A stretch of DNA of 64,000 nucleotides from Moorella sp. E308F (GTDB taxonomy: Bacteria; Bacillota; DSM-521; Neomoorellales; Neomoorellaceae), in the NCBI RefSeq assembly GCF_006538365.1, contig NZ_BJKN01000002.1:62001-126000 (forward strand), in the 5' to 3' direction. This document shows, one piece after another, positions 1 to 64,000 of this stretch; the first letter of the stretch is position 1, and every line of letters begins with the position of its first letter. Position numbers and translations under genes: made by a program. The notes beneath the pieces were generated by a model. The model did not search any database. It saw only the letters and a list, made by a program, of their open reading frames with translations, and had not been told where the DNA came from.

Positions 1-67
1 TAGGTTTGCCAGAAGCTTAGATCGTCCGAAAGGAAAAATTATGCAAATTCTGCCGATAGATCTAAGG

Positions 68-96
68 TTGTATTTTCCATCATTAAGTTTTACAAT
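68..96 (+). promoter_or_regulatory. Candidate vapBC promoter
   Basis: TTGTAT (68-73) and TACAAT (91-96) are separated by 17 bases, about 40 bases before the vapB start. The -10 is 5/6 to consensus but the -35 is only 3/6, so this is tentative. Confidence 0.35.
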
Positions 97-132
97 AAGG
101 TTAGAGGTAAAGCAAAAGAAAGGTGAGGGTTA

Positions 133-381
133 ATGCCGACGGTGAAGATTTCCGCTAAGGGGCAAGTGGTTATCCCTGCTCATTTACGCCAAAAATATGG
201 CCTGCAGGCGCCGGGACGGGCCATAATCACAGAGAAGGAAGGTCAAATCATTATTACCCCTGCCCCGGCCGACCCGGTTAGAGGTGCGCGAGGCATGTTG
301 AAAGCAAAACAATCATTGACAAAAACCCATGCTGCCTATAAGCGGGAAGAACGTAAATTAGAGGAAGACCATGAACGGTAG
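133..381 (+). CDS. vapB: AbrB/MazE-type antitoxin (VapB-like)
   Basis: Small DNA-binding antitoxin, 82 aa. Residues 1-45 match the SpoVT/AbrB swapped-hairpin fold, with the typical KISAKGQVVIPAHLR opening and a short beta-rich stretch ending in IIITPAP. The charged C-terminal tail is the part expected to bind and neutralise the toxin. It overlaps the downstream PIN-domain gene by 11 bases, the usual coupled arrangement of vapBC. The ATG at 133 follows a good ribosome binding site (aaaggtgaggg). By family knowledge it should repress its own operon together with the toxin; no operator is obvious. Confidence 0.85.
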   Translation: MPTVKISAKGQVVIPAHLRQKYGLQAPGRAIITEKEGQIIITPAPADPVRGARGMLKAKQSLTKTHAAYKREERKLEEDHER

Positions 382-808
382 TTCCCATAAAAATTTTGTC
401 CTTGACGCTTATGCCGTCATTTGTTACCTGGAAGACGAAATCGGTGCTGAGGAAGTAGCTCTGCTGCTAAAAAAAGCCGGGGATCACACTGTGCGGCTAT
501 TCATGACGTGGATAAATTTAGGTGAAGTATATTACCGGGTACACCGGAAATATGGGGAAATAGAAGCTGAAAGGGTACTGGAAACGGTTAAAGACTGGCC
601 GGTAGAGTTTTTGGCAGGTGACGAAGATTTAACGCTGGTGGCCGCCAGAGTAAAGGCTTCGTATGCACTGTCTTATGCCGACGCCTATGCCATTGCTGCG
701 GCGTTAAAAAATAATGCTTCTATAGTGACGGGTGATCCGGAAATTAAGAATGCCAGTGTTAAAATGGGTTTTCCTTTAACTTGGCTGGGACAGGGTAATC
801 CAGAGTAA
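371..808 (+). CDS. vapC: PIN-domain ribonuclease toxin (VapC-like)
   Basis: A 145-aa PIN-domain protein, the usual VapC length. The N-terminal FVLDAYAVICYLEDE carries the first conserved Asp. The C-terminal SYADAYAIAAAL and VTGDPEIK hold the other acidic residues that bind Mg2+/Mn2+ in this family. VapC proteins are endoribonucleases, often cutting tRNA or rRNA; the target here cannot be read from sequence. It overlaps vapB by 11 bases, so translation is probably coupled. No terminator is clear behind it: 809-951 has only a weak CCC/GGG hairpin. Confidence 0.85.
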   Translation: MNGSSHKNFVLDAYAVICYLEDEIGAEEVALLLKKAGDHTVRLFMTWINLGEVYYRVHRKYGEIEAERVLETVKDWPVEFLAGDEDLTLVAARVKASYALSYADAYAIAAALKNNASIVTGDPEIKNASVKMGFPLTWLGQGNPE

Positions 809-951
809 TCCCTTACCCCTTGTTAGGGTTTTAGCTTATAAAGTTATACTGAACTCGTAATGCCCAGGTCAAGACGTGGGAGCAGGAAAAATATGGCCCG
901 GTGCCGAACTAACCTTGAACAGAAAGGCAAGCGGTTGAAGAGGCGATAGAT

Positions 952-2328
952 TTGCAGGCTTCCCTACTGCGAGAGCTGGCAAGGATTGTCGGGAAGGAGC
1001 GGGTGCAGGCGTCACCGGAAGACCTCCTTTGTTATTCTTACGATGGTACCTTTGTGGCCTGCAGGCCGGATGTCATGGTTAAACCGGTTAGTACCGAACA
1101 GGTGGCCCGGGTCTTGGAATTTGCTTACCGGGAGGGGATCCCGGTCCACCCCCGCGGCGCCGGCACGGGCTTGAGCGGCGGGTCGGTGCCCCGGGGCGGG
1201 GGCATAGCCCTGGTAATGACGGCTATGAACAACATTTATGAGATTAACCCCGAGGACATGCTGGCCGTAGCAGATCCGGGGGTAATTACCGCTCAACTGC
1301 ACCGGGCGGTAGAAGAAAAGGGGCTTTTCTATCCCCCGGACCCCGGCAGCGCGGAAGTTTGCACCCTGGGTGGCAACGTTGCCGAGTGCGCGGGGGGGCC
1401 CCGCGCCCTCAAGTATGGCGTCACCAGAGACTACATCCTGGGCCTGGAAGTGGTGCTGGCCGGCGGCCGGGTAATCCGTCCGGGAGGCCGGACCGTTAAA
1501 AACGTCACCGGCTATGACCTTTGCCGGCTGTTTACCGGCTCTGAAGGGACCCTGGGGGTCATCACCAAAATTACCCTGCGTCTTATACCCAAGCCCCCGG
1601 CCGTCAAAACCATCCTGGCAGCCTTTAAAGACCTGGTGCAGACAGGTGAAGCAGTAAACGCTATCCTTAGCGCCGGCATCATACCGAGGACCCTGGAGAT
1701 TATGGACAGTATATCCATCGCCATTGTAGAACAGTTCAGCCCGTGCGGTTTACCCCGGGAAGCAGCAGCCGTGCTCCTTATCGAGACTGATGGAGACAGG
1801 GAGCAGGCTCAAAGGGACGCTGAAAAGGTGGTAGCGGTTCTGGAAGAAATAGGAGCTACTCAAATCAGATTGGCCGCTGATGCCAGGGAAGCAGGAGAAT
1901 TATGGCGGGCACGACGGGCAGTTTCCCCGGCCATAACCCGGATTAAACCCACCAAAATTTCTGAGGATGCTACTGTCCCCCGCAGCCAGGTGCCGGCCAT
2001 GATCCGGAGGCTGGGACAAATTCGGGAAAAATACCAGATTGACCTGGTAATTTTTGGCCATGCCGGTGACGGCAACCTCCACCCCAACATAGCCTGCGAC
2101 AGCAGGGATGCCGGAGAAATGCTGCGGGTGGAAAAAGCTATTGCGGAAATCTTCCAGGCCGCTTTAGAACTGGGGGGAACCCTTTCGGGAGAACACGGCA
2201 TCGGCCTTCTCAAGGCACCTTTTCTTATGACAGAACTGGGAGAGGCCGGCTACCAGGTCATGCGGGATATTAAGAGGTCGCTGGATCCGAAAAACATCCT
2301 GAACCCCCACAAAATTTTCTCCGGGTGA
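952..2328 (+). CDS. FAD-linked oxidase, GlcD/D-lactate dehydrogenase family
   Basis: A 458-aa flavoprotein that probably oxidises a 2-hydroxy acid such as glycolate or D-lactate. The N-terminal PCMH-type FAD-binding domain (about residues 35-215) includes HPRGAGTGLSGGS and VKNVTGYDLCRLFTGSEGTLG. The C-terminal FAD-oxidase domain includes FGHAGDGNLHPNI and LSGEHGIGLLK, both signatures of this family. The start is a TTG at 952. In many bacteria GlcD works with an iron-sulfur subunit (GlcF), but no such gene lies next to it here: the next gene, priA, has its own promoter. Substrate and electron acceptor are therefore unknown. Confidence 0.85.
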   Translation: MQASLLRELARIVGKERVQASPEDLLCYSYDGTFVACRPDVMVKPVSTEQVARVLEFAYREGIPVHPRGAGTGLSGGSVPRGGGIALVMTAMNNIYEINPEDMLAVADPGVITAQLHRAVEEKGLFYPPDPGSAEVCTLGGNVAECAGGPRALKYGVTRDYILGLEVVLAGGRVIRPGGRTVKNVTGYDLCRLFTGSEGTLGVITKITLRLIPKPPAVKTILAAFKDLVQTGEAVNAILSAGIIPRTLEIMDSISIAIVEQFSPCGLPREAAAVLLIETDGDREQAQRDAEKVVAVLEEIGATQIRLAADAREAGELWRARRAVSPAITRIKPTKISEDATVPRSQVPAMIRRLGQIREKYQIDLVIFGHAGDGNLHPNIACDSRDAGEMLRVEKAIAEIFQAALELGGTLSGEHGIGLLKAPFLMTELGEAGYQVMRDIKRSLDPKNILNPHKIFSG

Positions 2329-2440
2329 AAGGCCAACTCTGGTGCGGCTCCTTATGGGATACTGCAAATCTTAAATCATGTTTAACCCCAGCTGCTCCAG
2401 GGAGGTTTGAATGGGGGAACGACCGGCTCTAAATCATGCA

Positions 2441-2469
2441 TTCACCAAGGGGAACAAATCTGCTATAAT
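2441..2469 (+). promoter_or_regulatory. priA promoter
   Basis: TTCACC (2441-2446, 4/6) and a perfect TATAAT (2464-2469) are 17 bases apart. Transcription should begin near 2476, which rules out priA start codons upstream of this point and supports the TTG at 2506. Confidence 0.65.
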
Positions 2470-2505
2470 GTCTGCGGTGGATCAGTTAACCAGGAGGGGG
2501 TCGAG

Positions 2506-4944
2506 TTGGCGAATTTGCTGGTAGAAGTAGCCGTCAGCTCGGCCCCTGTTTACACCCGGCTTCCATGCTGGGCGAGGATGGAAAATAACAATGGAACACT
2601 AACCTACCAGGTGTCGCCGGAGCTGTCTTCCCAGGTAAAAGAAGGCTCCCTGGTCCTGGTCACGGTGGGCAAGCAGCTGGCCACAGGAGTGGTAGTCGCC
2701 CTGCCTGATAAAGCGAACCGGACCAGGTTAAAAGCCATCAAGGCAGTCCTGGAAAGGGATTTTCTGCCGCCGGGGATGATAGAACTTGGCCGCTACCTGG
2801 CCGAGCGTTATTTCTGTTCCCTGGCTGCGGCTATCAATGCCCTCCTGCCGCCGACGACAGGCCGGCGCTTAGAGCGCCGGTGGTGCTGGCTACCAGCTCC
2901 GGGAGGCGAAACGGAAGAGGCGTTAAACCTGGCTAACTGCCTGCCTGCGCCGGCCGGAGCCGTGGCCGCCTACCTGGCCAGCCGCCGGGAAGCCGGGGAA
3001 GGCCAGTTACAGCAGTTTGGCCGCCGGCAGGAGCTTAGCGGAGTTTTAACCGCTTTAAAATCCCACGGCCTGATCCGGGAAGAGTGGTCCTGGCGCGGGG
3101 CACCCCGCGAGAGGCGGACCCGGTGGGTAGCAGCCGGGGAAAGAGCGGCAGCGGGAATAGAAGCTCTGATAAAAAAAGCACCGCGCCAGGCGGCCATCCT
3201 GAAGGCCCTCCTGGACGGCGGCCCCCAGCCGGTTGCCAGCCTTGCTGCCGGGGGAGGATATGCGGCCCTCAAGCGCCTGGAAGAACAAGGTTTAATTGAA
3301 ATTACCCCGTCACCACCCGGGGATAAGAAGGAGACATGTCCTCAAATCAAACTTAATGCGGCTCAGGAAGAAGCCGCAGGGATTATCAATGCCGCCCTGG
3401 GACGGGGGGGAACCTTTTTACTCCACGGTGTTACCGGTAGCGGCAAAACCGAGGTTTACTTGCGCTGTGCCGCAGAGGCCCTGGCAAAGGGTTACCAGGT
3501 CTTGTTCCTGGTTCCGGAACATTCCCTGATCCCCCAGATGGTGACCCGGATAAGGCAAAGGCTGGGGGAGAAGGTGGCCGTTGTTCACGGGGAACTGGCT
3601 GCCGGTGAAAGGGCGACCGTTTGGGAGCAGGCCCGCCGGGGGGAAATCCAGATTATCACCGGTAGCCGGTCGGCCCTTTTTACCCCCCTGCCGCGGCTGG
3701 GGCTCATCATCGTTGATGAAGAACACGCCGGCAGTTACAAGCAGGATACCGCGCCCCGCTATGACGCGCGCGAGGTCGCCATCAAGCGGGGGCAGTTGGA
3801 AGGAGCGGTGGTGGTTCTGGGGAGTGCCACCCCCAGTACTGAGATATTTTACCTGGCCCGGCAGGGGAAAATACAGTTGTTACAGCTGCCCCGGCGGGCG
3901 GGGAATGTAAGCCTGCCCCGGGTGGAAATAGTTGATTTGCGGGCTGAATTCCGGGCCGGCCATCAGGGTATTTTAAGCCGGCGGCTGGAAGAGGGGATAA
4001 CTACCGCCCTGGCAGCGGGACAGCAGGCCATTCTCTTTTTAAACCGCCGGGGCTATGCCCACCATATCCTTTGCCGCCAATGCGGCCATGTTCCTTTATG
4101 CAGGCACTGTGCCGTGGCCCTGACCTATCACCGGGACGGTACCCTGCGCTGCCATTATTGCGGCTATGTGGAAAAGGCATTAGCCAGTTGCCCGGTATGC
4201 GGTAGTACCCTGGTACGTTTAGGTTCCGGCACCCAGCGGGTGGAAGAAGAAGCGCGAGCTTTATGGCCCGGGGCCAGAATCTTAAGGGCCGATGGAGATA
4301 CTACAGCCAGGAAGGGCCAGTGGGAAAAGATCTACCGCACCTTTGCTGACGGACAGGCCGATATTCTTATCGGTACGCAGACCATTACCAAAGGTATGGA
4401 TTTTCCTGGTGTTACCCTGGTGGGTGTGGTTAACGCCGATTTATCCCTGTACCAGCCGGACTTTCGCGCCCGGGAACGTACCTTTCAGCTGTTAACCCAG
4501 GTAGCCGGCCGGGCTGGCCGCCGGACCGGCATAGGGGAAGTCATTATTCAAACTTATAACCCCCACGACCCGGCCATTACCCTGGCCGCGACCCAGGATT
4601 ATCACAAGTTTTACGAACAGGAGATAGCTATGCGCCGCAGCTTAAGCTATCCTCCCTTTATAAAATTGGTGCGTCTGGGTTTTACCGGTCCGGACGAAGC
4701 CAGGGTTATAGAAACCGCCCATGAGGTGGCCGGATTAATTAACAGTAAAGGCGGCAAGATCCAGGTTCTGGGTCCGGCTCCGGGGTACCCGTCCCGGGTT
4801 AAGGATCATTACCGCTGGCAGCTGATGCTCAAGGTGCCCGGCTGGTCGCGGTATAAAGGCCACCTGGCTGCAAGCCTGGCGGCATACCGCAACCGCCATA
4901 ATGTCCGTATGATAGTAGATGTAGGACCCATTAATCCTTGGTAA
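2506..4944 (+). CDS. priA: Primosomal protein N', replication restart helicase PriA
   Basis: Superfamily 2 DNA helicase (about 812 aa) that reloads the replisome at stalled forks. Visible features are the N-terminal DNA-binding region, Walker [13 protein letters not shown], the DEEH box ([12 protein letters not shown]), the zinc-binding module between the helicase lobes with eight Cys in CxxC pairs (CRQC...CRHC...CHYC...CPVC), and motif [11 protein letters not shown]. The open frame extends upstream to 2407, but that lies before the promoter. The TTG at 2506 directly follows aggagggggtcga and is preferred. It heads the run priA-def-fmt-DUF116-rsmB, the order known from Bacillus and clostridia. 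Confidence 0.95.
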
Positions 4945-4963
4945 AAGGCAGGAGGCAAAGAGG

Positions 4964-5431
4964 TTGGCAATTCACCAGATTTTAGTCCACCCTGACCCCA
5001 TCTTGCGGGAAAAGTCGCAGGCGGTAAAAAAAATTACCCCTAATATCTGGAAACTTTTGGATAACCTGGCCGATACCATGTATGATGCTCCCGGGGTGGG
5101 CCTGGCGGCCCCCCAGATTGGCGTCTTAAAGCGGGTTATTGTCGTTGACGTAGGGGAAGGGTTGATCGAGCTGATTAATCCGGAAATAATAGCGGCCAGG
5201 GGAAAGGATGTAGGCCCGGAAGGGTGTCTGAGCGTCCCCGGGGCCCAGGGGGAAGTACCACGGGCGGCCGCCGTAACCGTGCGGGGTCTCGACCGTCATG
5301 GCCGGGAGAGGGAAATCAAAGCGGAAGGTCTCCTGGCGCGTGCCCTGCAGCACGAGATTGACCACCTGGACGGGGTGCTCTTTATCGATAAAGTCGTGCG
5401 TTGGCTGGAAAATAATCCTGAGGAGCGGTAA
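4964..5431 (+). CDS. def: Peptide deformylase
   Basis: Metalloenzyme (155 aa) that removes the formyl group from the N-terminal Met of new proteins. All three family motifs are present: [18 protein letters not shown] (Cys is a metal ligand) and HEIDHLDG (the two His ligands and catalytic Glu). The start is a TTG at 4964 after an aggaggcaaagagg ribosome binding site. It sits 19 bases after priA and 2 bases before fmt, pairing the enzymes that remove and add the formyl group. Confidence 0.96.
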
Positions 5432-5433
5432 AC

Positions 5434-6369
5434 ATGCGCCTTGTATTTATGGGTACGCCCGAATTTGCCGTACCATCCCTGAAAGCCCTGCTTAATTCCG
5501 GTCATGAAATCACCGGGGTGGTTACCCAGCCAGACCGTCCCCGGGGCCGGGGGAAAAAACTCCAGCCCCCCCCGGTTAAAGAGGCAGCGGCAGCAGCGGG
5601 ACTACTGGTAAGCCAGCCAGTAAATATGAAAGAAGGGGAATTCTTAACCAGGCTCAAGCAGTGGCAGCCCGAAGTCATTGTGGTCGTTGCCTTTGGTCGT
5701 ATCCTACCGCGGGAGATTTTGGACCTGCCATTGAAGGGTTGTATCAACCTGCACGCTTCCCTCTTACCTCGCTACCGGGGGGCAGCCCCCATCCACCGGG
5801 CGGTAATGAACGGTGAAACAGAAACCGGCGTCACCACCATGTGGATGGCACCCCAATTAGACGCCGGTGACATTATCCTCCAGGAGAAGCTACCCATTGG
5901 GCCGGATGCTACCACCGGGGAAATCCACGACCGGCTGGCCGTCATGGGTGCAGAGCTCCTGGAACATACTCTGGACCTGGTGGCCGCCGGCCGGGCTCCC
6001 CGGCAGCCCCAGGATGAAGCCCTGGCCACCTACGCGCCCCCCCTTAAACCGGAAGAAGAGATGATTAACTGGGCGCAGCCGGCAGATAATATCTATAACC
6101 TTATTCGCGGCTTGAACCCCTGGCCGGGGGCCTACACCCTGCGGGCCGGCGAACGCCTGAAGGTATATGGTGCCAGGATTTTAGATGCAGCAACTACCGG
6201 AGTACCGGGCCGGGTGGTGGCGGTAACGGGTGAAGGTTTTGTCGTTCAAGCGGGTAGAGGCAGGCTTCTCATTACCGCCGTCCAGCCCCAGGGCAAAAGG
6301 ATTATGCCGGCGGATGCCTACCTGCGGGGTTATCCCCTGGCCACGGGGGAGGTGCTGGGATGCGTATAA
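5434..6369 (+). CDS. fmt: Methionyl-tRNA formyltransferase
   Basis: Transfers a formyl group from 10-formyl-tetrahydrofolate to initiator Met-tRNA; 311 aa, typical length. The N-terminal formyltransferase fold begins MRLVFMGTPEFAVPSL and contains the active-site segment INLHASLLPRYRGAAPIH. The C-terminal OB-like tRNA-binding domain follows from about residue 205. It lies between def and the DUF116 gene and overlaps the latter by 10 bases. In an acetogen, 10-formyl-THF is also an intermediate of the methyl branch of CO2 fixation. Confidence 0.96.
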   Translation: MRLVFMGTPEFAVPSLKALLNSGHEITGVVTQPDRPRGRGKKLQPPPVKEAAAAAGLLVSQPVNMKEGEFLTRLKQWQPEVIVVVAFGRILPREILDLPLKGCINLHASLLPRYRGAAPIHRAVMNGETETGVTTMWMAPQLDAGDIILQEKLPIGPDATTGEIHDRLAVMGAELLEHTLDLVAAGRAPRQPQDEALATYAPPLKPEEEMINWAQPADNIYNLIRGLNPWPGAYTLRAGERLKVYGARILDAATTGVPGRVVAVTGEGFVVQAGRGRLLITAVQPQGKRIMPADAYLRGYPLATGEVLGCV

Positions 6370-7166
6370 AAAAACGCCTTTTTATCGGTCTCCTGGCCCT
6401 GAGCCTTTTATTTATAACTGCCGTGCTGGCAGGTAGCTGGTATCTCCTGGTTAACCATACCAGTTTTCTCAATCGTCTCCTTCTAGTGCTGGGTTTTTTT
6501 ACCCTGGCAGTCCTCTTCCTCATCATTGCCCTGGGAATCGGCGGGCTGGTATTGATCCTCTGGCAGGAACGCAGCCGGCCCTTCCTCCAGCGCCTGGGCT
6601 TAATAGCCGTCAATACCCTTTTTCCCGTGGCCCTGGCCCTGGGCAGGCGCCTGGGGGTTAAGGCAGAAACCATTAAAGCCTCGTTTATTGAGATGAACAA
6701 CCAGCTAGTACGCCTGCAGGGTCTCCTGATCGAACCCGGGAAGATCCTCCTCCTGGCTCCCCACTGCCTGCAGTGGAGCGGTTGTCCCCATAAAATCACA
6801 GTTGACGTCTATAACTGTCGCCGCTGTGGCCGCTGCCCCATTGATTCCCTTCATGCCCTGGCCGAAAGATACGGTGTCCGCCTCGCCGTGGCTACCGGAG
6901 GTACTCTGGCCCGGCACTTTGTTAAACAGTACCGGCCGCGGGCGGTAGTGGCCATTGCCTGCGAGCGTGATTTAACCAGTGGCATCCAGGATACCCAACC
7001 TATGCCTGTCCTGGGGGTTTTAAACTCAAGGCCCCACGGCCCCTGCCTCAATACCCAGGTTAATTTAAACCAGGTAGAGCAAGCCATCCAGTTTTTCCTG
7101 TACGGCAAAACAATCAGCCAGCCCCAGGTACGCAGTGAAGGCTGGGGAGTTGGTAGCAGTGTGTAG
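6360..7166 (+). CDS. DUF116 membrane protein with Cys cluster
   Basis: Protein of unknown function, 268 aa, matching the DUF116 family. Two hydrophobic segments (about residues 8-28 and 38-67) should anchor it in the membrane. The remaining ~200 residues are probably cytoplasmic and carry a Cys-rich motif (CLQWSGCPHK ... YNCRRCGRCPID) that could bind metal or an iron-sulfur cluster. Further conserved features are ATGGTLAR and IACERDLTSGI. It is translated from within the end of fmt and precedes rsmB by 15 bases, a neighbourhood kept in many clostridia. Confidence 0.75.
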   Translation: MRIKKRLFIGLLALSLLFITAVLAGSWYLLVNHTSFLNRLLLVLGFFTLAVLFLIIALGIGGLVLILWQERSRPFLQRLGLIAVNTLFPVALALGRRLGVKAETIKASFIEMNNQLVRLQGLLIEPGKILLLAPHCLQWSGCPHKITVDVYNCRRCGRCPIDSLHALAERYGVRLAVATGGTLARHFVKQYRPRAVVAIACERDLTSGIQDTQPMPVLGVLNSRPHGPCLNTQVNLNQVEQAIQFFLYGKTISQPQVRSEGWGVGSSV

Positions 7167-7181
7167 AGGAGGTAACAGAAA

Positions 7182-8543
7182 GTGAAACTCAGGCCGGCTG
7201 CTTCGGCCCGGGAGGCGGCCCTGCAGGTCATTTACCGGGTGACGGAAGAAGGGGCCTTTACCAGCCTGGCCCTGAATGAAGTCTTGCAGGCCTCCAACCT
7301 TGAGGGCCGTGACCGCACCCTGGCCACGGAGCTGGCCTACAGTGCCGTCAAGGCCTGGCAAACCCTGGACTGGGCCCTGAGTCTCTTTTTAAAATACCCC
7401 CTGGCCAAACTTCCGCCATGGATTCGCTGCCTTTTACGTCTGGGAGGGGCGCAGCTCATGTATTTACCGCGGATACCCGCGCGGGCGGCCATCTATGAAA
7501 CGGTGGAACTGGCCAAAAAATATGGTCACCGGGGCACGGTGGGCCTGGTAAACGGCATCCTGCGCAACCTGGAACGCCGCAAGGAGAATTTACCTTACCC
7601 GGAACCGGGGAGTGATCCTGCCGGCTACCTTTCCTTGCGTTATTATCATCCCCGCTGGCTGGTAGAGAAATGGCTGGCGCAGTTTGGCTATGAAGAGACG
7701 GAAGCCCTCTGCCGGGTGAATAATGGACCGGCGCCCATGGCGATCCGCGTCAATACCCTGAAGACGACAGTGGCCGGCCTGACAGCGCGCCTCCAGGACG
7801 AGGGAGCTTCTGTCAGGCCGGCCCCCTATGCCCCGGAGGGCCTTATAGTTGAAGGCCTGGGGGCGGTAGAGGCCAGCCCTTCCTTCCGGGAAGGGTTGTT
7901 CTATGTCCAGGATGAAGGTTCCCAGCTGGTTGGTCATGCTTTAAAACCCGAACCAGGGTCTTTTGTTATTGATGCCAGTGCCGCCCCGGGCGGCAAGACG
8001 ACGCACCTGGCCCAGCTTATGGCCAACAGGGGCACGATTCTGGCCTGCGATGTCCATCCTTCTCGCCTGGAGTTAATTAAAGAAAACTGCCGGCGCCTTG
8101 GCGTAACTTGCGTACAAACGGCCCTGGCGGATGCCCGTGAACTTGGGAAACGTTATCCGGGGATAGCCGATTATCTGCTCATTGATGCGCCCTGTTCAGG
8201 GCTGGGGGTGTTACGCCGCCGGCCCGATGCCCGCTGGCGCAAGGAACTGGCCGGGATTAAGGAACTGGCCCGGCTGCAGCTGGAAATTCTCCAGGGAGCC
8301 AGACGGGCTTTAAAGCCGGACGGGGTTTTAGTCTACAGCACCTGCTCCCTGGCCCCGGAAGAAAACCAGGAAGTTATCCGGCAATTCCTCGACCAGGCGC
8401 GAGAATTTTCCCTTGTTACCCTTAAACCGTGGCTGCCGGTCGTACCATCTGACCTGGAAGCCGCGGCCCGTCAGGGCTGGGTGCAGTTTCTACCCCAGCG
8501 CCACGGTACCGACGGCTTTTTCATAGCGCGCTTAAAAAGGTAA
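7182..8543 (+). CDS. rsmB: 16S rRNA cytosine-C5 methyltransferase RsmB
   Basis: SAM-dependent RNA methyltransferase (453 aa). The N-terminal NusB-like RNA-binding domain (about 1-140) begins with REAALQVIYRV. The C-terminal Rossmann domain has the SAM-binding DASAAPGGKTTHLA, the catalytic DAPCSGLGVLRRRPD (motif IV Cys) and YSTCSLAPEEN (motif VI Cys). The GTG start at 7182 follows an agaggaggtaac ribosome binding site. In Bacillus this gene is followed directly by rlmN; here a quorum-sensing cassette lies between them. Confidence 0.94.
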   Translation: MKLRPAASAREAALQVIYRVTEEGAFTSLALNEVLQASNLEGRDRTLATELAYSAVKAWQTLDWALSLFLKYPLAKLPPWIRCLLRLGGAQLMYLPRIPARAAIYETVELAKKYGHRGTVGLVNGILRNLERRKENLPYPEPGSDPAGYLSLRYYHPRWLVEKWLAQFGYEETEALCRVNNGPAPMAIRVNTLKTTVAGLTARLQDEGASVRPAPYAPEGLIVEGLGAVEASPSFREGLFYVQDEGSQLVGHALKPEPGSFVIDASAAPGGKTTHLAQLMANRGTILACDVHPSRLELIKENCRRLGVTCVQTALADARELGKRYPGIADYLLIDAPCSGLGVLRRRPDARWRKELAGIKELARLQLEILQGARRALKPDGVLVYSTCSLAPEENQEVIRQFLDQAREFSLVTLKPWLPVVPSDLEAAARQGWVQFLPQRHGTDGFFIARLKR

Positions 8544-8722
8544 ACCCTAAAGGATTTTACCCCTTTATGCAGAATAAAGTTAGGTGGATAATTTGCGCTA
8601 AGCGTTAAAAAACGTTGTAAAAACTATTAAAGAAAACCTGCAGCGGCAATCGCTAGCCGGGTGTTGAGAAGGGTACCCATTTTTTGAAAGGGATCTCCTT
8701 GTTCGTATAAGGGGGGAAATAT

Positions 8723-9229
8723 ATGGATGTTATGCCCTGGACGGCACTGTTCTTTCAGTCCATACCGGAGGAAATAATTTTAGTTACTTTAGGTCTGGCG
8801 CTAATTGGCGAGTATCCGGGGATGAAAGGGATTGTTGCGGTTGGGATAAGCGGAGCGGTGTTTTCCTTTTATTTCCGCCATTTATCCCTGCCTTTTGGAA
8901 TTCATACTTTAGCTTCGATTGTTGTATTGGCCCTGGCAATGTGGCTGTTATTACGGGTTAATTTATTTAAAGGGCTTTTAGCTGCTTTCCTAGGTATTGT
9001 GAGTTTAGGTATTATTGAAAGCATATCTTTCCCTCTTATTTCCTTATTAACCGGCTTGAGTTTTGAAGCGGCTCTTCAAGATCCTTTATTAAGAATCCTT
9101 TTCCCCCTCCCTGATGAAATAATTCTGGGCCTGTTTGCTTATTTCTGCCGGCGCCGGCGTTTGTCCTTAATTAGTACCGGAAAACTCATATCAAATAATG
9201 CCCGGAAGGATAACGAGGATGAAAAGTAG
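8723..9229 (+). CDS. Polytopic membrane protein of the agr-like locus
   Basis: I do not recognise a named family. The 168-aa product is mostly hydrophobic with about five predicted membrane helices (roughly residues 4-28, 34-57, 60-77, 83-106 and 120-140) and a short basic, polar C-terminus. Its size and topology resemble the membrane sensor half of AgrC-type kinases, and it sits immediately upstream of a kinase that has only two membrane helices. It may be a detached sensing module or an accessory protein of the peptide system; this is inference. It overlaps the kinase start by 11 bases. A strong ribosome binding site (aagggggg) precedes the ATG. Confidence 0.6.
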   Translation: MDVMPWTALFFQSIPEEIILVTLGLALIGEYPGMKGIVAVGISGAVFSFYFRHLSLPFGIHTLASIVVLALAMWLLLRVNLFKGLLAAFLGIVSLGIIESISFPLISLLTGLSFEAALQDPLLRILFPLPDEIILGLFAYFCRRRRLSLISTGKLISNNARKDNEDEK

Positions 9230-10082
9230 AAATTTCACCTGGATTATTATAACCCTGGTCCTGCTGCAAGCTTTGTTGATTATTATCCTCAATTTAAGCC
9301 ATTATGCCCGTGAAACTTTTCCTATTTTTTATCCGGAAAAGAACCCGACGTCTTATTTTATGATTTCATTTTTATTCTTATTAACCTATGTTGGTATAAT
9401 TTATATTTTATTTTCTGCCGCCCGCCGGGATATGCAGCTATTGCAGCAGGAACTGTACATCGAAAATTTAAAGGAGAGCCTGAAAAATTTACGCGCCCAG
9501 CGCCATGATTTCATCAGCCACCTGCAGACGGTCTACGGCCTGCTGCAGATGGAGATGGCTGACGCTGCCCTGGAATACATAACCTCTGTTTGCAACGAGG
9601 TGCGCCAGCCCACCCGCATCATCGAAGTCAACCAGCCGGTACTGGCGGCCCTTTTCCAGACCAAGGCTGCCGCAGCGGAAGCCCGGGGGATAAGCTTTCA
9701 ATATGAAATAAACAGCGATTTAAAGGGGTTTCTGCTGCCCCAGACGGATGCCACCAGTATCTTTGGCAACCTCCTGGACAACGCCATCGAAGCCGCCCTG
9801 GCCGCCCTGCCCGGTGTGGAAAAGCGCATCTGGCTGCGGATCTTTAATGCCGACAACTACTACTGCTTTGAGGTGGGCAACACCGGCCCGGCCATTCCCC
9901 TTGAGCTGCAGAAAAAAATTTTTGAAAGGGGTTTTACCACGAAGAAGGTCGATGAAGAGAACCACGGCCAGGGACTACACATCGTCCAAAAGCTGGTGGC
10001 AGCCCATAACGGCCAGATCAAGGTATACAGCAGCGACCAGGGGACGGTCTTTACGGTGAGATTTCCCGTTTTATCAACATAA
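9219..10082 (+). CDS. AgrC-like sensor histidine kinase
   Basis: A 287-aa kinase. Two membrane helices lie at about 8-26 and 46-66. A Spo0B/AgrC-type dimerisation helix follows with the phosphoacceptor motif RHDFISHLQTVYGLLQ (His96; another His at 101). The ATPase domain has the N-box NLLDNAIEAA (about 184-193) and G-box GQGLHIV (about 250-256). The ATG at 9219 is chosen because GGAAGGA lies 8 bases upstream; an in-frame ATG at 9198 has no such site. The gene precedes agrB and agrD, so the likely ligand is the processed AgrD peptide. No response regulator gene lies in the cassette or elsewhere in the window. Confidence 0.88.
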   Translation: MKSRNFTWIIITLVLLQALLIIILNLSHYARETFPIFYPEKNPTSYFMISFLFLLTYVGIIYILFSAARRDMQLLQQELYIENLKESLKNLRAQRHDFISHLQTVYGLLQMEMADAALEYITSVCNEVRQPTRIIEVNQPVLAALFQTKAAAAEARGISFQYEINSDLKGFLLPQTDATSIFGNLLDNAIEAALAALPGVEKRIWLRIFNADNYYCFEVGNTGPAIPLELQKKIFERGFTTKKVDEENHGQGLHIVQKLVAAHNGQIKVYSSDQGTVFTVRFPVLST

Positions 10083-10166
10083 TTTGCCATGGTGGCAGGA
10101 ATCTATGAAAATTTGTAGAAAGAATAATATGGAAGAATTAGCAAACATTTATGGAGCAGGCAAGCC

Positions 10167-10808
10167 TTGCTAAGCATTCACCGTTTAGCCCGAAGCAGTG
10201 CCGCGTACCTGGTGGCCAGGTTACCGGATGGTCAAAATAAACCGGAGGTAGAAGTAGTAGCCTTTGGCCTGGAGGTGGCCCTGGGAGCCAGCGTGCAGCT
10301 GCTTGTTTTTATGGCCACTGCCTGGTATTTGGGCCTGCTGCCGGAGATGATGGCAGCCCTCATAACCATGGCCACTTACCGTCTGCTGGCCGGCGGCGTG
10401 CACTGCAGCGCCTATTACCGCTGTCTGATTTTGTCATTGTTAACCCTTATCATTCTGGCCCACCTGGGCCGCTGGCTGGCAGGTGCTCTGGGAGGAAGTT
10501 TGCCGGTGGTTGTGCTGCTGGTATTTGCAGCCAGCCTGGTAATTGCCTGGCGCCGGGCACCGGCGGAATCGGCGGCGGCCCCCATTATCAACCCGGTGCG
10601 CAGGTCCAGGTTAAAGAAAGCCTGTTATTTATGGTTAGTTCTATGGCTGGCAACCGTTATGCTGGGTTATCACCTGGGGTGGCGCAGCAGCCTCCTGGCC
10701 AGCAGCCTGCTGGCTCTAGTTTTCCAGGACTTGGCCCTGACACCTTTTGGCTTTGCCGCCGTGGGGCGGGCAGACGGCGTGTTAAAACGCCTCCTGCCCC
10801 TGGGATAA
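10167..10808 (+). CDS. agrB: AgrB-like autoinducer peptide processing protease
   Basis: Integral-membrane Cys protease (213 aa) that cleaves AgrD precursors and forms the peptide ring. The catalytic pair is visible in LLAGGVHCSAYYRCL: His79 and Cys86, with the seven-residue spacing also found in staphylococcal AgrB (His77/Cys84). About five or six membrane segments follow. The basic PVRRSRLKK loop is a common feature of the family. The start is probably the TTG at 10167. It lies directly before the small agrD gene and after the kinase. Confidence 0.88.
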   Translation: MLSIHRLARSSAAYLVARLPDGQNKPEVEVVAFGLEVALGASVQLLVFMATAWYLGLLPEMMAALITMATYRLLAGGVHCSAYYRCLILSLLTLIILAHLGRWLAGALGGSLPVVVLLVFAASLVIAWRRAPAESAAAPIINPVRRSRLKKACYLWLVLWLATVMLGYHLGWRSSLLASSLLALVFQDLALTPFGFAAVGRADGVLKRLLPLG

Positions 10809-10834
10809 AACTGGAGAAAAGGAGGTGAAGTTTC

Positions 10835-10969
10835 ATGTTGAAGAAACTGGCGGCCACGGTAGTATCCCTGGGCGTGGCCCTGGCCGTCCTGGTGGCCAAT
10901 AGCAGCGTATGGCCGGCCAGTGTCTTGTTGTGGCACCAGCCGGAAGTCCCGGCCAGTTTAAGGAAGTAG
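10835..10969 (+). CDS. agrD: AgrD-like cyclic lactone autoinducer precursor, Ser type
   Basis: A 44-aa peptide with the layout of the cyclic-lactone autoinducer family: basic start (MLKKLA), amphipathic hydrophobic helix (about 5-21), an ANSS segment, a short core, and a conserved acidic/Pro tail (HQPEVPASLRK). Aligned on the tail with the clostridial form CLWFT-HEPDVP, the ring Cys position is Ser29, giving a predicted core SVLLW. There is no Cys anywhere in the peptide, so a thiolactone cannot form and an ester lactone is expected. The ATG follows aaaggaggtgaag, and agrB ends 26 bases upstream. A terminator follows at 10991. Confidence 0.85.
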   Translation: MLKKLAATVVSLGVALAVLVANSSVWPASVLLWHQPEVPASLRK

Positions 10970-10990
10970 CGTAAGGGATATTAGATAGCT

Positions 10991-11014
10991 AAGGGAGGTT
11001 CACTCCCTTTTTTT
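10991..11014 (+). terminator. Intrinsic terminator after agrD
   Basis: A 7-bp stem (aagggag/ctccctt) with a 5-base loop is followed by a T run. It ends the agr-like cassette and separates it from rlmN. Confidence 0.85.
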
Positions 11015-11021
11015 CTTTATC

Positions 11022-11052
11022 TTGACCCCGGCCGGGGACAATGTGGTATATT
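11022..11052 (+). promoter_or_regulatory. Candidate rlmN promoter
   Basis: TTGACC (11022-11027, 5/6) and TATATT (11047-11052, 5/6) are 19 bases apart, slightly long. It lies between the agr terminator and rlmN and would drive the rlmN-to-rpe operon. Confidence 0.5.
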
Positions 11053-11091
11053 ATGGTATAGCTTCATTCATAATAATGCCAGGGGATGGTT

Positions 11092-12159
11092 ATGACTACC
11101 AAGATTGACCTGCGGGGCCTGCTGCCCGAGGAACTGGCTCAACTGGCGGCAGAACTGGGTGAAGCGTCCTACCGCGGTCGGCAGCTTTTCCACTGGCTCC
11201 ACCGCCGCCGGGCTACCAGCCTGGAGGCAATGACCGAATTGCCCGGGGCTTTCCGGGCCCGGCTGGCCGGTCAGGCTGTCCTGCCACCGGTAGAGGTCAT
11301 AAACCGGAGGGTGGCGGCCGGCGGCCTGACCCGGAAGTTATTGCTGCGCCTGGCGGACGGTGAGCTGATTGAATGTGTACTTATGTCTTATGAAGATGGC
11401 CGCCGGCGGCAGACTGCCTGCCTGTCCAGCCAGGTGGGCTGCGCCATGGGTTGCACCTTTTGCGCCACCGGGCAGGGCGGCTTCCGCCGCAACCTCACGC
11501 CGGGGGAAATTGTCCTCCAGGCCCTGGCCCTGGTGAAAGATGTGCAGCTGCGGGACCCTGAGGCTCGCTTGAGCAACATCGTCTTTATGGGCATGGGCGA
11601 GCCCCTGCTTAATTACCGGGCCGTCTTAAAGGCGGTGCGTATCTTTGAACACCCGCAAGGGTGGGGTATAAGTCACCGGCGGATAACCATATCTACCTGT
11701 GGCCTGGTGCCCCAGATCAGGCAGCTGGCCGGGGAGAAGCCGCCCCTTGAACTGGCCGTTTCCCTCCATGCCGCCACCAATGAGCTGCGGGAGCGGTTAA
11801 TGCCCATTAACAGACGGTATCCCCTGGAAGAGCTGATTCCGGCCTGCCGCCACTATGGCCGGATAACGGGGCGGCGGGTTACCTTTGAATATGCCCTCAT
11901 TGCCGGTGTCAATGACCGCCGGGAAGACGCCGGGCGCCTGGTCGAGTTGCTCCAGGGGGTGCTGGCCTTTGTCAACCTGATCCCCTTAAACCCGGTTCCC
12001 GGCAGCCCCTACAAGGGTGTAAGCCGGGCGAAGGCGTGGCTTTTTGCCTCCTGGTTGCAAAAGGCCGGCCTGGCAGCTGCCGTGAGGGAAAGCCGGGGAC
12101 AGGATATCGCCGCCGCTTGCGGCCAGCTTCGCAGTAACGCCGGCCGGGAGGTGTTTTAA
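11092..12159 (+). CDS. rlmN: 23S rRNA (A2503-C2)/tRNA (A37-C2) methyltransferase RlmN
   Basis: Radical-SAM methyltransferase (about 355 aa) that methylates C2 of A2503 in 23S rRNA and A37 in tRNAs. The radical-SAM cluster motif is CAMGCTFCATG (CxxxCxxC). The GMGEPLLNY segment and the C-terminal active-site Cys in QDIAAACGQL are also present. The ATG at 11092 is favoured (AGGGG six bases upstream); an in-frame ATG at 11086 is the alternative. It shares its stop with the start of the next gene (taatg) and heads the cell-wall signalling operon. Confidence 0.95.
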   Translation: MTTKIDLRGLLPEELAQLAAELGEASYRGRQLFHWLHRRRATSLEAMTELPGAFRARLAGQAVLPPVEVINRRVAAGGLTRKLLLRLADGELIECVLMSYEDGRRRQTACLSSQVGCAMGCTFCATGQGGFRRNLTPGEIVLQALALVKDVQLRDPEARLSNIVFMGMGEPLLNYRAVLKAVRIFEHPQGWGISHRRITISTCGLVPQIRQLAGEKPPLELAVSLHAATNELRERLMPINRRYPLEELIPACRHYGRITGRRVTFEYALIAGVNDRREDAGRLVELLQGVLAFVNLIPLNPVPGSPYKGVSRAKAWLFASWLQKAGLAAAVRESRGQDIAAACGQLRSNAGREVF

Positions 12160-12908
12160 TGGATTGGCTGGAAAAAAACGAGCGTTTCTGGCAGCGACTC
12201 TTTGATAGCCTATTCCGCCGCGGAGTCGATGTCCCCCTCCAACCTGTGGAGATTGCCAAAAAACTGGCTAAAACTATGGTTGCCCAGCGCACGGTAAGCG
12301 TCAGCCGTGTCTACGTCCCCAATATTTACCTGGTTCATTTAAATCCCAAGGATTTTGAACGCCTGTCGGCCTTTGAACATGCCCTGGCTAGGGAACTAGC
12401 CGGCTACCTAGAGAAGAAAGCGGCCGAGCAAAATTTAACCATGGTCGGCGAACCCCGGGTAGAGCTGGAGGTAGAAGACGAACTGGCCCCGGGTGAGGTG
12501 CGTATCCACGCCCGCATGGAAGAAGGGCGGCCGGAGGAAGAGGGGAACGCCCATGTTGAAAGCGATACGTTAATTTACAAGGCCATCGATGCGGAGGAAG
12601 ATGACCGGCCAGGCCGGCCCTCCTTAAAGCTAACCGTTATTGCCGGGCCGGATGCGGGGCGTACGTTTCTCCTGCGGCCCGGGAAGCAGGTCCTGGGGCG
12701 CCAGCCAGTCTGCGATTTTATCCTGACCGACGAGCAGGTTTCCCGGCGCCACTGCCAGCTGGAAGAAAGCCATGACCGGGTCCTGCTGGTGGACCTGGGC
12801 AGCCGCAACGGCACTCTGGTTAACGGGAAGAGGGTGGAACGGGCCTTTTTGAACCCCGGCGACCGTATGCAGGTGGGCCGGACTGTGTTAGAATTACAGA
12901 TAAGCTAG
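12159..12908 (+). CDS. fhaA: DUF3662/FHA domain protein (FhaA-like)
   Basis: A 249-aa protein with an N-terminal DUF3662 domain (about 1-120) and a C-terminal FHA domain (about 150-245). FHA residues that bind phosphothreonine are visible: LGRQPVCDF, VSRRHCQLEE, GSRNGTLVNG. The layout matches mycobacterial FhaA, which binds phosphorylated cell-wall proteins. It is translationally coupled to rlmN and followed by a second FHA gene, a PP2C phosphatase, a RodA/FtsW protein, a PBP and a PASTA kinase. It is likely a substrate or reader of that kinase. Confidence 0.88.
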   Translation: MDWLEKNERFWQRLFDSLFRRGVDVPLQPVEIAKKLAKTMVAQRTVSVSRVYVPNIYLVHLNPKDFERLSAFEHALARELAGYLEKKAAEQNLTMVGEPRVELEVEDELAPGEVRIHARMEEGRPEEEGNAHVESDTLIYKAIDAEEDDRPGRPSLKLTVIAGPDAGRTFLLRPGKQVLGRQPVCDFILTDEQVSRRHCQLEESHDRVLLVDLGSRNGTLVNGKRVERAFLNPGDRMQVGRTVLELQIS

Positions 12909-12917
12909 CCGGAGCGG

Positions 12918-13409
12918 GTGGTTACGTTGGCGGAAATTTTGCTGGCCGGGTTGAGATTTGTTTTTGTAATTTTAATCTACCTTTTCCTGTGGCATGTCTT
13001 AAGGCTCATGTACCTGGAGCTGGCGCCGGGTCATCACATTAAGCGTACCCGTGGCACCGCTGGCCGGCCGGTTTTAACTGTCCTGGAAACAAAAAACGCA
13101 GGCATAAAAAAAGGAGAAAGATATCTCCTCGGCGAAAATATTACCATTGGCCGCGATCAACATAATGATATTGTAATTAACGACTTTCACGTTTCGGCCC
13201 GTCACGCTGTAATTACCCGTCGCGGCGAAGAATGGCAGTTAGTTGACCTGGATAGCACCAACGGGACTTACGTCAACGGCCACCTACTAACCGGCCCGCA
13301 GAGTTTACGGCCTGGCGATGAAGTACGGATTGGCGGCGTGACCTTTAAAGTGGGGTGGGAAGATGCGAGCCGAGGCCCTTTCCCATACCGGACTGGTGCG
13401 GCCCGGTAA
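12918..13409 (+). CDS. fhaB: FHA domain protein with membrane anchor (FhaB-like)
   Basis: A 163-aa protein with one N-terminal membrane helix (about 8-30) and a C-terminal FHA domain (about 65-150: TIGRDQHNDIVI, VSARHAVI, DSTNGTYVNG). This is the FhaB layout. The GTG start at 12918 lies 10 bases after fhaA. The 3' end overlaps the phosphatase gene by 47 bases in another frame. Expected role by family and context: recruits phosphorylated partners of the PASTA kinase at the membrane. Confidence 0.85.
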   Translation: MVTLAEILLAGLRFVFVILIYLFLWHVLRLMYLELAPGHHIKRTRGTAGRPVLTVLETKNAGIKKGERYLLGENITIGRDQHNDIVINDFHVSARHAVITRRGEEWQLVDLDSTNGTYVNGHLLTGPQSLRPGDEVRIGGVTFKVGWEDASRGPFPYRTGAAR

Positions 13410-14073
13410 TGAAGATTATTTTATTAGCGACGTTGAACGGGGGCTTTTCGCCGTAGCCGATGGTATGGGCGGGCACCAGGCCGGGGAAGTTGCCAGCCAC
13501 CTGGCTCTACGGGCCCTGCAGGACAGGCTTTTTTACGGGACAGCGGGGGAACCGTTGCCCCGGTTGCTGGCCGCGGCAGAATTTGCCAACGAGATAGTTT
13601 ACCGGTGCTCCCTGTCCAGCCGGGAACGGGCGGGGATGGGCACAACCATGACGGCCGTCTGGATAGTGGGATCAAGGGGTTTCCTGGTCCATATCGGCGA
13701 CAGCCGTGCTTACCTTTTTCGGGACGGACAGTTACAGGTATTAACTAACGATCATTCTTATGTCGGCGAACTAGTCCGCTGCGGCGGCCTGACGGCGGAA
13801 GAGGCCCGTCTGCATCCCCAGCGCAATATCCTTACCAGGGCACTGGGGACGGGGAATACGGTTGATATTGACAGCCGAGAAATTGAGCTGAAGCCGGGAG
13901 ACCGGTTGCTATTATGTACCGACGGCCTCTATGAGGTCATTCCCGATCAGGAGCTGGCGGACATCATGAACCGCCACCAGGAACTGGCTGGAGCTACCCG
14001 GCAATTGTTGCGACTGGCCCTGGAGCGGGGAGGGCCGGATAATGTTACGGTGGTGTTGGCCCTTTATGAGTAG
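13363..14073 (+). CDS. prpC: PP2C-family Ser/Thr protein phosphatase
   Basis: Metal-dependent phosphatase (236 aa) that reverses the PASTA kinase in this operon. Metal-binding and catalytic motifs are intact: GLVRPGNEDYF, FAVADGMGGHQAGE, HIGDSRAYLF, LLCTDGLYE and GGPDNVTVV. It corresponds to Bacillus PrpC/Stp1 and mycobacterial PstP. The ATG at 13363 lies inside the end of fhaB. Confidence 0.94.
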   Translation: MRAEALSHTGLVRPGNEDYFISDVERGLFAVADGMGGHQAGEVASHLALRALQDRLFYGTAGEPLPRLLAAAEFANEIVYRCSLSSRERAGMGTTMTAVWIVGSRGFLVHIGDSRAYLFRDGQLQVLTNDHSYVGELVRCGGLTAEEARLHPQRNILTRALGTGNTVDIDSREIELKPGDRLLLCTDGLYEVIPDQELADIMNRHQELAGATRQLLRLALERGGPDNVTVVLALYE

Positions 14074-14104
14074 TGGCGGTACCAGTACAAACCGGGGACA
14101 GGAG

Positions 14105-15322
14105 ATGGCCCTGCTAATCTGGCCGTCTTTAATCCTGGCTGCCGGGTACGGTTATATGGTAACTTTTGCCTCCCGCCAGCCCGGCTGGCATCCGGGCTAT
14201 GCTCTGGCCCTGCTGCTGGGGGGGTTCTGGGGGGCGCACCTGATTTTAAGGGCTACCCGCCATGGTGGCGATCAGTATCTCCTTCCCCTGGCGGCCACCC
14301 TAACGGCCCTGGGTCTTACCTTTTTGTTCCGACTGGACCCCGGACTCGCTTACCGCCAGATTATCTGGACCATAATGGGGCTTTTAGTCCTTATAGTCGT
14401 TGCTGTTGGTTTCCGGGATTACCAGCGCCTGGAACATTATCCCTACCTCTTTTTATCCCTGGGGCTTTTTTTCCTGCTTATTACCGTCCTGCTGGGGACG
14501 CGCATCGGCGGGGCCAAGAGCTGGCTGACCCTTGGTTCATTCCGTATGCAACCGGTAGAAGCTGTCAAGGTCCTCATGGTTATGTACCTGGCCGGGTATT
14601 TAAGCGACAAGAGGGAGCTGCTGATCCAGGGAGCCGGGCGTTTATCCTGGGGCCCCCTCCTGGTGGCTGTAGCCCTGGCCGTTTTATTGCTGGTCCTGCA
14701 GCGTGACCTGGGTTCAGCCCTGATTCTCCTCATTACTTTCCTGGCCATGCTCTACCTGGCCACCGGGAAATTACGCTTTTGTGTGGCAGGGGGAGCCTTA
14801 TTTAGTCTGGGAGCGGTACTGGCTTACCTGGTCTTCCCCTATCTCCGGGCGCGCATTGCCGTCTGGATCAACCCCTGGGCAGATTATAGCGGGGCCGGTT
14901 ACCAGGTTGTTCAGGCCCTGATCACCCTGGGGAGCGGCGGTATCTTTGGTACCGGCCTGGGCCTGGGTTATTCCGAGGTGATCCCGGCTGTTGCCACCGA
15001 CTTTATCTTTGCCACCATGGGCGAGGAAATGGGATTAATGGGCAGCCTGGGGGTTATCCTTCTCTACCTGCTGTTTGCCCTGCGAGGTTTCCGTGCCGCC
15101 CTCCGGGCCCCCGAGGAGCAGGGCGTACTGCTGGCTGGCGGGTTGACCGTACTCTGTACCTTCCAGGCCCTGATCATTATGGCCGGGGTTAGCAAGCTCC
15201 TGCCCCTGACGGGGGTAACCCTGCCGTTTGTCAGTTACGGCGGCAGTTCCCTGGTGATCAGCTACCTGTTGCTGGCTTTACTCCTCAATGTCAGCGCTGC
15301 CGGCCGGGAGGCAAAACCATGA
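14105..15322 (+). CDS. FtsW/RodA/SpoVE-family peptidoglycan polymerase
   Basis: SEDS-family glycosyltransferase (about 405 aa, about ten membrane helices) that polymerises lipid II. Family segments are visible: GGAKSWLTLGSFRMQPVEAVK, LQRDLGSALI, NPWADYSGAGYQVVQALI and PFVSYGGSSL. The start is uncertain: the ATG at 14105 has GGGGA upstream and begins at the first helix, while an in-frame ATG at 14066 would overlap prpC by 8 bases. It is followed by a class B PBP (4-base overlap), its usual transpeptidase partner. RodA versus FtsW cannot be settled from sequence alone. Confidence 0.92.
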   Translation: MALLIWPSLILAAGYGYMVTFASRQPGWHPGYALALLLGGFWGAHLILRATRHGGDQYLLPLAATLTALGLTFLFRLDPGLAYRQIIWTIMGLLVLIVVAVGFRDYQRLEHYPYLFLSLGLFFLLITVLLGTRIGGAKSWLTLGSFRMQPVEAVKVLMVMYLAGYLSDKRELLIQGAGRLSWGPLLVAVALAVLLLVLQRDLGSALILLITFLAMLYLATGKLRFCVAGGALFSLGAVLAYLVFPYLRARIAVWINPWADYSGAGYQVVQALITLGSGGIFGTGLGLGYSEVIPAVATDFIFATMGEEMGLMGSLGVILLYLLFALRGFRAALRAPEEQGVLLAGGLTVLCTFQALIIMAGVSKLLPLTGVTLPFVSYGGSSLVISYLLLALLLNVSAAGREAKP

Positions 15323-16704
15323 AAACCGGGGTGCGCCGCCTGGCCCTGGCGACAGGTGTATTTTTCGTCATTCTCATTGTGTACCTGACCTACATCCAGG
15401 CCATAGCCGGGGAGAGGCTCTATTTAAACCCCCTGAACCCGCGTTTGAACCTGGTTGAGCAGCAAACCGAGCGCGGGACGATTTATGATCGCGCCGGCAG
15501 GGTCCTGGCCCGGACGGTGGGGAACCCGGGCCAGTTCCAGCGCCAGTATCCCTACGGCCAGGCGGCGGCCCAGGTGGTGGGGTATGTTTCCGGGCGCTTT
15601 GGCAGCAGTGGCCTGGAAGCCAGCCGGGATGGCGATCTCCTCGGTCTTACCGGCTGGCAGCAGCTGGTCAATAAAGGCCGGCGTTTAATAGGCCAGGCGG
15701 CCCGGGGGAATGATCTGCACCTCACCCTGGATGCCGATTTACAAAGCCTGGCAACGAACCTGCTGGCCGGCCGGCGGGGAGCGGTTGTCGCCCTGGACCC
15801 GCGCACCGGTGCCGTCCTGGCCCTGGCCAGCAGCCCGGCCTTTGACCCCAACCGGCTGGAGGAGGAATGGCAGCGGATTAATAGCCCCGGCGCCGGCAGT
15901 CCCCTCCTGAACCGGGCCATCCAGGGTCTCTATCCCCCCGGTTCGATTATGAAGCTGGTAACGGCCACCGCGGCCCTGGAAGCCGACCCCGGTATTTTGC
16001 AGCGTGATTTCTACTGCCCGGGTTACCTGGAGGTCCAGGGCTGGAAGCTTACCTGCCCCCGGCCCCATGGCCACCTGAATTTCCAGCAGGCCATGATGTA
16101 TTCCTGCAATGTTACCTTTGCCACCCTGGCCCTGGAAGCCGGGGCGGATAAATTCAAAGAAACGGCAGCCCTGTATGGCTTTGATAAACCTTTAAAGTTC
16201 GACCTGCCAGTCGAGGAATCCCGGGTGCCGGGCCGCCTGGATGCCAGCGCCCTGGCAGGGAGTTCCATTGGCCAGGGGGCCGTACTGGCAACGCCCCTGC
16301 AAATGGCCATGGTCACGGCCGCTATTGCCAATAAGGGTATCTTAATGCAGCCTTACCTGGTCGAGAAGGTAACGGCAGCAGGTGGCCGGCTCCTCTGGCA
16401 GGCTGTGCCGCGGCCTCTCCAGGTGGTAACCGGGGCCAGAGTAGCGGCGGATATTAAAAATGCCATGGTGGCTACAGTAAACGGTGGGACAGCTACGGCT
16501 GCAAGCTTACCGGGGACTCAGGTGGCGGCCAAAACAGGCTCCGCCCAGAATCCCGGGGGCGAAACCCATGCCTGGCTGGTGGCTTTTGCTCCGGCGGAAG
16601 AACCGCGGATTGCTGTAGCCGTTGTCGTGGAAAATGCTGGTGCGGGTGGCGCGGTAGCAGCCCCCATTGCCCGGGAAATTATGGCGGCAGCCTTGAGGCG
16701 GTGA
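15319..16704 (+). CDS. pbpA: Class B penicillin-binding protein (PbpA-like transpeptidase)
   Basis: Peptidoglycan transpeptidase (461 aa) with one N-terminal membrane helix (about 8-28). It has a short pedestal domain including RGTIYDRAGRVLA and a complete transpeptidase domain: SxxK in PPGSIMKLV, SxN in MYSCNVTF and KTG in AAKTGSAQ. It is shorter than PBP2/PBP3 (580-700 aa) and close to actinobacterial PbpA. It overlaps the SEDS gene by 4 bases and precedes the PASTA kinase by 4 bases. Confidence 0.92.
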   Translation: MKTGVRRLALATGVFFVILIVYLTYIQAIAGERLYLNPLNPRLNLVEQQTERGTIYDRAGRVLARTVGNPGQFQRQYPYGQAAAQVVGYVSGRFGSSGLEASRDGDLLGLTGWQQLVNKGRRLIGQAARGNDLHLTLDADLQSLATNLLAGRRGAVVALDPRTGAVLALASSPAFDPNRLEEEWQRINSPGAGSPLLNRAIQGLYPPGSIMKLVTATAALEADPGILQRDFYCPGYLEVQGWKLTCPRPHGHLNFQQAMMYSCNVTFATLALEAGADKFKETAALYGFDKPLKFDLPVEESRVPGRLDASALAGSSIGQGAVLATPLQMAMVTAAIANKGILMQPYLVEKVTAAGGRLLWQAVPRPLQVVTGARVAADIKNAMVATVNGGTATAASLPGTQVAAKTGSAQNPGGETHAWLVAFAPAEEPRIAVAVVVENAGAGGAVAAPIAREIMAAALRR

Positions 16705-16708
16705 CTCA

Positions 16709-18556
16709 ATGGATAAAATGATTGGTAAAATCCTGGAAGGTCGTTATGAGATAATTGATGAACTGGGAGGCGGGGGCATGGCCCGGGTCTACCGGGGACA
16801 GGACCGCCTGCTGCACCGTTATGTGACCATCAAAATTTTGCGGGAACAGTATGCCAGCGATAAGGACTTTTTAACCCGCTTCCACAGGGAAGCCCAGGCT
16901 GTAGCCAGCTTGTCCCATCCCAATGTGGTCAGCATCTATGACGTTGGCCAGGAAGACGGCATCCATTATCTGATTATGGAGTATGTTGAAGGCCGGTCCT
17001 TAAAGGATCTTATTAAAGAACGAGGGCCCCTGCCGCCCTTGGAGGCTATCGATATAGCCCTGCAAATTTGTGACGCCCTGGAACATGCCCATGAAAATGG
17101 CGTTATCCACCGGGATATTAAACCCCATAACATCCTCATTACCCGCAATGGCCGGGTCAAGGTAACCGATTTTGGTATCGCCCAGGCCGTCAATGAAGCA
17201 ACCATGTCTTACAGCGGTACCATGGTCGGTTCTGTTCATTACCTGGCACCGGAACAGGCCAGAGGCGGGGTTACCGGCGCGGCGGCCGATATTTATTCCT
17301 TTGGTATTGTCCTCTACGAAATGCTGACCGGGGATCTTCCCTTCCACGGTGACACCCCGGTAGCCGTGGCCATCAAGCATATCCAGGAATCCCCCCGGCC
17401 CTTGCGGGAGATAAACCCCAGTGTTCCGGCGGCCCTGGAGCGTATTGTCATGCGCACCCTGGAAAAGGAGCCGGAACGACGCTACCCGTCGGCGACCGCC
17501 TTACGTTCGGACCTGTTGGCGGTAAGAAATGCCCTGGCGGAAGATACCTTTGCCACCCAGGTCCTGCCGGCGGTGGAGGCTCCCGACCCTCCGGCCAGTC
17601 CCACCCGGCCGCGCCGGCGGCCGCGGGTGTGGGCCTGGGTTTTAATGGTTCTCCTCTTTTTAGGCCTGGCCGCCGCCGGTCTGTGGGCTGGATTTCGTTA
17701 TTACCTGCTTGTCGGCGAGACAGTGGTACCACCTGTAACTGGCCTTACTGAAGGCCAGGCCCTGGACCGGCTGGCGGCAGCCGGTTTGCGGGGCCAGGTG
17801 GGCAGCAGGCAGTATAATGCCGAGGTACCGGCGGGACAGGTTATGGCCCAGGAGCCCGCAGCCGGGGAACGGGTCCGCCGCGGCCGGGTCGTGACCCTGA
17901 CCGTCAGCCAGGGCACTCGCATGGTTACGGTTCCTCCAGTTATTGGGCTTACGGAGCGAGATGCACGCCTGCGGTTGGAAAATGAAGGCTTACGGGTTGC
18001 CGGCGATTCGCTGAAAGTATATCATCCCAGTATCCCCGCAGGTTCAGTAGTGGAACAAAATCCTCCCGGTAACAGCAAGCAGCCAGAGGGTACCGAGGTC
18101 AGGTTGATTGTCAGCAAAGGCCCGGAGCCCCAGCTGATTCCTGCCCCCAGTCTGGTTGGCAAATCCCTGGCCGAGGCCCAGCAGCAGCTGGCGGCGGCGA
18201 AGCTGCAGCAGGGGACTCTTACTTACAAGCGGAGCGAGGAGCAATTCCCGGGGATAGTCATTGACCAGGACCCGCGACCGGGGTCCAGTGTCCTGCAGGG
18301 CAGTGCCATCAATTTAGTTGTCAGCCAGGGGCCGGGGCCGGCCCAGAAACAAGTGGGCGTCACTGTACCTCCGGCTCCGGATGATAAAGAACACGAGGTG
18401 CGCATCGTTGTTACCGATGCCAAAGGGACCAGCGAGGTATTGAATAAGAAACAGGAGCAAGGCCAGCAAATCCAGACCGTGATAACGTACTTTGGTAAGG
18501 GTAAGCTCCAGGTCTTCCGCGATGGCAATCTAATTTACGAGCGGGATTTACCGTAA
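16709..18556 (+). CDS. prkC: Membrane Ser/Thr protein kinase with PASTA domains (PrkC/PknB)
   Basis: A 615-aa Hanks-type kinase. Kinase domain about 10-270: glycine loop ELGGGGMARVYRG, Lys in VTIKIL, catalytic HRDIKPHNIL, DFG in VTDFGIAQ and APEQ. A Pro/Arg juxtamembrane stretch and one membrane helix (about 311-332) follow, then three extracellular PASTA repeats (starting near VVPPVTGLTEGQA, TVPPVIGLTERDA and PAPSLVGKSLAEA) and a C-terminal extension of about 90 aa. PASTA domains bind muropeptides or lipid II, and in Bacillus PrkC triggers spore germination. Operon position with prpC, FHA proteins and wall enzymes supports this role. Confidence 0.95.
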   Translation: MDKMIGKILEGRYEIIDELGGGGMARVYRGQDRLLHRYVTIKILREQYASDKDFLTRFHREAQAVASLSHPNVVSIYDVGQEDGIHYLIMEYVEGRSLKDLIKERGPLPPLEAIDIALQICDALEHAHENGVIHRDIKPHNILITRNGRVKVTDFGIAQAVNEATMSYSGTMVGSVHYLAPEQARGGVTGAAADIYSFGIVLYEMLTGDLPFHGDTPVAVAIKHIQESPRPLREINPSVPAALERIVMRTLEKEPERRYPSATALRSDLLAVRNALAEDTFATQVLPAVEAPDPPASPTRPRRRPRVWAWVLMVLLFLGLAAAGLWAGFRYYLLVGETVVPPVTGLTEGQALDRLAAAGLRGQVGSRQYNAEVPAGQVMAQEPAAGERVRRGRVVTLTVSQGTRMVTVPPVIGLTERDARLRLENEGLRVAGDSLKVYHPSIPAGSVVEQNPPGNSKQPEGTEVRLIVSKGPEPQLIPAPSLVGKSLAEAQQQLAAAKLQQGTLTYKRSEEQFPGIVIDQDPRPGSSVLQGSAINLVVSQGPGPAQKQVGVTVPPAPDDKEHEVRIVVTDAKGTSEVLNKKQEQGQQIQTVITYFGKGKLQVFRDGNLIYERDLP

Positions 18557-18566
18557 GGAGGATGGT

Positions 18567-19433
18567 ATGGAAGGCATCCTTTTACGGCGTTACGGCGGGT
18601 TTTACTATGTAGAAACCGGAGGCCAGGTCTGGACCTGTCGCCTGCGGGGCCGTTTCCGGCGCGAGGCCGACCTTCTGCCAGGTGACCGGGTGGAAATGGT
18701 GCCCCTGGGTCCCGGGGAAGGGGTGATTGAAGCTGTAAAACCCCGGCGTACCCTCCTGGAGCGCCCGGCCGTGGCCAATGTGGAGCAGGCTATTATCGTT
18801 TTTTCCTTAAGCACGCCGCCCCCGGACCTGGAACTGCTGGACCGCCTGCTTTTTTTAAGCAGCGTTAAGGATATTCGGGCCATTATCGTCTGGAATAAAG
18901 TCGATGTCGGCCAGGAGAAGTACCTCTATTTACCCGCTATTTACCGGCAAATCGGCTACCCGGTTTTAATCGCCAGTGCCCGCACCGGCCAGGGCGTAGA
19001 GAAGCTCAGGGAGATCCTGGCAGGGAGGCTCAGTACCTTTGCCGGCCCCTCCGGGGTGGGCAAGTCCTCCCTCCTCAATGCCCTCCAGCCGGAACTAAAC
19101 TTGCGGACGGGCGAAGTGAGCGCTAAAGGGGGCCGTGGCCGCCATACCACCCGCCATGCCGAATTAATCAGTCTCCCGGGCGGGGGCTGGGTAGCCGACA
19201 CCCCGGGTTTCAGCCGCCTGGACTTACCACCCCTGGACAGGTTGGAGGTAGCCGGCCATTTTCCGGAGATGGAACCCTTAATAGGACGCTGCCGTTTTAA
19301 TTCCTGCCTGCACCGGGGCGAACCCGGTTGTGCCGTGGCCGCGGCCGTAGAGGCCGGGGAAATTGCCGGGCACCGCTATGAACATTACCTTAATTTTCTA
19401 GATGAGGTTATTGCCAGGGAAAGGAGCTATTAA
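18567..19433 (+). CDS. rsgA: Ribosome small-subunit GTPase RsgA
   Basis: Circularly permuted GTPase (288 aa) that checks maturation of the 30S subunit. An N-terminal OB domain (about 1-65) is followed by the G domain with motifs in permuted order (G4 VWNKVD, then G1 GPSGVGKSSLLN, G3 DTPGFSRL) and the C-terminal zinc-binding knuckle (CRFNSCLHRGEPGCAV). A ggaggatgg ribosome binding site precedes the ATG. It sits between prkC and rpe as in Bacillus. Confidence 0.95.
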   Translation: MEGILLRRYGGFYYVETGGQVWTCRLRGRFRREADLLPGDRVEMVPLGPGEGVIEAVKPRRTLLERPAVANVEQAIIVFSLSTPPPDLELLDRLLFLSSVKDIRAIIVWNKVDVGQEKYLYLPAIYRQIGYPVLIASARTGQGVEKLREILAGRLSTFAGPSGVGKSSLLNALQPELNLRTGEVSAKGGRGRHTTRHAELISLPGGGWVADTPGFSRLDLPPLDRLEVAGHFPEMEPLIGRCRFNSCLHRGEPGCAVAAAVEAGEIAGHRYEHYLNFLDEVIARERSY

Positions 19434-19436
19434 TCT

Positions 19437-20090
19437 TTGACCATTATTGCCCCCTCACTGCTGGCTGCCGACTTCAGTAACCTCCAGGCTGAAATAGAAG
19501 ACGTCGCTGCCGCTGGAGCCGACTGGCTACACCTGGATATTATGGACGGCCATTTTGTCCCCAATATCACCTTCGGGCCGGACCTGGTGGCCGCCTTACG
19601 ACCTAAAAGCCAGCTGGTTTTTGATGTGCACCTGATGCTTTCCCGGCCGGAAGACTTTATTGCCCCCTTTGCCGCGGCAGGCGCCGACTATATTAGCGTC
19701 CACGCCGAAGCTTGTACCCATCTCCACCGAGTGTTGCAGCAAATCCGCGCCGCCGGCTGCCGGCCGGCAGTAGCCTTAAACCCGGCCACACCATTGTCAG
19801 TCCTGGATCATATCCTGGCTGAAGTGGATATGATTTTATTGATGACGGTAAATCCCGGCTTTGGCGGCCAGGAGTTTATCCCGGCCATGCTGCCGAAAAT
19901 AGCCTCCCTGTCCGCCATGTTGCGCCAGCGTAAATTGGACATTTTGCTGGCGGTGGACGGTGGAATTACCCCGGTCACAGCCCGACAGGCCTGCCGGGCC
20001 GGAGCCAACGTCCTGGTAGCCGGTTCGGCCATCTTTGGCCGCCCGGACCGGGCGGCAGCCATTAACGCTTTGCGCGCGGCAGAAGACTAG
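19437..20090 (+). CDS. rpe: Ribulose-phosphate 3-epimerase
   Basis: TIM-barrel enzyme (217 aa) interconverting D-ribulose 5-phosphate and D-xylulose 5-phosphate in the pentose phosphate pathway. Signatures are IAPSLLAADFSNL, LHLDIMDGHFVPNITFGP, the metal and catalytic residues in FDVHLMLSRP and TVNPGFGGQ, and VDGGITPVTA. The TTG start at 19437 follows aaggagctatta and lies 3 bases after rsgA. It is the last gene before the riboflavin promoter and riboswitch. Confidence 0.96.
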   Translation: MTIIAPSLLAADFSNLQAEIEDVAAAGADWLHLDIMDGHFVPNITFGPDLVAALRPKSQLVFDVHLMLSRPEDFIAPFAAAGADYISVHAEACTHLHRVLQQIRAAGCRPAVALNPATPLSVLDHILAEVDMILLMTVNPGFGGQEFIPAMLPKIASLSAMLRQRKLDILLAVDGGITPVTARQACRAGANVLVAGSAIFGRPDRAAAINALRAAED

Positions 20091-20100
20091 CACCTGCTCC

Positions 20101-20129
20101 TTGACGCCTGCAGGTTACAGGTCTATAAT
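20101..20129 (+). promoter_or_regulatory. Riboflavin operon promoter
   Basis: TTGACG (20101-20106, 5/6) and TATAAT (20124-20129, 6/6) are 17 bases apart. RNA would start near 20136, exactly at the first strand of the FMN riboswitch. Confidence 0.85.
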
Positions 20130-20135
20130 TACAGT

Positions 20136-20251
20136 AACGTCCTTCGGGGTTAGGTGCAATTCCTTACCGGCGGTAATAGCCCGCGAGCCCTAAAGGCAGA
20201 CCCGGTGCAATTCCGGGGCCGACAGTGACAGTCTGGAAGGGAGAAGGCGTT
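20136..20251 (+). ncRNA. FMN riboswitch (RFN element)
   Basis: Contains the conserved RFN blocks: cttcggggttaggtgcaatt, the ttaccggcggtaatagcccg segment, and gacagtgacagtctggaagg. The closing P1 stem pairs 20136-20144 with 20244-20251. FMN binding in this class favours the downstream terminator at 20272-20300 and shuts off ribD-ribE-ribBA-ribH. Confidence 0.96.
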
Positions 20252-20271
20252 GTGTATCCTTTGCCCTTTCT

Positions 20272-20300
20272 AACCCCGGAGTACGACCCCGGGGTTTTTT
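20272..20300 (+). terminator. FMN-riboswitch-controlled terminator
   Basis: An 8-bp perfect stem (aaccccgg/ccggggtt) with a 9-base loop and a T run. It lies between the riboswitch and ribD, so it is the expression platform. Confidence 0.93.
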
Positions 20301-20336
20301 AATGCCTTGAAAAGAAATTAATAGGAGCAAGTGGAA

Positions 20337-21467
20337 ATGCCTCCAGAGGATGTCGAGTACATGCGCCGCGCTCTGGAACTTGCCCGGCTGGGCCTGGGCC
20401 GCACGAGCCCCAACCCGGCCGTGGGCGCCGTGATTGTCCGGGATGGCCGCGTGGTAGGTGAAGGTTACCACCAGAGGGCGGGTACTCCCCATGCCGAAAT
20501 TCATGCCCTGCGGGCGGCGGGTGAGGCAGCTAAAGGCTCTACCCTCTATGTTACCCTGGAGCCCTGCTGCCATTATGGCCGCACGCCGCCCTGCACGGAA
20601 GCCATTATAGCTGCCGGTATCCGGCGGGTGGTGGCAGCTATGGCCGATCCCAACCCCAAAGTGGCCGGTGGCGGCTTCCAGGCCCTTCGCCGGGCCGGGA
20701 TTGAAGTGGAGACAGGCCTCTTAGAAGATGAAGCCCGGCGGCTGAATGAAGCCTTTATCAAGTATATTACCACCGGGCGGCCCTGGGTGACCCTCAAGAT
20801 GGCCCTGACCCTGGACGGTAAAATCGCCACCCGTACTGGTGCTTCCCGCTGGATTACTGGCCCGGCAGCCAGGCAAAAGGCCCACGAGCTCCGTGATACC
20901 CACGACGCCATCCTGGTGGGAATCGGCACCGTCATGGCCGATGACCCCGAGCTCACCACCCGCCTGCCGGGGGGCAAGGGTCGGGACGCCGTAAGGATAA
21001 TCCTGGACAGCTATTTAAGGATACCTTTAACGGCCAGGGTGTTGAACCTGGCTTCCCCGGCGCCCACCCTGGTGGCCACCACCGCGGCAGCGCCGGTGGA
21101 AGCCCGGCAGCAGCTGGCTGCCAGGGGCATCGAGGTCATAGTCTTACCGGCAGAAGACGGCCGGGTGGCTTGGCAGCCCCTGCTGGCTGAACTGGCCCGA
21201 CGCCAGATTATGAGTATCCTGGTGGAGGGCGGGGCCGGGGTAAATGCTACCGCCCTGGCCGCCGGGGTAGTAGATAAAGTGGTAGCCTTTATTGCTCCCA
21301 AGATCTTTGGTGGCATGGCTGCTCCGGGACCGGTAGGAGGGGCCGGGGTAGCGAGCCCTCAAGAAGCCTGGCAACTGGAAAAAGTAGAGGTGGCGACCTG
21401 TGGTGAGGATATTATGTTAAGCGGTTATCTGGGCAAAAGAAGGGGAGAGGCGTGTTTACCGGTTTAG
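20337..21467 (+). CDS. ribD: Bifunctional riboflavin deaminase/reductase RibD
   Basis: Catalyses the second and third steps of riboflavin synthesis (376 aa). The N-terminal zinc deaminase domain has TPHAEIHAL and LEPCCHYGRTPPC. The C-terminal reductase domain starts near residue 145 (RPWVTLKMALTLDGKIAT, VGIGTVMADDP, ILVEGGAGVN). The ATG at 20337 is preferred (AGGAG nine bases upstream); a GTG at 20331 is too close to that site. First gene after the FMN riboswitch; overlaps ribE by 16 bases. Confidence 0.95.
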   Translation: MPPEDVEYMRRALELARLGLGRTSPNPAVGAVIVRDGRVVGEGYHQRAGTPHAEIHALRAAGEAAKGSTLYVTLEPCCHYGRTPPCTEAIIAAGIRRVVAAMADPNPKVAGGGFQALRRAGIEVETGLLEDEARRLNEAFIKYITTGRPWVTLKMALTLDGKIATRTGASRWITGPAARQKAHELRDTHDAILVGIGTVMADDPELTTRLPGGKGRDAVRIILDSYLRIPLTARVLNLASPAPTLVATTAAAPVEARQQLAARGIEVIVLPAEDGRVAWQPLLAELARRQIMSILVEGGAGVNATALAAGVVDKVVAFIAPKIFGGMAAPGPVGGAGVASPQEAWQLEKVEVATCGEDIMLSGYLGKRRGEACLPV

Positions 21468-22102
21468 TTGAAGAGATAGGGGTTGTCCGCAGGGTAGAAA
21501 CTGTTGGCCAGGGAGCCCGTTTAACCATTGCCGCCCGGAAGGTCCTGTCCGGTACCCGCCGGGGTGACAGTATAGCCGTTAATGGTGCCTGCCTGACGGT
21601 AGTTGAATTAACGCCAGCCGCCCTGGTAGCCGAGGTTATGGCTGAAACTTTAAGGGTTACTACCCTCGGTTCTTTAAAAGCGGGGGATCAAGTCAACCTG
21701 GAACGGGCCCTGCAGCTGGGCGAGCGGCTGGGCGGCCACCTGGTCAGCGGGCACGTGGACGGCGTGGGGGAAATTAAAACGAAAAGGCAGACAGGCATCG
21801 CCTGGGAGCTGGCGGTTGCGGTACCTCCCGGCCTGGAACGCTATATTGCTCCTAAAGGCTCCCTGGCCCTGGATGGTACGAGTCTGACGGTCATTACCGT
21901 AGATGGGAACATGGTAACAGTTGGCATCATTCCTCATACGGCCCGGCATACCATCCTGGGGACCAAGGGGCCGGGAGACAAGGTAAATATTGAAGTCGAC
22001 CTGCTGGCCCGTTACCTGGAAAGGCTCCTCACTGGGCCCCAGGAGGAGACTGGTCGGAAGGGTTTGACCGTGGAGTTCCTCGCCGCCAATGGCTTTATTT
22101 AA
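21452..22102 (+). CDS. ribE: Riboflavin synthase, alpha subunit
   Basis: Dismutates two 6,7-dimethyl-8-ribityllumazine molecules to riboflavin; 216 aa, normal length. It has two homologous lumazine-binding halves, the first starting [12 protein letters not shown] and the second near [13 protein letters not shown]. The GTG at 21452 is required to give the conserved MFTGL start and lies inside the end of ribD. Confidence 0.95.
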
Positions 22103-22127
22103 TATGAGGGGAAGAAGGTGATTCGCC

Positions 22128-23342
22128 ATGGGCGAAGAAAAAATTAAATTTAATACCATTGAAGAAGCCCTTGACGATATACGGGCCGGGCGTATGGTGG
22201 TGGTGGTGGATGACGAGGACCGGGAGAATGAAGGCGATTTGATTATCGCTGCCGAGAAGGTTACGCCGGAAGCCATCAACTTCATGGCTACCTATGCCCG
22301 TGGTCTCATTTGCGTACCCATGGAGGGACAGCGTCTGGATGAACTGGAATTGACTCCCATGGTCACGCAAAATACGGAATCGATGGGGACGGCTTTTACA
22401 GTCTCCGTCGACGCAGCTGAAGTTACCACAGGTATTTCCGCTTTTGAAAGGGCTATTACTGTTAAAAAGCTTATTGACCCCCGCACCCGTCCTGAAGACC
22501 TGCGCCGGCCGGGGCATATATTCCCCTTGCGGGCCAAACAAGATGGGGTGTTGCGGCGGGCCGGGCATACAGAAGCCGCTGTGGATCTCGCCCGCCTGGC
22601 CGGCCTCTACCCGGCCGGGGTAATTTGCGAAATCATGAATCCAGATGGGACCATGGCCCGGGTGCCCCAGCTCTATGAATTCTGCCGGGAACATGGTTTA
22701 AAGCTTATTACCGTCGCCGATTTAATCAAATACCGCCGCCGGACGGAGAAACTGGTCCGCCGGGTGGCCGAGGCCGACTTGCCCACCGCTTACGGCCATT
22801 TTAAAGCCGTCGCCTATGAAGAAGTAATGAGTGGCAAGGGTCACCTGGCCCTGGTGAAGGGAGATATTGCCGGTAGCCAGCCGGTACTGGTCCGGGTTCA
22901 CTCCGAATGCCTGACAGGGGATGTTTTTGGCTCCTTACGCTGCGACTGCGGCGAGCAGCTCCAGCAGGCCATGGCCATGATAGAAGCGGAAGGCCGCGGT
23001 GTTATCCTCTATATGCGCCAGGAGGGGCGGGGGATAGGCCTCCTCAATAAAATCAAGGCGTACAGGCTTCAGGAAGAAGGCAAGGACACGGTGGAAGCCA
23101 ACGAAGCCCTGGGTTTCCCGGCCGACCTGCGGGACTATGGCATCGGCGCCCAGATCCTGGCCGACCTGGGCGTCCGCCAGATCCGGCTCCTCACTAATAA
23201 TCCCAAAAAGATTGCCGGCCTGGAAGGATATGGCCTTAAAGTTGTCGAAAGGGTTCCCATCGAAATGTGCCCCAACCGGGTCAACAGGCGTTACCTGAAA
23301 ACGAAGAAGGAAAAAATGGGCCACCTGCTGCAGATAAGTTGA
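22128..23342 (+). CDS. ribBA: Fused DHBP synthase / GTP cyclohydrolase II (RibBA)
   Basis: Two-domain enzyme (404 aa) supplying both precursors of lumazine. The N-terminal RibB domain has [14 protein letters not shown] and [10 protein letters not shown]. The C-terminal RibA domain has zinc ligands in [20 protein letters not shown] and [17 protein letters not shown]. The ATG at 22128 is preceded by ggggaagaaggtg. The next gene, ribH, is 329 bases away, an unusual gap filled by a fold-back element. Confidence 0.96.
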
Positions 23343-23367
23343 GAAAAATCCAGGTGTTATTACAAAG

Positions 23368-23621
23368 GGTAGGGTATGTCACTGCGCCGCTCAGGAGCTA
23401 CGCGCCGACAGGACAACGGCTCGGTTCGGACCGTTGCATGCCGCCTGTGGATTGCCAATGAAAAGGCTCCGGGTTCCGCAAGCTTTGATCCTTCTATGAG
23501 GTTGTGCTTGTTTCCTTGCAAAGGTGCGCTCAGGCGTCCTCGGCGGCAGCAACGGTTAACCTCACCTCGCCTGTCCTGTTGCCGGCGCTCCGCTATTCGC
23601 GGCTCCGTGACATACCCTACC
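23368..23621 (+). repeat. Fold-back (MITE-like) inverted-repeat element
   Basis: A 254-bp element bounded by perfect 15-bp inverted repeats GGTAGGGTATGTCAC (23368-23382) and its complement (23607-23621). Nested inverted repeats lie inside: ACAGGACA (23408-23415) with TGTCCTGT (23572-23579), and CCGTTGCATGCCGCC (23431-23445) with GGCGGCAGCAACGG (23542-23555). Both outer ends have ACAAA just outside (23362-23366 and 23622-23626), a possible target duplication. No coding capacity is evident. It fills the ribBA-ribH gap and would be copied into the rib mRNA as a long hairpin. Confidence 0.75.
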
Positions 23622-23671
23622 ACAAACGAGTATTGCAGAAATTACCACAAAGCGAAGGAGGCCTTTTTCCC

Positions 23672-24139
23672 ATGCCCAACATCTTAGCGGGCCAGCTGCA
23701 GGCCCGGGGATTGAAATTCGGTATTGTCGTCAGCCGTTTCAACGAGTTTATTACCTCCAAACTGCTGGACGGGGCCCTGGATGCCCTGACCCGCCACGGC
23801 GCCGACCCCGCGGCCATTGATGTGGCCTGGGTGCCGGGAGCCTTTGAAATCCCCCTGGCGGCGCAAAAAATGACGGCCCGGGGCTACGACGCCGTCATTT
23901 GTCTGGGTGCCGTCATCCGCGGGGCCACCCCCCACTTTGAATATGTAGCCGCCGAGGTGACCAAGGGCATTGCCCAGGTAAGCCTGAATAGCGGCGTACC
24001 GGTAATCTACGGGCTGATAACTGCCGACAATATTGAGCAGGCTATAGAGCGGGCCGGTACCAAGGCCGGCAATAAAGGCTTTGATGCCGCCATGGCCGCC
24101 ATGGAAATGGCCAATCTCTTTAAAACAATGGCAGGGTAG
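23672..24139 (+). CDS. ribH: 6,7-dimethyl-8-ribityllumazine synthase
   Basis: Condenses the ribityl-pyrimidine with dihydroxybutanone phosphate; 155 aa. Motifs are [25 protein letters not shown] and [16 protein letters not shown]. The true start is the ATG at 23672, ten bases after AAGGAGG. The frame is open upstream to 23504, but that part lies inside the fold-back element. Last gene of the rib operon. Confidence 0.95.
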
Positions 24140-24148
24140 GGATATAAG

Positions 24149-24712
24149 ATGAGGGTAGGTATCATCAGCGATACCCATGGCGACGGCGCCGCCTGGGAAC
24201 AGGCCCTGGCCAACTGCTTTCAGGGTGTAGACCTGATCATCCATGCCGGCGATGTCCTTTACCACGGCCCCAGGAATCCCATTGTGGCTGCCTATGCTCC
24301 TAAGGATCTGGCCGGGCTCTTGCAACAGTCTCCGGTACCCATCTTGATTGCCCGGGGGAATTGCGATGCGGAAGTAGATGCCATGGTCTTAAATTTACCA
24401 ATAACGGAACAGGTAGTAGTCCAGATGGGCAAGCGCCGTCTCATCGCCCAGCACGGCCACCGTTTAGGTGAAGGCGACGCGGAACACCTGGCCGCCTATT
24501 ACCAGGCCGACCTGTGGATAACCGGCCATACCCATGTAGCCATGCTGGCTGCCAGGGACGGGCGCCTTTTCGTTAACCCGGGCAGTCCCAGCCTGCCCCA
24601 TAGCGGTCCTTTGGGCAAGTTAAAAACAGTAGCCGTAGCTGATGACACTGGCGTTAAAATCCTGGCCCTGTTAACTGGCGAAGTCCTGAAGGAGATGCCA
24701 TGGCCGGCATAA
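24149..24712 (+). CDS. YfcE/MJ0936-type metallophosphodiesterase
   Basis: Calcineurin-like phosphoesterase (187 aa). Metal-binding motifs are IISDTHGD, IHAGDVLY, ARGNCD, AQHGHRLG and TGHTHVAML. The family hydrolyses phosphodiesters in vitro, but its cellular substrate is not settled. It lies 9 bases after ribH, so it may be co-transcribed with the rib operon, and a strong stem follows it. Confidence 0.9.
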   Translation: MRVGIISDTHGDGAAWEQALANCFQGVDLIIHAGDVLYHGPRNPIVAAYAPKDLAGLLQQSPVPILIARGNCDAEVDAMVLNLPITEQVVVQMGKRRLIAQHGHRLGEGDAEHLAAYYQADLWITGHTHVAMLAARDGRLFVNPGSPSLPHSGPLGKLKTVAVADDTGVKILALLTGEVLKEMPWPA

Positions 24713-24721
24713 AGAGGACAA

Positions 24722-24747
24722 AACCCGGGGTTTATTCACCCCGGGTT
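24722..24747. terminator. Bidirectional terminator between phosphodiesterase gene and rpmB
   Basis: A 9-bp perfect stem (aacccgggg/ccccgggtt) with an 8-base loop lies between convergent genes. The minus-strand side is followed by tttt; the plus side by an AT-rich stretch. Confidence 0.8.
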
Positions 24748-24761
24748 AATTTAAATGCCTT

Positions 24762-24950
24762 TTAGACGGCTCGCTGTACCTTGCCTGAACGCAGGCAGCG
24801 GGTACAGACGTAAACCTTTTTGGGGGTACCGTTTAAAATAATCTTGACCCGCTGGAGATTAGGGGACCAGGTGCGTTTGGTCTTAATATTGGAGTGGCTG
24901 ACCTGATTGCCGGTAGTCGTCCTTTTGCCACAGATGCTGCAGACGGCCAT
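24762..24950 (-). CDS. rpmB: 50S ribosomal protein L28
   Basis: Ribosomal protein L28 (62 aa), starting MAVCSICGKRTTTGNQVSHS with the typical NIKTKRTWSPNLQ and CTRCLRSGKV. The two CxxC pairs make it the zinc-binding form. The start at 24950 follows gaggtgaaac; the frame extends seven codons further but that part covers the ribosome binding site. In Bacillus rpmB neighbours the asp23/yloV genes; those are absent here. Confidence 0.95.
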   Translation of the reverse strand: MAVCSICGKRTTTGNQVSHSNIKTKRTWSPNLQRVKIILNGTPKKVYVCTRCLRSGKVQRAV

Positions 24951-25084
24951 TTGTTTCACCTCGCTTTTCAACCCTACGGCGATATTTTACCAGAGAAAGG
25001 GTTAGAAAGCAAGGAAATAAATTTCTCCTGCCGGGCAGGGAGTTACCGGGGCTTGTTGAAAATAATAATCAGGTGGTGAAGGGA

Positions 25085-25321
25085 ATGAGCGGCCAAGAGA
25101 AAACTAACGTCGTTCCTTTGCAAATAACCCCAGACCTCTCCATTTTGGAAGTATTGCAGGCCTATCCCCAGGTGCGGCAGGTATTTTATCGCTATGGCAT
25201 GGGCTGCCTGGAATGCATGGGTGCTATTAATGAAACCATTGCCAGCGGCGCCCGCAGCCACGGCGTTAACCTGGAAAACCTGTTGAAAGACTTGAATAAA
25301 GCCATTAGAAGCCGGGGATGA
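25085..25321 (+). CDS. DUF1858 / hybrid-cluster-protein-associated disulfide domain protein
   Basis: A 78-aa protein with a DUF1858-type helical domain (TPDLSILEVLQAYPQVRQVFYRYG) and a CxxC in GMGCLECMGA, the redox-disulfide motif of this small family. Function is not established; relatives occur near hybrid cluster protein and other anaerobic redox genes. The ATG at 25085 is preferred over upstream GTG codons at 25073 and 25076, which are part of the ribosome binding site. It lies 6 bases before recG. Confidence 0.8.
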   Translation: MSGQEKTNVVPLQITPDLSILEVLQAYPQVRQVFYRYGMGCLECMGAINETIASGARSHGVNLENLLKDLNKAIRSRG

Positions 25322-25327
25322 GCCTGA

Positions 25328-27370
25328 ATGTACGACCGGCCGGTGAAAGTGTTAAAATATGTAGGTCCCCAGAAAGCAGCCTGCCTGGGCAAGCTCGGCA
25401 TCCAGACGGTGGGCGATCTCCTCTGGCATTTTCCCAGGCGTTATGAAGACCGACGCCAGTTAAAGGGACTGGCTTCGGCAGCGGCCGGAGAAATAATTAC
25501 CGTCCAGGTAACCATCAAAGCCTGGGAAGAAAGAGAACTGCGTCCAAATTTGCGCCTCTTCCGGGCCCTCATCCAGGACAGGCAGGGGACAGGCTATGCC
25601 CTCTGGTTTAACCAGCCCTACATAAAGCGCCAGCTACGTGTTGGAAGCGAGGTCGTCCTTACCGGGAAGGTAAATTACCGGGGTTATGTTCCCGAAATCC
25701 AGGTCAGTGACTATGAATCCCTTAGGGAAAGAGACAGCGGCCTTCATACGGGACGTATTGTACCCTTTTACCCCCTGACGACGGGCTTAAGCCAGCGCTG
25801 GCTGAGGCTGATTGTCCACCAGGCCCTGGAAGAAGTTCAGGGAGAATTGCCTGAGCTTTTACCCCTCCCTTTATGCCAGCGTTATCGCCTTTTACCCCGC
25901 TACCAGGCCTTGAAATATATTCACTTCCCCCCCGATCCTGCCGCTCTGCACCAGGCGCGGCGGCGCCTTAAATATGAAGAACTTCTAGTCTGGGAACTGG
26001 CTTTAACTTTAAACCGCTGGCAGCGTGAAGCAGGCGTTAGGGGCATTGCCCATACACCGGACAACGGACTGGTGCGGCAATTAATTGCTACCCTGCCCTT
26101 TAAACTGACTCGGGCCCAGGAAAGGGTGCTGGCCGAAATCCTAACCGATATGGAAAACCCGCGGCCGATGGCCCGCCTGCTCCAAGGGGATGTCGGTTCG
26201 GGTAAAACCGTAGTGGCGGCAGCAGCCATGGTTAAGGCTGTGGCTGGTGGCTGGCAGGCTGCCTTGATGGTCCCTACGGAAGTCCTGGCCGAGCAGCACG
26301 GGCAAACCCTCCAGAAAATCCTCGCGCCCTTAAAAGTACCGGTAGCCGTCCTGACGGGCAACACTTCCCGGCCGGAGCGGGAAGTTATCCTGGCCGGCCT
26401 GGCCACCGGCCAATTACCCCTGGTAGTAGGTACTCATGCTTTGATCCAGGAAAATGTAAGCTTTAAGGCCCTGGGACTGGTCGTTATCGATGAGCAGCAC
26501 CGCTTTGGCGTTGACCAGCGGGCCGCCTTGGAGGCCAAGGGGCAGGCTCCCGACCTGCTGGTTATGACGGCCACACCCATTCCCCGTACCCTGGCCCTGG
26601 CAATATATGGTGACCTGGATGTGTCCCTTCTGGACGAACTACCACCGGGGCGGCAACCGGTAACTACCCGCATTTTAACGGAGAAACAGCGCGCAAAAGC
26701 ATACCAGTTAATCCGCCGGGAGATTGAGAGTGGCCACCAGGCCTATGTTATCTGTCCCTTAATTGATGGAAGCGACAGCATAGCTGCGGAAGCCGCCATC
26801 GCCATGGCGAAAAAGCTACAGGAAGAAGTCTTTCCTGAATACACGGTGGGGCTGGTTCACGGGCGCCTTAAACCTGCTGAAAAGGAGGAGGTAATGAAGG
26901 CTTTCCGGGAGGGTAAAATCGCCATCCTGGTGGCAACGACAGTCGTTGAGGTAGGAGTCGACGTGCCCAATGCTACGGTAATGCTAATCGAAGGGGCGGA
27001 AAGGTTGGGCCTGGCCCAACTACACCAGCTGAGGGGCCGGGTGGGGCGCGGTACGTCACCGGCCTATTGTTTGCTCATCACCAGTAGCAACAAGGCAGCC
27101 CGGGAGCGGCTGGCTATCCTGGCCTCCAGCCAGGACGGCTTTGCCATTGCCGAAGCCGACCTGCGCCTCAGGGGTCCCGGGGAATTCTTTGGCACCCGCC
27201 AGCACGGTTTGCCGGAATTTCGCCTAGCCAGGCTACCCGAGGATAGCCGCATATTGGAACAGGCCCGCCAGGACGCCCGCCTGATTTGTCGGGAAAACCT
27301 CTGGCAGCAGCCGGAATACCGCCAGCTTTACCTGACGGCCAGGAAAAAAATGGCAAGTCTGTTATTATAA
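25328..27370 (+). CDS. recG: ATP-dependent DNA helicase RecG
   Basis: Branch-migrating helicase (680 aa) that regresses stalled forks and processes Holliday junctions. The N-terminal wedge/OB domain (about 55-150) is followed by SF2 motifs: Walker A LLQGDVGSGKTVVAA, DEQHRFG (motif II), VMTATPIPRTLAL (motif III) and HQLRGRVGRG (motif VI), and a C-terminal TRG region. Length is normal for the family. Confidence 0.96.
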   Translation: MYDRPVKVLKYVGPQKAACLGKLGIQTVGDLLWHFPRRYEDRRQLKGLASAAAGEIITVQVTIKAWEERELRPNLRLFRALIQDRQGTGYALWFNQPYIKRQLRVGSEVVLTGKVNYRGYVPEIQVSDYESLRERDSGLHTGRIVPFYPLTTGLSQRWLRLIVHQALEEVQGELPELLPLPLCQRYRLLPRYQALKYIHFPPDPAALHQARRRLKYEELLVWELALTLNRWQREAGVRGIAHTPDNGLVRQLIATLPFKLTRAQERVLAEILTDMENPRPMARLLQGDVGSGKTVVAAAAMVKAVAGGWQAALMVPTEVLAEQHGQTLQKILAPLKVPVAVLTGNTSRPEREVILAGLATGQLPLVVGTHALIQENVSFKALGLVVIDEQHRFGVDQRAALEAKGQAPDLLVMTATPIPRTLALAIYGDLDVSLLDELPPGRQPVTTRILTEKQRAKAYQLIRREIESGHQAYVICPLIDGSDSIAAEAAIAMAKKLQEEVFPEYTVGLVHGRLKPAEKEEVMKAFREGKIAILVATTVVEVGVDVPNATVMLIEGAERLGLAQLHQLRGRVGRGTSPAYCLLITSSNKAARERLAILASSQDGFAIAEADLRLRGPGEFFGTRQHGLPEFRLARLPEDSRILEQARQDARLICRENLWQQPEYRQLYLTARKKMASLLL

Positions 27371-27456
27371 TAAGAGAAAATTTACCAAAAACAAAGGGTA
27401 TGTTTAAATTATTTTTCAGCCACACTAAGCTTAAAAATTGGCACGCAGGTGATTCT

Positions 27457-27852
27457 ATGCGATTAGAAAAAGATGAGTGTTCCTTATTGGCTTCTTTTTC
27501 CAGCAGCACCCGGGCCCAGGAAGCCATCAATGCCCTGAAAGCGGCTGGTATAACAGAAGTTCAGTTTGACCGGGTGGGACGTTTTGGCACCCGCTATAAT
27601 GACCAGTACAATAATCCCCTGGCCAACCAGGCCAATACCATTACCGGCTTGACCCTTTATTCCGCTGATATTAACCCCCTGGTAAAAACCGATACCAGAG
27701 CCCTGCTGGCCGCCGACCCTTCTGTCAGCGGTGTGGGTTTAAAGGATTACGGGGTGGCCGGCAACGAGGGTTTTTTAGTTACCGTAGTAACGAAAGCGAC
27801 CCGGGTGAAGGAAGCCCGGGAAATTCTTGAGGCCCACGGTGGCAGACTTTAA
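27457..27852 (+). CDS. Conserved hypothetical protein
   Basis: A 131-aa protein I do not recognise with confidence. The start LLASFSSSTRAQEAINALKAAGITEVQFDRV and the end VTVVTKATRVKEAREILEAHGGRL look like two halves of a small alpha/beta (ferredoxin-like) fold, as in proteins that scan for residues to pair in flavin or stress domains. The middle (YNDQYNNPLANQANTITG) is Asn-rich. No membrane segment or metal motif is seen. It lies between recG and a spore gene. Confidence 0.55.
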   Translation: MRLEKDECSLLASFSSSTRAQEAINALKAAGITEVQFDRVGRFGTRYNDQYNNPLANQANTITGLTLYSADINPLVKTDTRALLAADPSVSGVGLKDYGVAGNEGFLVTVVTKATRVKEAREILEAHGGRL

Positions 27853-27917
27853 ATAAGCACCCTTCAGAGGTTTTTTTGCAATATTAATGCAAAATTACGC
27901 TAGCCAAATAATACTAA

Positions 27918-27946
27918 GCATAAAAAAAGGTCGCCGGCTAATACTA
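27918..27946 (+). promoter_or_regulatory. Candidate sigma-G/F promoter of the SASP gene
   Basis: GCATA (27918-27922) matches the forespore -35 core (GHATR) and AATACTA (27940-27946) matches 6/7 of the -10 (CATnhTA), with a 17-base spacer. An upstream repeat TAATACTAAG (27909-27918) recurs exactly 30 bases later (27939-27948), giving a second weaker promoter-like pair. Confidence 0.6.
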
Positions 27947-27978
27947 AGACTGCATAAAGGTAAAGGAGGTGAAACTGA

Positions 27979-28347
27979 ATGCCGCGTGGAGGAAGGACCA
28001 ACCGTCTCCTGATCCCCCAGGCCCGCGGCCAGATGGAAAGGTTCAAGCAGGAAGTGGCCAGCGAACTGGGGATCTCCAATTACGACGGTTACCTGGGTGA
28101 CCTGCCCTCCAAGGTTAACGGTTCTGTAGGGGGGCTCATGGTCAAAAAGATGATCGCTGCTTACGAGCAGACCCTGAGCAATCAGGCAGCCGGCGGCCTT
28201 GGTGGTGCAGATGTTGAACTGGGTGCCGCCCAGAACGTTACCGGTCGCATCAGCGGGCCTAACCCCGCTTATAATGCCGGTGGACAAAAGTTAAACATTA
28301 ATGCCCAGCAATACAACCCCGGTGGACTGGGTGGATTGACTCAGTAA
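27979..28347 (+). CDS. Alpha/beta-type small acid-soluble spore protein
   Basis: DNA-coating spore protein (122 aa). Both family signatures are present: FKQEVASELGI, which includes the germination-protease cleavage site (SE/LG), and GSVGGLMVKKMIAAYEQ. The C-terminus (about 75-122) is longer than in Bacillus SASPs and rich in Gly, Asn and Gln. A strong ribosome binding site (aaaggaggtgaaac) precedes the ATG. The gene converges on gpr, the protease that degrades it in germination. Confidence 0.93.
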   Translation: MPRGGRTNRLLIPQARGQMERFKQEVASELGISNYDGYLGDLPSKVNGSVGGLMVKKMIAAYEQTLSNQAAGGLGGADVELGAAQNVTGRISGPNPAYNAGGQKLNINAQQYNPGGLGGLTQ

Positions 28348-28358
28348 CGGCAATTCCG

Positions 28359-28386
28359 GATGGCGGGTTTAACCCGCCATCTTTTT
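28359..28386. terminator. Terminator between convergent SASP and gpr genes
   Basis: A near-perfect stem (gatggcggg/cccgccatc) with a short loop and a T run on the plus strand. Its 3' edge covers the gpr stop codon. Confidence 0.85.
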
Positions 28387-29362
28387 AATGTAAGGGTATG
28401 GCCGCCCTGGCCTGCAGTAAAGCGCTATGCAGAGTCCTGTTGAGGGCATTGCCAATAACCCAGGCCAGGTTATGCACCAGGTCGTCAACTTCTTTGGGGG
28501 TTACGGTAAGGTTACCGCCAAATGGTGCCAGGACATTGCGGGTAAGGTTCTGGGCCACGGCCTGGTCAAGCTGCAGGTTGACATGGGGAAAAGCCTGCTG
28601 CATTTGGTTAAGGGCTTCATAAATAATTACGCCGGCATGAACCACGGTAGGAATACCGATGGCAATGACGGGAACACCCATAGTTTGCCGATTGATGCCG
28701 ACACGCTGATTGCCCACCCCTGAGCCGGGACTAATACCGGTATCAGTAATTTGAATACTGCTGCCTATACGCTGCAGATCGCCGGCGGCCAGGGCATCGA
28801 TGGCAATCAACACCCGGGGCCGGGTTTTTTCTACTACACCCTTGAGGATTTCCGCTGTTTCAATACCGGTGGTACCCAGGACACCGGGGGCCAGGGCGCT
28901 GACGGGCCTGGTTCCTGGGGGCATATTTTGCGGGGCAAATTTTAGTAAATGCCTAGTGACTGTAAACTGGTTGATTACTTTTGGACCCAGGGAATCCGGT
29001 GTGGCTTCCCAGTTTCCCAGGCCCACCACCAGCACCGAGTCGGTAGGACCGACATTCCATTTTTCTAACAACAGGTTGAGCTTCTGGGCCAGGAGCCCCG
29101 CTATTTCTTCATGGACGGGCGGGTTTTCAAAGCGGAGGGCCGGGGCATCAATGGTTATGTAAGTTCCTAGGGGCTTGCCCATGGCCTGCTCGCCGGTGGC
29201 ATTCATGATCGTAATGGTTGTAACCGTAGCGTTGGGATACTGTTCTTTATCTTCCTTTACCCCTGGCACTTCCTGCCGGGTAGCCCCGCGTAATAGAGCA
29301 TGAGCTTCTACCGCCAGGTCCAGGATTACCCCTGAAAGCCGGTAAAATTCGGCGCGCTCCAA
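28385..29362 (-). CDS. gpr: Germination protease GPR
   Basis: Aspartic-type protease (325 aa) that cleaves SASPs when spores germinate. Conserved blocks include GTYITIDAPALR, VLVVGLGNWEATPDSLGP, LGTTGIETAEI, IAIDALAAGDLQRIGSSIQ and the late GIPTVVHA. The TTG at 29362 is chosen: AAGGAGG lies just upstream with normal spacing, and the product begins near the usual processed end of GPR. An in-frame ATG at 29404 is the alternative. It is made as a zymogen in the forespore in known cases. Confidence 0.93.
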   Translation of the reverse strand: MERAEFYRLSGVILDLAVEAHALLRGATRQEVPGVKEDKEQYPNATVTTITIMNATGEQAMGKPLGTYITIDAPALRFENPPVHEEIAGLLAQKLNLLLEKWNVGPTDSVLVVGLGNWEATPDSLGPKVINQFTVTRHLLKFAPQNMPPGTRPVSALAPGVLGTTGIETAEILKGVVEKTRPRVLIAIDALAAGDLQRIGSSIQITDTGISPGSGVGNQRVGINRQTMGVPVIAIGIPTVVHAGVIIYEALNQMQQAFPHVNLQLDQAVAQNLTRNVLAPFGGNLTVTPKEVDDLVHNLAWVIGNALNRTLHSALLQARAAIPLH

Positions 29363-29480
29363 GGTCGTTTCCTCCTTTTTAAGCCCTGCCTTCAGGTTAT
29401 CCATAATGAAAAAAAATATACATCGAAAAGGAAAACTTTCTTTGCATGTTGAATATTTGCCCTCAGGGAAGGTGAGACTG

Positions 29481-29648
29481 ATGGAAGTAAAATGTTCCCT
29501 CTGCGGTCGTAAAGAGGAGCTTACCAAAGTACATAAGGATTACCGTAAATTAGCCAGGGACAAGAATGCCGTCTACACCTGCGAAACCTGCCGTGCCCGC
29601 CTGCGCTACCAGGCCCTGCAGGCGCAAAGACCAGAAAAACCATTATAA
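29481..29648 (+). CDS. DUF2197 zinc-ribbon protein (YlaI-like)
   Basis: A 55-aa protein with two Cys pairs (VKCSLCGRKEEL and TCETCRARLR), matching the DUF2197/YlaI family of unknown function. A zinc ribbon is likely. The ATG at 29481 follows gaaggtgagactg. The frame extends upstream to 29406, but that part has no ribosome binding site and lies in the divergent gpr upstream region. Confidence 0.7.
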   Translation: MEVKCSLCGRKEELTKVHKDYRKLARDKNAVYTCETCRARLRYQALQAQRPEKPL

Positions 29649-29656
29649 ATAACATA

Positions 29657-29685
29657 TTGACAGCGAAAAATATGTACAGTATAAT
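29657..29685 (+). promoter_or_regulatory. Consensus sigma-A promoter of the selenoprotein operon
   Basis: TTGACA (29657-29662) and TATAAT (29680-29685), both perfect, are separated by exactly 17 bases. It lies 24 bases upstream of the HesB-like ATG. It is the best promoter match I found in the window and predicts strong constitutive expression. Confidence 0.92.
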
Positions 29686-29709
29686 CATAAAAAGAGAGGA
29701 GGAAGAAAG

Positions 29710-29991
29710 ATGGAAATTCGTATTAGCCCGAAAGCAGAACAATATATCAAAGAAAAATCCGATACCATTACCATTAAACTGGAGATGTGCGGCGGTTGAG
29801 CGGGTATATCCATTCGTCCTGCCGTGTATGCAGGCGCGCCGGCCGACGTGAAAAACTTTATTTTCCAGCAGCTAAACGGTTTGAAGGTATACCTGCAAAA
29901 AGGAATCAAGGCTTCCCGGGGCCTGGATGTGGACCTGGTAGGCTTTGGCCCCTTTAAACAGCTCGTTGTTGATGGAGTGCAAAATTATTAA
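29710..29991 (+). CDS. HesB-like selenoprotein with in-frame TGA (Sec30)
   Basis: A 93-residue protein if the TGA at 29797-29799 is read as selenocysteine: MEIRISPKAEQYIKEKSDTI, then LEMCGGU, then AGISIRPAVYAGAP and onwards to a TAA at 29989-29991. The N-terminus resembles the HesB/IscA fold, and CGGU places Sec three residues after a Cys, as in the known HesB-like/CC-Se motif selenoprotein family. A SECIS-like hairpin begins 15 bases after the TGA. The frame after the TGA stays open for 63 codons and ends 19 bases before thioredoxin. Alternatives are a Cys-to-stop mutation or a recently broken gene. Function is unknown; a redox role with thioredoxin is inferred. Confidence 0.82.
29815..29836 (+). 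promoter_or_regulatory. Candidate bacterial SECIS element
   Basis: Stem CG(T)CCTGC / GCAGGCG with one bulged T and loop CGTGTAT. The apical loop GU (29824-29825) lies about 25 bases after the TGA, within the spacing used by bacterial SelB-dependent SECIS hairpins. It lies inside the coding sequence, as expected for bacteria. Confidence 0.7.
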
Positions 29992-30010
29992 ATTGGGGAG
30001 GTAGTAAAAT

Positions 30011-30337
30011 ATGAGCAAGCCCGTTAATGTGGATAGCAGCGCCTTTGAAGCTGAAGTATTGTCAGCACCACTGCCGGTAGTAGTTGATTTCTGGGCCGTC
30101 TGGTGCGGTCCCTGCCGGATGATGGCCCCGGTACTGGACCAGCTAGCCGAAGACTACGCTGGTAACGTTAAATTTGCCAAGGTAAATGTTGACGAAAACC
30201 AGGAACTGGCCGCCCGATATGGTATTATGAGTATACCTACCCTGGTTATCTTTAAAGACGGCCAGGAAGTGGGACGGGTCATCGGCTATATGCCCAAGGA
30301 AAAGCTAAAGGAACAGCTGGAAGCTGCTATACATTAA
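30011..30337 (+). CDS. trxA: Thioredoxin
   Basis: Small dithiol reductant (108 aa). The active site WCGPC is at residues 31-35, with the buried Asp in VVDFWAVWCG and the cis-Pro in MSIPTLVIF. The ATG follows ggggaggtag and lies 19 bases after the HesB-like selenoprotein, so both share the consensus promoter. A natural partner for reducing a Cys-Sec bond, though this is inference. Confidence 0.95.
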   Translation: MSKPVNVDSSAFEAEVLSAPLPVVVDFWAVWCGPCRMMAPVLDQLAEDYAGNVKFAKVNVDENQELAARYGIMSIPTLVIFKDGQEVGRVIGYMPKEKLKEQLEAAIH

Positions 30338-30348
30338 GGGGAGATTAC

Positions 30349-30537
30349 ATGGCCCGCCAAGCCTTTATTGATGCCAACCTCTGTGACGGCCGGGCCGATT
30401 GCCAGGCCATGAGCGCCTGCCCTACTAAATCCTTCCTGCGCGAAGAAGAGAGCGAACCCTGGTTTATTGGCCCTACCTGCCTGGGTTGCGGCCGCTGTGT
30501 AATGGCCTGTGACCGGCAGGCCATCCGCCTGATTTAG
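30349..30537 (+). CDS. Ferredoxin-like iron-sulfur protein with altered first cluster motif
   Basis: A 62-aa protein. The second motif is a standard [4Fe-4S] set: CLGCGRCVMAC (Cys44, 47, 50, 54). The first motif has only three Cys (12, 18, 24): the position expected for the second ligand is Arg15 and the spacing is C-x5-C-x5-CP. In two-cluster ferredoxins one cluster would therefore lack a Cys ligand, so a [3Fe-4S] or single-cluster protein is possible. It lies 11 bases after thioredoxin and is followed by a terminator. Confidence 0.8.
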   Translation: MARQAFIDANLCDGRADCQAMSACPTKSFLREEESEPWFIGPTCLGCGRCVMACDRQAIRLI

Positions 30538-30541
30538 CGAG

Positions 30542-30569
30542 GGTCACCGGTTAAAGCCGGTGGCCTTTA
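30542..30569 (+). terminator. Terminator of the selenoprotein-thioredoxin-ferredoxin operon
   Basis: A 9-bp stem (ggtcaccgg/ccggtggcc, one G-U pair), loop ttaaag, then a T-rich tail. Confidence 0.8.
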
Positions 30570-30653
30570 TTATTTTCTTTATCAAAATTTGCTTTGTTAA
30601 GGCAGGCTTTTGTCGGGGCACGTTGAATTATAACCTCGAAGGAGGTAGACCAG

Positions 30654-31688
30654 ATGCTCCGGAAAGTCCGGGTAGAAGACAGCGTGGGCACGGTCCTGGC
30701 CCACGACCTGACCAAAATCGTCCCCGGCGAATTCAAGGGAAGGCGATTTAAGAAAGGACATATTATTCAGCCGGAAGATATACCGGAACTGTTGCAGATG
30801 GGCAAGGAGCACCTATATGTCCTGGCCCTGGGGCCGGACGAGGTGCACGAAGACGAAGCCGCCATTCGCCTGGCACGGGCGGCAGCCGGCGACGGCGATC
30901 ACGGCCTTGAATTTAGCGAGCCACAGGAAGGCAAGGTAAACCTTATCGCCGCCAGGGACGGCCTGTTGAAGGTAAATCTTCCGGCCCTGCAGCAAGTTAA
31001 TGAAGGGGCGGATATCGTCCTGGCCACCCTGCACAACAATTACCCGGTTACGGCAGGCCAGGTGGTGGCCGGCACCAGGTTGATCCCCCTGCTGGCACCG
31101 CGGGCGGTGATTGAAAGGGTGGAAGCCATTTGCCGCCAGGCCGGTGGTATAGTCCGCATAGCACCCTACCGCCGGTTGCGGGTAGGCTTGATTACCACCG
31201 GGAGCGAAGTTTACAAAGGGCGGGTAAAAGATGCCTTTGGCCCGGTGGTCCGGGCCAAGATTGCCAGTTATGGATCAGAAGTAGTGCGGGAAGAGGTCGT
31301 ACCGGATGATGCCGAGGCAATCCGGCAGGCTATCGCCGCCATGTTAACTGCCGGCATGGAAATGGTGGTGCTGACGGGGGGCATGTCGGTAGATCCTGAC
31401 GACGTGACTCCGGAAGGGATCCGCCGCAGCGGGGCGGAAGTCGTCACCTACGGCGCCCCGGTGCTGCCAGGGGCCATGTTTATGCTGGCCTACCTGGGAG
31501 AGGTGCCTGTTATGGGCCTGCCGGGATGTGTCATGTATTACCGGGCCACCATTTTTGACCTGGTCCTGCCCCGGGTTTTAACGGGGGAAAGGATACAGCG
31601 CAAAGATATAGCCGGGCTGGCGGCCGGCGGCCTCTGCCAGGGCTGCCTGGAATGCCGCTACCCGGCCTGTTCCTTCGGTAAAGCTTAA
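30654..31688 (+). CDS. Molybdopterin-binding protein with C-terminal Cys cluster
   Basis: A 344-aa protein with a MoeA/MogA-type molybdopterin-binding domain (about 175-320): GLITTGSEVYKGRVKDAFGP, VVLTGGMSVDPDDVTPEGI and GLPGCVMYY. The N-terminal 170 residues resemble a MoeA-like linker domain without a clear name. The C-terminus has CQGCLECRYPACSFGKA, a four-Cys motif that could bind metal. Probable role is in molybdenum or tungsten cofactor handling for enzymes such as formate dehydrogenase. It has its own ribosome binding site (gaaggaggtag) and converges on paaK. Confidence 0.82.
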   Translation: MLRKVRVEDSVGTVLAHDLTKIVPGEFKGRRFKKGHIIQPEDIPELLQMGKEHLYVLALGPDEVHEDEAAIRLARAAAGDGDHGLEFSEPQEGKVNLIAARDGLLKVNLPALQQVNEGADIVLATLHNNYPVTAGQVVAGTRLIPLLAPRAVIERVEAICRQAGGIVRIAPYRRLRVGLITTGSEVYKGRVKDAFGPVVRAKIASYGSEVVREEVVPDDAEAIRQAIAAMLTAGMEMVVLTGGMSVDPDDVTPEGIRRSGAEVVTYGAPVLPGAMFMLAYLGEVPVMGLPGCVMYYRATIFDLVLPRVLTGERIQRKDIAGLAAGGLCQGCLECRYPACSFGKA

Positions 31689-31694
31689 AGGTTT

Positions 31695-32954
31695 TTAATT
31701 ATCCCGGTAATCGTAGACGCGCCGGGTTTTCTTTTCGCTGCGGGGCAAAGTCCCTAAAGGTACCGCCTCCACGTCGGCCAGGATGCCGATGCGGTTTTTA
31801 ATCTGGCGCCGGCACTCGGCGGCGACGGCATTGCTCTCATGGCCGGGAAGGTACTCGATCTTTACCAACAGCCGGTCCTTGCCCTGCTCACGAGTTAAGA
31901 TGAGCTGGTATTCGCTGCCGGCCCCCGGCGTGAGTTGCAGGACATGGTCGACCTGACCCGGATATATATTGACACCCTTAATTTTAACCATGTCATCGGT
32001 CCGGCCCAAAACGCGCTCGATCATGGGGAAGGGTGAACCGCAGGAACAAGCTTCCACCTTCAAGCAGGTAAGGTCATGGGTACGATAACGTAGTAAAGGC
32101 ATGCCTTCCTTGGTCAGGGTGGTGATGACCAGTTCCCCCGTTTCGCCAGGCGGCAGCTGCCTGCCCGTTGCCGGGTCAATAATCTCCAGCAGCAGGTGAT
32201 CGGTCCAGATGTGGATCCCTTCATGGGCCGGGCAATCAAGGCCGATGCCGGGGCCGTAAATTTCCGTAAGCCCGTAAATATCAAAGGTTTCAATCCCCAG
32301 GAGCTCTTCAATGCGCCGGCGCATTTTTTCGCCCCAGCGTTCGGAACCCAGGAGGCCAACCCGCAGGGCCAGCCGGTCCTTCAGGCCCCGGCGTTCGATT
32401 TCTTCGCCCAGGAAAAGGGCATAGGAAGCAGTGGCCGTCAGGACGGTAGCCTGGAGGTCGACCAGCATTTCCAGCTGTTTTTCCGTATTGCCGGCACCGG
32501 TGGGAATGGCCATGGCGCCCAGGTATTCAACCCCGGCCTGGAAACCGATGCCTGCTGTCCAGAGGCCGTAACCGGGGGTGATCTGCACGCGGTCGCGGTT
32601 GGTTACCCCGGCCAGGGCAAAACAGCGGGCCATCATTTCTGCCCAGGCAGCCACGTCACCGGCGGTGTAGGGAATGATAATGGGCTTACCGGTGGTTCCT
32701 GAGGAGGAATGAATCCGGACGACTTTTTCTTCCGGAACGGCCATCAGTTCCAGGGGCCTGCCGTTGCGCAGCTCCCATTTATCGGTCAGGGGGACCGCCG
32801 CCAGGTCGGCTACGGTCCTGATATCACCCGGCCTGATCCCGGCGGCCGTAAGTTTTACGCGGTAATAGGGTGAGCTGTCAAAAAGGCGCTGTACCAGGGC
32901 TTGCAGGGCCGGAGCCTGCTGCCGGTAGAGTTTTTCGTAATCAAATTGCCCCAT
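31695..32954 (-). CDS. paaK: Phenylacetate-CoA ligase
   Basis: AMP-forming aryl-CoA ligase (419 aa). Motifs are the phosphate loop HSSSGTTGKPIIIPYT, FDIYGLTEIYGPG and LRYRTHDLT, with the C-terminal subdomain starting near GRTDDMVKIKGVNIYP. It follows iorA-iorB with a 2-base gap. Indolepyruvate oxidoreductase already makes aryl-acetyl-CoA, so this ligase would run the free-acid interconversion or scavenge phenylacetate or indoleacetate. Confidence 0.92.
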   Translation of the reverse strand: MGQFDYEKLYRQQAPALQALVQRLFDSSPYYRVKLTAAGIRPGDIRTVADLAAVPLTDKWELRNGRPLELMAVPEEKVVRIHSSSGTTGKPIIIPYTAGDVAAWAEMMARCFALAGVTNRDRVQITPGYGLWTAGIGFQAGVEYLGAMAIPTGAGNTEKQLEMLVDLQATVLTATASYALFLGEEIERRGLKDRLALRVGLLGSERWGEKMRRRIEELLGIETFDIYGLTEIYGPGIGLDCPAHEGIHIWTDHLLLEIIDPATGRQLPPGETGELVITTLTKEGMPLLRYRTHDLTCLKVEACSCGSPFPMIERVLGRTDDMVKIKGVNIYPGQVDHVLQLTPGAGSEYQLILTREQGKDRLLVKIEYLPGHESNAVAAECRRQIKNRIGILADVEAVPLGTLPRSEKKTRRVYDYRDN

Positions 32955-32956
32955 AA

Positions 32957-33535
32957 TTACACCTCCAGGGCGCGCCGGCCCAGTTCAAAGGCGCGGCGAT
33001 TCATGTCATGGACGCTGGCCGGCAGGAGCTTTAGAGCTTCGGCCAGCAGGACATCGGCGGGGAAGGGTAAACCGAAGTTCACCAGGCAACCCAGCATGAC
33101 CAGGTTTAGAGTCCGGGGGCTGCCGGCTTCCCTGGCCAGGGCCAGGGCGTCCAGGCAGCGGCAGCCGGGCAGGTTATCTTGCAGGTAGGCCAGGATATCC
33201 TCCAGGGGATAGGGGCTGCTCCCCAGGGCGGCCAAAACCGGTATTACCGGTGCCGTAGAGACCAGGGCCCTGCCTCCGGGGCGTAAATACTTTAAGTTGC
33301 GGCAGGCCTCGGCCGGCTCCAGGGCCAGAAGGATGTCTGCAGCTCCAGCAGGGATGAGGGGGCCGGCCTCCTGCACTCCCAGGCGGACATGGCTGACGAC
33401 ACTGCCCTCCCGCTGGGCCATGCCAATGGTCTCGGCCGTACGTACCGGCAGGCCCGCTGTAACGGCAGCCGAGGCAAGGGCCCGGGAGGCGAGGATTATT
33501 CCCTGGCCGCCCACACCGGCAATGAGAATATCCAT
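32957..33535 (-). CDS. iorB: Indolepyruvate:ferredoxin oxidoreductase, beta subunit
   Basis: Gamma-type domain subunit (192 aa) that pairs with IorA to oxidise aryl pyruvates to aryl-acetyl-CoA, reducing ferredoxin. It starts MDILIAGVGGQGIILASRAL, the glycine-rich signature of this domain, and contains AETIGMAQREGSVVSHVRLG. It begins immediately after iorA and runs into paaK. Confidence 0.94.
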   Translation of the reverse strand: MDILIAGVGGQGIILASRALASAAVTAGLPVRTAETIGMAQREGSVVSHVRLGVQEAGPLIPAGAADILLALEPAEACRNLKYLRPGGRALVSTAPVIPVLAALGSSPYPLEDILAYLQDNLPGCRCLDALALAREAGSPRTLNLVMLGCLVNFGLPFPADVLLAEALKLLPASVHDMNRRAFELGRRALEV

Positions 33536-35317
33536 CTAGACCACCTCCTCCATGGCTGCCGCCGGGCACACTTTCGCACAGAGACCGCAGCCGGTACAGG
33601 TAGGATTAATCATTACTGCGCCGTCAGCCGGCACCAGGGCCGGGCAGCCCAGCTCGTCAATACAGGTACGGCAGCCGGTGCAGGCGTCGGCATTGACCCG
33701 GTAGCGGGTGGCAGGTTTGGTTATCTGGGGGCAGGGGTGACGGAGGATTACCACCGCCGGTCCGGAAGCAGCCAGGGCCTGGCGGGCAACTGCCATGGTG
33801 GCCTCCAGGTCCAGGGGATCGGCGGTGAGGACTGTTTCTACACCGCAGGCCCGGGCCACCCGGGCGATATCAACGGCCCGCTGCCCGGTGCCGGTGGCCA
33901 GTCCCGGGTGTGACTGGTGCCCGGTCATGGCGGTAGTTTCGTTGTCGAGAACTACGACTACCAGGGGTGTCTGCTGGTGGACGGCATTGACCAGGGGCGG
34001 CAGGCCGGCGTGGAAGAAGGTCGAGTCGCCGATAAAGGCTACCAGCCGGGTGCCGGGCTGGACCCGGGCCAGGCCCTGGGCCAGGCCTAAACTTGCTCCC
34101 ATGCAGAGGCAGGTATCCATGGCGGCCAGGGGTGGCGCCGCCCCCAGGGTATAGCAGCCGATGTCACCGGTAAAAATTACTTCCTGATCCCGGGCCGCCT
34201 GTTTAAAGGCATAGAAGGAGCCCCGGTGGGGGCAACCGGCGCAGAAAAGGGGCGGCCGCGCCGGTAAAGGCGGCAGCGCCGGGAGGCTGGGTGCCGGGTT
34301 TTCCTGCTCCGGCTTTAAGAAGCGGGCCAGGGCTGCGGCTACCCTGTCGACGTTAAATTCGCCCTCCCGGGGCAGGTAGCCATCATGTTTGCCAGACAGT
34401 TCTACCGGGAGGCGGTTGCGCCAGGCCAGGCTGATGACCTGGTCTTCGACAACTGGCTCCTGCTCTTCGACGATGAGGACCCTTTCCATGCGGCTTAAAA
34501 AGTCTTTTACCGGTTCTTCCGGCAGGGGGTAGGGAGTGCCGATTTTTAGCAGGGATAGTTTTACTCCCAGGCGTTTCAGCGCTTCGGTAACGTAAAAGTA
34601 AGAAGGGCCGCCGGCTATGACCCCCACAGGGCCTTCCAGTTGAACGGCATTAAAGGGGCTGGCCGCAAACTCAGCCCGCGCCCGGTCCTGCTGTTTATTC
34701 AACCAGACATGCTGGCGGGCCGCCAGGGAGGGCATGATGACCCAGCGGGGGTCTTTAACAAACCCCGGCACCGGCGGCCGCGGCGGGATGGTACCCACAT
34801 CCACCTCCTGGCAGGCGTGGCTGACGCGGGTAGTGGGGCGGACGATAACAGGGAGGTTTAAAGTTTCCGAAAGCTTAAAGGCATATTTTGTCATTTCATA
34901 AGCTTCCCGGGGACAGGAGGGGTCCAGGACGGGCAATTTGGCAAAGCGGGCAAAAAGGCGTGTGTCCTGCTCCGTCTGGGAACTGTGGGGGCCGGGGTCG
35001 TCGGCTACCACCAGGACCAGGCCGCCTTTTACGCCGATATAGGCCAGGCTCATGACGGCATCGGCGGCGACATTTAAGCCCATCTGCTTCATGCTCGCCA
35101 GGGCACGGGCGCCGGCATAGGCGGCCCCGGCGGCGATTTCCACGGCGACCTTCTCATTGACCGACCATTCGGTGTACACCCCTGCTTCCGGGCCGAAATG
35201 CATCAGTGTAGCCATTATTTCGGAAGCCGGGGTACCGGGATAAGAAGTAGCAACCCGGATACCGGCCTCCAGGGCTCCCCGGGCGATGGCTTCATTACCC
35301 ATCAGCAATACTGGCAC
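33536..35317 (-). CDS. iorA: Indolepyruvate:ferredoxin oxidoreductase, alpha subunit
   Basis: Thiamine-diphosphate enzyme subunit (593 aa). In order: pyrimidine-binding and transketolase-like domains (MGNEAIARGALEAGI, SYPGTPASEI), the TPP-binding domain (FTGDIGCYTLGAAPP, FIGDSTFFHAGLP) and two C-terminal [4Fe-4S] motifs (CTGCRTC and CTGCGLCAKVCP). It degrades Trp, Phe and Tyr via their 2-oxo acids. The GTG start at 35317 follows aaaggagaggg. A promoter, a structured leader and a terminator lie upstream. Confidence 0.95.
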   Translation of the reverse strand: MPVLLMGNEAIARGALEAGIRVATSYPGTPASEIMATLMHFGPEAGVYTEWSVNEKVAVEIAAGAAYAGARALASMKQMGLNVAADAVMSLAYIGVKGGLVLVVADDPGPHSSQTEQDTRLFARFAKLPVLDPSCPREAYEMTKYAFKLSETLNLPVIVRPTTRVSHACQEVDVGTIPPRPPVPGFVKDPRWVIMPSLAARQHVWLNKQQDRARAEFAASPFNAVQLEGPVGVIAGGPSYFYVTEALKRLGVKLSLLKIGTPYPLPEEPVKDFLSRMERVLIVEEQEPVVEDQVISLAWRNRLPVELSGKHDGYLPREGEFNVDRVAAALARFLKPEQENPAPSLPALPPLPARPPLFCAGCPHRGSFYAFKQAARDQEVIFTGDIGCYTLGAAPPLAAMDTCLCMGASLGLAQGLARVQPGTRLVAFIGDSTFFHAGLPPLVNAVHQQTPLVVVVLDNETTAMTGHQSHPGLATGTGQRAVDIARVARACGVETVLTADPLDLEATMAVARQALAASGPAVVILRHPCPQITKPATRYRVNADACTGCRTCIDELGCPALVPADGAVMINPTCTGCGLCAKVCPAAAMEEVV

Positions 35318-35349
35318 GATTTCCCTCTCCTTTGGAGACTAAAAGGCAC

Positions 35350-35372
35350 AAAAAACCGGGCCGCAGCCCGGT
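35350..35372 (-). terminator. Intrinsic terminator in the iorA leader
   Basis: On the minus strand a 7-bp stem (accgggc/gcccggt, 4-base loop) is followed by six T. It lies between the promoter and the iorA ribosome binding site, so it must be read through, implying attenuation. Confidence 0.85.
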
Positions 35373-35450
35373 CATAGCTTGCCTGCTACCCTCGGCTCTG
35401 CTAGCGCTAATCAGGCTGAACTAAGCTCCCAGCTTAAAAAATTGTTTTGC
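35373..35450 (-). promoter_or_regulatory. Structured leader upstream of iorA, class unknown
   Basis: About 75 bases of minus-strand leader with possible pairings AGCTT/AAGCT, GCCTG/CAGGC and GCTA/TAGC, arranged as nested stems just before the terminator. No T-box sequence, no leader peptide with aromatic codons and no riboswitch consensus known to me was seen. It looks like a ligand- or protein-controlled attenuator. Confidence 0.55.
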
Positions 35451-35454
35451 AAAA

Positions 35455-35483
35455 AGTATAGCATATCGCCTGGCGGCGGTCCA
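35455..35483 (-). promoter_or_regulatory. iorA-iorB-paaK promoter
   Basis: Minus-strand TGGACC (35478-35483, 4/6) and TATACT (35455-35460, 5/6) are 17 bases apart. RNA would start near 35448, about 130 bases before iorA. Confidence 0.65.
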
Positions 35484-35532
35484 GAGAAATTTCAGCTTGC
35501 GTTATAACGACGAACCGGAAGGGAAGCTAGGG

Positions 35533-35697
35533 ACAAAAAAATGCCGTTCCAGAGGAACGGCCAGAGTTCGGCCGCCGGCGGGTAACCGGCGGCTTGGGAG
35601 AGGAGAAACCGGAGGAAGAGCTCATGGGGGAGGGTTAATAAAATAACCCTAAGCTCTTCATGGTAAATCTGGAAATCAGATTTACCAGTTATTATTA
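35533..35697 (+). ncRNA. Probable structured noncoding RNA (four perfect hairpins)
   Basis: No gene fits here. Four exact stems follow each other: 35543-35550/35554-35561 (8 bp, loop aga); 35571-35578/35586-35593 (8 bp, loop of 7); a two-tier stem 35615-35622/35652-35659 enclosing 35631-35637/35644-35650; and 35662-35671/35677-35686 (10 bp, loop of 5), followed by a T-rich end like a terminator. The linker 35594-35614 is purine-rich, favouring the plus strand. It resembles the clostridial raiA RNA motif from memory, but I cannot confirm the class. A weak -10 (TATAAC, 35503-35508) lies upstream. Confidence 0.6.
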
Positions 35698-35811
35698 TGA
35701 CTGTCGTTAGGGAGGTTTATACATATCCGGGAAAAATTTTTTACATAGTAACTTGGATAGTGGAAGGTAAAGGGGCATTTCATGCTATAATAACTTCAGC
35801 GAGGGAATTTT

Positions 35812-36390
35812 ATGGTAAGAATAATTGCCGGCCAGGCTCGCGGCCTCCGCTTGCGTACCCCAAAGGGCCGCAGTACTCGACCTACAAGTGACCGGGTGCG
35901 GGAGGCCTTGTTCAGCATCCTGGGATCAGGGGTTATTGACAGCCTGTTCCTGGATCTTTTTGCCGGATCGGGAGCGGTGGGGCTGGAAGCTTTGAGCCGC
36001 GGGGCCAGGGAGGCCGTTTTTGTAGAAAATAACCGTCAGGCCCTGGCATGCCTGGCTGCCAACCTGGCCGCAACTGGCTTTAAAGATAAGGCCCAAATCA
36101 TAGCCGCTGATGCCCGCCGGGCCCTGGCAGAATTGAGAGGGCGCGGCCTGGCCTTTGACCTAATTTATATCGATCCACCTTATCGGCAGGGATGGGGTGA
36201 TATAATCTTGCCGGCAGTTGTTCCTTTGCTGTCACTGGATGGCCTGGCCGTCCTGGAAACGGCAACTTCTGAAGCAGCGCCGGAAACAGCCGATATGGTA
36301 TTGATGGCCAGGAGGGTTTATGGTGATACAGCTTTAAATTTCTATCAAAGGGCAGGAGGGCATACTGATGGAGTTCATGACCCTGATTGA
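35812..36390 (+). CDS. rsmD: 16S rRNA (guanine966-N2)-methyltransferase RsmD
   Basis: SAM-dependent methyltransferase (192 aa). It starts MVRIIAGQARGLRL. Motifs are FLDLFAGSGAVGLEALSRG (SAM binding) and IYIDPPY (catalytic DPPY). A TATAAT at 35786-35791 may be its -10. In many Firmicutes coaD follows rsmD; here a coiled-coil gene follows instead, overlapping by 23 bases. Confidence 0.94.
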   Translation: MVRIIAGQARGLRLRTPKGRSTRPTSDRVREALFSILGSGVIDSLFLDLFAGSGAVGLEALSRGAREAVFVENNRQALACLAANLAATGFKDKAQIIAADARRALAELRGRGLAFDLIYIDPPYRQGWGDIILPAVVPLLSLDGLAVLETATSEAAPETADMVLMARRVYGDTALNFYQRAGGHTDGVHDPD

Positions 36391-36883
36391 GGAAATGGAA
36401 AAATTGATCGAAAAGAGTCCCCATATTCCCCTGACAGGCAGGGTTTTTCTTGATGGTGACCTGTTCCTTGATTACCTGGACCGGTTGCGGACGGTATTAC
36501 CCGAGGAAGTGCGCCAGGCCCAGTGGATACGCCAGGAGAAGGAGCGTTTACTGGAAGAAGCCCGCCTGAAGGCCCAGAACCTCCTGGCCGAAGCGGAGAA
36601 GCGGGCAGAAATGATGGCCGGGGAAAACGAGCTGGTCCGTAAAGCCAGGGCCCAGGCCAGCGAAATTATGGCCCGGGCTCAGCGCCTGGCGGAAGAAATG
36701 AAGGCTGGAGCTTTAAGTTATGCCGACGGCCTTTTGGGCCAGCTGGAGGCGAGCTTAAATCAGGCCCTGACCCAGGTGCGCCAGGGCCGCCAGGAACTCC
36801 AGGCCTATCCGGCCGGAGGAAGTGCGGGCCGGGAAGTGGCGGCAACAACGCCAGACAAGACAGAGGCTCAGGACCGCCGGTAA
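36368..36883 (+). CDS. Coiled-coil protein (ATPase subunit-like), unknown function
   Basis: A 171-aa soluble protein. Residues about 50-150 are strongly helical and charged (RQEKERLLEEARLKAQNLLA), like stator subunits of ATPases or DivIVA-type coiled coils, so automatic names of that kind are likely but unproven. The C-terminus is low complexity. It starts inside rsmD and its 3' end overlaps ylbJ by 16 bases tail to tail. Confidence 0.65.
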   Translation: MEFMTLIEEMEKLIEKSPHIPLTGRVFLDGDLFLDYLDRLRTVLPEEVRQAQWIRQEKERLLEEARLKAQNLLAEAEKRAEMMAGENELVRKARAQASEIMARAQRLAEEMKAGALSYADGLLGQLEASLNQALTQVRQGRQELQAYPAGGSAGREVAATTPDKTEAQDRR

Positions 36884-38100
36884 AGGAAGTAGCGAGCGCT
36901 CAGCGCTAGCCCGGCCAGGAGAAAAAGGACGGTCATCAGGATAAAGGCAAATCCTGTATAGTGTAACCACAATGTAAACCATGGTGCCCTGGGGACCATG
37001 GTTATTTCCGGGGCCAGCAAGAGCAGGACGGGCCGGGCCGGCCCCTGGCAGAGCCGGACCAGCGCGGCAGCCAGAAAGCCGTGAAGGAGGCGGGCAACGA
37101 TAAATGGACCCAGGCGTAGATCAGTATGGCTGACCATGGCCGCCACCTGGCCGAGTATAGAGAGCCCGGCCCAGCCCATAATAAGGCTGATGGCCACCAG
37201 CTGCTCGGTTATCGGGATGGCTGCTTCGCTGGCAAATTTAGCGCCCATGGTCATTTCAAAGAGGCCGGCAGCCAGGGCCGGGGATGCCTCCCGGCTTAAA
37301 CCGAACGGACTGCCGGCATAAAGAAGGATTCTAGCCAGGGGTTCCAGCAAACCCAGGATGGTGGCTACCTGGATGATGACGCTAAATAAGATAATAAAAC
37401 CGCCAATGGTAATCAGGGTCTGGAAGGAACGGCTGACGGCATCTCCCAGGAGCTGCCCCAGGGGCCGGCCGTCCCTCTGCTGGGCCTGGAGCATGGCCTG
37501 CCAGGCCCGCCGGGGTAAAGCCAGGAGGGGGTAGCTTGCCGGCGGGGAGGCCGGTTGCCGGCGGCCGTAAAAGCGAAACAGGATACCCAGGCAGAAGTTG
37601 GCCCCGTAATGGGCGCCGGCCAGGACTGGCCCCAGGGCCGGGCTTTGGAGCATGCCTACGGCCACGGCTCCCAGCATAAAGAGGGGGCTGGCATTGTTGG
37701 TAAAGCAAATTAACCTTTCCCCTTCAACCCTGGTGACCAGGCCCTGCTGGCGCAACTGGGCTGTAAGCATGGCACTGATGGGGGAACCGGAAGTGTACCC
37801 CATAGCCATGATAAAGGCGCCGCTTCCCGGTACATTAAAAAGGGGCCGCATAACCGGTTCCAGGAGTACCCCGAGGAAATGGACAATACCCAGCCCCATG
37901 AAAAGCTGGGATATAATAAAGAAAGGGAGAAGAGCCGGAACGACAATTTCCCACCAGGCCTTAAGGCCGCGCAGGGCTGACTGAAAAACCGGCTGGGGGA
38001 ATAAGATAATGGCCAGGGCCAGGACCATCACGGCGACGACGGTCAGGAGGGGTCCCAGTCCCCTGGTAATGATAAGTACCTGGTGGCGCACGGGGGTCAC
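36868..38100 (-). CDS. ylbJ: Sporulation integral membrane protein YlbJ
   Basis: A 410-aa membrane protein with about nine hydrophobic helices and the nucleoside-transporter-like gate fold (FNVPGSGAFIMAMGYTSGSP, FTNNASPLFMLG). YlbJ is needed for spore cortex formation in Bacillus, where it is made in the mother cell. The start is a GTG at 38100. In Bacillus ylbJ also lies near rsmD, so the location is conserved. Confidence 0.9.
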   Translation of the reverse strand: MTPVRHQVLIITRGLGPLLTVVAVMVLALAIILFPQPVFQSALRGLKAWWEIVVPALLPFFIISQLFMGLGIVHFLGVLLEPVMRPLFNVPGSGAFIMAMGYTSGSPISAMLTAQLRQQGLVTRVEGERLICFTNNASPLFMLGAVAVGMLQSPALGPVLAGAHYGANFCLGILFRFYGRRQPASPPASYPLLALPRRAWQAMLQAQQRDGRPLGQLLGDAVSRSFQTLITIGGFIILFSVIIQVATILGLLEPLARILLYAGSPFGLSREASPALAAGLFEMTMGAKFASEAAIPITEQLVAISLIMGWAGLSILGQVAAMVSHTDLRLGPFIVARLLHGFLAAALVRLCQGPARPVLLLLAPEITMVPRAPWFTLWLHYTGFAFILMTVLFLLAGLALSARYFLYRRS

Positions 38101-38153
38101 CTCAAAGGGACATCCTGTTATGCAATATACGCGGCAGCCGGTGTTTTAGAAGT

Positions 38154-38192
38154 AAAGTTTGTCGCATAGATCGAAAACTATGTGCAAACTTT
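38154..38192. repeat. Inverted repeat upstream of ackA
   Basis: AAAGTTTG (38154-38161) pairs with CAAACTTT (38185-38192), and CATAG (38165-38169) with CTATG (38178-38182), with an 8-base loop. It ends 10 bases before the ackA -35, in the divergent ylbJ-ackA gap. It could be an operator or a stem; no T run follows. Confidence 0.6.
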
Positions 38193-38202
38193 AACAAGAG
38201 CA

Positions 38203-38232
38203 TTGACTTTTGCAGCTTAAAAGTATTATTGT
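38203..38232 (+). promoter_or_regulatory. Candidate ackA promoter
   Basis: TTGACT (38203-38208, 5/6) is followed by TATTAT (38224-38229, spacer 15) or TATTGT (38227-38232, spacer 18). Confidence 0.5.
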
Positions 38233-38269
38233 AGTTAATGGGCAATATTTGCAGGAGGTACTTTAATAC

Positions 38270-39466
38270 ATGAAGATTTTAGTTTTAAACTGTGGTAGTT
38301 CTTCAGTTAAATACCAGCTTTTTGATATGGCCCATGAGGCGGTCCTGGCTCGGGGGCTGGTGGAAAGAATTGGTATTCCTGGTTCAGTCCTGACCCACCG
38401 CCCGGCCGGCAAAGATAAACTGGTGCGCGAAGCAGAGATTCCTGATCACAAGGTGGCCATACGCCTTTGCTTGGAAGCTTTAACCGATCCTCAATATGGC
38501 GTCATAAAGGATTATAAGGAAATAGGGGCAGTGGGGCACCGGATTGTTCATGGTGGTACCTTTCCCCATTCCGTCCTGGTTGATGCTTCCACGAAAAAAG
38601 CCATTGGCGAATTAGAAGCGCTGGCTCCATTACATAATGGTCCAGCCCTCCGGGGGATTGAAGCCTGTGAAGCTATCCTGCCTCATACTCCTCAGGTAGC
38701 CGTCTTTGATACGGCCTTTCATCAAAGCATGCCACCTCATGCATATACCTACAGCCTTCCTTATGAACTCTGCCAGCGCCATCATATCCGGCGCTATGGA
38801 TTTCATGGTACCTCCCATAAATACGTGGCTTTGCGGGCAGCCAATCTCGTTAACAAACCTCTGGCAGAACTAAAAGTAATTACCTGCCACCTAGGTAATG
38901 GCTCTAGTATTACCGCTATCAAAGATGGCAAATCGTGGGATACCAGTATGGGCTTTACTCCCCTGGCGGGCCTAACCATGGGTACCCGCTGCGGCGATAT
39001 TGACCCGGCCATTGTTACCTTCCTCATGGAAAAGGAAGGTTTTACGCCGGCTGATATGGACCGCCTCATGAACCGCCAGTCAGGTGTGCTGGGCGTTTCC
39101 GGGGTGAGCAGCGATTTCCGGGATATTGAAGCCGCCATGGCCGAGGGCAATGAGCGTGCTCGCCTGGCGTGGGATATCTTTGTCCATACCGCGAAAAAAT
39201 ACATTGGTGCCTATGCGGCTGTTTTAAACGGCCTTGATGTCCTGGTGTTTACGGCCGGGTTGGGAGAAAATTCTCCTGCGGTCCGGGAAGCCATCTGCCG
39301 GGATATGGATTACCTGGGGATCAAGATCGATCCCGAAGAAAACCAGGTTCGGGGCCAGGAAAGGGAAATTACCGCCCCCGGGGCCAGGGTACGCACCTTT
39401 GTTATTCCCACCAACGAAGAATTAATGATCGCCCGAGAAACCATGGCCCTTGTCCAGGCCGGTTGA
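38270..39466 (+). CDS. ackA: Acetate kinase
   Basis: Converts acetyl phosphate and ADP to acetate and ATP; 398 aa, usual length. Motifs are VLNCGSSSVKYQLF, GHRIVHGG, FDTAFHQSMP, RYGFHGTSHKY, THLG-type CHLGNGSSI and FTAGLGENSP. In an acetogen this is the main substrate-level ATP step. No phosphotransacetylase gene lies nearby. The ATG follows gcaggaggtac. It opens the run ackA-DUF177-rpmF-fapR-plsX-fab. Confidence 0.97.
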   Translation: MKILVLNCGSSSVKYQLFDMAHEAVLARGLVERIGIPGSVLTHRPAGKDKLVREAEIPDHKVAIRLCLEALTDPQYGVIKDYKEIGAVGHRIVHGGTFPHSVLVDASTKKAIGELEALAPLHNGPALRGIEACEAILPHTPQVAVFDTAFHQSMPPHAYTYSLPYELCQRHHIRRYGFHGTSHKYVALRAANLVNKPLAELKVITCHLGNGSSITAIKDGKSWDTSMGFTPLAGLTMGTRCGDIDPAIVTFLMEKEGFTPADMDRLMNRQSGVLGVSGVSSDFRDIEAAMAEGNERARLAWDIFVHTAKKYIGAYAAVLNGLDVLVFTAGLGENSPAVREAICRDMDYLGIKIDPEENQVRGQEREITAPGARVRTFVIPTNEELMIARETMALVQAG

Positions 39467-39499
39467 CACCCGGCCGGCCTTTCCGGTATAATCTACACG

Positions 39500-40045
39500 G
39501 TGAATGTGGTGAAAATTGGCGTTAGCGATTTAAAAGCCAGGCCGGGCGGCGAACTCGAATTTAAAGCCCAGGAAAAGTGGTCCTATTTAGCTACAGCTAC
39601 CGGCAACATACCTATCGTAGCACCGGTACGTGTGGGCGGTACGGTTACCAATACCGGGAAGATCCTGCTTGTTAAAGGACAGGTAGCCACCACCCTGGAA
39701 TTAACCTGTGATCGCTGCCTGGAGAAGTACAGGTATCCCGTAGTGGCAGCCCTGGAAGAAGAATATGCCGGGGCGGCCGCAGTTCAAACCGTGGCTGGAG
39801 AAGAAGGGGAGCCTATTGAAGTGCGGCCCCTGGAAGGAGATTTTATCGACTTAAAGCCGGCGATAGAAGAAGCCCTTATCCTGGCGCTGCCCATGAAATG
39901 GCTTTGCCGGGAAAGCTGCCGGGGCCTGTGTCCCCATTGCGGCCAGAATTTAAATGAGGGACAGTGCCAGTGCGATACCCGGCCAGTAGACCCGCGCCTG
40001 GCTGTATTAGGAGAATTGCTACGCAAAAGGGAAGGAGAGAACTAG
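39500..40045 (+). CDS. DUF177 protein (YceD family)
   Basis: A 181-aa protein of the YceD/DUF177 family, almost always found before rpmF and linked to 23S rRNA maturation in studied organisms. Cys pairs CDRC and CRESCRGLCPHCG suggest zinc binding. The start is a GTG at 39500. It ends 1 base before the L32 gene. Confidence 0.88.
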   Translation: MNVVKIGVSDLKARPGGELEFKAQEKWSYLATATGNIPIVAPVRVGGTVTNTGKILLVKGQVATTLELTCDRCLEKYRYPVVAALEEEYAGAAAVQTVAGEEGEPIEVRPLEGDFIDLKPAIEEALILALPMKWLCRESCRGLCPHCGQNLNEGQCQCDTRPVDPRLAVLGELLRKREGEN

Positions 40046-40046
40046 C

Positions 40047-40232
40047 TTGGGAGTACCGAAAAGAAGAGTTTCCAAGGCCCGGAAAAATAAACGCCGCTCC
40101 ATCTGGAGCCAGATGACCCCTCCCTCCTTGGTGGAATGTCCCCAGTGCCACCAGTTAAAGCTCAACCACCGGGTCTGCCCCAGGTGTGGTTACTACAAGG
40201 GGCGGGAAGTTATCAAAGTAGCAGAGCAATAA
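40047..40232 (+). CDS. rpmF: 50S ribosomal protein L32
   Basis: Ribosomal protein L32 (61 aa), start GVPKRRVSKARKNKRRS. The CxxC...CxxC zinc site is complete (ECPQCHQLK, VCPRCGYYKGR). The TTG start at 40047 follows aaggagagaac. A terminator follows. Confidence 0.96.
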   Translation: MGVPKRRVSKARKNKRRSIWSQMTPPSLVECPQCHQLKLNHRVCPRCGYYKGREVIKVAEQ

Positions 40233-40250
40233 AATTTTTGATAAACGGCA

Positions 40251-40276
40251 GCCGGCAGTTATTGCCGGTTTTTTTT
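40251..40276 (+). terminator. Terminator after rpmF
   Basis: Stem ccggca/tgccgg extended by a G-U pair, loop gttat, then eight T. Confidence 0.88.
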
Positions 40277-40278
40277 GC

Positions 40279-40307
40279 TTGCATAAATCTGCCATGACCG
40301 TTATACT
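40279..40307 (+). promoter_or_regulatory. fapR-plsX-fab operon promoter
   Basis: TTGCAT (40279-40284) and TATACT (40302-40307, 5/6) are 17 bases apart. They lie directly after the rpmF terminator and before the FapR-type inverted repeat. Confidence 0.6.
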
Positions 40308-40317
40308 AATACTATGG

Positions 40318-40342
40318 CCTGGTAATATTATTTGGTACCAGG
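40318..40342. promoter_or_regulatory. Candidate FapR operator (inverted repeat)
   Basis: CCTGGTA (40318-40324) and TACCAGG (40336-40342) form a perfect 7-bp inverted repeat with an 11-base spacer. It lies between the -10 and the fapR start, where known FapR operators are found; the GGTACCAGG half resembles the FapR box core. Confidence 0.5.
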
Positions 40343-40357
40343 TATGAGGTGAGATTT

Positions 40358-40954
40358 TTGGTGCGCCGGAAAGGCAACAAGGAAGAGCGCCAGGAGGCCC
40401 TGCGCCGCTACCTGCGCAACAACCCTTTCGCCACCGATGAAGAGCTGGCGGAAAAATTTAAAGTCAGCATACCCACCATACGCCTTGACCGCCTGGCCCT
40501 GGGGATCCCCGAGGTCCGGGAGCGCATCATGGCCATGGCCCGGGAAGCCAGGTCGCGGATGCGGGGAGTGACGGCGGAAGAGCTGGTGGGTGATCTGGTG
40601 GAACTGCAACCGGGAATAATGGGCATTTCTATCCTGGAGGTCACCCCCCAGATGCTGGTTCAGCCGGCCGGCGTTGCCCGCGGCCATTATCTTTTTGCCC
40701 AGGCCCATTCCCTGGCCCTGGCGACGGTTGGCGCCGAGGTCGTCCTTACCAGCAGCGCCAGGGTGCGCTACCGGCGGCCGGTATATGCCGGCGAGAGGGT
40801 TATTGCCAGGGCCATGGTCAAGGTTAAAAAGGATTCAACCTGCCTGGTATCAGTTCATTCCCGGGTTAATGGGGAGATTGTCTTTAAAGGCCAGTTTATA
40901 ATTATAACTCCGGAGAATATAAAAGGAAGCCAGCGTGAGGCGCCGACAATCTAA
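40358..40954 (+). CDS. fapR: Fatty-acid biosynthesis repressor FapR
   Basis: Malonyl-CoA-responsive repressor (about 198 aa). An N-terminal helix-turn-helix (about 10-55, ATDEELAEKFKVSIPTIRLD) is followed by a hot-dog effector domain (GVARGHYLFAQAHSLALA). The TTG at 40358 or GTG at 40361 is the likely start; the GTG at 40349 is part of the ribosome binding site. It heads its own regulon: plsX, fabH, fabK, fabD, fabG, acpP and fabF follow. Confidence 0.93.
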   Translation: MVRRKGNKEERQEALRRYLRNNPFATDEELAEKFKVSIPTIRLDRLALGIPEVRERIMAMAREARSRMRGVTAEELVGDLVELQPGIMGISILEVTPQMLVQPAGVARGHYLFAQAHSLALATVGAEVVLTSSARVRYRRPVYAGERVIARAMVKVKKDSTCLVSVHSRVNGEIVFKGQFIIITPENIKGSQREAPTI

Positions 40955-40971
40955 TACGGAGGCGGGACTGA

Positions 40972-41991
40972 TTGCAAATAGCCGTTGATGCTATGGGGGG
41001 CGATCATGCTCCCGGGGAAATTGTCCGGGGAGCGGTGGCCGCTGCCAGGGAAAAGATAGCCGATATTATCCTGGTAGGAGATAAAAGGCGGTTGGAACCG
41101 GAACTTAACCCCTTACATCCCCCCGCCAATTTAGAAATTGTCCATACCGAACAGGTTGTGGCCATGGATGAACAGCCGGCCCTGGCATTGAGGCGCAAGC
41201 GGGAAGCGTCAATAATAGTCGCTACCCGTCTGGTCAAGGAAGGGCGGGCGGCAGCCGTTGTCTCGGCGGGTAGTACCGGGGCCCAGATGGCAGCAGCCCT
41301 CCTGATTTTAGGCCGCAGCGGCAAAATCCAGCGACCGGCCATTGCCACCATTATCCCTACCCTAAAAGGGCCCAAACTTTTACTCGACGCCGGGGCGAAT
41401 GTCGACTGCCGGCCCGAACACCTCTATGAGTTTGCTTTAATGGGTAATGTTTATGCGGCCAGGGTAATGGGTATCCGCGAGCCCCGGGTGGGACTGCTCA
41501 ATATCGGCACCGAAGCTTGCAAGGGAAATGAACAGACCCTGGGAGCTTATAACCTGTTAAAGGATGCGCCCTTAAACTTTATCGGCAATATTGAAGGCCG
41601 GGATATTTTAGCCGGCGACACGGATGTCATCGTCTGCGACGGGTTTGTAGGTAATGTTCTGTTGAAATTTGGTGAAGGGATGGCCCAGGTCCTCTTTACC
41701 ATGATCGGTCGGGAAATTAAAAACAGCTTCCGGGCCAGGCTCGGGGCGGCTCTGGTATTACCTGCTTTACGAGGCTTGAAAAAACAAGTGGATTATACCG
41801 AATACGGCGGTGCTCCCCTCCTGGGCGTCCAGGGCGTTAGCATCATCTGCCACGGTAGTTCCAACGCCCGGGCCATAAAAAACGCCATCAAGGTCGCCGT
41901 TCGCTGTGTCGAACAGGGACTGGTAACAGGTTTGGGGCAGTTACCGGGTTTGAGCGGTGACGGGGAGGTAGTTAAATGCCAGCCCTATTAA
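40972..41991 (+). CDS. plsX: Phosphate acyltransferase PlsX
   Basis: Makes acyl phosphate from acyl-ACP for phospholipid synthesis; 339 aa. It starts MQIAVDAMGGDHAPGEIV and has VSAGSTGAQMAAAL and VCDGFVGNVLLKF. The TTG start at 40972 follows acggaggcggga. It overlaps fabH by 16 bases. Confidence 0.95.
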   Translation: MQIAVDAMGGDHAPGEIVRGAVAAAREKIADIILVGDKRRLEPELNPLHPPANLEIVHTEQVVAMDEQPALALRRKREASIIVATRLVKEGRAAAVVSAGSTGAQMAAALLILGRSGKIQRPAIATIIPTLKGPKLLLDAGANVDCRPEHLYEFALMGNVYAARVMGIREPRVGLLNIGTEACKGNEQTLGAYNLLKDAPLNFIGNIEGRDILAGDTDVIVCDGFVGNVLLKFGEGMAQVLFTMIGREIKNSFRARLGAALVLPALRGLKKQVDYTEYGGAPLLGVQGVSIICHGSSNARAIKNAIKVAVRCVEQGLVTGLGQLPGLSGDGEVVKCQPY

Positions 41992-42992
41992 GGCCCGTCG
42001 GTATTGTCGGGACGGGGTCCTGCCTGCCGGAACGCGTCCTGACCAATACCGAACTGGAGCAGATGGTGGATACAAGCGATGAATGGATTCGCACCCGGAC
42101 CGGTATCCGGGAACGGCGGATAGCAGATCAGGATACAGCTGCTTCCGACCTGGCCGTCCCGGCGGCGGCAAAAGCCCTGGCCATGGCCGGGCTACCGGCA
42201 GAAGCTGTGGATTTAATTATTGTTGCTACCGTAACTCCTGATACCCTTTTTCCGGCTACGGCCTGCCTGGTTCAGGAGCGCCTGGGAGTTAAGGGCGCCG
42301 CCGCCTTTGACCTTTCAGCCGGCTGTAGCGGTTTTATCTATGCCCTGGCAGCCGCCAGCCAGTTTATAGCTACCGGGGTTTACCAGACGGCCCTGGTGAT
42401 CGGTGTCGAGATTCTGAGTAAGATTATCAACTGGCAGGACCGCAGTACCTGCGTCCTCTTTGGGGACGGCGCCGGCGCTGTTGTCCTTAGGGCCGTGCCG
42501 CCGGGGGAAGGCATCCTGGGCCTGCACCTGGGAGCCGACGGCAGCGGGGGTTCCCTTCTCACCCTCCCGGCGGGGGGATCGCGCCTGCCGGCCAGTTCCA
42601 GTACCGTCGAGAAGCATCTGCATACCATCCATATGAACGGGCCGGAAGTGTTCAAATTTGCTGTACGGGTCATGGGAGAGGCTTCCCTGAAGGCCCTGGA
42701 GCAGGCGGGTTTAAGAAAAGAAGAGGTAGACTTTTTGATTCCCCACCAGGCCAACATGCGCATTATCGAAGCAGCCACCAAACGCCTGGGCCTGGCGCGG
42801 GAGAAGGTTTACGTCAATCTAGACCGTTATGGTAATATGTCCAGCGCTTCCATCCCGGTGGCCCTGGATGAAGCCTGCCGGGAAGGCAGGCTAAAGCGCG
42901 GCGATAAAGTAGTGCTGGTGGCCTTTGGCGCCGGCCTCACGTGGGGGGCCGCCGTATTGAGTTGGAGCCTGACAAGCCCGGAAAGGAGTTGA
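41976..42992 (+). CDS. fabH: 3-oxoacyl-ACP synthase III (FabH)
   Basis: Starts fatty-acid chains from acetyl-CoA (or branched acyl-CoA) and malonyl-ACP; 338 aa. The catalytic triad is visible: Cys in DLSAGCSGFIYAL, His in LIPHQANMRI and Asn in NLDRYGNMSSAS. TRTGIRERR is the usual N-terminal block. Confidence 0.95.
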   Translation: MPALLRPVGIVGTGSCLPERVLTNTELEQMVDTSDEWIRTRTGIRERRIADQDTAASDLAVPAAAKALAMAGLPAEAVDLIIVATVTPDTLFPATACLVQERLGVKGAAAFDLSAGCSGFIYALAAASQFIATGVYQTALVIGVEILSKIINWQDRSTCVLFGDGAGAVVLRAVPPGEGILGLHLGADGSGGSLLTLPAGGSRLPASSSTVEKHLHTIHMNGPEVFKFAVRVMGEASLKALEQAGLRKEEVDFLIPHQANMRIIEAATKRLGLAREKVYVNLDRYGNMSSASIPVALDEACREGRLKRGDKVVLVAFGAGLTWGAAVLSWSLTSPERS

Positions 42993-42997
42993 GTTTT

Positions 42998-43936
42998 ATG
43001 CTGCGGACTGCCCTTTGCGATCTCCTGGGGATTTCCTATCCCATTATCCAGGGCGGTATGGCCTGGGTAGCTACCGGCGAGCTGGCGGCAGCAGTTTCCG
43101 CGGCCGGTGGTCTGGGGATTATTGGTGCCGGCAATGCGCCGCCGGAAGCAGTACGCCAGGAAATTCGCAAGGTACGGGAACGGACGGATCGTCCCTTCGG
43201 CGTTAATATTTACTATATGTCGCCCTATGTGGAAGAACTCATTGATCTGGTCTGCGCCGAAAAGGTGCCGGTGGTTACTACCGGTGCCGGCAATCCCGGC
43301 AAACACCTGCCCAAATTAAAGGCCGCCGGCGTTAAAGTAATCCCGGTAGTAGCTTCCGTGGCCCTGGCGAAAAGGCTGGAACGGCTGGGGGTGGATGCCC
43401 TGGTAGCCGAAGGCATGGAGTGCGGCGGCCATATCGGGGAAATCGCCACCATGCCCCTGGTGCCCCAGATTGTTGATGCCGTACATATTCCCGTAATTGC
43501 CGCCGGCGGTATTGCCGACGGCCGCGGCCTGGCGGCAGCCCTGGCCCTGGGGGCGGCCGGCGTACAGATGGGGACCCGCTTTATCTGCACCGAGGAGTGT
43601 ACCGTCCATCCTAATTATAAAGAGGCCGTCTTAAAGGCCGGGGACCGGGACGCCGTCGTTACCGGCATGCCGGGGCACTATGTCCGGGTGCTGAAAAATA
43701 AATTAACCCGACAGTTTGAAGAGCTGGCCGCCAGGGGTGCCTCCTGGGAAGAGATGGACCGCCTGGGTGCCGGCAAGCTCCGGGCGGCGGTCGAAGGCGA
43801 TGCGGAGTACGGCTCCCTCATGGCCGGCCAGAGTGCGGCCCTGGTGCGGGAAATCAAACCCGCAGCGGCGATAATTGAAGAAGTAATGGCGGAAGCAGAA
43901 GCGATCATCTCCCGCCTCGGCAAGCTGGTGAGGTAA
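42998..43936 (+). CDS. fabK: Enoyl-ACP reductase FabK (FMN-dependent)
   Basis: Flavin-dependent enoyl reductase (312 aa) of the nitronate monooxygenase fold. Motifs are YPIIQGGMAWVA, GGLGIIGAGNAPPE, VAEGMECGGHIGE (active-site His) and PVIAAGGIADGRG. The ATG at 42998 follows ggaaaggagttgag; the frame is open upstream but overlaps fabH. No fabI-type reductase is in the cluster, so this is probably the only enoyl reductase. Confidence 0.9.
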   Translation: MLRTALCDLLGISYPIIQGGMAWVATGELAAAVSAAGGLGIIGAGNAPPEAVRQEIRKVRERTDRPFGVNIYYMSPYVEELIDLVCAEKVPVVTTGAGNPGKHLPKLKAAGVKVIPVVASVALAKRLERLGVDALVAEGMECGGHIGEIATMPLVPQIVDAVHIPVIAAGGIADGRGLAAALALGAAGVQMGTRFICTEECTVHPNYKEAVLKAGDRDAVVTGMPGHYVRVLKNKLTRQFEELAARGASWEEMDRLGAGKLRAAVEGDAEYGSLMAGQSAALVREIKPAAAIIEEVMAEAEAIISRLGKLVR

Positions 43937-43959
43937 AAATATCTTCGGAGGAGTTCTTT

Positions 43960-44898
43960 ATGTCAGGCATAGTCTTTGTCTTCCCCGGCCAGGGGTCCCA
44001 GTATGTAGGTATGGGGCAGGAGCTGGCCGAACGGTATCCTGAGGCAGCTGCCGTCTTTCAAGAAGCGGAAGCCGCCCTGGGGTGGCCGGTGGATAAACTC
44101 TGCTTTACAGGGCCGGCGGAAGAACTCACCCGGACGGAAAACACCCAGCCGGCAGTGCTTACGGTAAGCATTGCCTGCTACCGCGTCCTGGAGGCCCACG
44201 GGCTCAAGCCCGGGGCAGTAGCCGGCCACAGCCTGGGGGAGTACAGCGCCCTGGTGGCAGCCGGCAGCCTTACCTTTAGCGAAGCAGTCAAGCTGGTGGC
44301 CAAACGGGCGCAGCTAATGGCCACGGCTGTACCGGCCGGCCGGGGCGGTATGGTGGCCGTGCTGGGCCTGGAAGCAGAAAAAGTAGCCGCCCTTTGCCGG
44401 CAGGTAAAGGAAGGCATAGCCGAAGCGGCGAACTTCAACGCCCCGGGCCAGGTGGTAGTTGCCGGTGACCGCGAGGGGCTTGCGGCCCTATCTTCCCTGG
44501 CTAAAGAAGCAGGAGCTAAAAGGGTAGTACCCCTCCAGGTGAGCGGCCCCTTCCATTCCAGCCTGATGGCACCGGCCGCCCGGGAACTGGCCGCTGTTTT
44601 AAACCAGGTTCCCCTGGCCGATCCCCTGGTGCCCCTGGTAAGCAATGTAACGGCCGGCTATGTTTACACAGCAGCCCAGGTCAGGGAGAATCTGATTAAG
44701 CAGGTAGCCAGCCCGGTGCGCTGGGAGGAGAGTATCCGCCGCCTGCTGGCCGATGGTTACCGCACTTTTATCGAAGTAGGACCGGGCAATGTTTTAAGCG
44801 GGCTCATCAAGCGCATCGACCGCCAGGCTACCATCAGCCAGGTAGAAAATATTCAGACGCTGGATAAAACCCTTGCTTTACTTCAGGAGGCTAAATAA
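43960..44898 (+). CDS. fabD: Malonyl-CoA:ACP transacylase
   Basis: Loads malonyl groups onto ACP; 312 aa. Motifs are [13 protein letters not shown], the nucleophile elbow [19 protein letters not shown] (catalytic His) and [11 protein letters not shown]. The ATG follows cggaggagttc. It ends 1 base before fabG. Confidence 0.96.
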
Positions 44899-44899
44899 A

Positions 44900-45915
<1,016 letters not shown>

Positions 45916-45925
45916 AACCTGAAAA

Positions 45926-45953
45926 GGAAGTCCCGTGCTTCAACGGGACTTCC
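45926..45953 (+). other. Perfect 11-bp hairpin between acpP and fabF
   Basis: ggaagtcccgt pairs exactly with acgggacttcc around a 6-base loop (gcttca). No T run follows, so it is not a simple terminator. It ends 20 bases before the fabF start and could stabilise the acpP message or dampen fabF expression. Confidence 0.7.
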
Positions 45954-45973
45954 CCTTAGAATGGGGGATAGCT

Positions 45974-47209
45974 TTGCAAAAGCGTGTCGTCATAACCGGC
46001 CTGGGAGCCATCACCCCCGTGGGTACCGGAAAAGATAAATTCTGGCAAGCCCTGGTGGCGGGACAGCCGGGCATTGGCCCCATTACCCGCTTTGATGCCG
46101 GGGAAATGGCCGTCCGTTTTGCCGGTGAAGTAAAAGATTTTGACCCGGGAGCCTTCTTTGATCGCAAAGAAGCCCGGCGCATGGATCGTTTTACCCAATA
46201 TGCGGTAGCTGCAGCCCGCATGGCGGTAGAAGACGCAAAGCTCGACCTGGAAAAGGAGGACCGGGACCGGATAGGGGTTATCTTTGCCACGGGTATCGGT
46301 GGTATGGAAACCTTTGAAGAACAAACCCGGGTTCTCCTGGAAAAAGGCCCCAACCGGGTCAGCCCCTTTTTTGTCCCTATGATGATCGCCAATATGGCCG
46401 CCGGACAAATATCTATTAATTTAGGTGTCCGCGGGGTAAACTTTACGGTAGTCAATGCCTGCGCTTCCGGGGCCAATGCCATCGGCGAGGCCTTCCGCAC
46501 CCTGCAGCGGGGCGATGCTGATGTAATTATCACCGGTGGCAGCGAGGCCAGTGTAACACCCCTGACCGTGGCCGGCTTTGCTGCCATGAAGGCGCTGTCT
46601 ACCCGCAATGAAGAGCCGGAAAAGGCCAGCCGCCCCTTTGACCGCGGCCGGGACGGCTTTGTCCTGGGCGAGGGCGCGGGGGTAATGGTCCTGGAAACCC
46701 TGGAACATGCTGCAGCCCGGGGCGCCCGCATCTACGCGGAAGTGGCCGGCTATGGTTGCACGGCTGATGCCTATCATATTACGGCTCCGGCCCCCGATGG
46801 AGCAGCGGCCAGCCGCGCCATGGCCCTGGCCCTCCAGGATGCAGGTTTGCAGCCGGCGGATATCGATTACATCAATGCCCACGGTACTTCTACCGAGCTC
46901 AACGACCGCCAGGAAACCCTGGCCATTAAAAAAGTCTTTGGTGACCATGCCTACCGGCTGGCCATTAGTTCGACCAAGTCAATGACGGGCCATCTCCTGG
47001 GGGCTGCCGGGGCCATTGAGCTGGTGGCAACGGCTCTGACCGTTTACACCGGTGTCATCCCACCGACCATTAATTATGAAGAGCCCGACCCCGACTGCGA
47101 CCTGGACTATGTACCCAATGTAGCCAGGGAGCGGCAGGTTAGCGCGGCTATTTCCAATTCCTTTGGCTTCGGTGGTCATAACGTCGCCGTCGTACTGCGC
47201 AAACTTTAG
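45974..47209 (+). CDS. fabF: 3-oxoacyl-ACP synthase II (FabF)
   Basis: Elongating condensing enzyme (411 aa). Catalytic residues are Cys in [12 protein letters not shown], His in [11 protein letters not shown] and His in [12 protein letters not shown]. The TTG start at 45974 gives the conserved [16 protein letters not shown] and follows atgggggata; the frame extends upstream through the hairpin. Confidence 0.96.
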
Positions 47210-47269
47210 CAATGGTGGCCCCCATAGTGTCTGGGCGATGGTTTTTGCGAATAAGGCAGGGTAAAAAGA

Positions 47270-47971
47270 TTGGATAACAAAAGACGGGAGCAACTGCAGC
47301 AGTTTTTACACCGTTTTCACCTGGACATTGACGGACTGGAAGGTCTAAATACGGCCCTGACCCATCCGACCTACGCCTATGAACACCAGCTGCCCCACGA
47401 CAACCAGCGGCTGGAGTTCCTGGGCGACGCCGTCCTGGGGCTGGTGATTACTTCCTATCTTTACGGGGAATTTCCCCACCTCCCGGAAGGGGATTTGACC
47501 CGCATGCGGGCGGCCATTGTCTGTGAGGCGAGTCTTGCTAAAGTTGCCCGGCAGATCGAACTGGGTGAATTGCTCCTTCTGGGGCAGGGAGAAGAAAACA
47601 GCGGCGGCCGCCAGCGCTCTTCCAACCTGGCCGATGCCCTGGAAGCAGTGATTGGGAGCCTCTACCTGGCCGGGGGGTTAAAAACGGCTCGGGATTTTAT
47701 CCTGCAGATTTTTACCCCTGCCCTGGAGGTACTTAAAGATACCAGCGTCATTGACAGCAAGTCGGCCCTGCAGGAGTTGATCCAGAAGCGGGGACCGGAC
47801 AATGTGACCTATAAAATTCTGGAAGAATGGGGGCCGGACCACGCCAAGCACTATAAGGCCGGCGTATTTTTCCAGAACCGCCTCCTGGCTACCGGCGAAG
47901 GGAGCAGCAAGAAAGAGGCCGAACAGGAAGCCGCCCGGGCCGCCCTGGCATTAATAAAGATCCAGGGATAA
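47270..47971 (+). CDS. rnc: Ribonuclease III
   Basis: Double-strand RNase (233 aa) for rRNA processing. The signature is NQRLEFLGDAVLGLVI. The second acidic block is LADALEAVIGSLYLAGG, and the C-terminal dsRNA-binding domain starts near SKSALQELIQK. The TTG start at 47270 follows agggtaaaaaga. The acpP-fabF-rnc-smc order is common in Firmicutes. Confidence 0.95.
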   Translation: MDNKRREQLQQFLHRFHLDIDGLEGLNTALTHPTYAYEHQLPHDNQRLEFLGDAVLGLVITSYLYGEFPHLPEGDLTRMRAAIVCEASLAKVARQIELGELLLLGQGEENSGGRQRSSNLADALEAVIGSLYLAGGLKTARDFILQIFTPALEVLKDTSVIDSKSALQELIQKRGPDNVTYKILEEWGPDHAKHYKAGVFFQNRLLATGEGSSKKEAEQEAARAALALIKIQG

Positions 47972-48005
47972 TTTGCAATTTAATTTTTTCAGTTCATTCT
48001 TTCAG

Positions 48006-48035
48006 GAAGGAATTGGTGGCTCTTATGGCGAATAA
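48006..48035 (+). promoter_or_regulatory. Sigma-H-type promoter of spoVS
   Basis: GAAGGAATT (48006-48014) matches RnAGGAwWW and GGCGAATAA (48027-48035) matches RnnGAATww, with a 12-base gap. Bacillus spoVS is known to be sigma-H dependent, so sequence and gene agree. Confidence 0.75.
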
Positions 48036-48077
48036 CATAGAGGTTCAAAGGGCGGTAAAGACAGGGAGGAGGAAGCA

Positions 48078-48338
48078 ATGGAGGTCCTAAAGGTTTCGGC
48101 CCAGTCCAATCCTAAAGCCGTAGCTGGAGCCCTGGCAGCCGTATTCCGTCAATACGGCAAGGCCGAAGTCCAGGCCGTTGGGGCAGGAGCTGTTAACCAG
48201 GCCGTCAAGGCCATAGCCATTGCCCGGGGTTTTATTGCCCCCAATGGTATCGACCTGGTAATGATTCCTGCTTTTACCGAAATTAATATCAATGGTGAAG
48301 AAAGAACCGCAATTAAATTTATTGTCGAACCCCGCTAA
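48078..48338 (+). CDS. spoVS: Stage V sporulation protein S
   Basis: An 86-aa Alba-like protein, highly conserved: MEVLKVSAQSNPKAVAGALA, VQAVGAGAVNQAVKAIAIARG and GEERTAIKFIVEPR. In Bacillus it affects septation and spore coat assembly. The ATG follows agggaggaggaagc. It has its own promoter and terminator between rnc and smc. Confidence 0.95.
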   Translation: MEVLKVSAQSNPKAVAGALAAVFRQYGKAEVQAVGAGAVNQAVKAIAIARGFIAPNGIDLVMIPAFTEININGEERTAIKFIVEPR

Positions 48339-48350
48339 AGGGTCACGGCA

Positions 48351-48375
48351 AACTGCTCTCCGAGCAGTTTTCTTT
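48351..48375 (+). terminator. Terminator after spoVS
   Basis: An 8-bp perfect stem (aactgctc/gagcagtt) with a 3-base loop, then a T-rich tail. Confidence 0.87.
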
Positions 48376-48395
48376 ATTTATTTTTGGAGGCCGAA

Positions 48396-51300
48396 ATGAA
48401 TCTTAAAGTTGTGGAGATCCAGGGTTTCAAGACCTTTGTTGACCGGGTTAAACTGGAGTTTGGCCCCGGTTTAACGGCCATTGTCGGGCCTAACGGCAGC
48501 GGCAAAAGCAACATTGTCGATGCCATTCTCTGGGTCCTGGGCGAACAGAGCGCCAGGACTTTACGCGGGGCGCGCATGGACGACGTGATCTTCGCCGGTA
48601 GTGAAAAACGACGGCCGGTGGGTATGGCGGAAGTAACTTTACACCTCGATAACAGCGACGGCAGCCTGCCCCTGGCGTACCAGGAAATAGCCGTTACCCG
48701 GCGTTTTTTTCGTTCCGGCGAGGGCGAGTATTATATCAACAAAGTTCCCTGCCGGTTGCGGGATATCCAGGAGCTGTTCTTAGACACCGGTTCCGGCCGG
48801 GGGAGCCTGGCCATTGTCGGCCAGGGCCGCCTGGAAGAGATCCTCTCCGCCCGGCCGGAGGAGCGGCGGGCGGTGCTCGAGGAGGCGGCCGGTATTGCCC
48901 GCTACCGCTGGCGCAAAAAAGAAGCGGAGCAGCGCCTGGAAAGTGTCGAGCAAGATTTATTACGCTTACATGATTTAATCGCTGAGCTAAAGGAACAGCT
49001 GGGGCCGGCGGCGGCCGAAGCGGTCCGGGCGCGACGTTACCAGAAGTTAAGCCGGATTTTAAGCCTCGTGGAATTGCTCCTCAAGGCCGGGGAAATGGAA
49101 GAAACCAGGCGCCGCCACCGGCGCAGCCAGGAACGTTTACAGGCCCTGGCGGCCGCCCTGGAGGAAATAAAGGCTTCAGAACAGCAGCTCCAGGCAAAAG
49201 CCAGGGAACTGCAGGAACAGCAGCAGAGGTACCTGGCCGAGAGGCAACATTACCAGCAAGAACTCCAAAGTTTAAGGGAACGGCTGGTCAGTACCCGGGG
49301 GGAAATAAGCCTGGTCCGGGAAAAGCTGGCCGAACTGGCCCGGCAGCAGGAGGAAGATTCTAACCGGCAGCGGCAGCTGGAGGAGGAAAAAGCCGGTTTA
49401 GCAGCCGCCCTGGCCGCGCTGACCCGGGAAAGGGAGGAGAACAATCAGGAGCAAGCCCGGCTGGAGCAGGAGATAATAAAAGGCCGGGAGAAACAGGAAA
49501 AACTCCAGGCGGAAGCCCGGGAGCTGGCCGCAGCGATAGAAAAAGTAAGGAACAACCTCTATCAAGTAGCCCATGAACGGACCGGCTGTCATAATGAACT
49601 GGTGCGCCTGGAGGAAAAGCGGGCGGCTATAGAACGGCTATCAGAGCACAAACGGCGCCAGCTCCAGGAATGGCAACAGGAAAGGGAGCACTTACTGGAT
49701 CACCTGCGAGCCGGGCAGGAAGAACTGCAGCAGCTGGAAGAGGAATTAAAAAGGCTGGAAGAGAAAAAAGCCGGCCTGGAAATGGAGGTGCAGCTAAAGG
49801 AGGAAGAACTCGCCGCCTGCGAAAAGGAACTGGCCGGCTGGAAAGAACGTCAACGTGCCCTGGCCGTACAATTAAAGGTTTTACGTCAATCCCAGGCCGA
49901 CTATGAAGGTTTCGCCGAAGGCGTGAAGTTTATCCTGCAAGCCAGGAGCAGGGGCGAGGCTGCCTGTGCCGGTGTCCTGGGAGTAGTGGTGGAAAAGCTG
50001 GCGGTACCGGCCGAACTCACCCGGGCCGTAGAAGTAGCCCTGGGCGGGGCGGCCCAGCAGGTCCTGGTACGGACGGCGGCCGAAGCGGAAGCAGTTATCC
50101 AGTTCCTTAAAGCCCGGGGCCGGGGGCGGGTCACTATCTTACCCCTGGCCTGGCTGGAGCCGCGCCGGTGGCCGGCCTGGGCCGGTTGGGTTTTAAAAGA
50201 GCCCGGCGTCCTGGGGATAGCGGCCAATCTTGTCCAGTGCGAGGCGGAAATACGACCGGCGGTGGAATACCTCCTCGGACAGGTCCTGATCGTAGCCGAC
50301 ATCCGCCGCGCCCTGGCCCTGGGGGAGCGCCTGCGGCCGCCCGTGCGTCTGGTCACCCTGGAAGGGGAAGTAATCCAGCCCCGAGGACCTGTAACGGGCG
50401 GGGTGGCCAGGCAGCAGGGCGGTTATCTCCAGCGGCGCCTGGCTATCCAGCAGGGTGAGGCCGAACTGGCCAACCTGGCAAACAGAATAAAGCAGGCCCG
50501 GGAGCAGCAGGAAGAGCTGCAAAAAACGCTGGCCGGGAACCGGCAGGAGTACCACCAGGTGACGGAAGGGCTTCTTACCTGCCGGGGCCGGCTCCATAAT
50601 CTACTGCAGCGCCTGAGCGAGCGGAAAGAAGACCTGGCCCGCCTGGAAGAAAAGATTGCTGTCCTTGAGGAAGAGCTGGCCCAGAGCACCGGCGGTTCCC
50701 TGGACCTGGGCAAAGAGCGGGCGGAAAAGCAAGAGCTTCTGGAACGGCTGGCAGACCTGGAAGGCCAGTTAAACCTCCAGTTGAGCGGCCTCCAGGAACG
50801 AGCGGCGGCTTGCCAGCAGCAGATCGCTTCCTGCCGGCAGGAACTGGCAGTCAATGAAGCCCGCCTCCAGGCATTGGTCAACGCCCGGGAACAGTTAAAT
50901 CTCCGGGAAAGGGAACTGGCCCGGCAGCAGGAAAAATGGCAGCGGCAACAGGAAGAACTGGCTGCCCGCAGGGCGCCGGCAGCTGCCCTGGAAAATGACC
51001 TTAGAGCCAACCTGGAAAAGCTGGCCGGGGAAGAAGACCGGCTCCAGGAGGCCTGCCGGCAGGCCATGGCAATATTGACACGCCTGGAAGATGAAACCTC
51101 TGCCCGGGTTGGCAGGCAGGAAGAACTGGCCCGGGAACTGGAAAGGCTACAGGCGCAGAAAGATAAAACGCTCGCCCGCCGGCAGCAGGAAGAGATCAAT
51201 TTAGCCCGCCTGGAAACGACCATGGCCGCCGGTCTCGCCGAGCTGGAGGAACGCTTTGGTCCCCAATGGGAAGCGGAATTGCAAAAACCCCGGCCTCACC

Positions 51301-51959
51301 TGCAAAAAAGAGCGGCGGCTGTACGGGAACTCATAAAGGAAAGGCTGGTAAGCTTAGGGGAAGTTAACCCCGGAGCCATTGAGGCTTACGAACGCTTAAA
51401 GGCCCGTGTTGATGAACTGGAGCAACAGAAAAAGGACCTGGAGGAAGGCCGGGCGGCCCTGCACCAGGTAATTAACGAGATGGAACGATTAATGGCCCGG
51501 CAGCTCAAAGCCACCCTGGCTGCCGTCCAGGAACACTTTGCCGCCATCTTCCAGGAACTTTTCGATGGCGGTGAAGCCCGCCTGGAGCTGACCGGCAGCC
51601 AGGATATCCTGACTGCCGGCCTGGAGATCGTTGCCCGGCCGCCGGGCAAGAAGCCCCAGCACCTGGCCCTTCTCTCGGGCGGGGAAAAGGCCCTGACGGT
51701 GGTAGCCTTTATCTTCGCTCTGTTAAAGGTCAAACCCAGCGCTTTTTGTATCTTTGATGAGGTGGACACGGCCCTGGATGAAGCCAATGTGGAGCGCTTT
51801 GCCCGGCTGTTGCGCCAGTTTGCCGCCCGGACCCAGTTTATCGTCATCACCCACCGCCAGGGCACTATGGCCGCTGCCGACGTCCTTTACGGTGTGACCA
51901 TGACGGAACAAGGCGTCTCCCGCCTCGTTTCGGTACGGCTGGAGCAACTGCCGGCCTGA
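48396..51959 (+). CDS. smc: Chromosome segregation ATPase SMC
   Basis: Condensin protein (1187 aa). The N-terminal ATPase half has Walker A GPNGSGKSNIVDAI. A long coiled coil (about 165-500) leads to the hinge (about 510-660, with GVLGVVVEKLAVP and RGPVTGGVARQQGG). The returning coil (about 670-1020) leads to the C-terminal half with LSGGEKALTVVAF and Walker B FCIFDEVDTALDEANVERF. The ATG at 48396 gives the standard MNLKVVEIQGFKTF start. Normally followed by ftsY; here 8 kb of accessory genes come between. Confidence 0.96.
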   Translation: MNLKVVEIQGFKTFVDRVKLEFGPGLTAIVGPNGSGKSNIVDAILWVLGEQSARTLRGARMDDVIFAGSEKRRPVGMAEVTLHLDNSDGSLPLAYQEIAVTRRFFRSGEGEYYINKVPCRLRDIQELFLDTGSGRGSLAIVGQGRLEEILSARPEERRAVLEEAAGIARYRWRKKEAEQRLESVEQDLLRLHDLIAELKEQLGPAAAEAVRARRYQKLSRILSLVELLLKAGEMEETRRRHRRSQERLQALAAALEEIKASEQQLQAKARELQEQQQRYLAERQHYQQELQSLRERLVSTRGEISLVREKLAELARQQEEDSNRQRQLEEEKAGLAAALAALTREREENNQEQARLEQEIIKGREKQEKLQAEARELAAAIEKVRNNLYQVAHERTGCHNELVRLEEKRAAIERLSEHKRRQLQEWQQEREHLLDHLRAGQEELQQLEEELKRLEEKKAGLEMEVQLKEEELAACEKELAGWKERQRALAVQLKVLRQSQADYEGFAEGVKFILQARSRGEAACAGVLGVVVEKLAVPAELTRAVEVALGGAAQQVLVRTAAEAEAVIQFLKARGRGRVTILPLAWLEPRRWPAWAGWVLKEPGVLGIAANLVQCEAEIRPAVEYLLGQVLIVADIRRALALGERLRPPVRLVTLEGEVIQPRGPVTGGVARQQGGYLQRRLAIQQGEAELANLANRIKQAREQQEELQKTLAGNRQEYHQVTEGLLTCRGRLHNLLQRLSERKEDLARLEEKIAVLEEELAQSTGGSLDLGKERAEKQELLERLADLEGQLNLQLSGLQERAAACQQQIASCRQELAVNEARLQALVNAREQLNLRERELARQQEKWQRQQEELAARRAPAAALENDLRANLEKLAGEEDRLQEACRQAMAILTRLEDETSARVGRQEELARELERLQAQKDKTLARRQQEEINLARLETTMAAGLAELEERFGPQWEAELQKPRPHLQKRAAAVRELIKERLVSLGEVNPGAIEAYERLKARVDELEQQKKDLEEGRAALHQVINEMERLMARQLKATLAAVQEHFAAIFQELFDGGEARLELTGSQDILTAGLEIVARPPGKKPQHLALLSGGEKALTVVAFIFALLKVKPSAFCIFDEVDTALDEANVERFARLLRQFAARTQFIVITHRQGTMAAADVLYGVTMTEQGVSRLVSVRLEQLPA

Positions 51960-52002
51960 TGTCACAAAACCTCCCCCGGCGGTGTTATATAGATAGCAGG
52001 GG

Positions 52003-52560
52003 TTGCAGGGAGGGGGATGGACCATCAAACCTACTGAATTTGAAGCGCTGTTTCAAACCTACTATCCCCGGGTATACCGCCGCCTCTATTATCTCCTGGG
52101 AGAGCGGGCGGCAGCCGAGGACTTGACCCAGGAGGTCTTCCTCAAGCTGTACCACCAGCCGCCCCGGGATAAGAGCAACCTCGGTGGGTGGCTCTTGCGG
52201 GTGGCCGCCAACCTGGCCTATAACCACCTCCGCGGCGAAGAGCGGCGCCGCCGCCGCGAGGAGGAGCGGGTGCAGGAAACCTCCAGCGTTATACCTCTGG
52301 AAGAAGCAGTCATCCGCGACCAGGAAGCCCGGCAGGTCCATATCTGCCTGGCCCAGCTGCCACCCCGGGACCGCCTCTGCCTGCTGTTAAAGAATATAGG
52401 TTACAGCTACGCCGAGATTGCTGCGGTTATCCAGGTGGATAAAAATTCAGTGGGAACCATCCTGGCCCGGGCCCGGCGGCATTTCGCCGCCCTGTATAAG
52501 GAACTGGAGGGGAGGGACGACCATGTGCCCGGAAGAGGGCATTCTCCAGGCTTATCTTGA
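52003..52560 (+). CDS. ECF-type RNA polymerase sigma factor
   Basis: Sigma-70 family factor (up to 185 aa) with region 2 (LFQTYYPRVYRRLYYLLG, AEDLTQEVFLKLY) and region 4 (LPPRDRLCLLLKNIGYSYAE, with the helix-turn-helix). The start is uncertain: TTG at 52003 is the only upstream start in frame, yet the best ribosome binding site (gggaggggg, 52008-52016) lies after it. Its end overlaps the anti-sigma gene by 38 bases, so the two are coupled. It probably activates this four-gene operon. Confidence 0.88.
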   Translation: MQGGGWTIKPTEFEALFQTYYPRVYRRLYYLLGERAAAEDLTQEVFLKLYHQPPRDKSNLGGWLLRVAANLAYNHLRGEERRRRREEERVQETSSVIPLEEAVIRDQEARQVHICLAQLPPRDRLCLLLKNIGYSYAEIAAVIQVDKNSVGTILARARRHFAALYKELEGRDDHVPGRGHSPGLS

Positions 52561-53638
52561 TGGGGAATTGGATACGGCCATGACAGCTAGGGTGGCCGGC
52601 CACTTGGCCGGGTGTGCCGCTTGCCGGCAGCGGCTGGCTGCTTTAGAGGAATTAGCTGCCGGCGTGGCTGCACCCCTGCAGGCCTACCAGCAGGGGACGG
52701 AGGCCGTAGCCCGTCTTTTACGGGTGCCCCGGACCGGGCCGGCGGCCTCCCAGTACCAGCCCCTGACTAAACTAAAGGGGATAGGAAACATGCTCCGGCA
52801 GCACAAATGGTTTTCCGGTGTGGCCGCGGCCGTCGTGGCCCTGGCCATCTTTTTAAGCTGGGCCCCGGGCCGTAGCCTGGCCGCCCAGTTCCTGAACATC
52901 TTCCGCATGGAAAAGATCCAGGTGGTCAAGATCACCCCCGAAGATATGGCCCAGCTGGATAAACTCTTTAACGGCCAGGGGGGCGAGGTGGACATCAGGA
53001 ACTTCGGCCGGGTGGAGGTCCGGCGGCCGGCAGAGCCGCGGGTTGAGGTAGACCCGGCCCAGGTGGAGGCCCTGAGTGGTATTAAACTGGACCTGCCTGC
53101 CACCCTGGCCGGGCGGGCAAGGGCGGCCGTATACATTGAGCAGGCCCCGACCATCACCTTCACCCCCGATGTGGAAAACCTCAACAGCTATCTCCGGAAA
53201 CACGGCGGCGTCCCGCTGCCTGATGAACTTGCGGGCAAGTCCTTTACCCTGAACATCCCTCCCCTGGTCATAGCCGACTATGGCCAGCCGGGCAAAGGTT
53301 TTACCCTCTACGCCGCCCGCGACCTGACCATTGATGCGCCCCAGGGGGTCGACGCGGTAGCCCTGCGCGAGGCCCTGCTGAAGCTACCCTTCCTGCCCGA
53401 AAACTTGCGCCGGCAACTGGCGGCCATCAACGACTGGCAGCACACCCTGCCCATCCCGCAGACCCAGGGTATGGCGGCGCGGGAGATCACGGTCAACGGC
53501 AACCAGGGGGTATACTTTAGTAACGGTGCCACCAACAGCAGCAATGTTATCCTCGCCTGGCGCCAGGGCAACAGCTGGCGGGCTCTGACCGGCTTGCCCC
53601 TGGAAGAGGCCCTGCGGGTAGCGGCGGAGGTCAAATAA
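52523..53638 (+). CDS. Zinc-finger anti-sigma factor with large extracytoplasmic domain
   Basis: A 371-aa membrane protein. The N-terminal zf-HC2 domain has HLAGCAACRQRL (His27, Cys31, Cys34), the family zinc site that holds the sigma factor. One membrane helix lies near residues 96-112 (SGVAAAVVALAIFLSW). About 255 residues follow outside the cell, with IPPLVIADYGQPGKGFTLY, resembling DUF4367-type sensor domains. The ATG at 52523 follows ggaggggaggga. It overlaps the ABC ATPase start by one base. Confidence 0.85.
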   Translation: MCPEEGILQAYLDGELDTAMTARVAGHLAGCAACRQRLAALEELAAGVAAPLQAYQQGTEAVARLLRVPRTGPAASQYQPLTKLKGIGNMLRQHKWFSGVAAAVVALAIFLSWAPGRSLAAQFLNIFRMEKIQVVKITPEDMAQLDKLFNGQGGEVDIRNFGRVEVRRPAEPRVEVDPAQVEALSGIKLDLPATLAGRARAAVYIEQAPTITFTPDVENLNSYLRKHGGVPLPDELAGKSFTLNIPPLVIADYGQPGKGFTLYAARDLTIDAPQGVDAVALREALLKLPFLPENLRRQLAAINDWQHTLPIPQTQGMAAREITVNGNQGVYFSNGATNSSNVILAWRQGNSWRALTGLPLEEALRVAAEVK

Positions 53639-54555
53639 TGGCCTTAATTGAAGCACGGAATTTGACCAAAATCTATGGCCGGCAAGTAGCCTGCCGGGAG
53701 ATCTGCCTTTCCGTAGAGGAAGGGCAGATCTTCGGCCTCTTAGGACCCAACGGCGCCGGCAAGAGTACCCTGGTAAAGATGCTGGTGGGCCTGGTCTACC
53801 CCACGGCCGGGGAGGCAAAGGTTGCCGGCTACACGCCCCAGGACATCAGGGGCCGGCGCCGGGTGGGTTTTTTACCGGAGAACTTCCGCCTCCACGGCTG
53901 GATGAAGGGAGAAGAGCTATTGACCTTTCACGCCCGGCTGGCGGGCCTGGACGGCAGGGCCGCCAGCCGGCGGGCTCATGAAGTCCTGGAACTGGTGGGC
54001 TTGAGCGGGGAGGGCCGGAAGCTGGTTGCTAATTACAGTAAAGGCATGCAGCAGCGCCTGGGCCTGGCCGCCGCCCTGGTGGGCGACCCGCGGGTGGTCT
54101 TCCTGGACGAGCCCACCTCGGCCCTCGATCCCCTGGGCCGGCGCCAGGTGCGGGAGATCCTCCTGACCCTGAAGGAAGCCGGCAAGACTGTCTTTTTAAA
54201 CAGCCACCTGTTGAGCGAGGTGGAGCAGGTATGCGATCAGGTGGCCATCATCAACCGGGGTACGGTGGTGGCCGCCGGCCACCTGGCGGAACTGCAGTCC
54301 GGCCCAGCGACGGTCGCCATCAGGTTGGCTGGCCTGACGGGAGAACTGGTGGCGGAGCTACGCCGGCTTTACCCCGAACTACAACTGGAAGGTGACCGGC
54401 TCACCCTGACCCTGGGTGACCGGGAGGAAATCGCCGATCTGGTGGCCCGGCTGGTGGCCGGGGGCTGTCGCATCTATGAAGTGAGGCCCGGCCATAATTC
54501 CCTGGAAGACGTCTTTGTCCACCTGGTGCGGGAGGGGGAGCAGGCATGTGGCTGA
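53638..54555 (+). CDS. ABC transporter ATP-binding protein
   Basis: ATPase (305 aa) of an ABC-2 export system. Walker A is LLGPNGAGKSTLVK, the signature is YSKGMQQRLGLA, Walker B is VVFLDEPTSALDP, and the H-loop is NSHLLSEV. The C-terminal 80 residues form the extra domain usual in NatA/CcmA-type subunits. It is coupled to the anti-sigma gene and to the permease gene by overlaps, so it is probably induced by the ECF factor. Substrate unknown. Confidence 0.92.
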   Translation: MALIEARNLTKIYGRQVACREICLSVEEGQIFGLLGPNGAGKSTLVKMLVGLVYPTAGEAKVAGYTPQDIRGRRRVGFLPENFRLHGWMKGEELLTFHARLAGLDGRAASRRAHEVLELVGLSGEGRKLVANYSKGMQQRLGLAAALVGDPRVVFLDEPTSALDPLGRRQVREILLTLKEAGKTVFLNSHLLSEVEQVCDQVAIINRGTVVAAGHLAELQSGPATVAIRLAGLTGELVAELRRLYPELQLEGDRLTLTLGDREEIADLVARLVAGGCRIYEVRPGHNSLEDVFVHLVREGEQACG

Positions 54556-55421
54556 TGGCCCTCTTTACCTTCCGGGAGGCATGGCGGAAAAAAGTGGCCT
54601 TCATCGCCGGCGCCCTCACCCTGGCCTTCCTCATCCTGTACGGCACCGGCCTGCACTTTATTACCAGGGACATGGTGAATACCGCCAATCCCGCCGCCAC
54701 CGCCGCCAGTTACTTTGCCATGATGCAGACGGTTACCCTTTTTGTCCTGGGGATTTACCTGGCCAGTTTCCTGGCGGCTGGCCTGGCCGTCCTGGCCGCC
54801 GTGGGCAGCGTCGCCGGAGAAATCGAAAACGGCACCCTGTACACCCTGGCAGTACGGCCCCTGTCCCGCCGCGACCTGCTCCTGGGCAAATTCCTGGGCC
54901 TGGCGGCCATGCTGGTAACCTACGCCGCCCTCTTTTTCCTGGCCCTGGCCGGCCTGGTGTACTGGCAGACAGGCCTGGTCATTCCCGGGCTGGTGCCGGC
55001 CCTGGGCCTCTTTATCCTGGAGCCCCTGGTCCTCCTGGCCGTTACCATGCTGGGGACCACCAGGCTAAGTACCCTGGGTAACGGCGTCCTGGCCTTCGCC
55101 CTCTACGCCCTGGCCGTAGTCGGGGGTATGATAGAACAGATCGGCGCCCTGGTGGAGAGCACCGCTGCCATTTATACAGGTGTGGTCACCAGCCTCATCC
55201 TGCCGGCGGACGCCGTCTACCGGCGGCTGGTGGCGACGGTGGTCGACCGGCTCCCCGTCGGCAACGGCCAGGATATTCCCCGCTTTATCAATCCCCAGTC
55301 GATGCTGGGGCCTTTTGGCAGCCAGTCCACCCCCAGCGACTGGATGCTCCTCTATACCCTGGTCTATATCGTCGTTCTGCTGGCGGCGGCAATCTATAGC
55401 TTTAAGCGGCGGGATATTTAA
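54546..55421 (+). CDS. ABC-2 type permease
   Basis: Membrane subunit (291 aa) with six predicted helices and the ABC-2 segment GSVAGEIENGTLYTLAVRPLSRRDLLLGKF, which marks this family. It starts within the ATPase gene (10-base overlap). Last gene of the sigma/anti-sigma/ABC operon. Confidence 0.88.
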   Translation: MWLMALFTFREAWRKKVAFIAGALTLAFLILYGTGLHFITRDMVNTANPAATAASYFAMMQTVTLFVLGIYLASFLAAGLAVLAAVGSVAGEIENGTLYTLAVRPLSRRDLLLGKFLGLAAMLVTYAALFFLALAGLVYWQTGLVIPGLVPALGLFILEPLVLLAVTMLGTTRLSTLGNGVLAFALYALAVVGGMIEQIGALVESTAAIYTGVVTSLILPADAVYRRLVATVVDRLPVGNGQDIPRFINPQSMLGPFGSQSTPSDWMLLYTLVYIVVLLAAAIYSFKRRDI

Positions 55422-55762
55422 GCTCACGGTGCGCTAAACCTTTTTTGCCCTCCAGACTACGACGGGATTAAATTAACAAAAGGCCGCGGCAGGACACCTG
55501 CCTGGCAGGCCCTGAGACCCTACGGCCCGCACACCGCCAGGGTTTGGCTTAACTACCTTCACTTGATTGATGCGGCAATCCGGAATATCCTCGTCCTTGG
55601 ACAATTGGTCGTACCCGGACTTCCGGGTGCCCTATGGCGGCCGGTAGTAAAACCGCTATAGTATTTTTAAAACGGGAAGGTGGTGTCAAGGGGGGTGTGG
55701 TATAATAAACTAAAATAGCGTACACGAAAAGGAGTTAAAAGTCATAGGGGGGACCTTGAGTA
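55422..55762. other. Noncoding gap between ABC permease and phd-doc
   Basis: No gene is visible in these 341 bases. A small hairpin (ACCCGG/CCGGGT, 55613-55628) and a few weak GC-rich stems are present. The last 65 bases hold the promoter and ribosome binding site of the next module. The GC-rich part could be remains of a lost gene, but no homology is recognisable. Confidence 0.4.
55698..55706 (+). promoter_or_regulatory. Extended -10 promoter of phd-doc
   Basis: TGGTATAAT gives an extended -10 (TGn) with a perfect TATAAT; no good -35 is seen. The surrounding GGTGTGGTATAATA recurs in near-identical form upstream of the HicB-like gene. Confidence 0.6.
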
Positions 55763-55945
55763 ATGGATATGAACAGCAATCTGGAACGGTTGAAGGCGGA
55801 AGTGGCCTCCCTGTCCCGGGAAGAGGCGGCGGAGTTACTGGCCTATATTCAAAGCAAGTTTGACCTGGAAGTGCGCGACTGGTTAGCCGCCGGGAGACGC
55901 TTCATTGAACAAAATAAAGGTGCCTTAAAGGATCTGGCCAAATGA
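55763..55945 (+). CDS. Small antitoxin partner of Doc
   Basis: A 60-aa helical protein (SNLERLKAEVASLSREEAAELLAYIQSKFD...). I do not recognise a strict family, but the position, size and 4-base overlap with a Doc toxin gene make it the probable antitoxin. The C-terminal FIEQNKGALKDLAK could be the segment that fits the Fic/Doc active site. Confidence 0.65.
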   Translation: MDMNSNLERLKAEVASLSREEAAELLAYIQSKFDLEVRDWLAAGRRFIEQNKGALKDLAK

Positions 55946-56331
55946 AGTATCCCAGCATGGAGGTCGTTCTGGCCCTCTACCAGGAAACCATGGCCAGGAC
56001 GGGCGGGCTATCCGGCCTGCGGGATCTTGCCCTGCTAGAAGCAGCCCTAGCCCGGCCGCATAGCACCTTTGACGGCAAGGAACTATACCCCACCCTTTTC
56101 TTGAAAGCTGCCTGCCTGATGCATAGTCTGATTTTAAATCATGCCTTCGTGGACGGGAATAAGCGCATCGGTGTGGTGCTGGCCGGTACCATGCTGGCTA
56201 TGAACGGCTACCAGCTGGAGGTAGAGCGTCGGGAAATGGTCTCCTTTACCTTAAGCGTGGCCGAGGGGAAGCGTAGCGTTGAAGAGATCGCTGCCTGGCT
56301 GGAGGCACACAGCCGGGCGATTGCCATATAA
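55942..56331 (+). CDS. doc: Fic/Doc-family toxin (death on curing)
   Basis: A 129-aa Doc protein. The family motif HAFVDGNKRIGVVLAG is intact (His, Asp, Asn-Lys-Arg). Known Doc toxins phosphorylate EF-Tu and stop translation. GLRDLALLEAALARP and SLILNHAF are also typical. It follows its antitoxin with an overlapping stop/start. Confidence 0.9.
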   Translation: MKYPSMEVVLALYQETMARTGGLSGLRDLALLEAALARPHSTFDGKELYPTLFLKAACLMHSLILNHAFVDGNKRIGVVLAGTMLAMNGYQLEVERREMVSFTLSVAEGKRSVEEIAAWLEAHSRAIAI

Positions 56332-56430
56332 CAGTCCTACTGACAACCAAACCCGGAGGGCTTTGGCTTGTTGGAAAGGTCGGCCTATTTTCTGGCATTA
56401 CAAATGATGCATTGAAGCTGGCGGGTGTGG

Positions 56431-56464
56431 TACAATACTAGTGGTACAATACTATACAATACTA
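56431..56464 (+). repeat. Three tandem TACAATACTA repeats before hicB-like gene
   Basis: TACAATACTA occurs at 56431-56440, 56445-56454 and 56455-56464. Each has a -10-like TACAAT, and the first two are preceded by TGG (extended -10). They could be stacked promoters or an operator for the HicB-like protein. Confidence 0.75.
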
Positions 56465-56548
56465 TGTAATAAAACATGATACCAGCCTATTGATGCGGAA
56501 GAGAAGACATCTTCACCCGCCTAAAACAAAAGATAGAGGTGATAAAAA

Positions 56549-56770
56549 TTGTCCTCTCACCGTTTTCTAGTTGTAATCGAGCAAGATGAAGATGGCAAAT
56601 ATATTGCCTCGGTACCATCTCTCCCCGGATGCCACACCCAAGCAGATAACCTTACTGATCTGGAGAAGCGAATTCAAGAGGCAATAAAGCTTTACCTGAA
56701 TGAGAACGGTCATGTTATTATGGCAGCGGAAAAGTTTATCGGAATTCATCAGGTCGAGGTACAAGCATGA
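56549..56770 (+). CDS. HicB-like protein
   Basis: A 73-aa protein with the HicB fold: RFLVVIEQDEDGKYIASVPSLPGCHTQADNLTDLEKRIQEAIKLY (shown in part) is the family core. The TTG start at 56549 follows gaggtgataaaa. HicB normally neutralises a HicA RNase; the reading frame that overlaps its stop encodes only a 22-residue fragment, so the pair may be broken. Orphan HicB-like proteins of this kind are common. Confidence 0.85.
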   Translation: MSSHRFLVVIEQDEDGKYIASVPSLPGCHTQADNLTDLEKRIQEAIKLYLNENGHVIMAAEKFIGIHQVEVQA

Positions 56771-56835
56771 CAAAGCTTGCAATTATTTCTGCTGAAGATA
56801 TGGAACGTATATTAATCCATTTTGGAAGAATATGA
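56767..56835 (+). pseudogene. Truncated or frameshifted partner of the HicB-like gene
   Basis: An ATGA overlap with the HicB-like stop starts a 22-codon frame (MTKLAIISAEDMERILIHFG...). Its opening resembles the start of HicA. Removing one T in the TTT at 56821-56823 would instead give ...ILIHLEEYEKLRQKVL and then a stop, a natural-looking helix. So this is either a degraded toxin or a small helical protein with a one-base shift. Confidence 0.45.
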
Positions 56836-56920
56836 GAAATTGAGGCAAAAAGTTCTCTGATATTCGCTAACGCAGCTATATTTTTATAGTTAAAGTCTGA
56901 AGATACCGCTTTAACCTTAT

Positions 56921-56952
56921 AAGGCAGCCTTAACCGGCTGCTTTTCTTATTA
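56921..56952 (+). terminator. Terminator after hicB-like region
   Basis: Stem aaggcagcc/ggctgcttt (one G-U pair), loop ttaacc, then a T-rich tail. Confidence 0.75.
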
Positions 56953-57038
56953 TTTCGCACCCAAAAGAAAGGACCGCGTTGCCGGCGCTTCAACCGGGGT
57001 AGTTAACCAGCGGTTTAACTGAATTTACAGGGGCATTA

Positions 57039-57067
57039 TTGACAACCTGCCACAGGTGATCTATTAT
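57039..57067 (+). promoter_or_regulatory. Promoter of the GntR-ABC operon
   Basis: A perfect TTGACA (57039-57044) and TATTAT (57062-57067, 5/6) are 17 bases apart. RNA would start near 57074, just before the inverted repeat. Confidence 0.85.
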
Positions 57068-57080
57068 AGCATTGTATTAA

Positions 57081-57103
57081 CTGTATTATCATAATTAATA
57101 CAG
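57081..57103. promoter_or_regulatory. Probable GntR/YtrA-type operator
   Basis: CTGTATTA and TAATACAG form a perfect 8-bp inverted repeat with a 7-base AT spacer, directly after the start of transcription. A further half-site (TTGTATTAA, 57072-57080) adjoins it. Confidence 0.75.
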
Positions 57104-57118
57104 AAGAAGGAGGTGCCT

Positions 57119-57499
57119 ATGTTACAGCTTGATTACAGGGACCGCCGCCCCCTGCACGAACAGATCAAGGAAAAGATTAAAACGCTGATCATTACCGGGG
57201 TGTTGCAACCGGACGAACGGATACCCTCGGTGCGTGAACTGGCCCAGTTGCTGACCGTCAATCCCAACACAATCCAGAAAGCCTACAAAGACCTGGAGGC
57301 GGAAGGCTTCATCTACTCCATCCGGGCCAAAGGCAGCTTTGTCACACCCCGGGACCGTTCAGCCCCGCACCCCCGGCTGGAGGAACTGATGCGGGAACTG
57401 GAGCGAAACGTGGCCGAATTAATGTATTTGAACGTACCGATGGAACAATTGCTGGATACCATTCGTGCCATCTATAAAAAAGGAGGTCTGAATGAGTGA
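57119..57499 (+). CDS. GntR-family repressor (YtrA subfamily)
   Basis: A short GntR regulator (126 aa): winged helix-turn-helix at about 8-75 (PLHEQIKEKIKTLIITG, RIPSVRELAQLLTVNPNTIQ, EGFIYSIRAKGSFV) and a small C-terminal dimerisation region, as in YtrA. Such regulators repress adjacent ABC operons and respond to cell-wall antibiotics in Bacillus. The ATG at 57119 follows agaaggaggtgcc. It overlaps the ATPase gene by 4 bases. Confidence 0.92.
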   Translation: MLQLDYRDRRPLHEQIKEKIKTLIITGVLQPDERIPSVRELAQLLTVNPNTIQKAYKDLEAEGFIYSIRAKGSFVTPRDRSAPHPRLEELMRELERNVAELMYLNVPMEQLLDTIRAIYKKGGLNE

Positions 57500-58395
57500 T
57501 TGAAGTCAGAAAGCTCAGCAAAAGCTTTGGCAGATTTAAAGCTCTGGAAAATGTCAATATCGATGTCAAAAAAGGTTCCGTTTACGGCTTGCTGGGCCCG
57601 AATGGCGCCGGGAAAACCACCCTCATCAAACACCTGGCCGGAGTCTATCGCCAGGATGCGGGGACCATCACCATTGCCGGCCAACCGGTTTATGACAATC
57701 CGGCCGTCAAGTCGTTCCTGGTTTACATACCAGATGACCTGTATTTTTTCTCGCAATACAGCATCGAGGAAACAGCCCAATTTTACGCCAGCTTCTACCC
57801 GGCTTGGAACTGGGAAAGATACCGGGTTTTAAAACAGGTGTTCTCCATAGACCCCCGGCGCAGAATCACCCGCCTGTCCAAAGGCATGCAGAAACAGGTG
57901 GCTTTCTGGCTGGGCATCTGCGTCATGCCCCGGGTGATGATCCTGGATGAACCGGTCGACGGCCTTGACCCGGTAATGCGTAAGAAGGTCTGGAATCTGG
58001 TGCTGCAGGACGTCGCCGAACGCGAAACCACGGTGCTAGTTTCCTCCCACAACCTGCGGGAATTGGAGGATGTTTGTGACCACGTTGGCATCCTGTACAA
58101 CGGCACCATCCTGGTGGAAAAAAATCTTGATGATTTAAAGACAGATATACACAAACTTCAGGTAGCGTTTGCCGGCGAAGTACCTCCAGATCTCCTCCGG
58201 TCTGGAACGATCCTGCACCGGGAACAAAACGGGAGCATCCTCCTGCTTGTTGTGAAGGGGGATAAAGAGCAAATCCTGGCCGAGATACGGCGGGCCAACC
58301 CGGTCATCCTGGATGTTCTACCACTGACGCTGGAGGAGATCTTCATCTATGAACTGGGGGGAAGCGGTTATGACATTCAGAATGTCCTTATTTAA
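57496..58395 (+). CDS. ABC transporter ATP-binding protein (YtrB-like)
   Basis: ATPase (299 aa). Walker A is LLGPNGAGKTTLIKHL, the signature is LSKGMQKQVAF, Walker B is VMILDEPVDGLDP, and the H-loop is VSSHNLREL. The GTG start at 57496 overlaps the gntR stop. It ends 26 bases into the permease gene. Confidence 0.92.
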   Translation: MIEVRKLSKSFGRFKALENVNIDVKKGSVYGLLGPNGAGKTTLIKHLAGVYRQDAGTITIAGQPVYDNPAVKSFLVYIPDDLYFFSQYSIEETAQFYASFYPAWNWERYRVLKQVFSIDPRRRITRLSKGMQKQVAFWLGICVMPRVMILDEPVDGLDPVMRKKVWNLVLQDVAERETTVLVSSHNLRELEDVCDHVGILYNGTILVEKNLDDLKTDIHKLQVAFAGEVPPDLLRSGTILHREQNGSILLLVVKGDKEQILAEIRRANPVILDVLPLTLEEIFIYELGGSGYDIQNVLI

Positions 58396-60358
58396 TAAGG
58401 GGCTGATGGCCAGTGATCTCAAACGTTTCTGGTGGGTCAGCGCCCTGTACGGCCTGTTCCTGATCTTAATCCTGCCTTTTCACCACATGGTGCAGGATAT
58501 ACCTGCCAGTAACAGGTGGGCCAGGGAAATGCTGCAAAGATCGCTGGACATTTTCTCCGGCCAGAGCGGAATGCAGGCCATTCTAATCTGCACCGTGCCC
58601 ATCATCCTGGCGGTGCTGCTTTTCCAGTATTTGCATAACAGCCGGGCGGTGGCGGTGATGCACAGCCTGCCATTCAATCGCTACACCCTTTTCTGCAGCC
58701 ACAGCGTCGCGGGGCTGGTGCTGCTGCTCCTGCCCGTTACGGTCACCGGGCTGGTATTGGCGGTCCTGAATATGACTACTCCCTTAAAGGAGTATTATTC
58801 CCTGCTGGATATTCTCCGGTGGATGGGCATGACGGCCCTATTTGACACCCTGTTATTCGCGATTACCGTTTTTGTGGGTATGTTCACGGGCAATGCCATT
58901 GCCCATATCGCCTTTACCTATATCCTGCAGGTCCTGCCCATAGGGTTATATGTTCTTCTGACGGAAAACCTCCGCCACTTGATTTACGGCTACGCCAGCC
59001 TCAACCATCCCGGCGACCTGCGGTACAACTTTCCTTTGATGATGTTTACCAGCGGTACCGGGAGCGATCTTTTTACCGCCGGAACCGTAGCGGTGTATCT
59101 CCTGGTCGCCGCCTTGTTCTTTGTTGCCGCCGCCTGTGTCTACAAGTTAAGGCACGCGGAAGCGGCTGGTGATGTCATCGCCTTTACAATCATGCGGCCG
59201 GTTTTTAAGTACGGCGTAACCGTTTGTGCGATGCTCCTGGCGGGAGCGTACTTTGCCAATGTATACAGGGGCGCTTTTCCTATTATTGTTTGGGGGTACG
59301 TACTGGGTTCCCTATTGGGCTACTTTACGGCCGAATCCCTGCTGCAGAAATCTTTGAAGGTCTGGTCGTCGTACAGGGGTTATCTGGGATATATCGCGAT
59401 CATTGTGGTGCTGCTGCTCGGGATTGTCACCGACGCCACCGGCTATGTGCATCGCGTCCCCGAACCGGAAAAGGTGAAGAAAGTCTACTTTGGTACCAAT
59501 ATTAACGCGTGGATACACCTGGAAAAACTGAAAGATATAAAAGATCAAGGCATCAAGTACGAGGGCGCCATCTTCTTTGAAAACAGGGACAACATCAAGC
59601 ATATCACCCGCCTGCACCGTCAATTGCTGCAGAACCCCCGCGATAAAAAAGGGGTACCCCGCTATATTATCTATACCCTGAAGGACGGTGGTTACTTAGT
59701 CCGCCAGTATTATATCGACGAAAAACAATATGCTTCCCTGCTCAAACCCATCTACGAATCCCTGGAATATAAACAGGCCAGGTTCCCGGTGGTGGCCCAG
59801 GACCCGGCTGAAATTAAATTGATCGAAATCGACGATGATCGCACCCCCAAAAGAGCGGTTATCCTGACTGACAGGGTGGAGATCGGGGAGTTTGCGGTCC
59901 GGTTGCAACAGGATGTGCTGAACACTACCTTTGAAGAACTCGTCGCCAGGACGGATGATTATGTGCACATCAATATTGAGGACGTTAACGGGAGATCCGT
60001 GCATTATACCCTCCGCGACGGCTACAGGTCGGTTATCAACTGGCTCAAAGAAAAAGGGTATTATGAGAGTATCATGCTGCTGCCGGATGAAGTCGAATAT
60101 GCCGTCCTGGAATATCCTTTACCCCCGGAGGCCTCGAAGACCGGTTCGGCATCCAGGCGGGTTGAAATCAGGGAGCGCCGGTTAATCGAGGAATTGCTCA
60201 GTATAAACGGACCGGATGACTTCACCGACCGTGACAAAACCATCAGTGTGATATTTTCCGGGAGGGCAACCACGGGCCCCTTCGAGTTCCACCGCTTTAT
60301 CCACCGGGACTGGCCGGTTTCGGCGGCATTAAAAGAATACATGCAACAGCTGGATTAG
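58370..60358 (+). CDS. ABC-2 permease with large C-terminal extracytoplasmic domain
   Basis: A 662-aa membrane protein. About eight hydrophobic segments occupy residues 25-360. The last ~290 residues are hydrophilic and probably outside (VHRVPEPEKVKKVYFG onwards), perhaps sensing or binding substrate. The ATG at 58370 follows gggggaagcgg. The gene order GntR-ATPase-permease matches ytr-like systems linked to cell-wall stress. Substrate unknown. Confidence 0.82.
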   Translation: MTFRMSLFNKGLMASDLKRFWWVSALYGLFLILILPFHHMVQDIPASNRWAREMLQRSLDIFSGQSGMQAILICTVPIILAVLLFQYLHNSRAVAVMHSLPFNRYTLFCSHSVAGLVLLLLPVTVTGLVLAVLNMTTPLKEYYSLLDILRWMGMTALFDTLLFAITVFVGMFTGNAIAHIAFTYILQVLPIGLYVLLTENLRHLIYGYASLNHPGDLRYNFPLMMFTSGTGSDLFTAGTVAVYLLVAALFFVAAACVYKLRHAEAAGDVIAFTIMRPVFKYGVTVCAMLLAGAYFANVYRGAFPIIVWGYVLGSLLGYFTAESLLQKSLKVWSSYRGYLGYIAIIVVLLLGIVTDATGYVHRVPEPEKVKKVYFGTNINAWIHLEKLKDIKDQGIKYEGAIFFENRDNIKHITRLHRQLLQNPRDKKGVPRYIIYTLKDGGYLVRQYYIDEKQYASLLKPIYESLEYKQARFPVVAQDPAEIKLIEIDDDRTPKRAVILTDRVEIGEFAVRLQQDVLNTTFEELVARTDDYVHINIEDVNGRSVHYTLRDGYRSVINWLKEKGYYESIMLLPDEVEYAVLEYPLPPEASKTGSASRRVEIRERRLIEELLSINGPDDFTDRDKTISVIFSGRATTGPFEFHRFIHRDWPVSAALKEYMQQLD

Positions 60359-60452
60359 CACCGGTCCTACCGGTTTCCTGAGGAAATGGGTAGACATATA
60401 AAGAGGCTCCTGGCTGGCAGGAAGCAGGGTTGTCAACAATATACCTTGGACA

Positions 60453-60491
60453 AAAGGCCTCGTCTCTGGTAAATTAGGGATGAGGCTTTTT
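60453..60491 (+). terminator. Terminator just upstream of ftsY
   Basis: A 12-bp stem (60453-60464 with 60479-60490, two G-U pairs), a 14-base loop and a T run. A promoter-like pair TTGGAC (60446-60451) and TAAATT (60470-60475), 18 bases apart, overlaps it. Confidence 0.7.
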
Positions 60492-60515
60492 GATATCGTA
60501 CAAGGGGGATTACCA

Positions 60516-61451
60516 TTGAGTCTTTTCAGCAAGCTTAAAGACGGTTTAAAAAAGACGCGGCAGAATTTCACTCAACGGCTGGGCACCTTGCTAGTTGGCA
60601 GCAGCCGCCTGGATGACGATTTCTTTGACGAACTGGAAGAAATATTATTGACGGCCGATGTTGGCGCCAGGACCAGCATGGAACTGGTGGAACGTTTGCG
60701 CCAGGAGGTTAAGGCCCGCAAGGTAACAGACCCGGCCGCGGTAGGTACTTTTTTGCAAGAAGAAGTTACCCGGCTACTGGGAGAAGAGGTGCCCCGTTTA
60801 AACAGGGCGCCGTCACCGCCGACGGTGATCTTGGTGGTAGGTGTCAACGGCGCCGGTAAGACGACCACCATCGGCAAGCTGGCTTATCGTTTAAAACAGG
60901 AAGGTAAAAAGGTCATCCTGGCGGCAGCCGACACTTTCCGGGCTGCCGCCGGCGAGCAGCTGGCCGTATGGGCCGAACGGGCCGGGGCTGAACTGATCCG
61001 CCACCAGGCCGGGGCCGATCCGGGCGCAGTAGTTTACGATGCTTTACAAGCGGCCCGCAACCGCCGCGCCGACGTGGTGCTGGTGGATACGGCCGGCCGC
61101 CTGCAAACCAAAGTTAATCTGATGGATGAGCTAAAAAAAATTCGCCGCGTTATTGAACGGGAACTGCCGGGGGCGCCCCATGAGGTGCTCCTGGTCCTGG
61201 ACGCCACCACCGGCCAGAATGCCCTGTCCCAGGCCAGGCTCTTTAGTGAGGCGGTGGGAGTTACTGGTATCGTGTTAACCAAGCTCGACGGCACGGCCAA
61301 GGGCGGGGTGGTTTTGGCTATTGCCGCCGAAATGGGCATTCCGGTCAAGCTGGTGGGCCTGGGCGAAGGCCTGGATGATCTGAAGGAATTTCAACCCCGG
61401 GACTTTGCTGCTGCCTTATTCAGCGGCCTGTCTGGGGAAAAGGAGGAATAA
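60516..61451 (+). CDS. ftsY: Signal recognition particle receptor FtsY
   Basis: SRP receptor GTPase (311 aa). It has a helical N domain (about 1-95), then the G domain: [40 protein letters not shown] and [10 protein letters not shown]. The acidic A domain of E. coli FtsY is missing, as usual in Firmicutes. The TTG at 60516 follows aagggggat; the ATG at 60480 lies inside the terminator and is rejected. Confidence 0.95.
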
Positions 61452-61454
61452 CCC

Positions 61455-62741
61455 TTGGGCAAAATTTTAATCAAAGATTGTGCCATCGTCCCCATTAGCA
61501 GCCCGGTAATTGAAAAGGGCGTCATTGCCATCGACGACGACCGCCTTCATTATGTCGGACCGACAGGAGGCTTACCAGCCGACTGGCAGCCGGATACTGT
61601 TATCGAGGCCGGCGATAAGGTGGCCCTCCCAGGCCTGGTCAATGCCCACACCCACGCGGCCATGACCCTGCTGCGGAGCTACGCCGACGATCTTCCCCTG
61701 AAACAGTGGCTGGAAGAAAAGATCTGGCCCCGGGAGGATAAACTTACCCGGGAGGACATTTACTGGGGCGCCAAGCTGGCCTTGCTGGAAATGATTCGCT
61801 CCGGCACCACCACCTTTGCTGATATGTATTTCCAAATGGACGCCGTGGCCGAAGCCGTTGTCGAGGCCGGCCTGCGGGCCTGCCTCAGCCAGGGCCTCAT
61901 TGGCCTTCAGGACGGGCAGGGAAAACGCCTGGCCGCCGGTGTCAGCCTGGTGAAAGAGTGGCATGGCGCCGGTGACGGCCGCGTGACCACCATGCTGGGC
62001 CCCCATGCCCCCTATACCTGCCCCCCGGATTACCTGACGAAAGTGGCCAAGACGGCGGCCGGACTGGGGGTGGGTATACATATTCACCTGGCGGAAACGA
62101 AGGGAGAGGTAGAAGATATTCAGGCCCGTTACGGGGCCACTCCGGTAGCCCTGATCGAAAAATTGGGCCTGTTCGACCTGCCGGTCCTGGCCGCCCACTG
62201 CGTCCACCTGACCACAGAAGATATTTCTATCCTGGCAGAAAAAAAGGTTGGTGTCGCCCACTGTCCGGAGAGCAACCTGAAGCTGGCCAGCGGGGTGGCG
62301 CCGGTGGCGGCGATGCTGGCTGCCGGTGTCAATGTGGCCATCGGCACCGACGGCGCCGCCAGCAACAACAACCTGGATATGGTGGCCGAAATGCGTACCT
62401 GTGCCCTGCTGGCCAAAGGGATAAGCGGTGATCCCACCGTAGTTCCCGCTCACCAGGCCCTGGTTATGGCCACCTTGAACGGTGCCCGGGCCCTGGGCCT
62501 GGAAAAGGACATCGGCACCCTGGAGACCGGGAAAAAAGCCGATCTGATCCTGGTAAACAAGCACCAGCCCCACTTAATGCCGCCCCATAATGTAGAAGCC
62601 AACCTGGTTTATGCCGCCCGCGGGAGCGATGTGGATACGGTAATCGTTAACGGGAAAATTCTCATGGCCGCCGGGGAAGTAAAGACCCTGGACGCCGGGG
62701 AAATTTACGCCCAGGTAATGAAACGGGCCGGTAGAGGGTAA
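61455..62741 (+). CDS. mtaD: 5-methylthioadenosine/S-adenosylhomocysteine deaminase
   Basis: Zinc amidohydrolase (428 aa). Metal ligands are in NAHTHAAMTL and the later HIHLAETKGE, AAHCVHL and GTDGAASNN. The family deaminates SAH and MTA to their inosyl forms in methyl-group salvage. SAH recycling suits a methyl-rich acetogen. The TTG start at 61455 lies 3 bases after ftsY. Confidence 0.92.
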   Translation: MGKILIKDCAIVPISSPVIEKGVIAIDDDRLHYVGPTGGLPADWQPDTVIEAGDKVALPGLVNAHTHAAMTLLRSYADDLPLKQWLEEKIWPREDKLTREDIYWGAKLALLEMIRSGTTTFADMYFQMDAVAEAVVEAGLRACLSQGLIGLQDGQGKRLAAGVSLVKEWHGAGDGRVTTMLGPHAPYTCPPDYLTKVAKTAAGLGVGIHIHLAETKGEVEDIQARYGATPVALIEKLGLFDLPVLAAHCVHLTTEDISILAEKKVGVAHCPESNLKLASGVAPVAAMLAAGVNVAIGTDGAASNNNLDMVAEMRTCALLAKGISGDPTVVPAHQALVMATLNGARALGLEKDIGTLETGKKADLILVNKHQPHLMPPHNVEANLVYAARGSDVDTVIVNGKILMAAGEVKTLDAGEIYAQVMKRAGRG

Positions 62742-63019
62742 AAAAATTCCACCTCCTTCCACGCCTACGGGGTTAGCTGCCGGGTGCGGACCAAGGATGG
62801 CCCTACCGCGGTGACCCGCGGATTAACCCCCTGGAAATGGTTCCCCCGTTTTCCACCGAGGAAATTCGGCGATCTGGTGGAAGAAAGGATGGAATTGATG
62901 GCATTTTTATCGTAGCATGAAGGTCCTATTTTGTTAACATAAAACTTAATGGTAAAACCCAATGGTTTTTCCAGGACCAATTTCAGGTTTCCTTGATTTC
63001 AATATGGGGGGAGTAACCT
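62742..63019. other. Gap between mtaD and aldo/keto reductase gene
   Basis: No supported gene in these 278 bases. The mtaD frame stays open after its stop to a TAG at 62912-62914 (57 codons, ending ...KFGDLVEERMELMAFLS) without a ribosome binding site; it may be a remnant of another gene. The last 100 bases are AT-rich and hold the ribosome binding site (ggggggag) of the next gene. Confidence 0.4.
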
Positions 63020-63958
63020 GTGGAGTACCGCCAGCTGGGTAAAACGGGGATGAAGGTTTCCGAGCTATGTTTCGGCGCTCTGCCCATGGGGCCGCGCCAG
63101 AAAAACCTCGACATTGACACCTGCACCAGGATTATCAAAAGAGCCCTGGACGGAGGGGTTAATTTCATCGATACGGCGCAAATTTATGAGACCTACGAGC
63201 CTATCCGGCGGGCTATTCACGCCTACGGCGGTGAAGTGATTATCGCCACCAAGTCCGCAGCTGTCACCTATGAGGATATGGAGCGGGCTATCCAGGAGGC
63301 CCGGGAGAAGCTCCAGCTGGATTATATCCATATTTTCCACCTGCATGCGGCCCGGGCAACGGAGCATATTTTCGAAGAAAGGGCGGGCGCCTGGCGCTGC
63401 CTCCTCGATGCCCGGGAGAAAGGGCTTATCGGGGCCGTTGGTATTGCTACCCACGGCGTGGCGGCGGTGCGGAAAGCGGCCGCCGAAAAAGAAATAGATG
63501 TTATCTTTCCCCTGGTAAATATCAAGGGCATGGGCATCATCGACGGCAGCCGCGCAGACATGCTGGCCGCCATCTCGACAGCCGTGGCTGCCGGCAAGGG
63601 GATTTACCTGATGAAGGCCCTGGCCGGGGGGAACCTCTTGGACAACTACCAGGAGGCCATGGCCTTTGCCCGCCAGGTACCGGGTATTGCCGCCGTCGCC
63701 GTAGGTATGGTCAGCGAGGCAGAGGTGGATTACAACCTGCGCTTTTTTAACGGCGAGGACCCGGGGAAAATAGAGATTGCCGCCAAAGAGTTTACCGTGG
63801 TGGAGACCGTCTGCAGCGGCGACGGCGCCTGTCTTAAGGCCTGCACCAACGACGCTATAACCTTAGTTAACGGTAAAGCCAGGATCGACCGCGGCAAATG
63901 CCTTCTCTGCGGCTACTGCACCGAGGTGTGCCCGCAGTTTGCCATCAGGATGATCTAG
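63020..63958 (+). CDS. Aldo/keto reductase with C-terminal ferredoxin domain
   Basis: A 312-aa fusion. The N-terminal aldo/keto reductase barrel has MEYRQLGKTGMKVSELCFG, catalytic Asp and Tyr in NFIDTAQIYE, Lys in IATKS and His in IFHLHAAR. The C-terminal 60 residues carry Fe-S motifs (CSGDGACLKACTND and CLLCGYCTEVCP). The first motif has three Cys and the second is a full CxxCxxxC-type set, so one or two clusters are possible. Substrate and electron partner are unknown. The start is a GTG at 63020. Confidence 0.88.
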   Translation: MEYRQLGKTGMKVSELCFGALPMGPRQKNLDIDTCTRIIKRALDGGVNFIDTAQIYETYEPIRRAIHAYGGEVIIATKSAAVTYEDMERAIQEAREKLQLDYIHIFHLHAARATEHIFEERAGAWRCLLDAREKGLIGAVGIATHGVAAVRKAAAEKEIDVIFPLVNIKGMGIIDGSRADMLAAISTAVAAGKGIYLMKALAGGNLLDNYQEAMAFARQVPGIAAVAVGMVSEAEVDYNLRFFNGEDPGKIEIAAKEFTVVETVCSGDGACLKACTNDAITLVNGKARIDRGKCLLCGYCTEVCPQFAIRMI

Positions 63959-63981
63959 TGTCAAAGCCCTGCCCTTGACAC
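63958..63981 (+). other. Hairpin at the end of the reductase gene
   Basis: GTGTCAA (63958-63964) pairs with TTGACAC (63975-63981) around a 10-base GC-rich loop, overlapping the stop codon. No T run is visible before the window ends. Confidence 0.45.
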
Positions 63982-64000
63982 CTCCGGGAATGTGCCCTAT

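Follow-up and report, generated by a model that had tools for sequence, protein, structure and literature searches.

Reading of the in-frame TGA

A reading frame broken by one in-frame TGA in the genome of Moorella sp. E308F raises the question of whether that TGA is read as selenocysteine (Sec) and, if so, what kind of protein the gene encodes. The frame lies in a stretch of 64,000 nucleotides (contig NZ_BJKN01000002.1, positions 62,001 to 126,000 of the forward strand), which is referred to here as the window. A preliminary description of the same DNA, made from the letters alone, had proposed a HesB-like selenoprotein gene with a good ribosome binding site, a perfect promoter, coding character on both sides of the TGA and, about 25 bases downstream of it, a hairpin with a GU-bearing loop. 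Translation confirms an ATG frame of 93 codons with the TGA at codon 30 as its sole break (Table 1), giving a protein that begins with MEIRISPKAEQYIKEKSDTITIKLEMCGGUAGISIRPAVYAG, ends with VQNY and carries the residues MCGGUAG around Sec30. The ribosome binding site and the promoter are both present, the latter matching the consensus at every base and ending 24 bases 5' of the start codon, and the hairpin was likewise found, its loop starting 23 nt past the UGA. Every feature named in the preliminary description is thus present.

Table 1 Positions of the selenoprotein gene, its signals and its downstream neighbours in the window
Feature	Position	Strand	Basis and remarks
Sigma-70-type promoter, TTGACA-17-TATAAT	29657..29685	+	12/12 consensus bases; pattern match only
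Ribosome binding site, AGGAGG	29697..29702	+	Read directly
NF041239 CC/Se motif family selenoprotein gene	29710..29991	+	93 aa with U30; stop TAA 29989-29991
In-frame TGA read as selenocysteine, codon 30, CGGU context	29797..29799	+	TGA in all aligned orthologs
SECIS hairpin CCUGC-CGUGUAU-GCAGG, loop 29823-29829	29818..29834	+	Pairing conservation and compensatory changes
Thioredoxin (WCGPC)	30011..30337	+	TIGR01068, 136 bits; 19 bases past the selenoprotein gene
Small ferredoxin-like 4Fe-4S protein, 62 aa	30349..30537	+	Fer4 Pfam matches
Intrinsic terminator	30539..30568	+	13-pair stem then T-rich tail; pattern match only

The window protein matches the NCBIfam family NF041239, 'CC/Se motif family (seleno)protein', along the entire profile (positions 1-91 of 91) with 97.3 bits against a cut-off of 40. 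A 2026 review lists NF041239 as a selenoprotein family with the motif CxxU, described as a 'hypothetical protein predicted in Moorella thermoacetica' (PMC13188914), and the same M. thermoacetica protein stands in the list of a 2022 review (PMC9312934). The gene is a member of this published selenoprotein family, with which it shares the full-length match, the CxxU motif and a TGA in all genus-level orthologs, and from which no difference was noted; the selenoprotein finding itself is not new. The expectation that standard gene callers would miss the gene holds for a plain open reading frame call, though not for NCBI, which has a family model and accessions.

A search with the NF041239 profile recovered the gene in 16 of the 18 genomes of the taxonomic family, the best match in each having exactly one in-frame TGA, and a sample of the phylum gave matches in 89 of 398 genomes, most of the best-scoring members again with one TGA. 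Relatives align across the TGA with Sec at the position of residue 30, or with Cys in some of the more distant members (e.g. L083, L085, L086, L107). Past the TGA, comparison of the window gene with its relatives in Moorella gave a dN/dS of about 0.02-0.06 wherever the values were not saturated, which indicates strong purifying selection on that part of the protein.

The machinery for inserting Sec is complete in the genome, which holds a tRNA-Sec with anticodon TCA (73.8 bits) and, some kilobases from it, selA (629.5 bits) and selB (398.9 bits), as well as selD, whose own gene contains one in-frame TGA. The computational outcomes that had been named as contrary to a Sec reading, a lack of homologs aligning across the TGA and the absence of selA, selB or selC, did not occur. 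On contig C1 of genome G000 (693502-701933) a segment of about 8 kb contains both the tRNA-Sec and the selA-selB pair, with a five-gene cluster of the branched-chain-amino-acid ABC transporter type between them. An Rfam scan of positions 29600-30100 returned a single opposite-strand match, which was taken as chance.

Conservation of the SECIS hairpin

Published limits for bacterial SECIS elements are a loop of 3-9 nt, a stem of 4-16 bp, a distance of 16-37 nt from the UGA to the loop, a G within the first two loop bases and a minimum free energy of at most -7.5 kcal/mol (PMC13188914). The window hairpin has a 7-nt loop, a 5-bp stem, a spacing of 23 nt and, as its second loop base, a G with a U after it, all within the first four of these limits. 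Its energy is borderline, at -5.7 kcal/mol for the 17-mer by itself and -7.8 for a 25-nt fold. Taken singly the hairpin is no more than chance would give: counted in the same way, a hairpin of equal or greater stability follows about 16% of TGA triplets in the window, and a shuffle test over 49 nt gave a z of 1.2. The significance of the hairpin in a single sequence was accordingly dropped as evidence for Sec, and the element counts because it is conserved with compensatory changes across the family, not for its stability alone.

Among 55 distinct downstream sequences of family members the hairpin has a constant offset of 21 bases from the TGA, and its pairing is kept in 95.6% of alignment cells, compared with 23-41% for slid versions. 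Compensatory cells numbered 19, where shuffling gave 11 at most. Stem variants in which CCUGC/GCAGG is replaced by CCUAC/GUAGG or CCCGC/GCGGG can be seen by eye. A hairpin of -5 kcal/mol or better follows the TGA in 54 of the 55 members, in comparison with 20% of TGAs in the window. Codon choice within the element is also biased, the Val codon of the loop being GTG in 50/51 cases (22% elsewhere) and the Pro codons CCT in 46/60 (28% elsewhere). The hairpin is not evident in most relatives that lack the UGA.

Could the TGA nonetheless be a true stop, ending a peptide of 29 residues or marking a gene decayed by nonsense mutation? Translation table 11 reads TGA as a stop, and chance alone would place a hairpin of this stability behind window TGAs at the rate given above. 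Against this reading stand the TGA at the same codon in all orthologs, the low dN/dS beyond it, the covariation of the hairpin and the complete Sec machinery, and we regard it as extremely improbable. The same observations favour the preliminary assignment of the TGA to selenocysteine, and from comparative sequence data Sec is almost certainly incorporated at UGA 29797. SelB would deliver Sec-tRNA(Sec) to this codon, directed by the hairpin.

Relationship to the IscA/HesB fold

Searches of Pfam and of PDB sequences with the window protein revealed no clear relative. Profile-profile comparison by hhalign with 17 HesB-like sequences (drawn from sequences scoring slightly or clearly under the TIGR01911 cut-off, most of which have an in-frame TGA) gave a probability of 97% and a score of 59.4, which fell to 41.7 with the Cys/Sec motif masked; controls, comprising 60 column shuffles and a reversal, scored no higher than 20.3. 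U30 is aligned in this comparison with the Cys of the HesB motif GxGC[GS]GP, the first conserved Cys of HesB. An AlphaFold2 model predicted from ten orthologs had a mean pLDDT of 89, and its top six Foldseek matches were IscA, SufA and DsrR. With VIA-align, ten chains exceeded Z 5 (5.7-9.3) before a drop to 2.6, nearly all of them IscA, SufA, DsrR or Fe-S biosynthesis proteins matched at full length, and the best was IscA 1x0g (Z 9.3, 2.7 Å over 87 residues). The predicted fold resembles that of the IscA/SufA carriers (PF01521; 1x0g, 1r94, 2d2a) along almost the entire chain (Z 9.2-9.3, rmsd 2.6-2.9 Å), whereas sequence identity to them is 14-15%. The predicted model is similarly close to the IscA-like fold of Allochromatium vinosum DsrR (PDB 2k4z; Z 8.6, rmsd 3.1 Å, 86 residues), with 10% identity to the window protein. 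Bacilliredoxin-type relatives were considered and rejected, their E values of 0.03-0.06 failing the cut-off and the predicted fold disagreeing.

These comparisons allow the term 'HesB-like' of the preliminary description to stand in the sense of remote kinship, by profile-profile alignment and predicted fold, but not of family membership. The C-terminal Cys-x-Cys provides cluster ligands in IscA/HesB proteins of the Fe-S_biosyn type; the window protein has no Cys after residue 30 and thus lacks it, and Sec takes the place of the first Cys. It has no match to PF01521 (Fe-S_biosyn, Pfam gathering score 26.3) and none to TIGR01911 at E values up to 1, the latter model also finding nothing elsewhere in its own genome. 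With the HesB-like selenoproteins of TIGR01911 it shares, besides the remote homology, a similar length and Sec at the conserved Cys/Sec position; in place of their UxGP motif, however, it has UAGI, and it lacks their C-terminal Cys. NF041239 and TIGR01911 are moreover kept as separate rows in the review table, where UxGP is given as the motif of the latter (PMC13188914). We therefore consider it very unlikely, despite the remote homology and common fold, that the window protein is a canonical HesB-like selenoprotein or Fe-S_biosyn protein, and hold with high confidence that it is a remote relative of IscA/HesB.

No statement of a fold relationship between NF041239 and IscA/HesB was found in the literature searched, and papers beyond that search may contain one. 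The assignment of an IscA/HesB-like fold, based on a predicted model, is a useful addition to a known family and may be new. The gene confirms a selenoprotein family that is catalogued yet uncharacterised, and the added value lies in a testable structural hypothesis, that of a remote IscA/HesB relative with Sec at the key Cys position and, in Moorella and related genera, an adjacent thioredoxin. For proteins so far named hypothetical it offers a concrete contrast, in which binding of a metal or cluster is set against a redox role tied to thioredoxin.

Gene neighbourhood and possible function

The selenoprotein, thioredoxin and small ferredoxin genes probably form a three-gene operon, to judge from their arrangement, with the selenoprotein gene first and the terminator last. 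Within the taxonomic family almost every ortholog with a long enough locus has thioredoxin next to it, and the ferredoxin lies behind thioredoxin in Moorella orthologs and in several related genera. Outside the Moorella group the operon link to thioredoxin was not found, an opposite-strand HTH gene intervening, and thioredoxin is still nearby in some loci.

Taken together, it is highly probable that the gene encodes an NF041239 selenoprotein with the IscA/SufA/HesB fold, for which a thioredoxin-linked selenol redox or metal-thiol role is the likeliest of those proposed. The product would adopt this fold with Sec30 in the turn that in IscA holds the first cluster-ligand cysteine, and would probably be co-transcribed with the thioredoxin and the small ferredoxin; in a redox or metal-thiol role based on its selenol, it could have its oxidised selenium re-reduced by the co-expressed thioredoxin. 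Among the 55 distinct Sec members, CxxU occurs in 21, and nine contain no Cys at all, one of which (L018) adjoins a thioredoxin. Because CxxU is not common to all members and nine are Cys-free, a selenenylsulfide within the chain cannot serve as a mechanism for the whole family. On these sequences the chemistry that members have in common must come from the selenol by itself, which would either react with an external thiol and be recycled by thioredoxin or serve as a metal or cluster ligand.

Between these roles we prefer thioredoxin-linked redox, as a tentative choice to which the sequences lend slightly less than an even chance. The competing proposal is a job like that of the A-type carriers, in which a dimer or oligomer would use its Sec30 selenolates to bind a metal ion or Fe-S cluster and hand it on, possibly to the neighbouring ferredoxin as client. 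This proposal agrees with the predicted fold, in which Sec matches the first conserved Cys, and with the small ferredoxin gene being part of the cluster; members that have one Sec and no Cys speak more for a ligand than for a redox pair within the chain. The organism's own genome, with a completeness rating of 99.98%, yielded no PF01521 protein, so that Fe-S assembly there apparently proceeds with no classical IscA/SufA; this absence is also consistent with a carrier-like job. The proposal is weakened by the missing C-terminal CxC of classical A-type carriers and by an immediate neighbour that is a thioredoxin and not an ISC or SUF gene, and we see it as a possible role whose probability stays well short of even. 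A combination of both roles, in which NF041239 would be a selenium branch of the IscA/HesB fold, with one Sec replacing the cluster-ligand Cys (in some members as the only such residue, no Cys being present) and acting as a thioredoxin-coupled, selenolate-ligated carrier of metal or Fe-S clusters, appears unlikely.

Variant paralogs and Cys forms

Several paralogs depart from the single-Sec pattern. The second paralogs in two genomes of the genus Moorella (L034, L035) have GTAGG in place of GGUAG and, by eye, neither Sec nor Cys. Paralogs from other Firmicutes (L071, L073-L081) contain two adjacent in-frame TGAs, a tandem Sec-Sec mostly in the context [RH]GUU[NTH]A; these ten UGA-UGA paralogs carry at the same site a hairpin of another sequence, of the CCC[AG]UC type with mostly a GGUC or GGUU loop, which also covaries. 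A Cys-form paralog (L068; G390:C13:31400-32300) retains the SECIS-like hairpin sequence CCTGTCGTGTTTGTAGG and may possibly represent a recent change from Sec to Cys. An in-frame TAA and TAG in the same genome, G390, were considered as another form of stop recoding and rejected, as both are located close to the beginning of Cys-form paralogs, away from the Sec codon. Elsewhere in the window, positions 25073-25321 (+ strand) encode a DUF1858 protein (PF08984, 59 bits) with the motif CLEC, which looks like a Cys form because CxxU selenoprotein forms of the DUF1858 family are included in the review list (PMC13188914).
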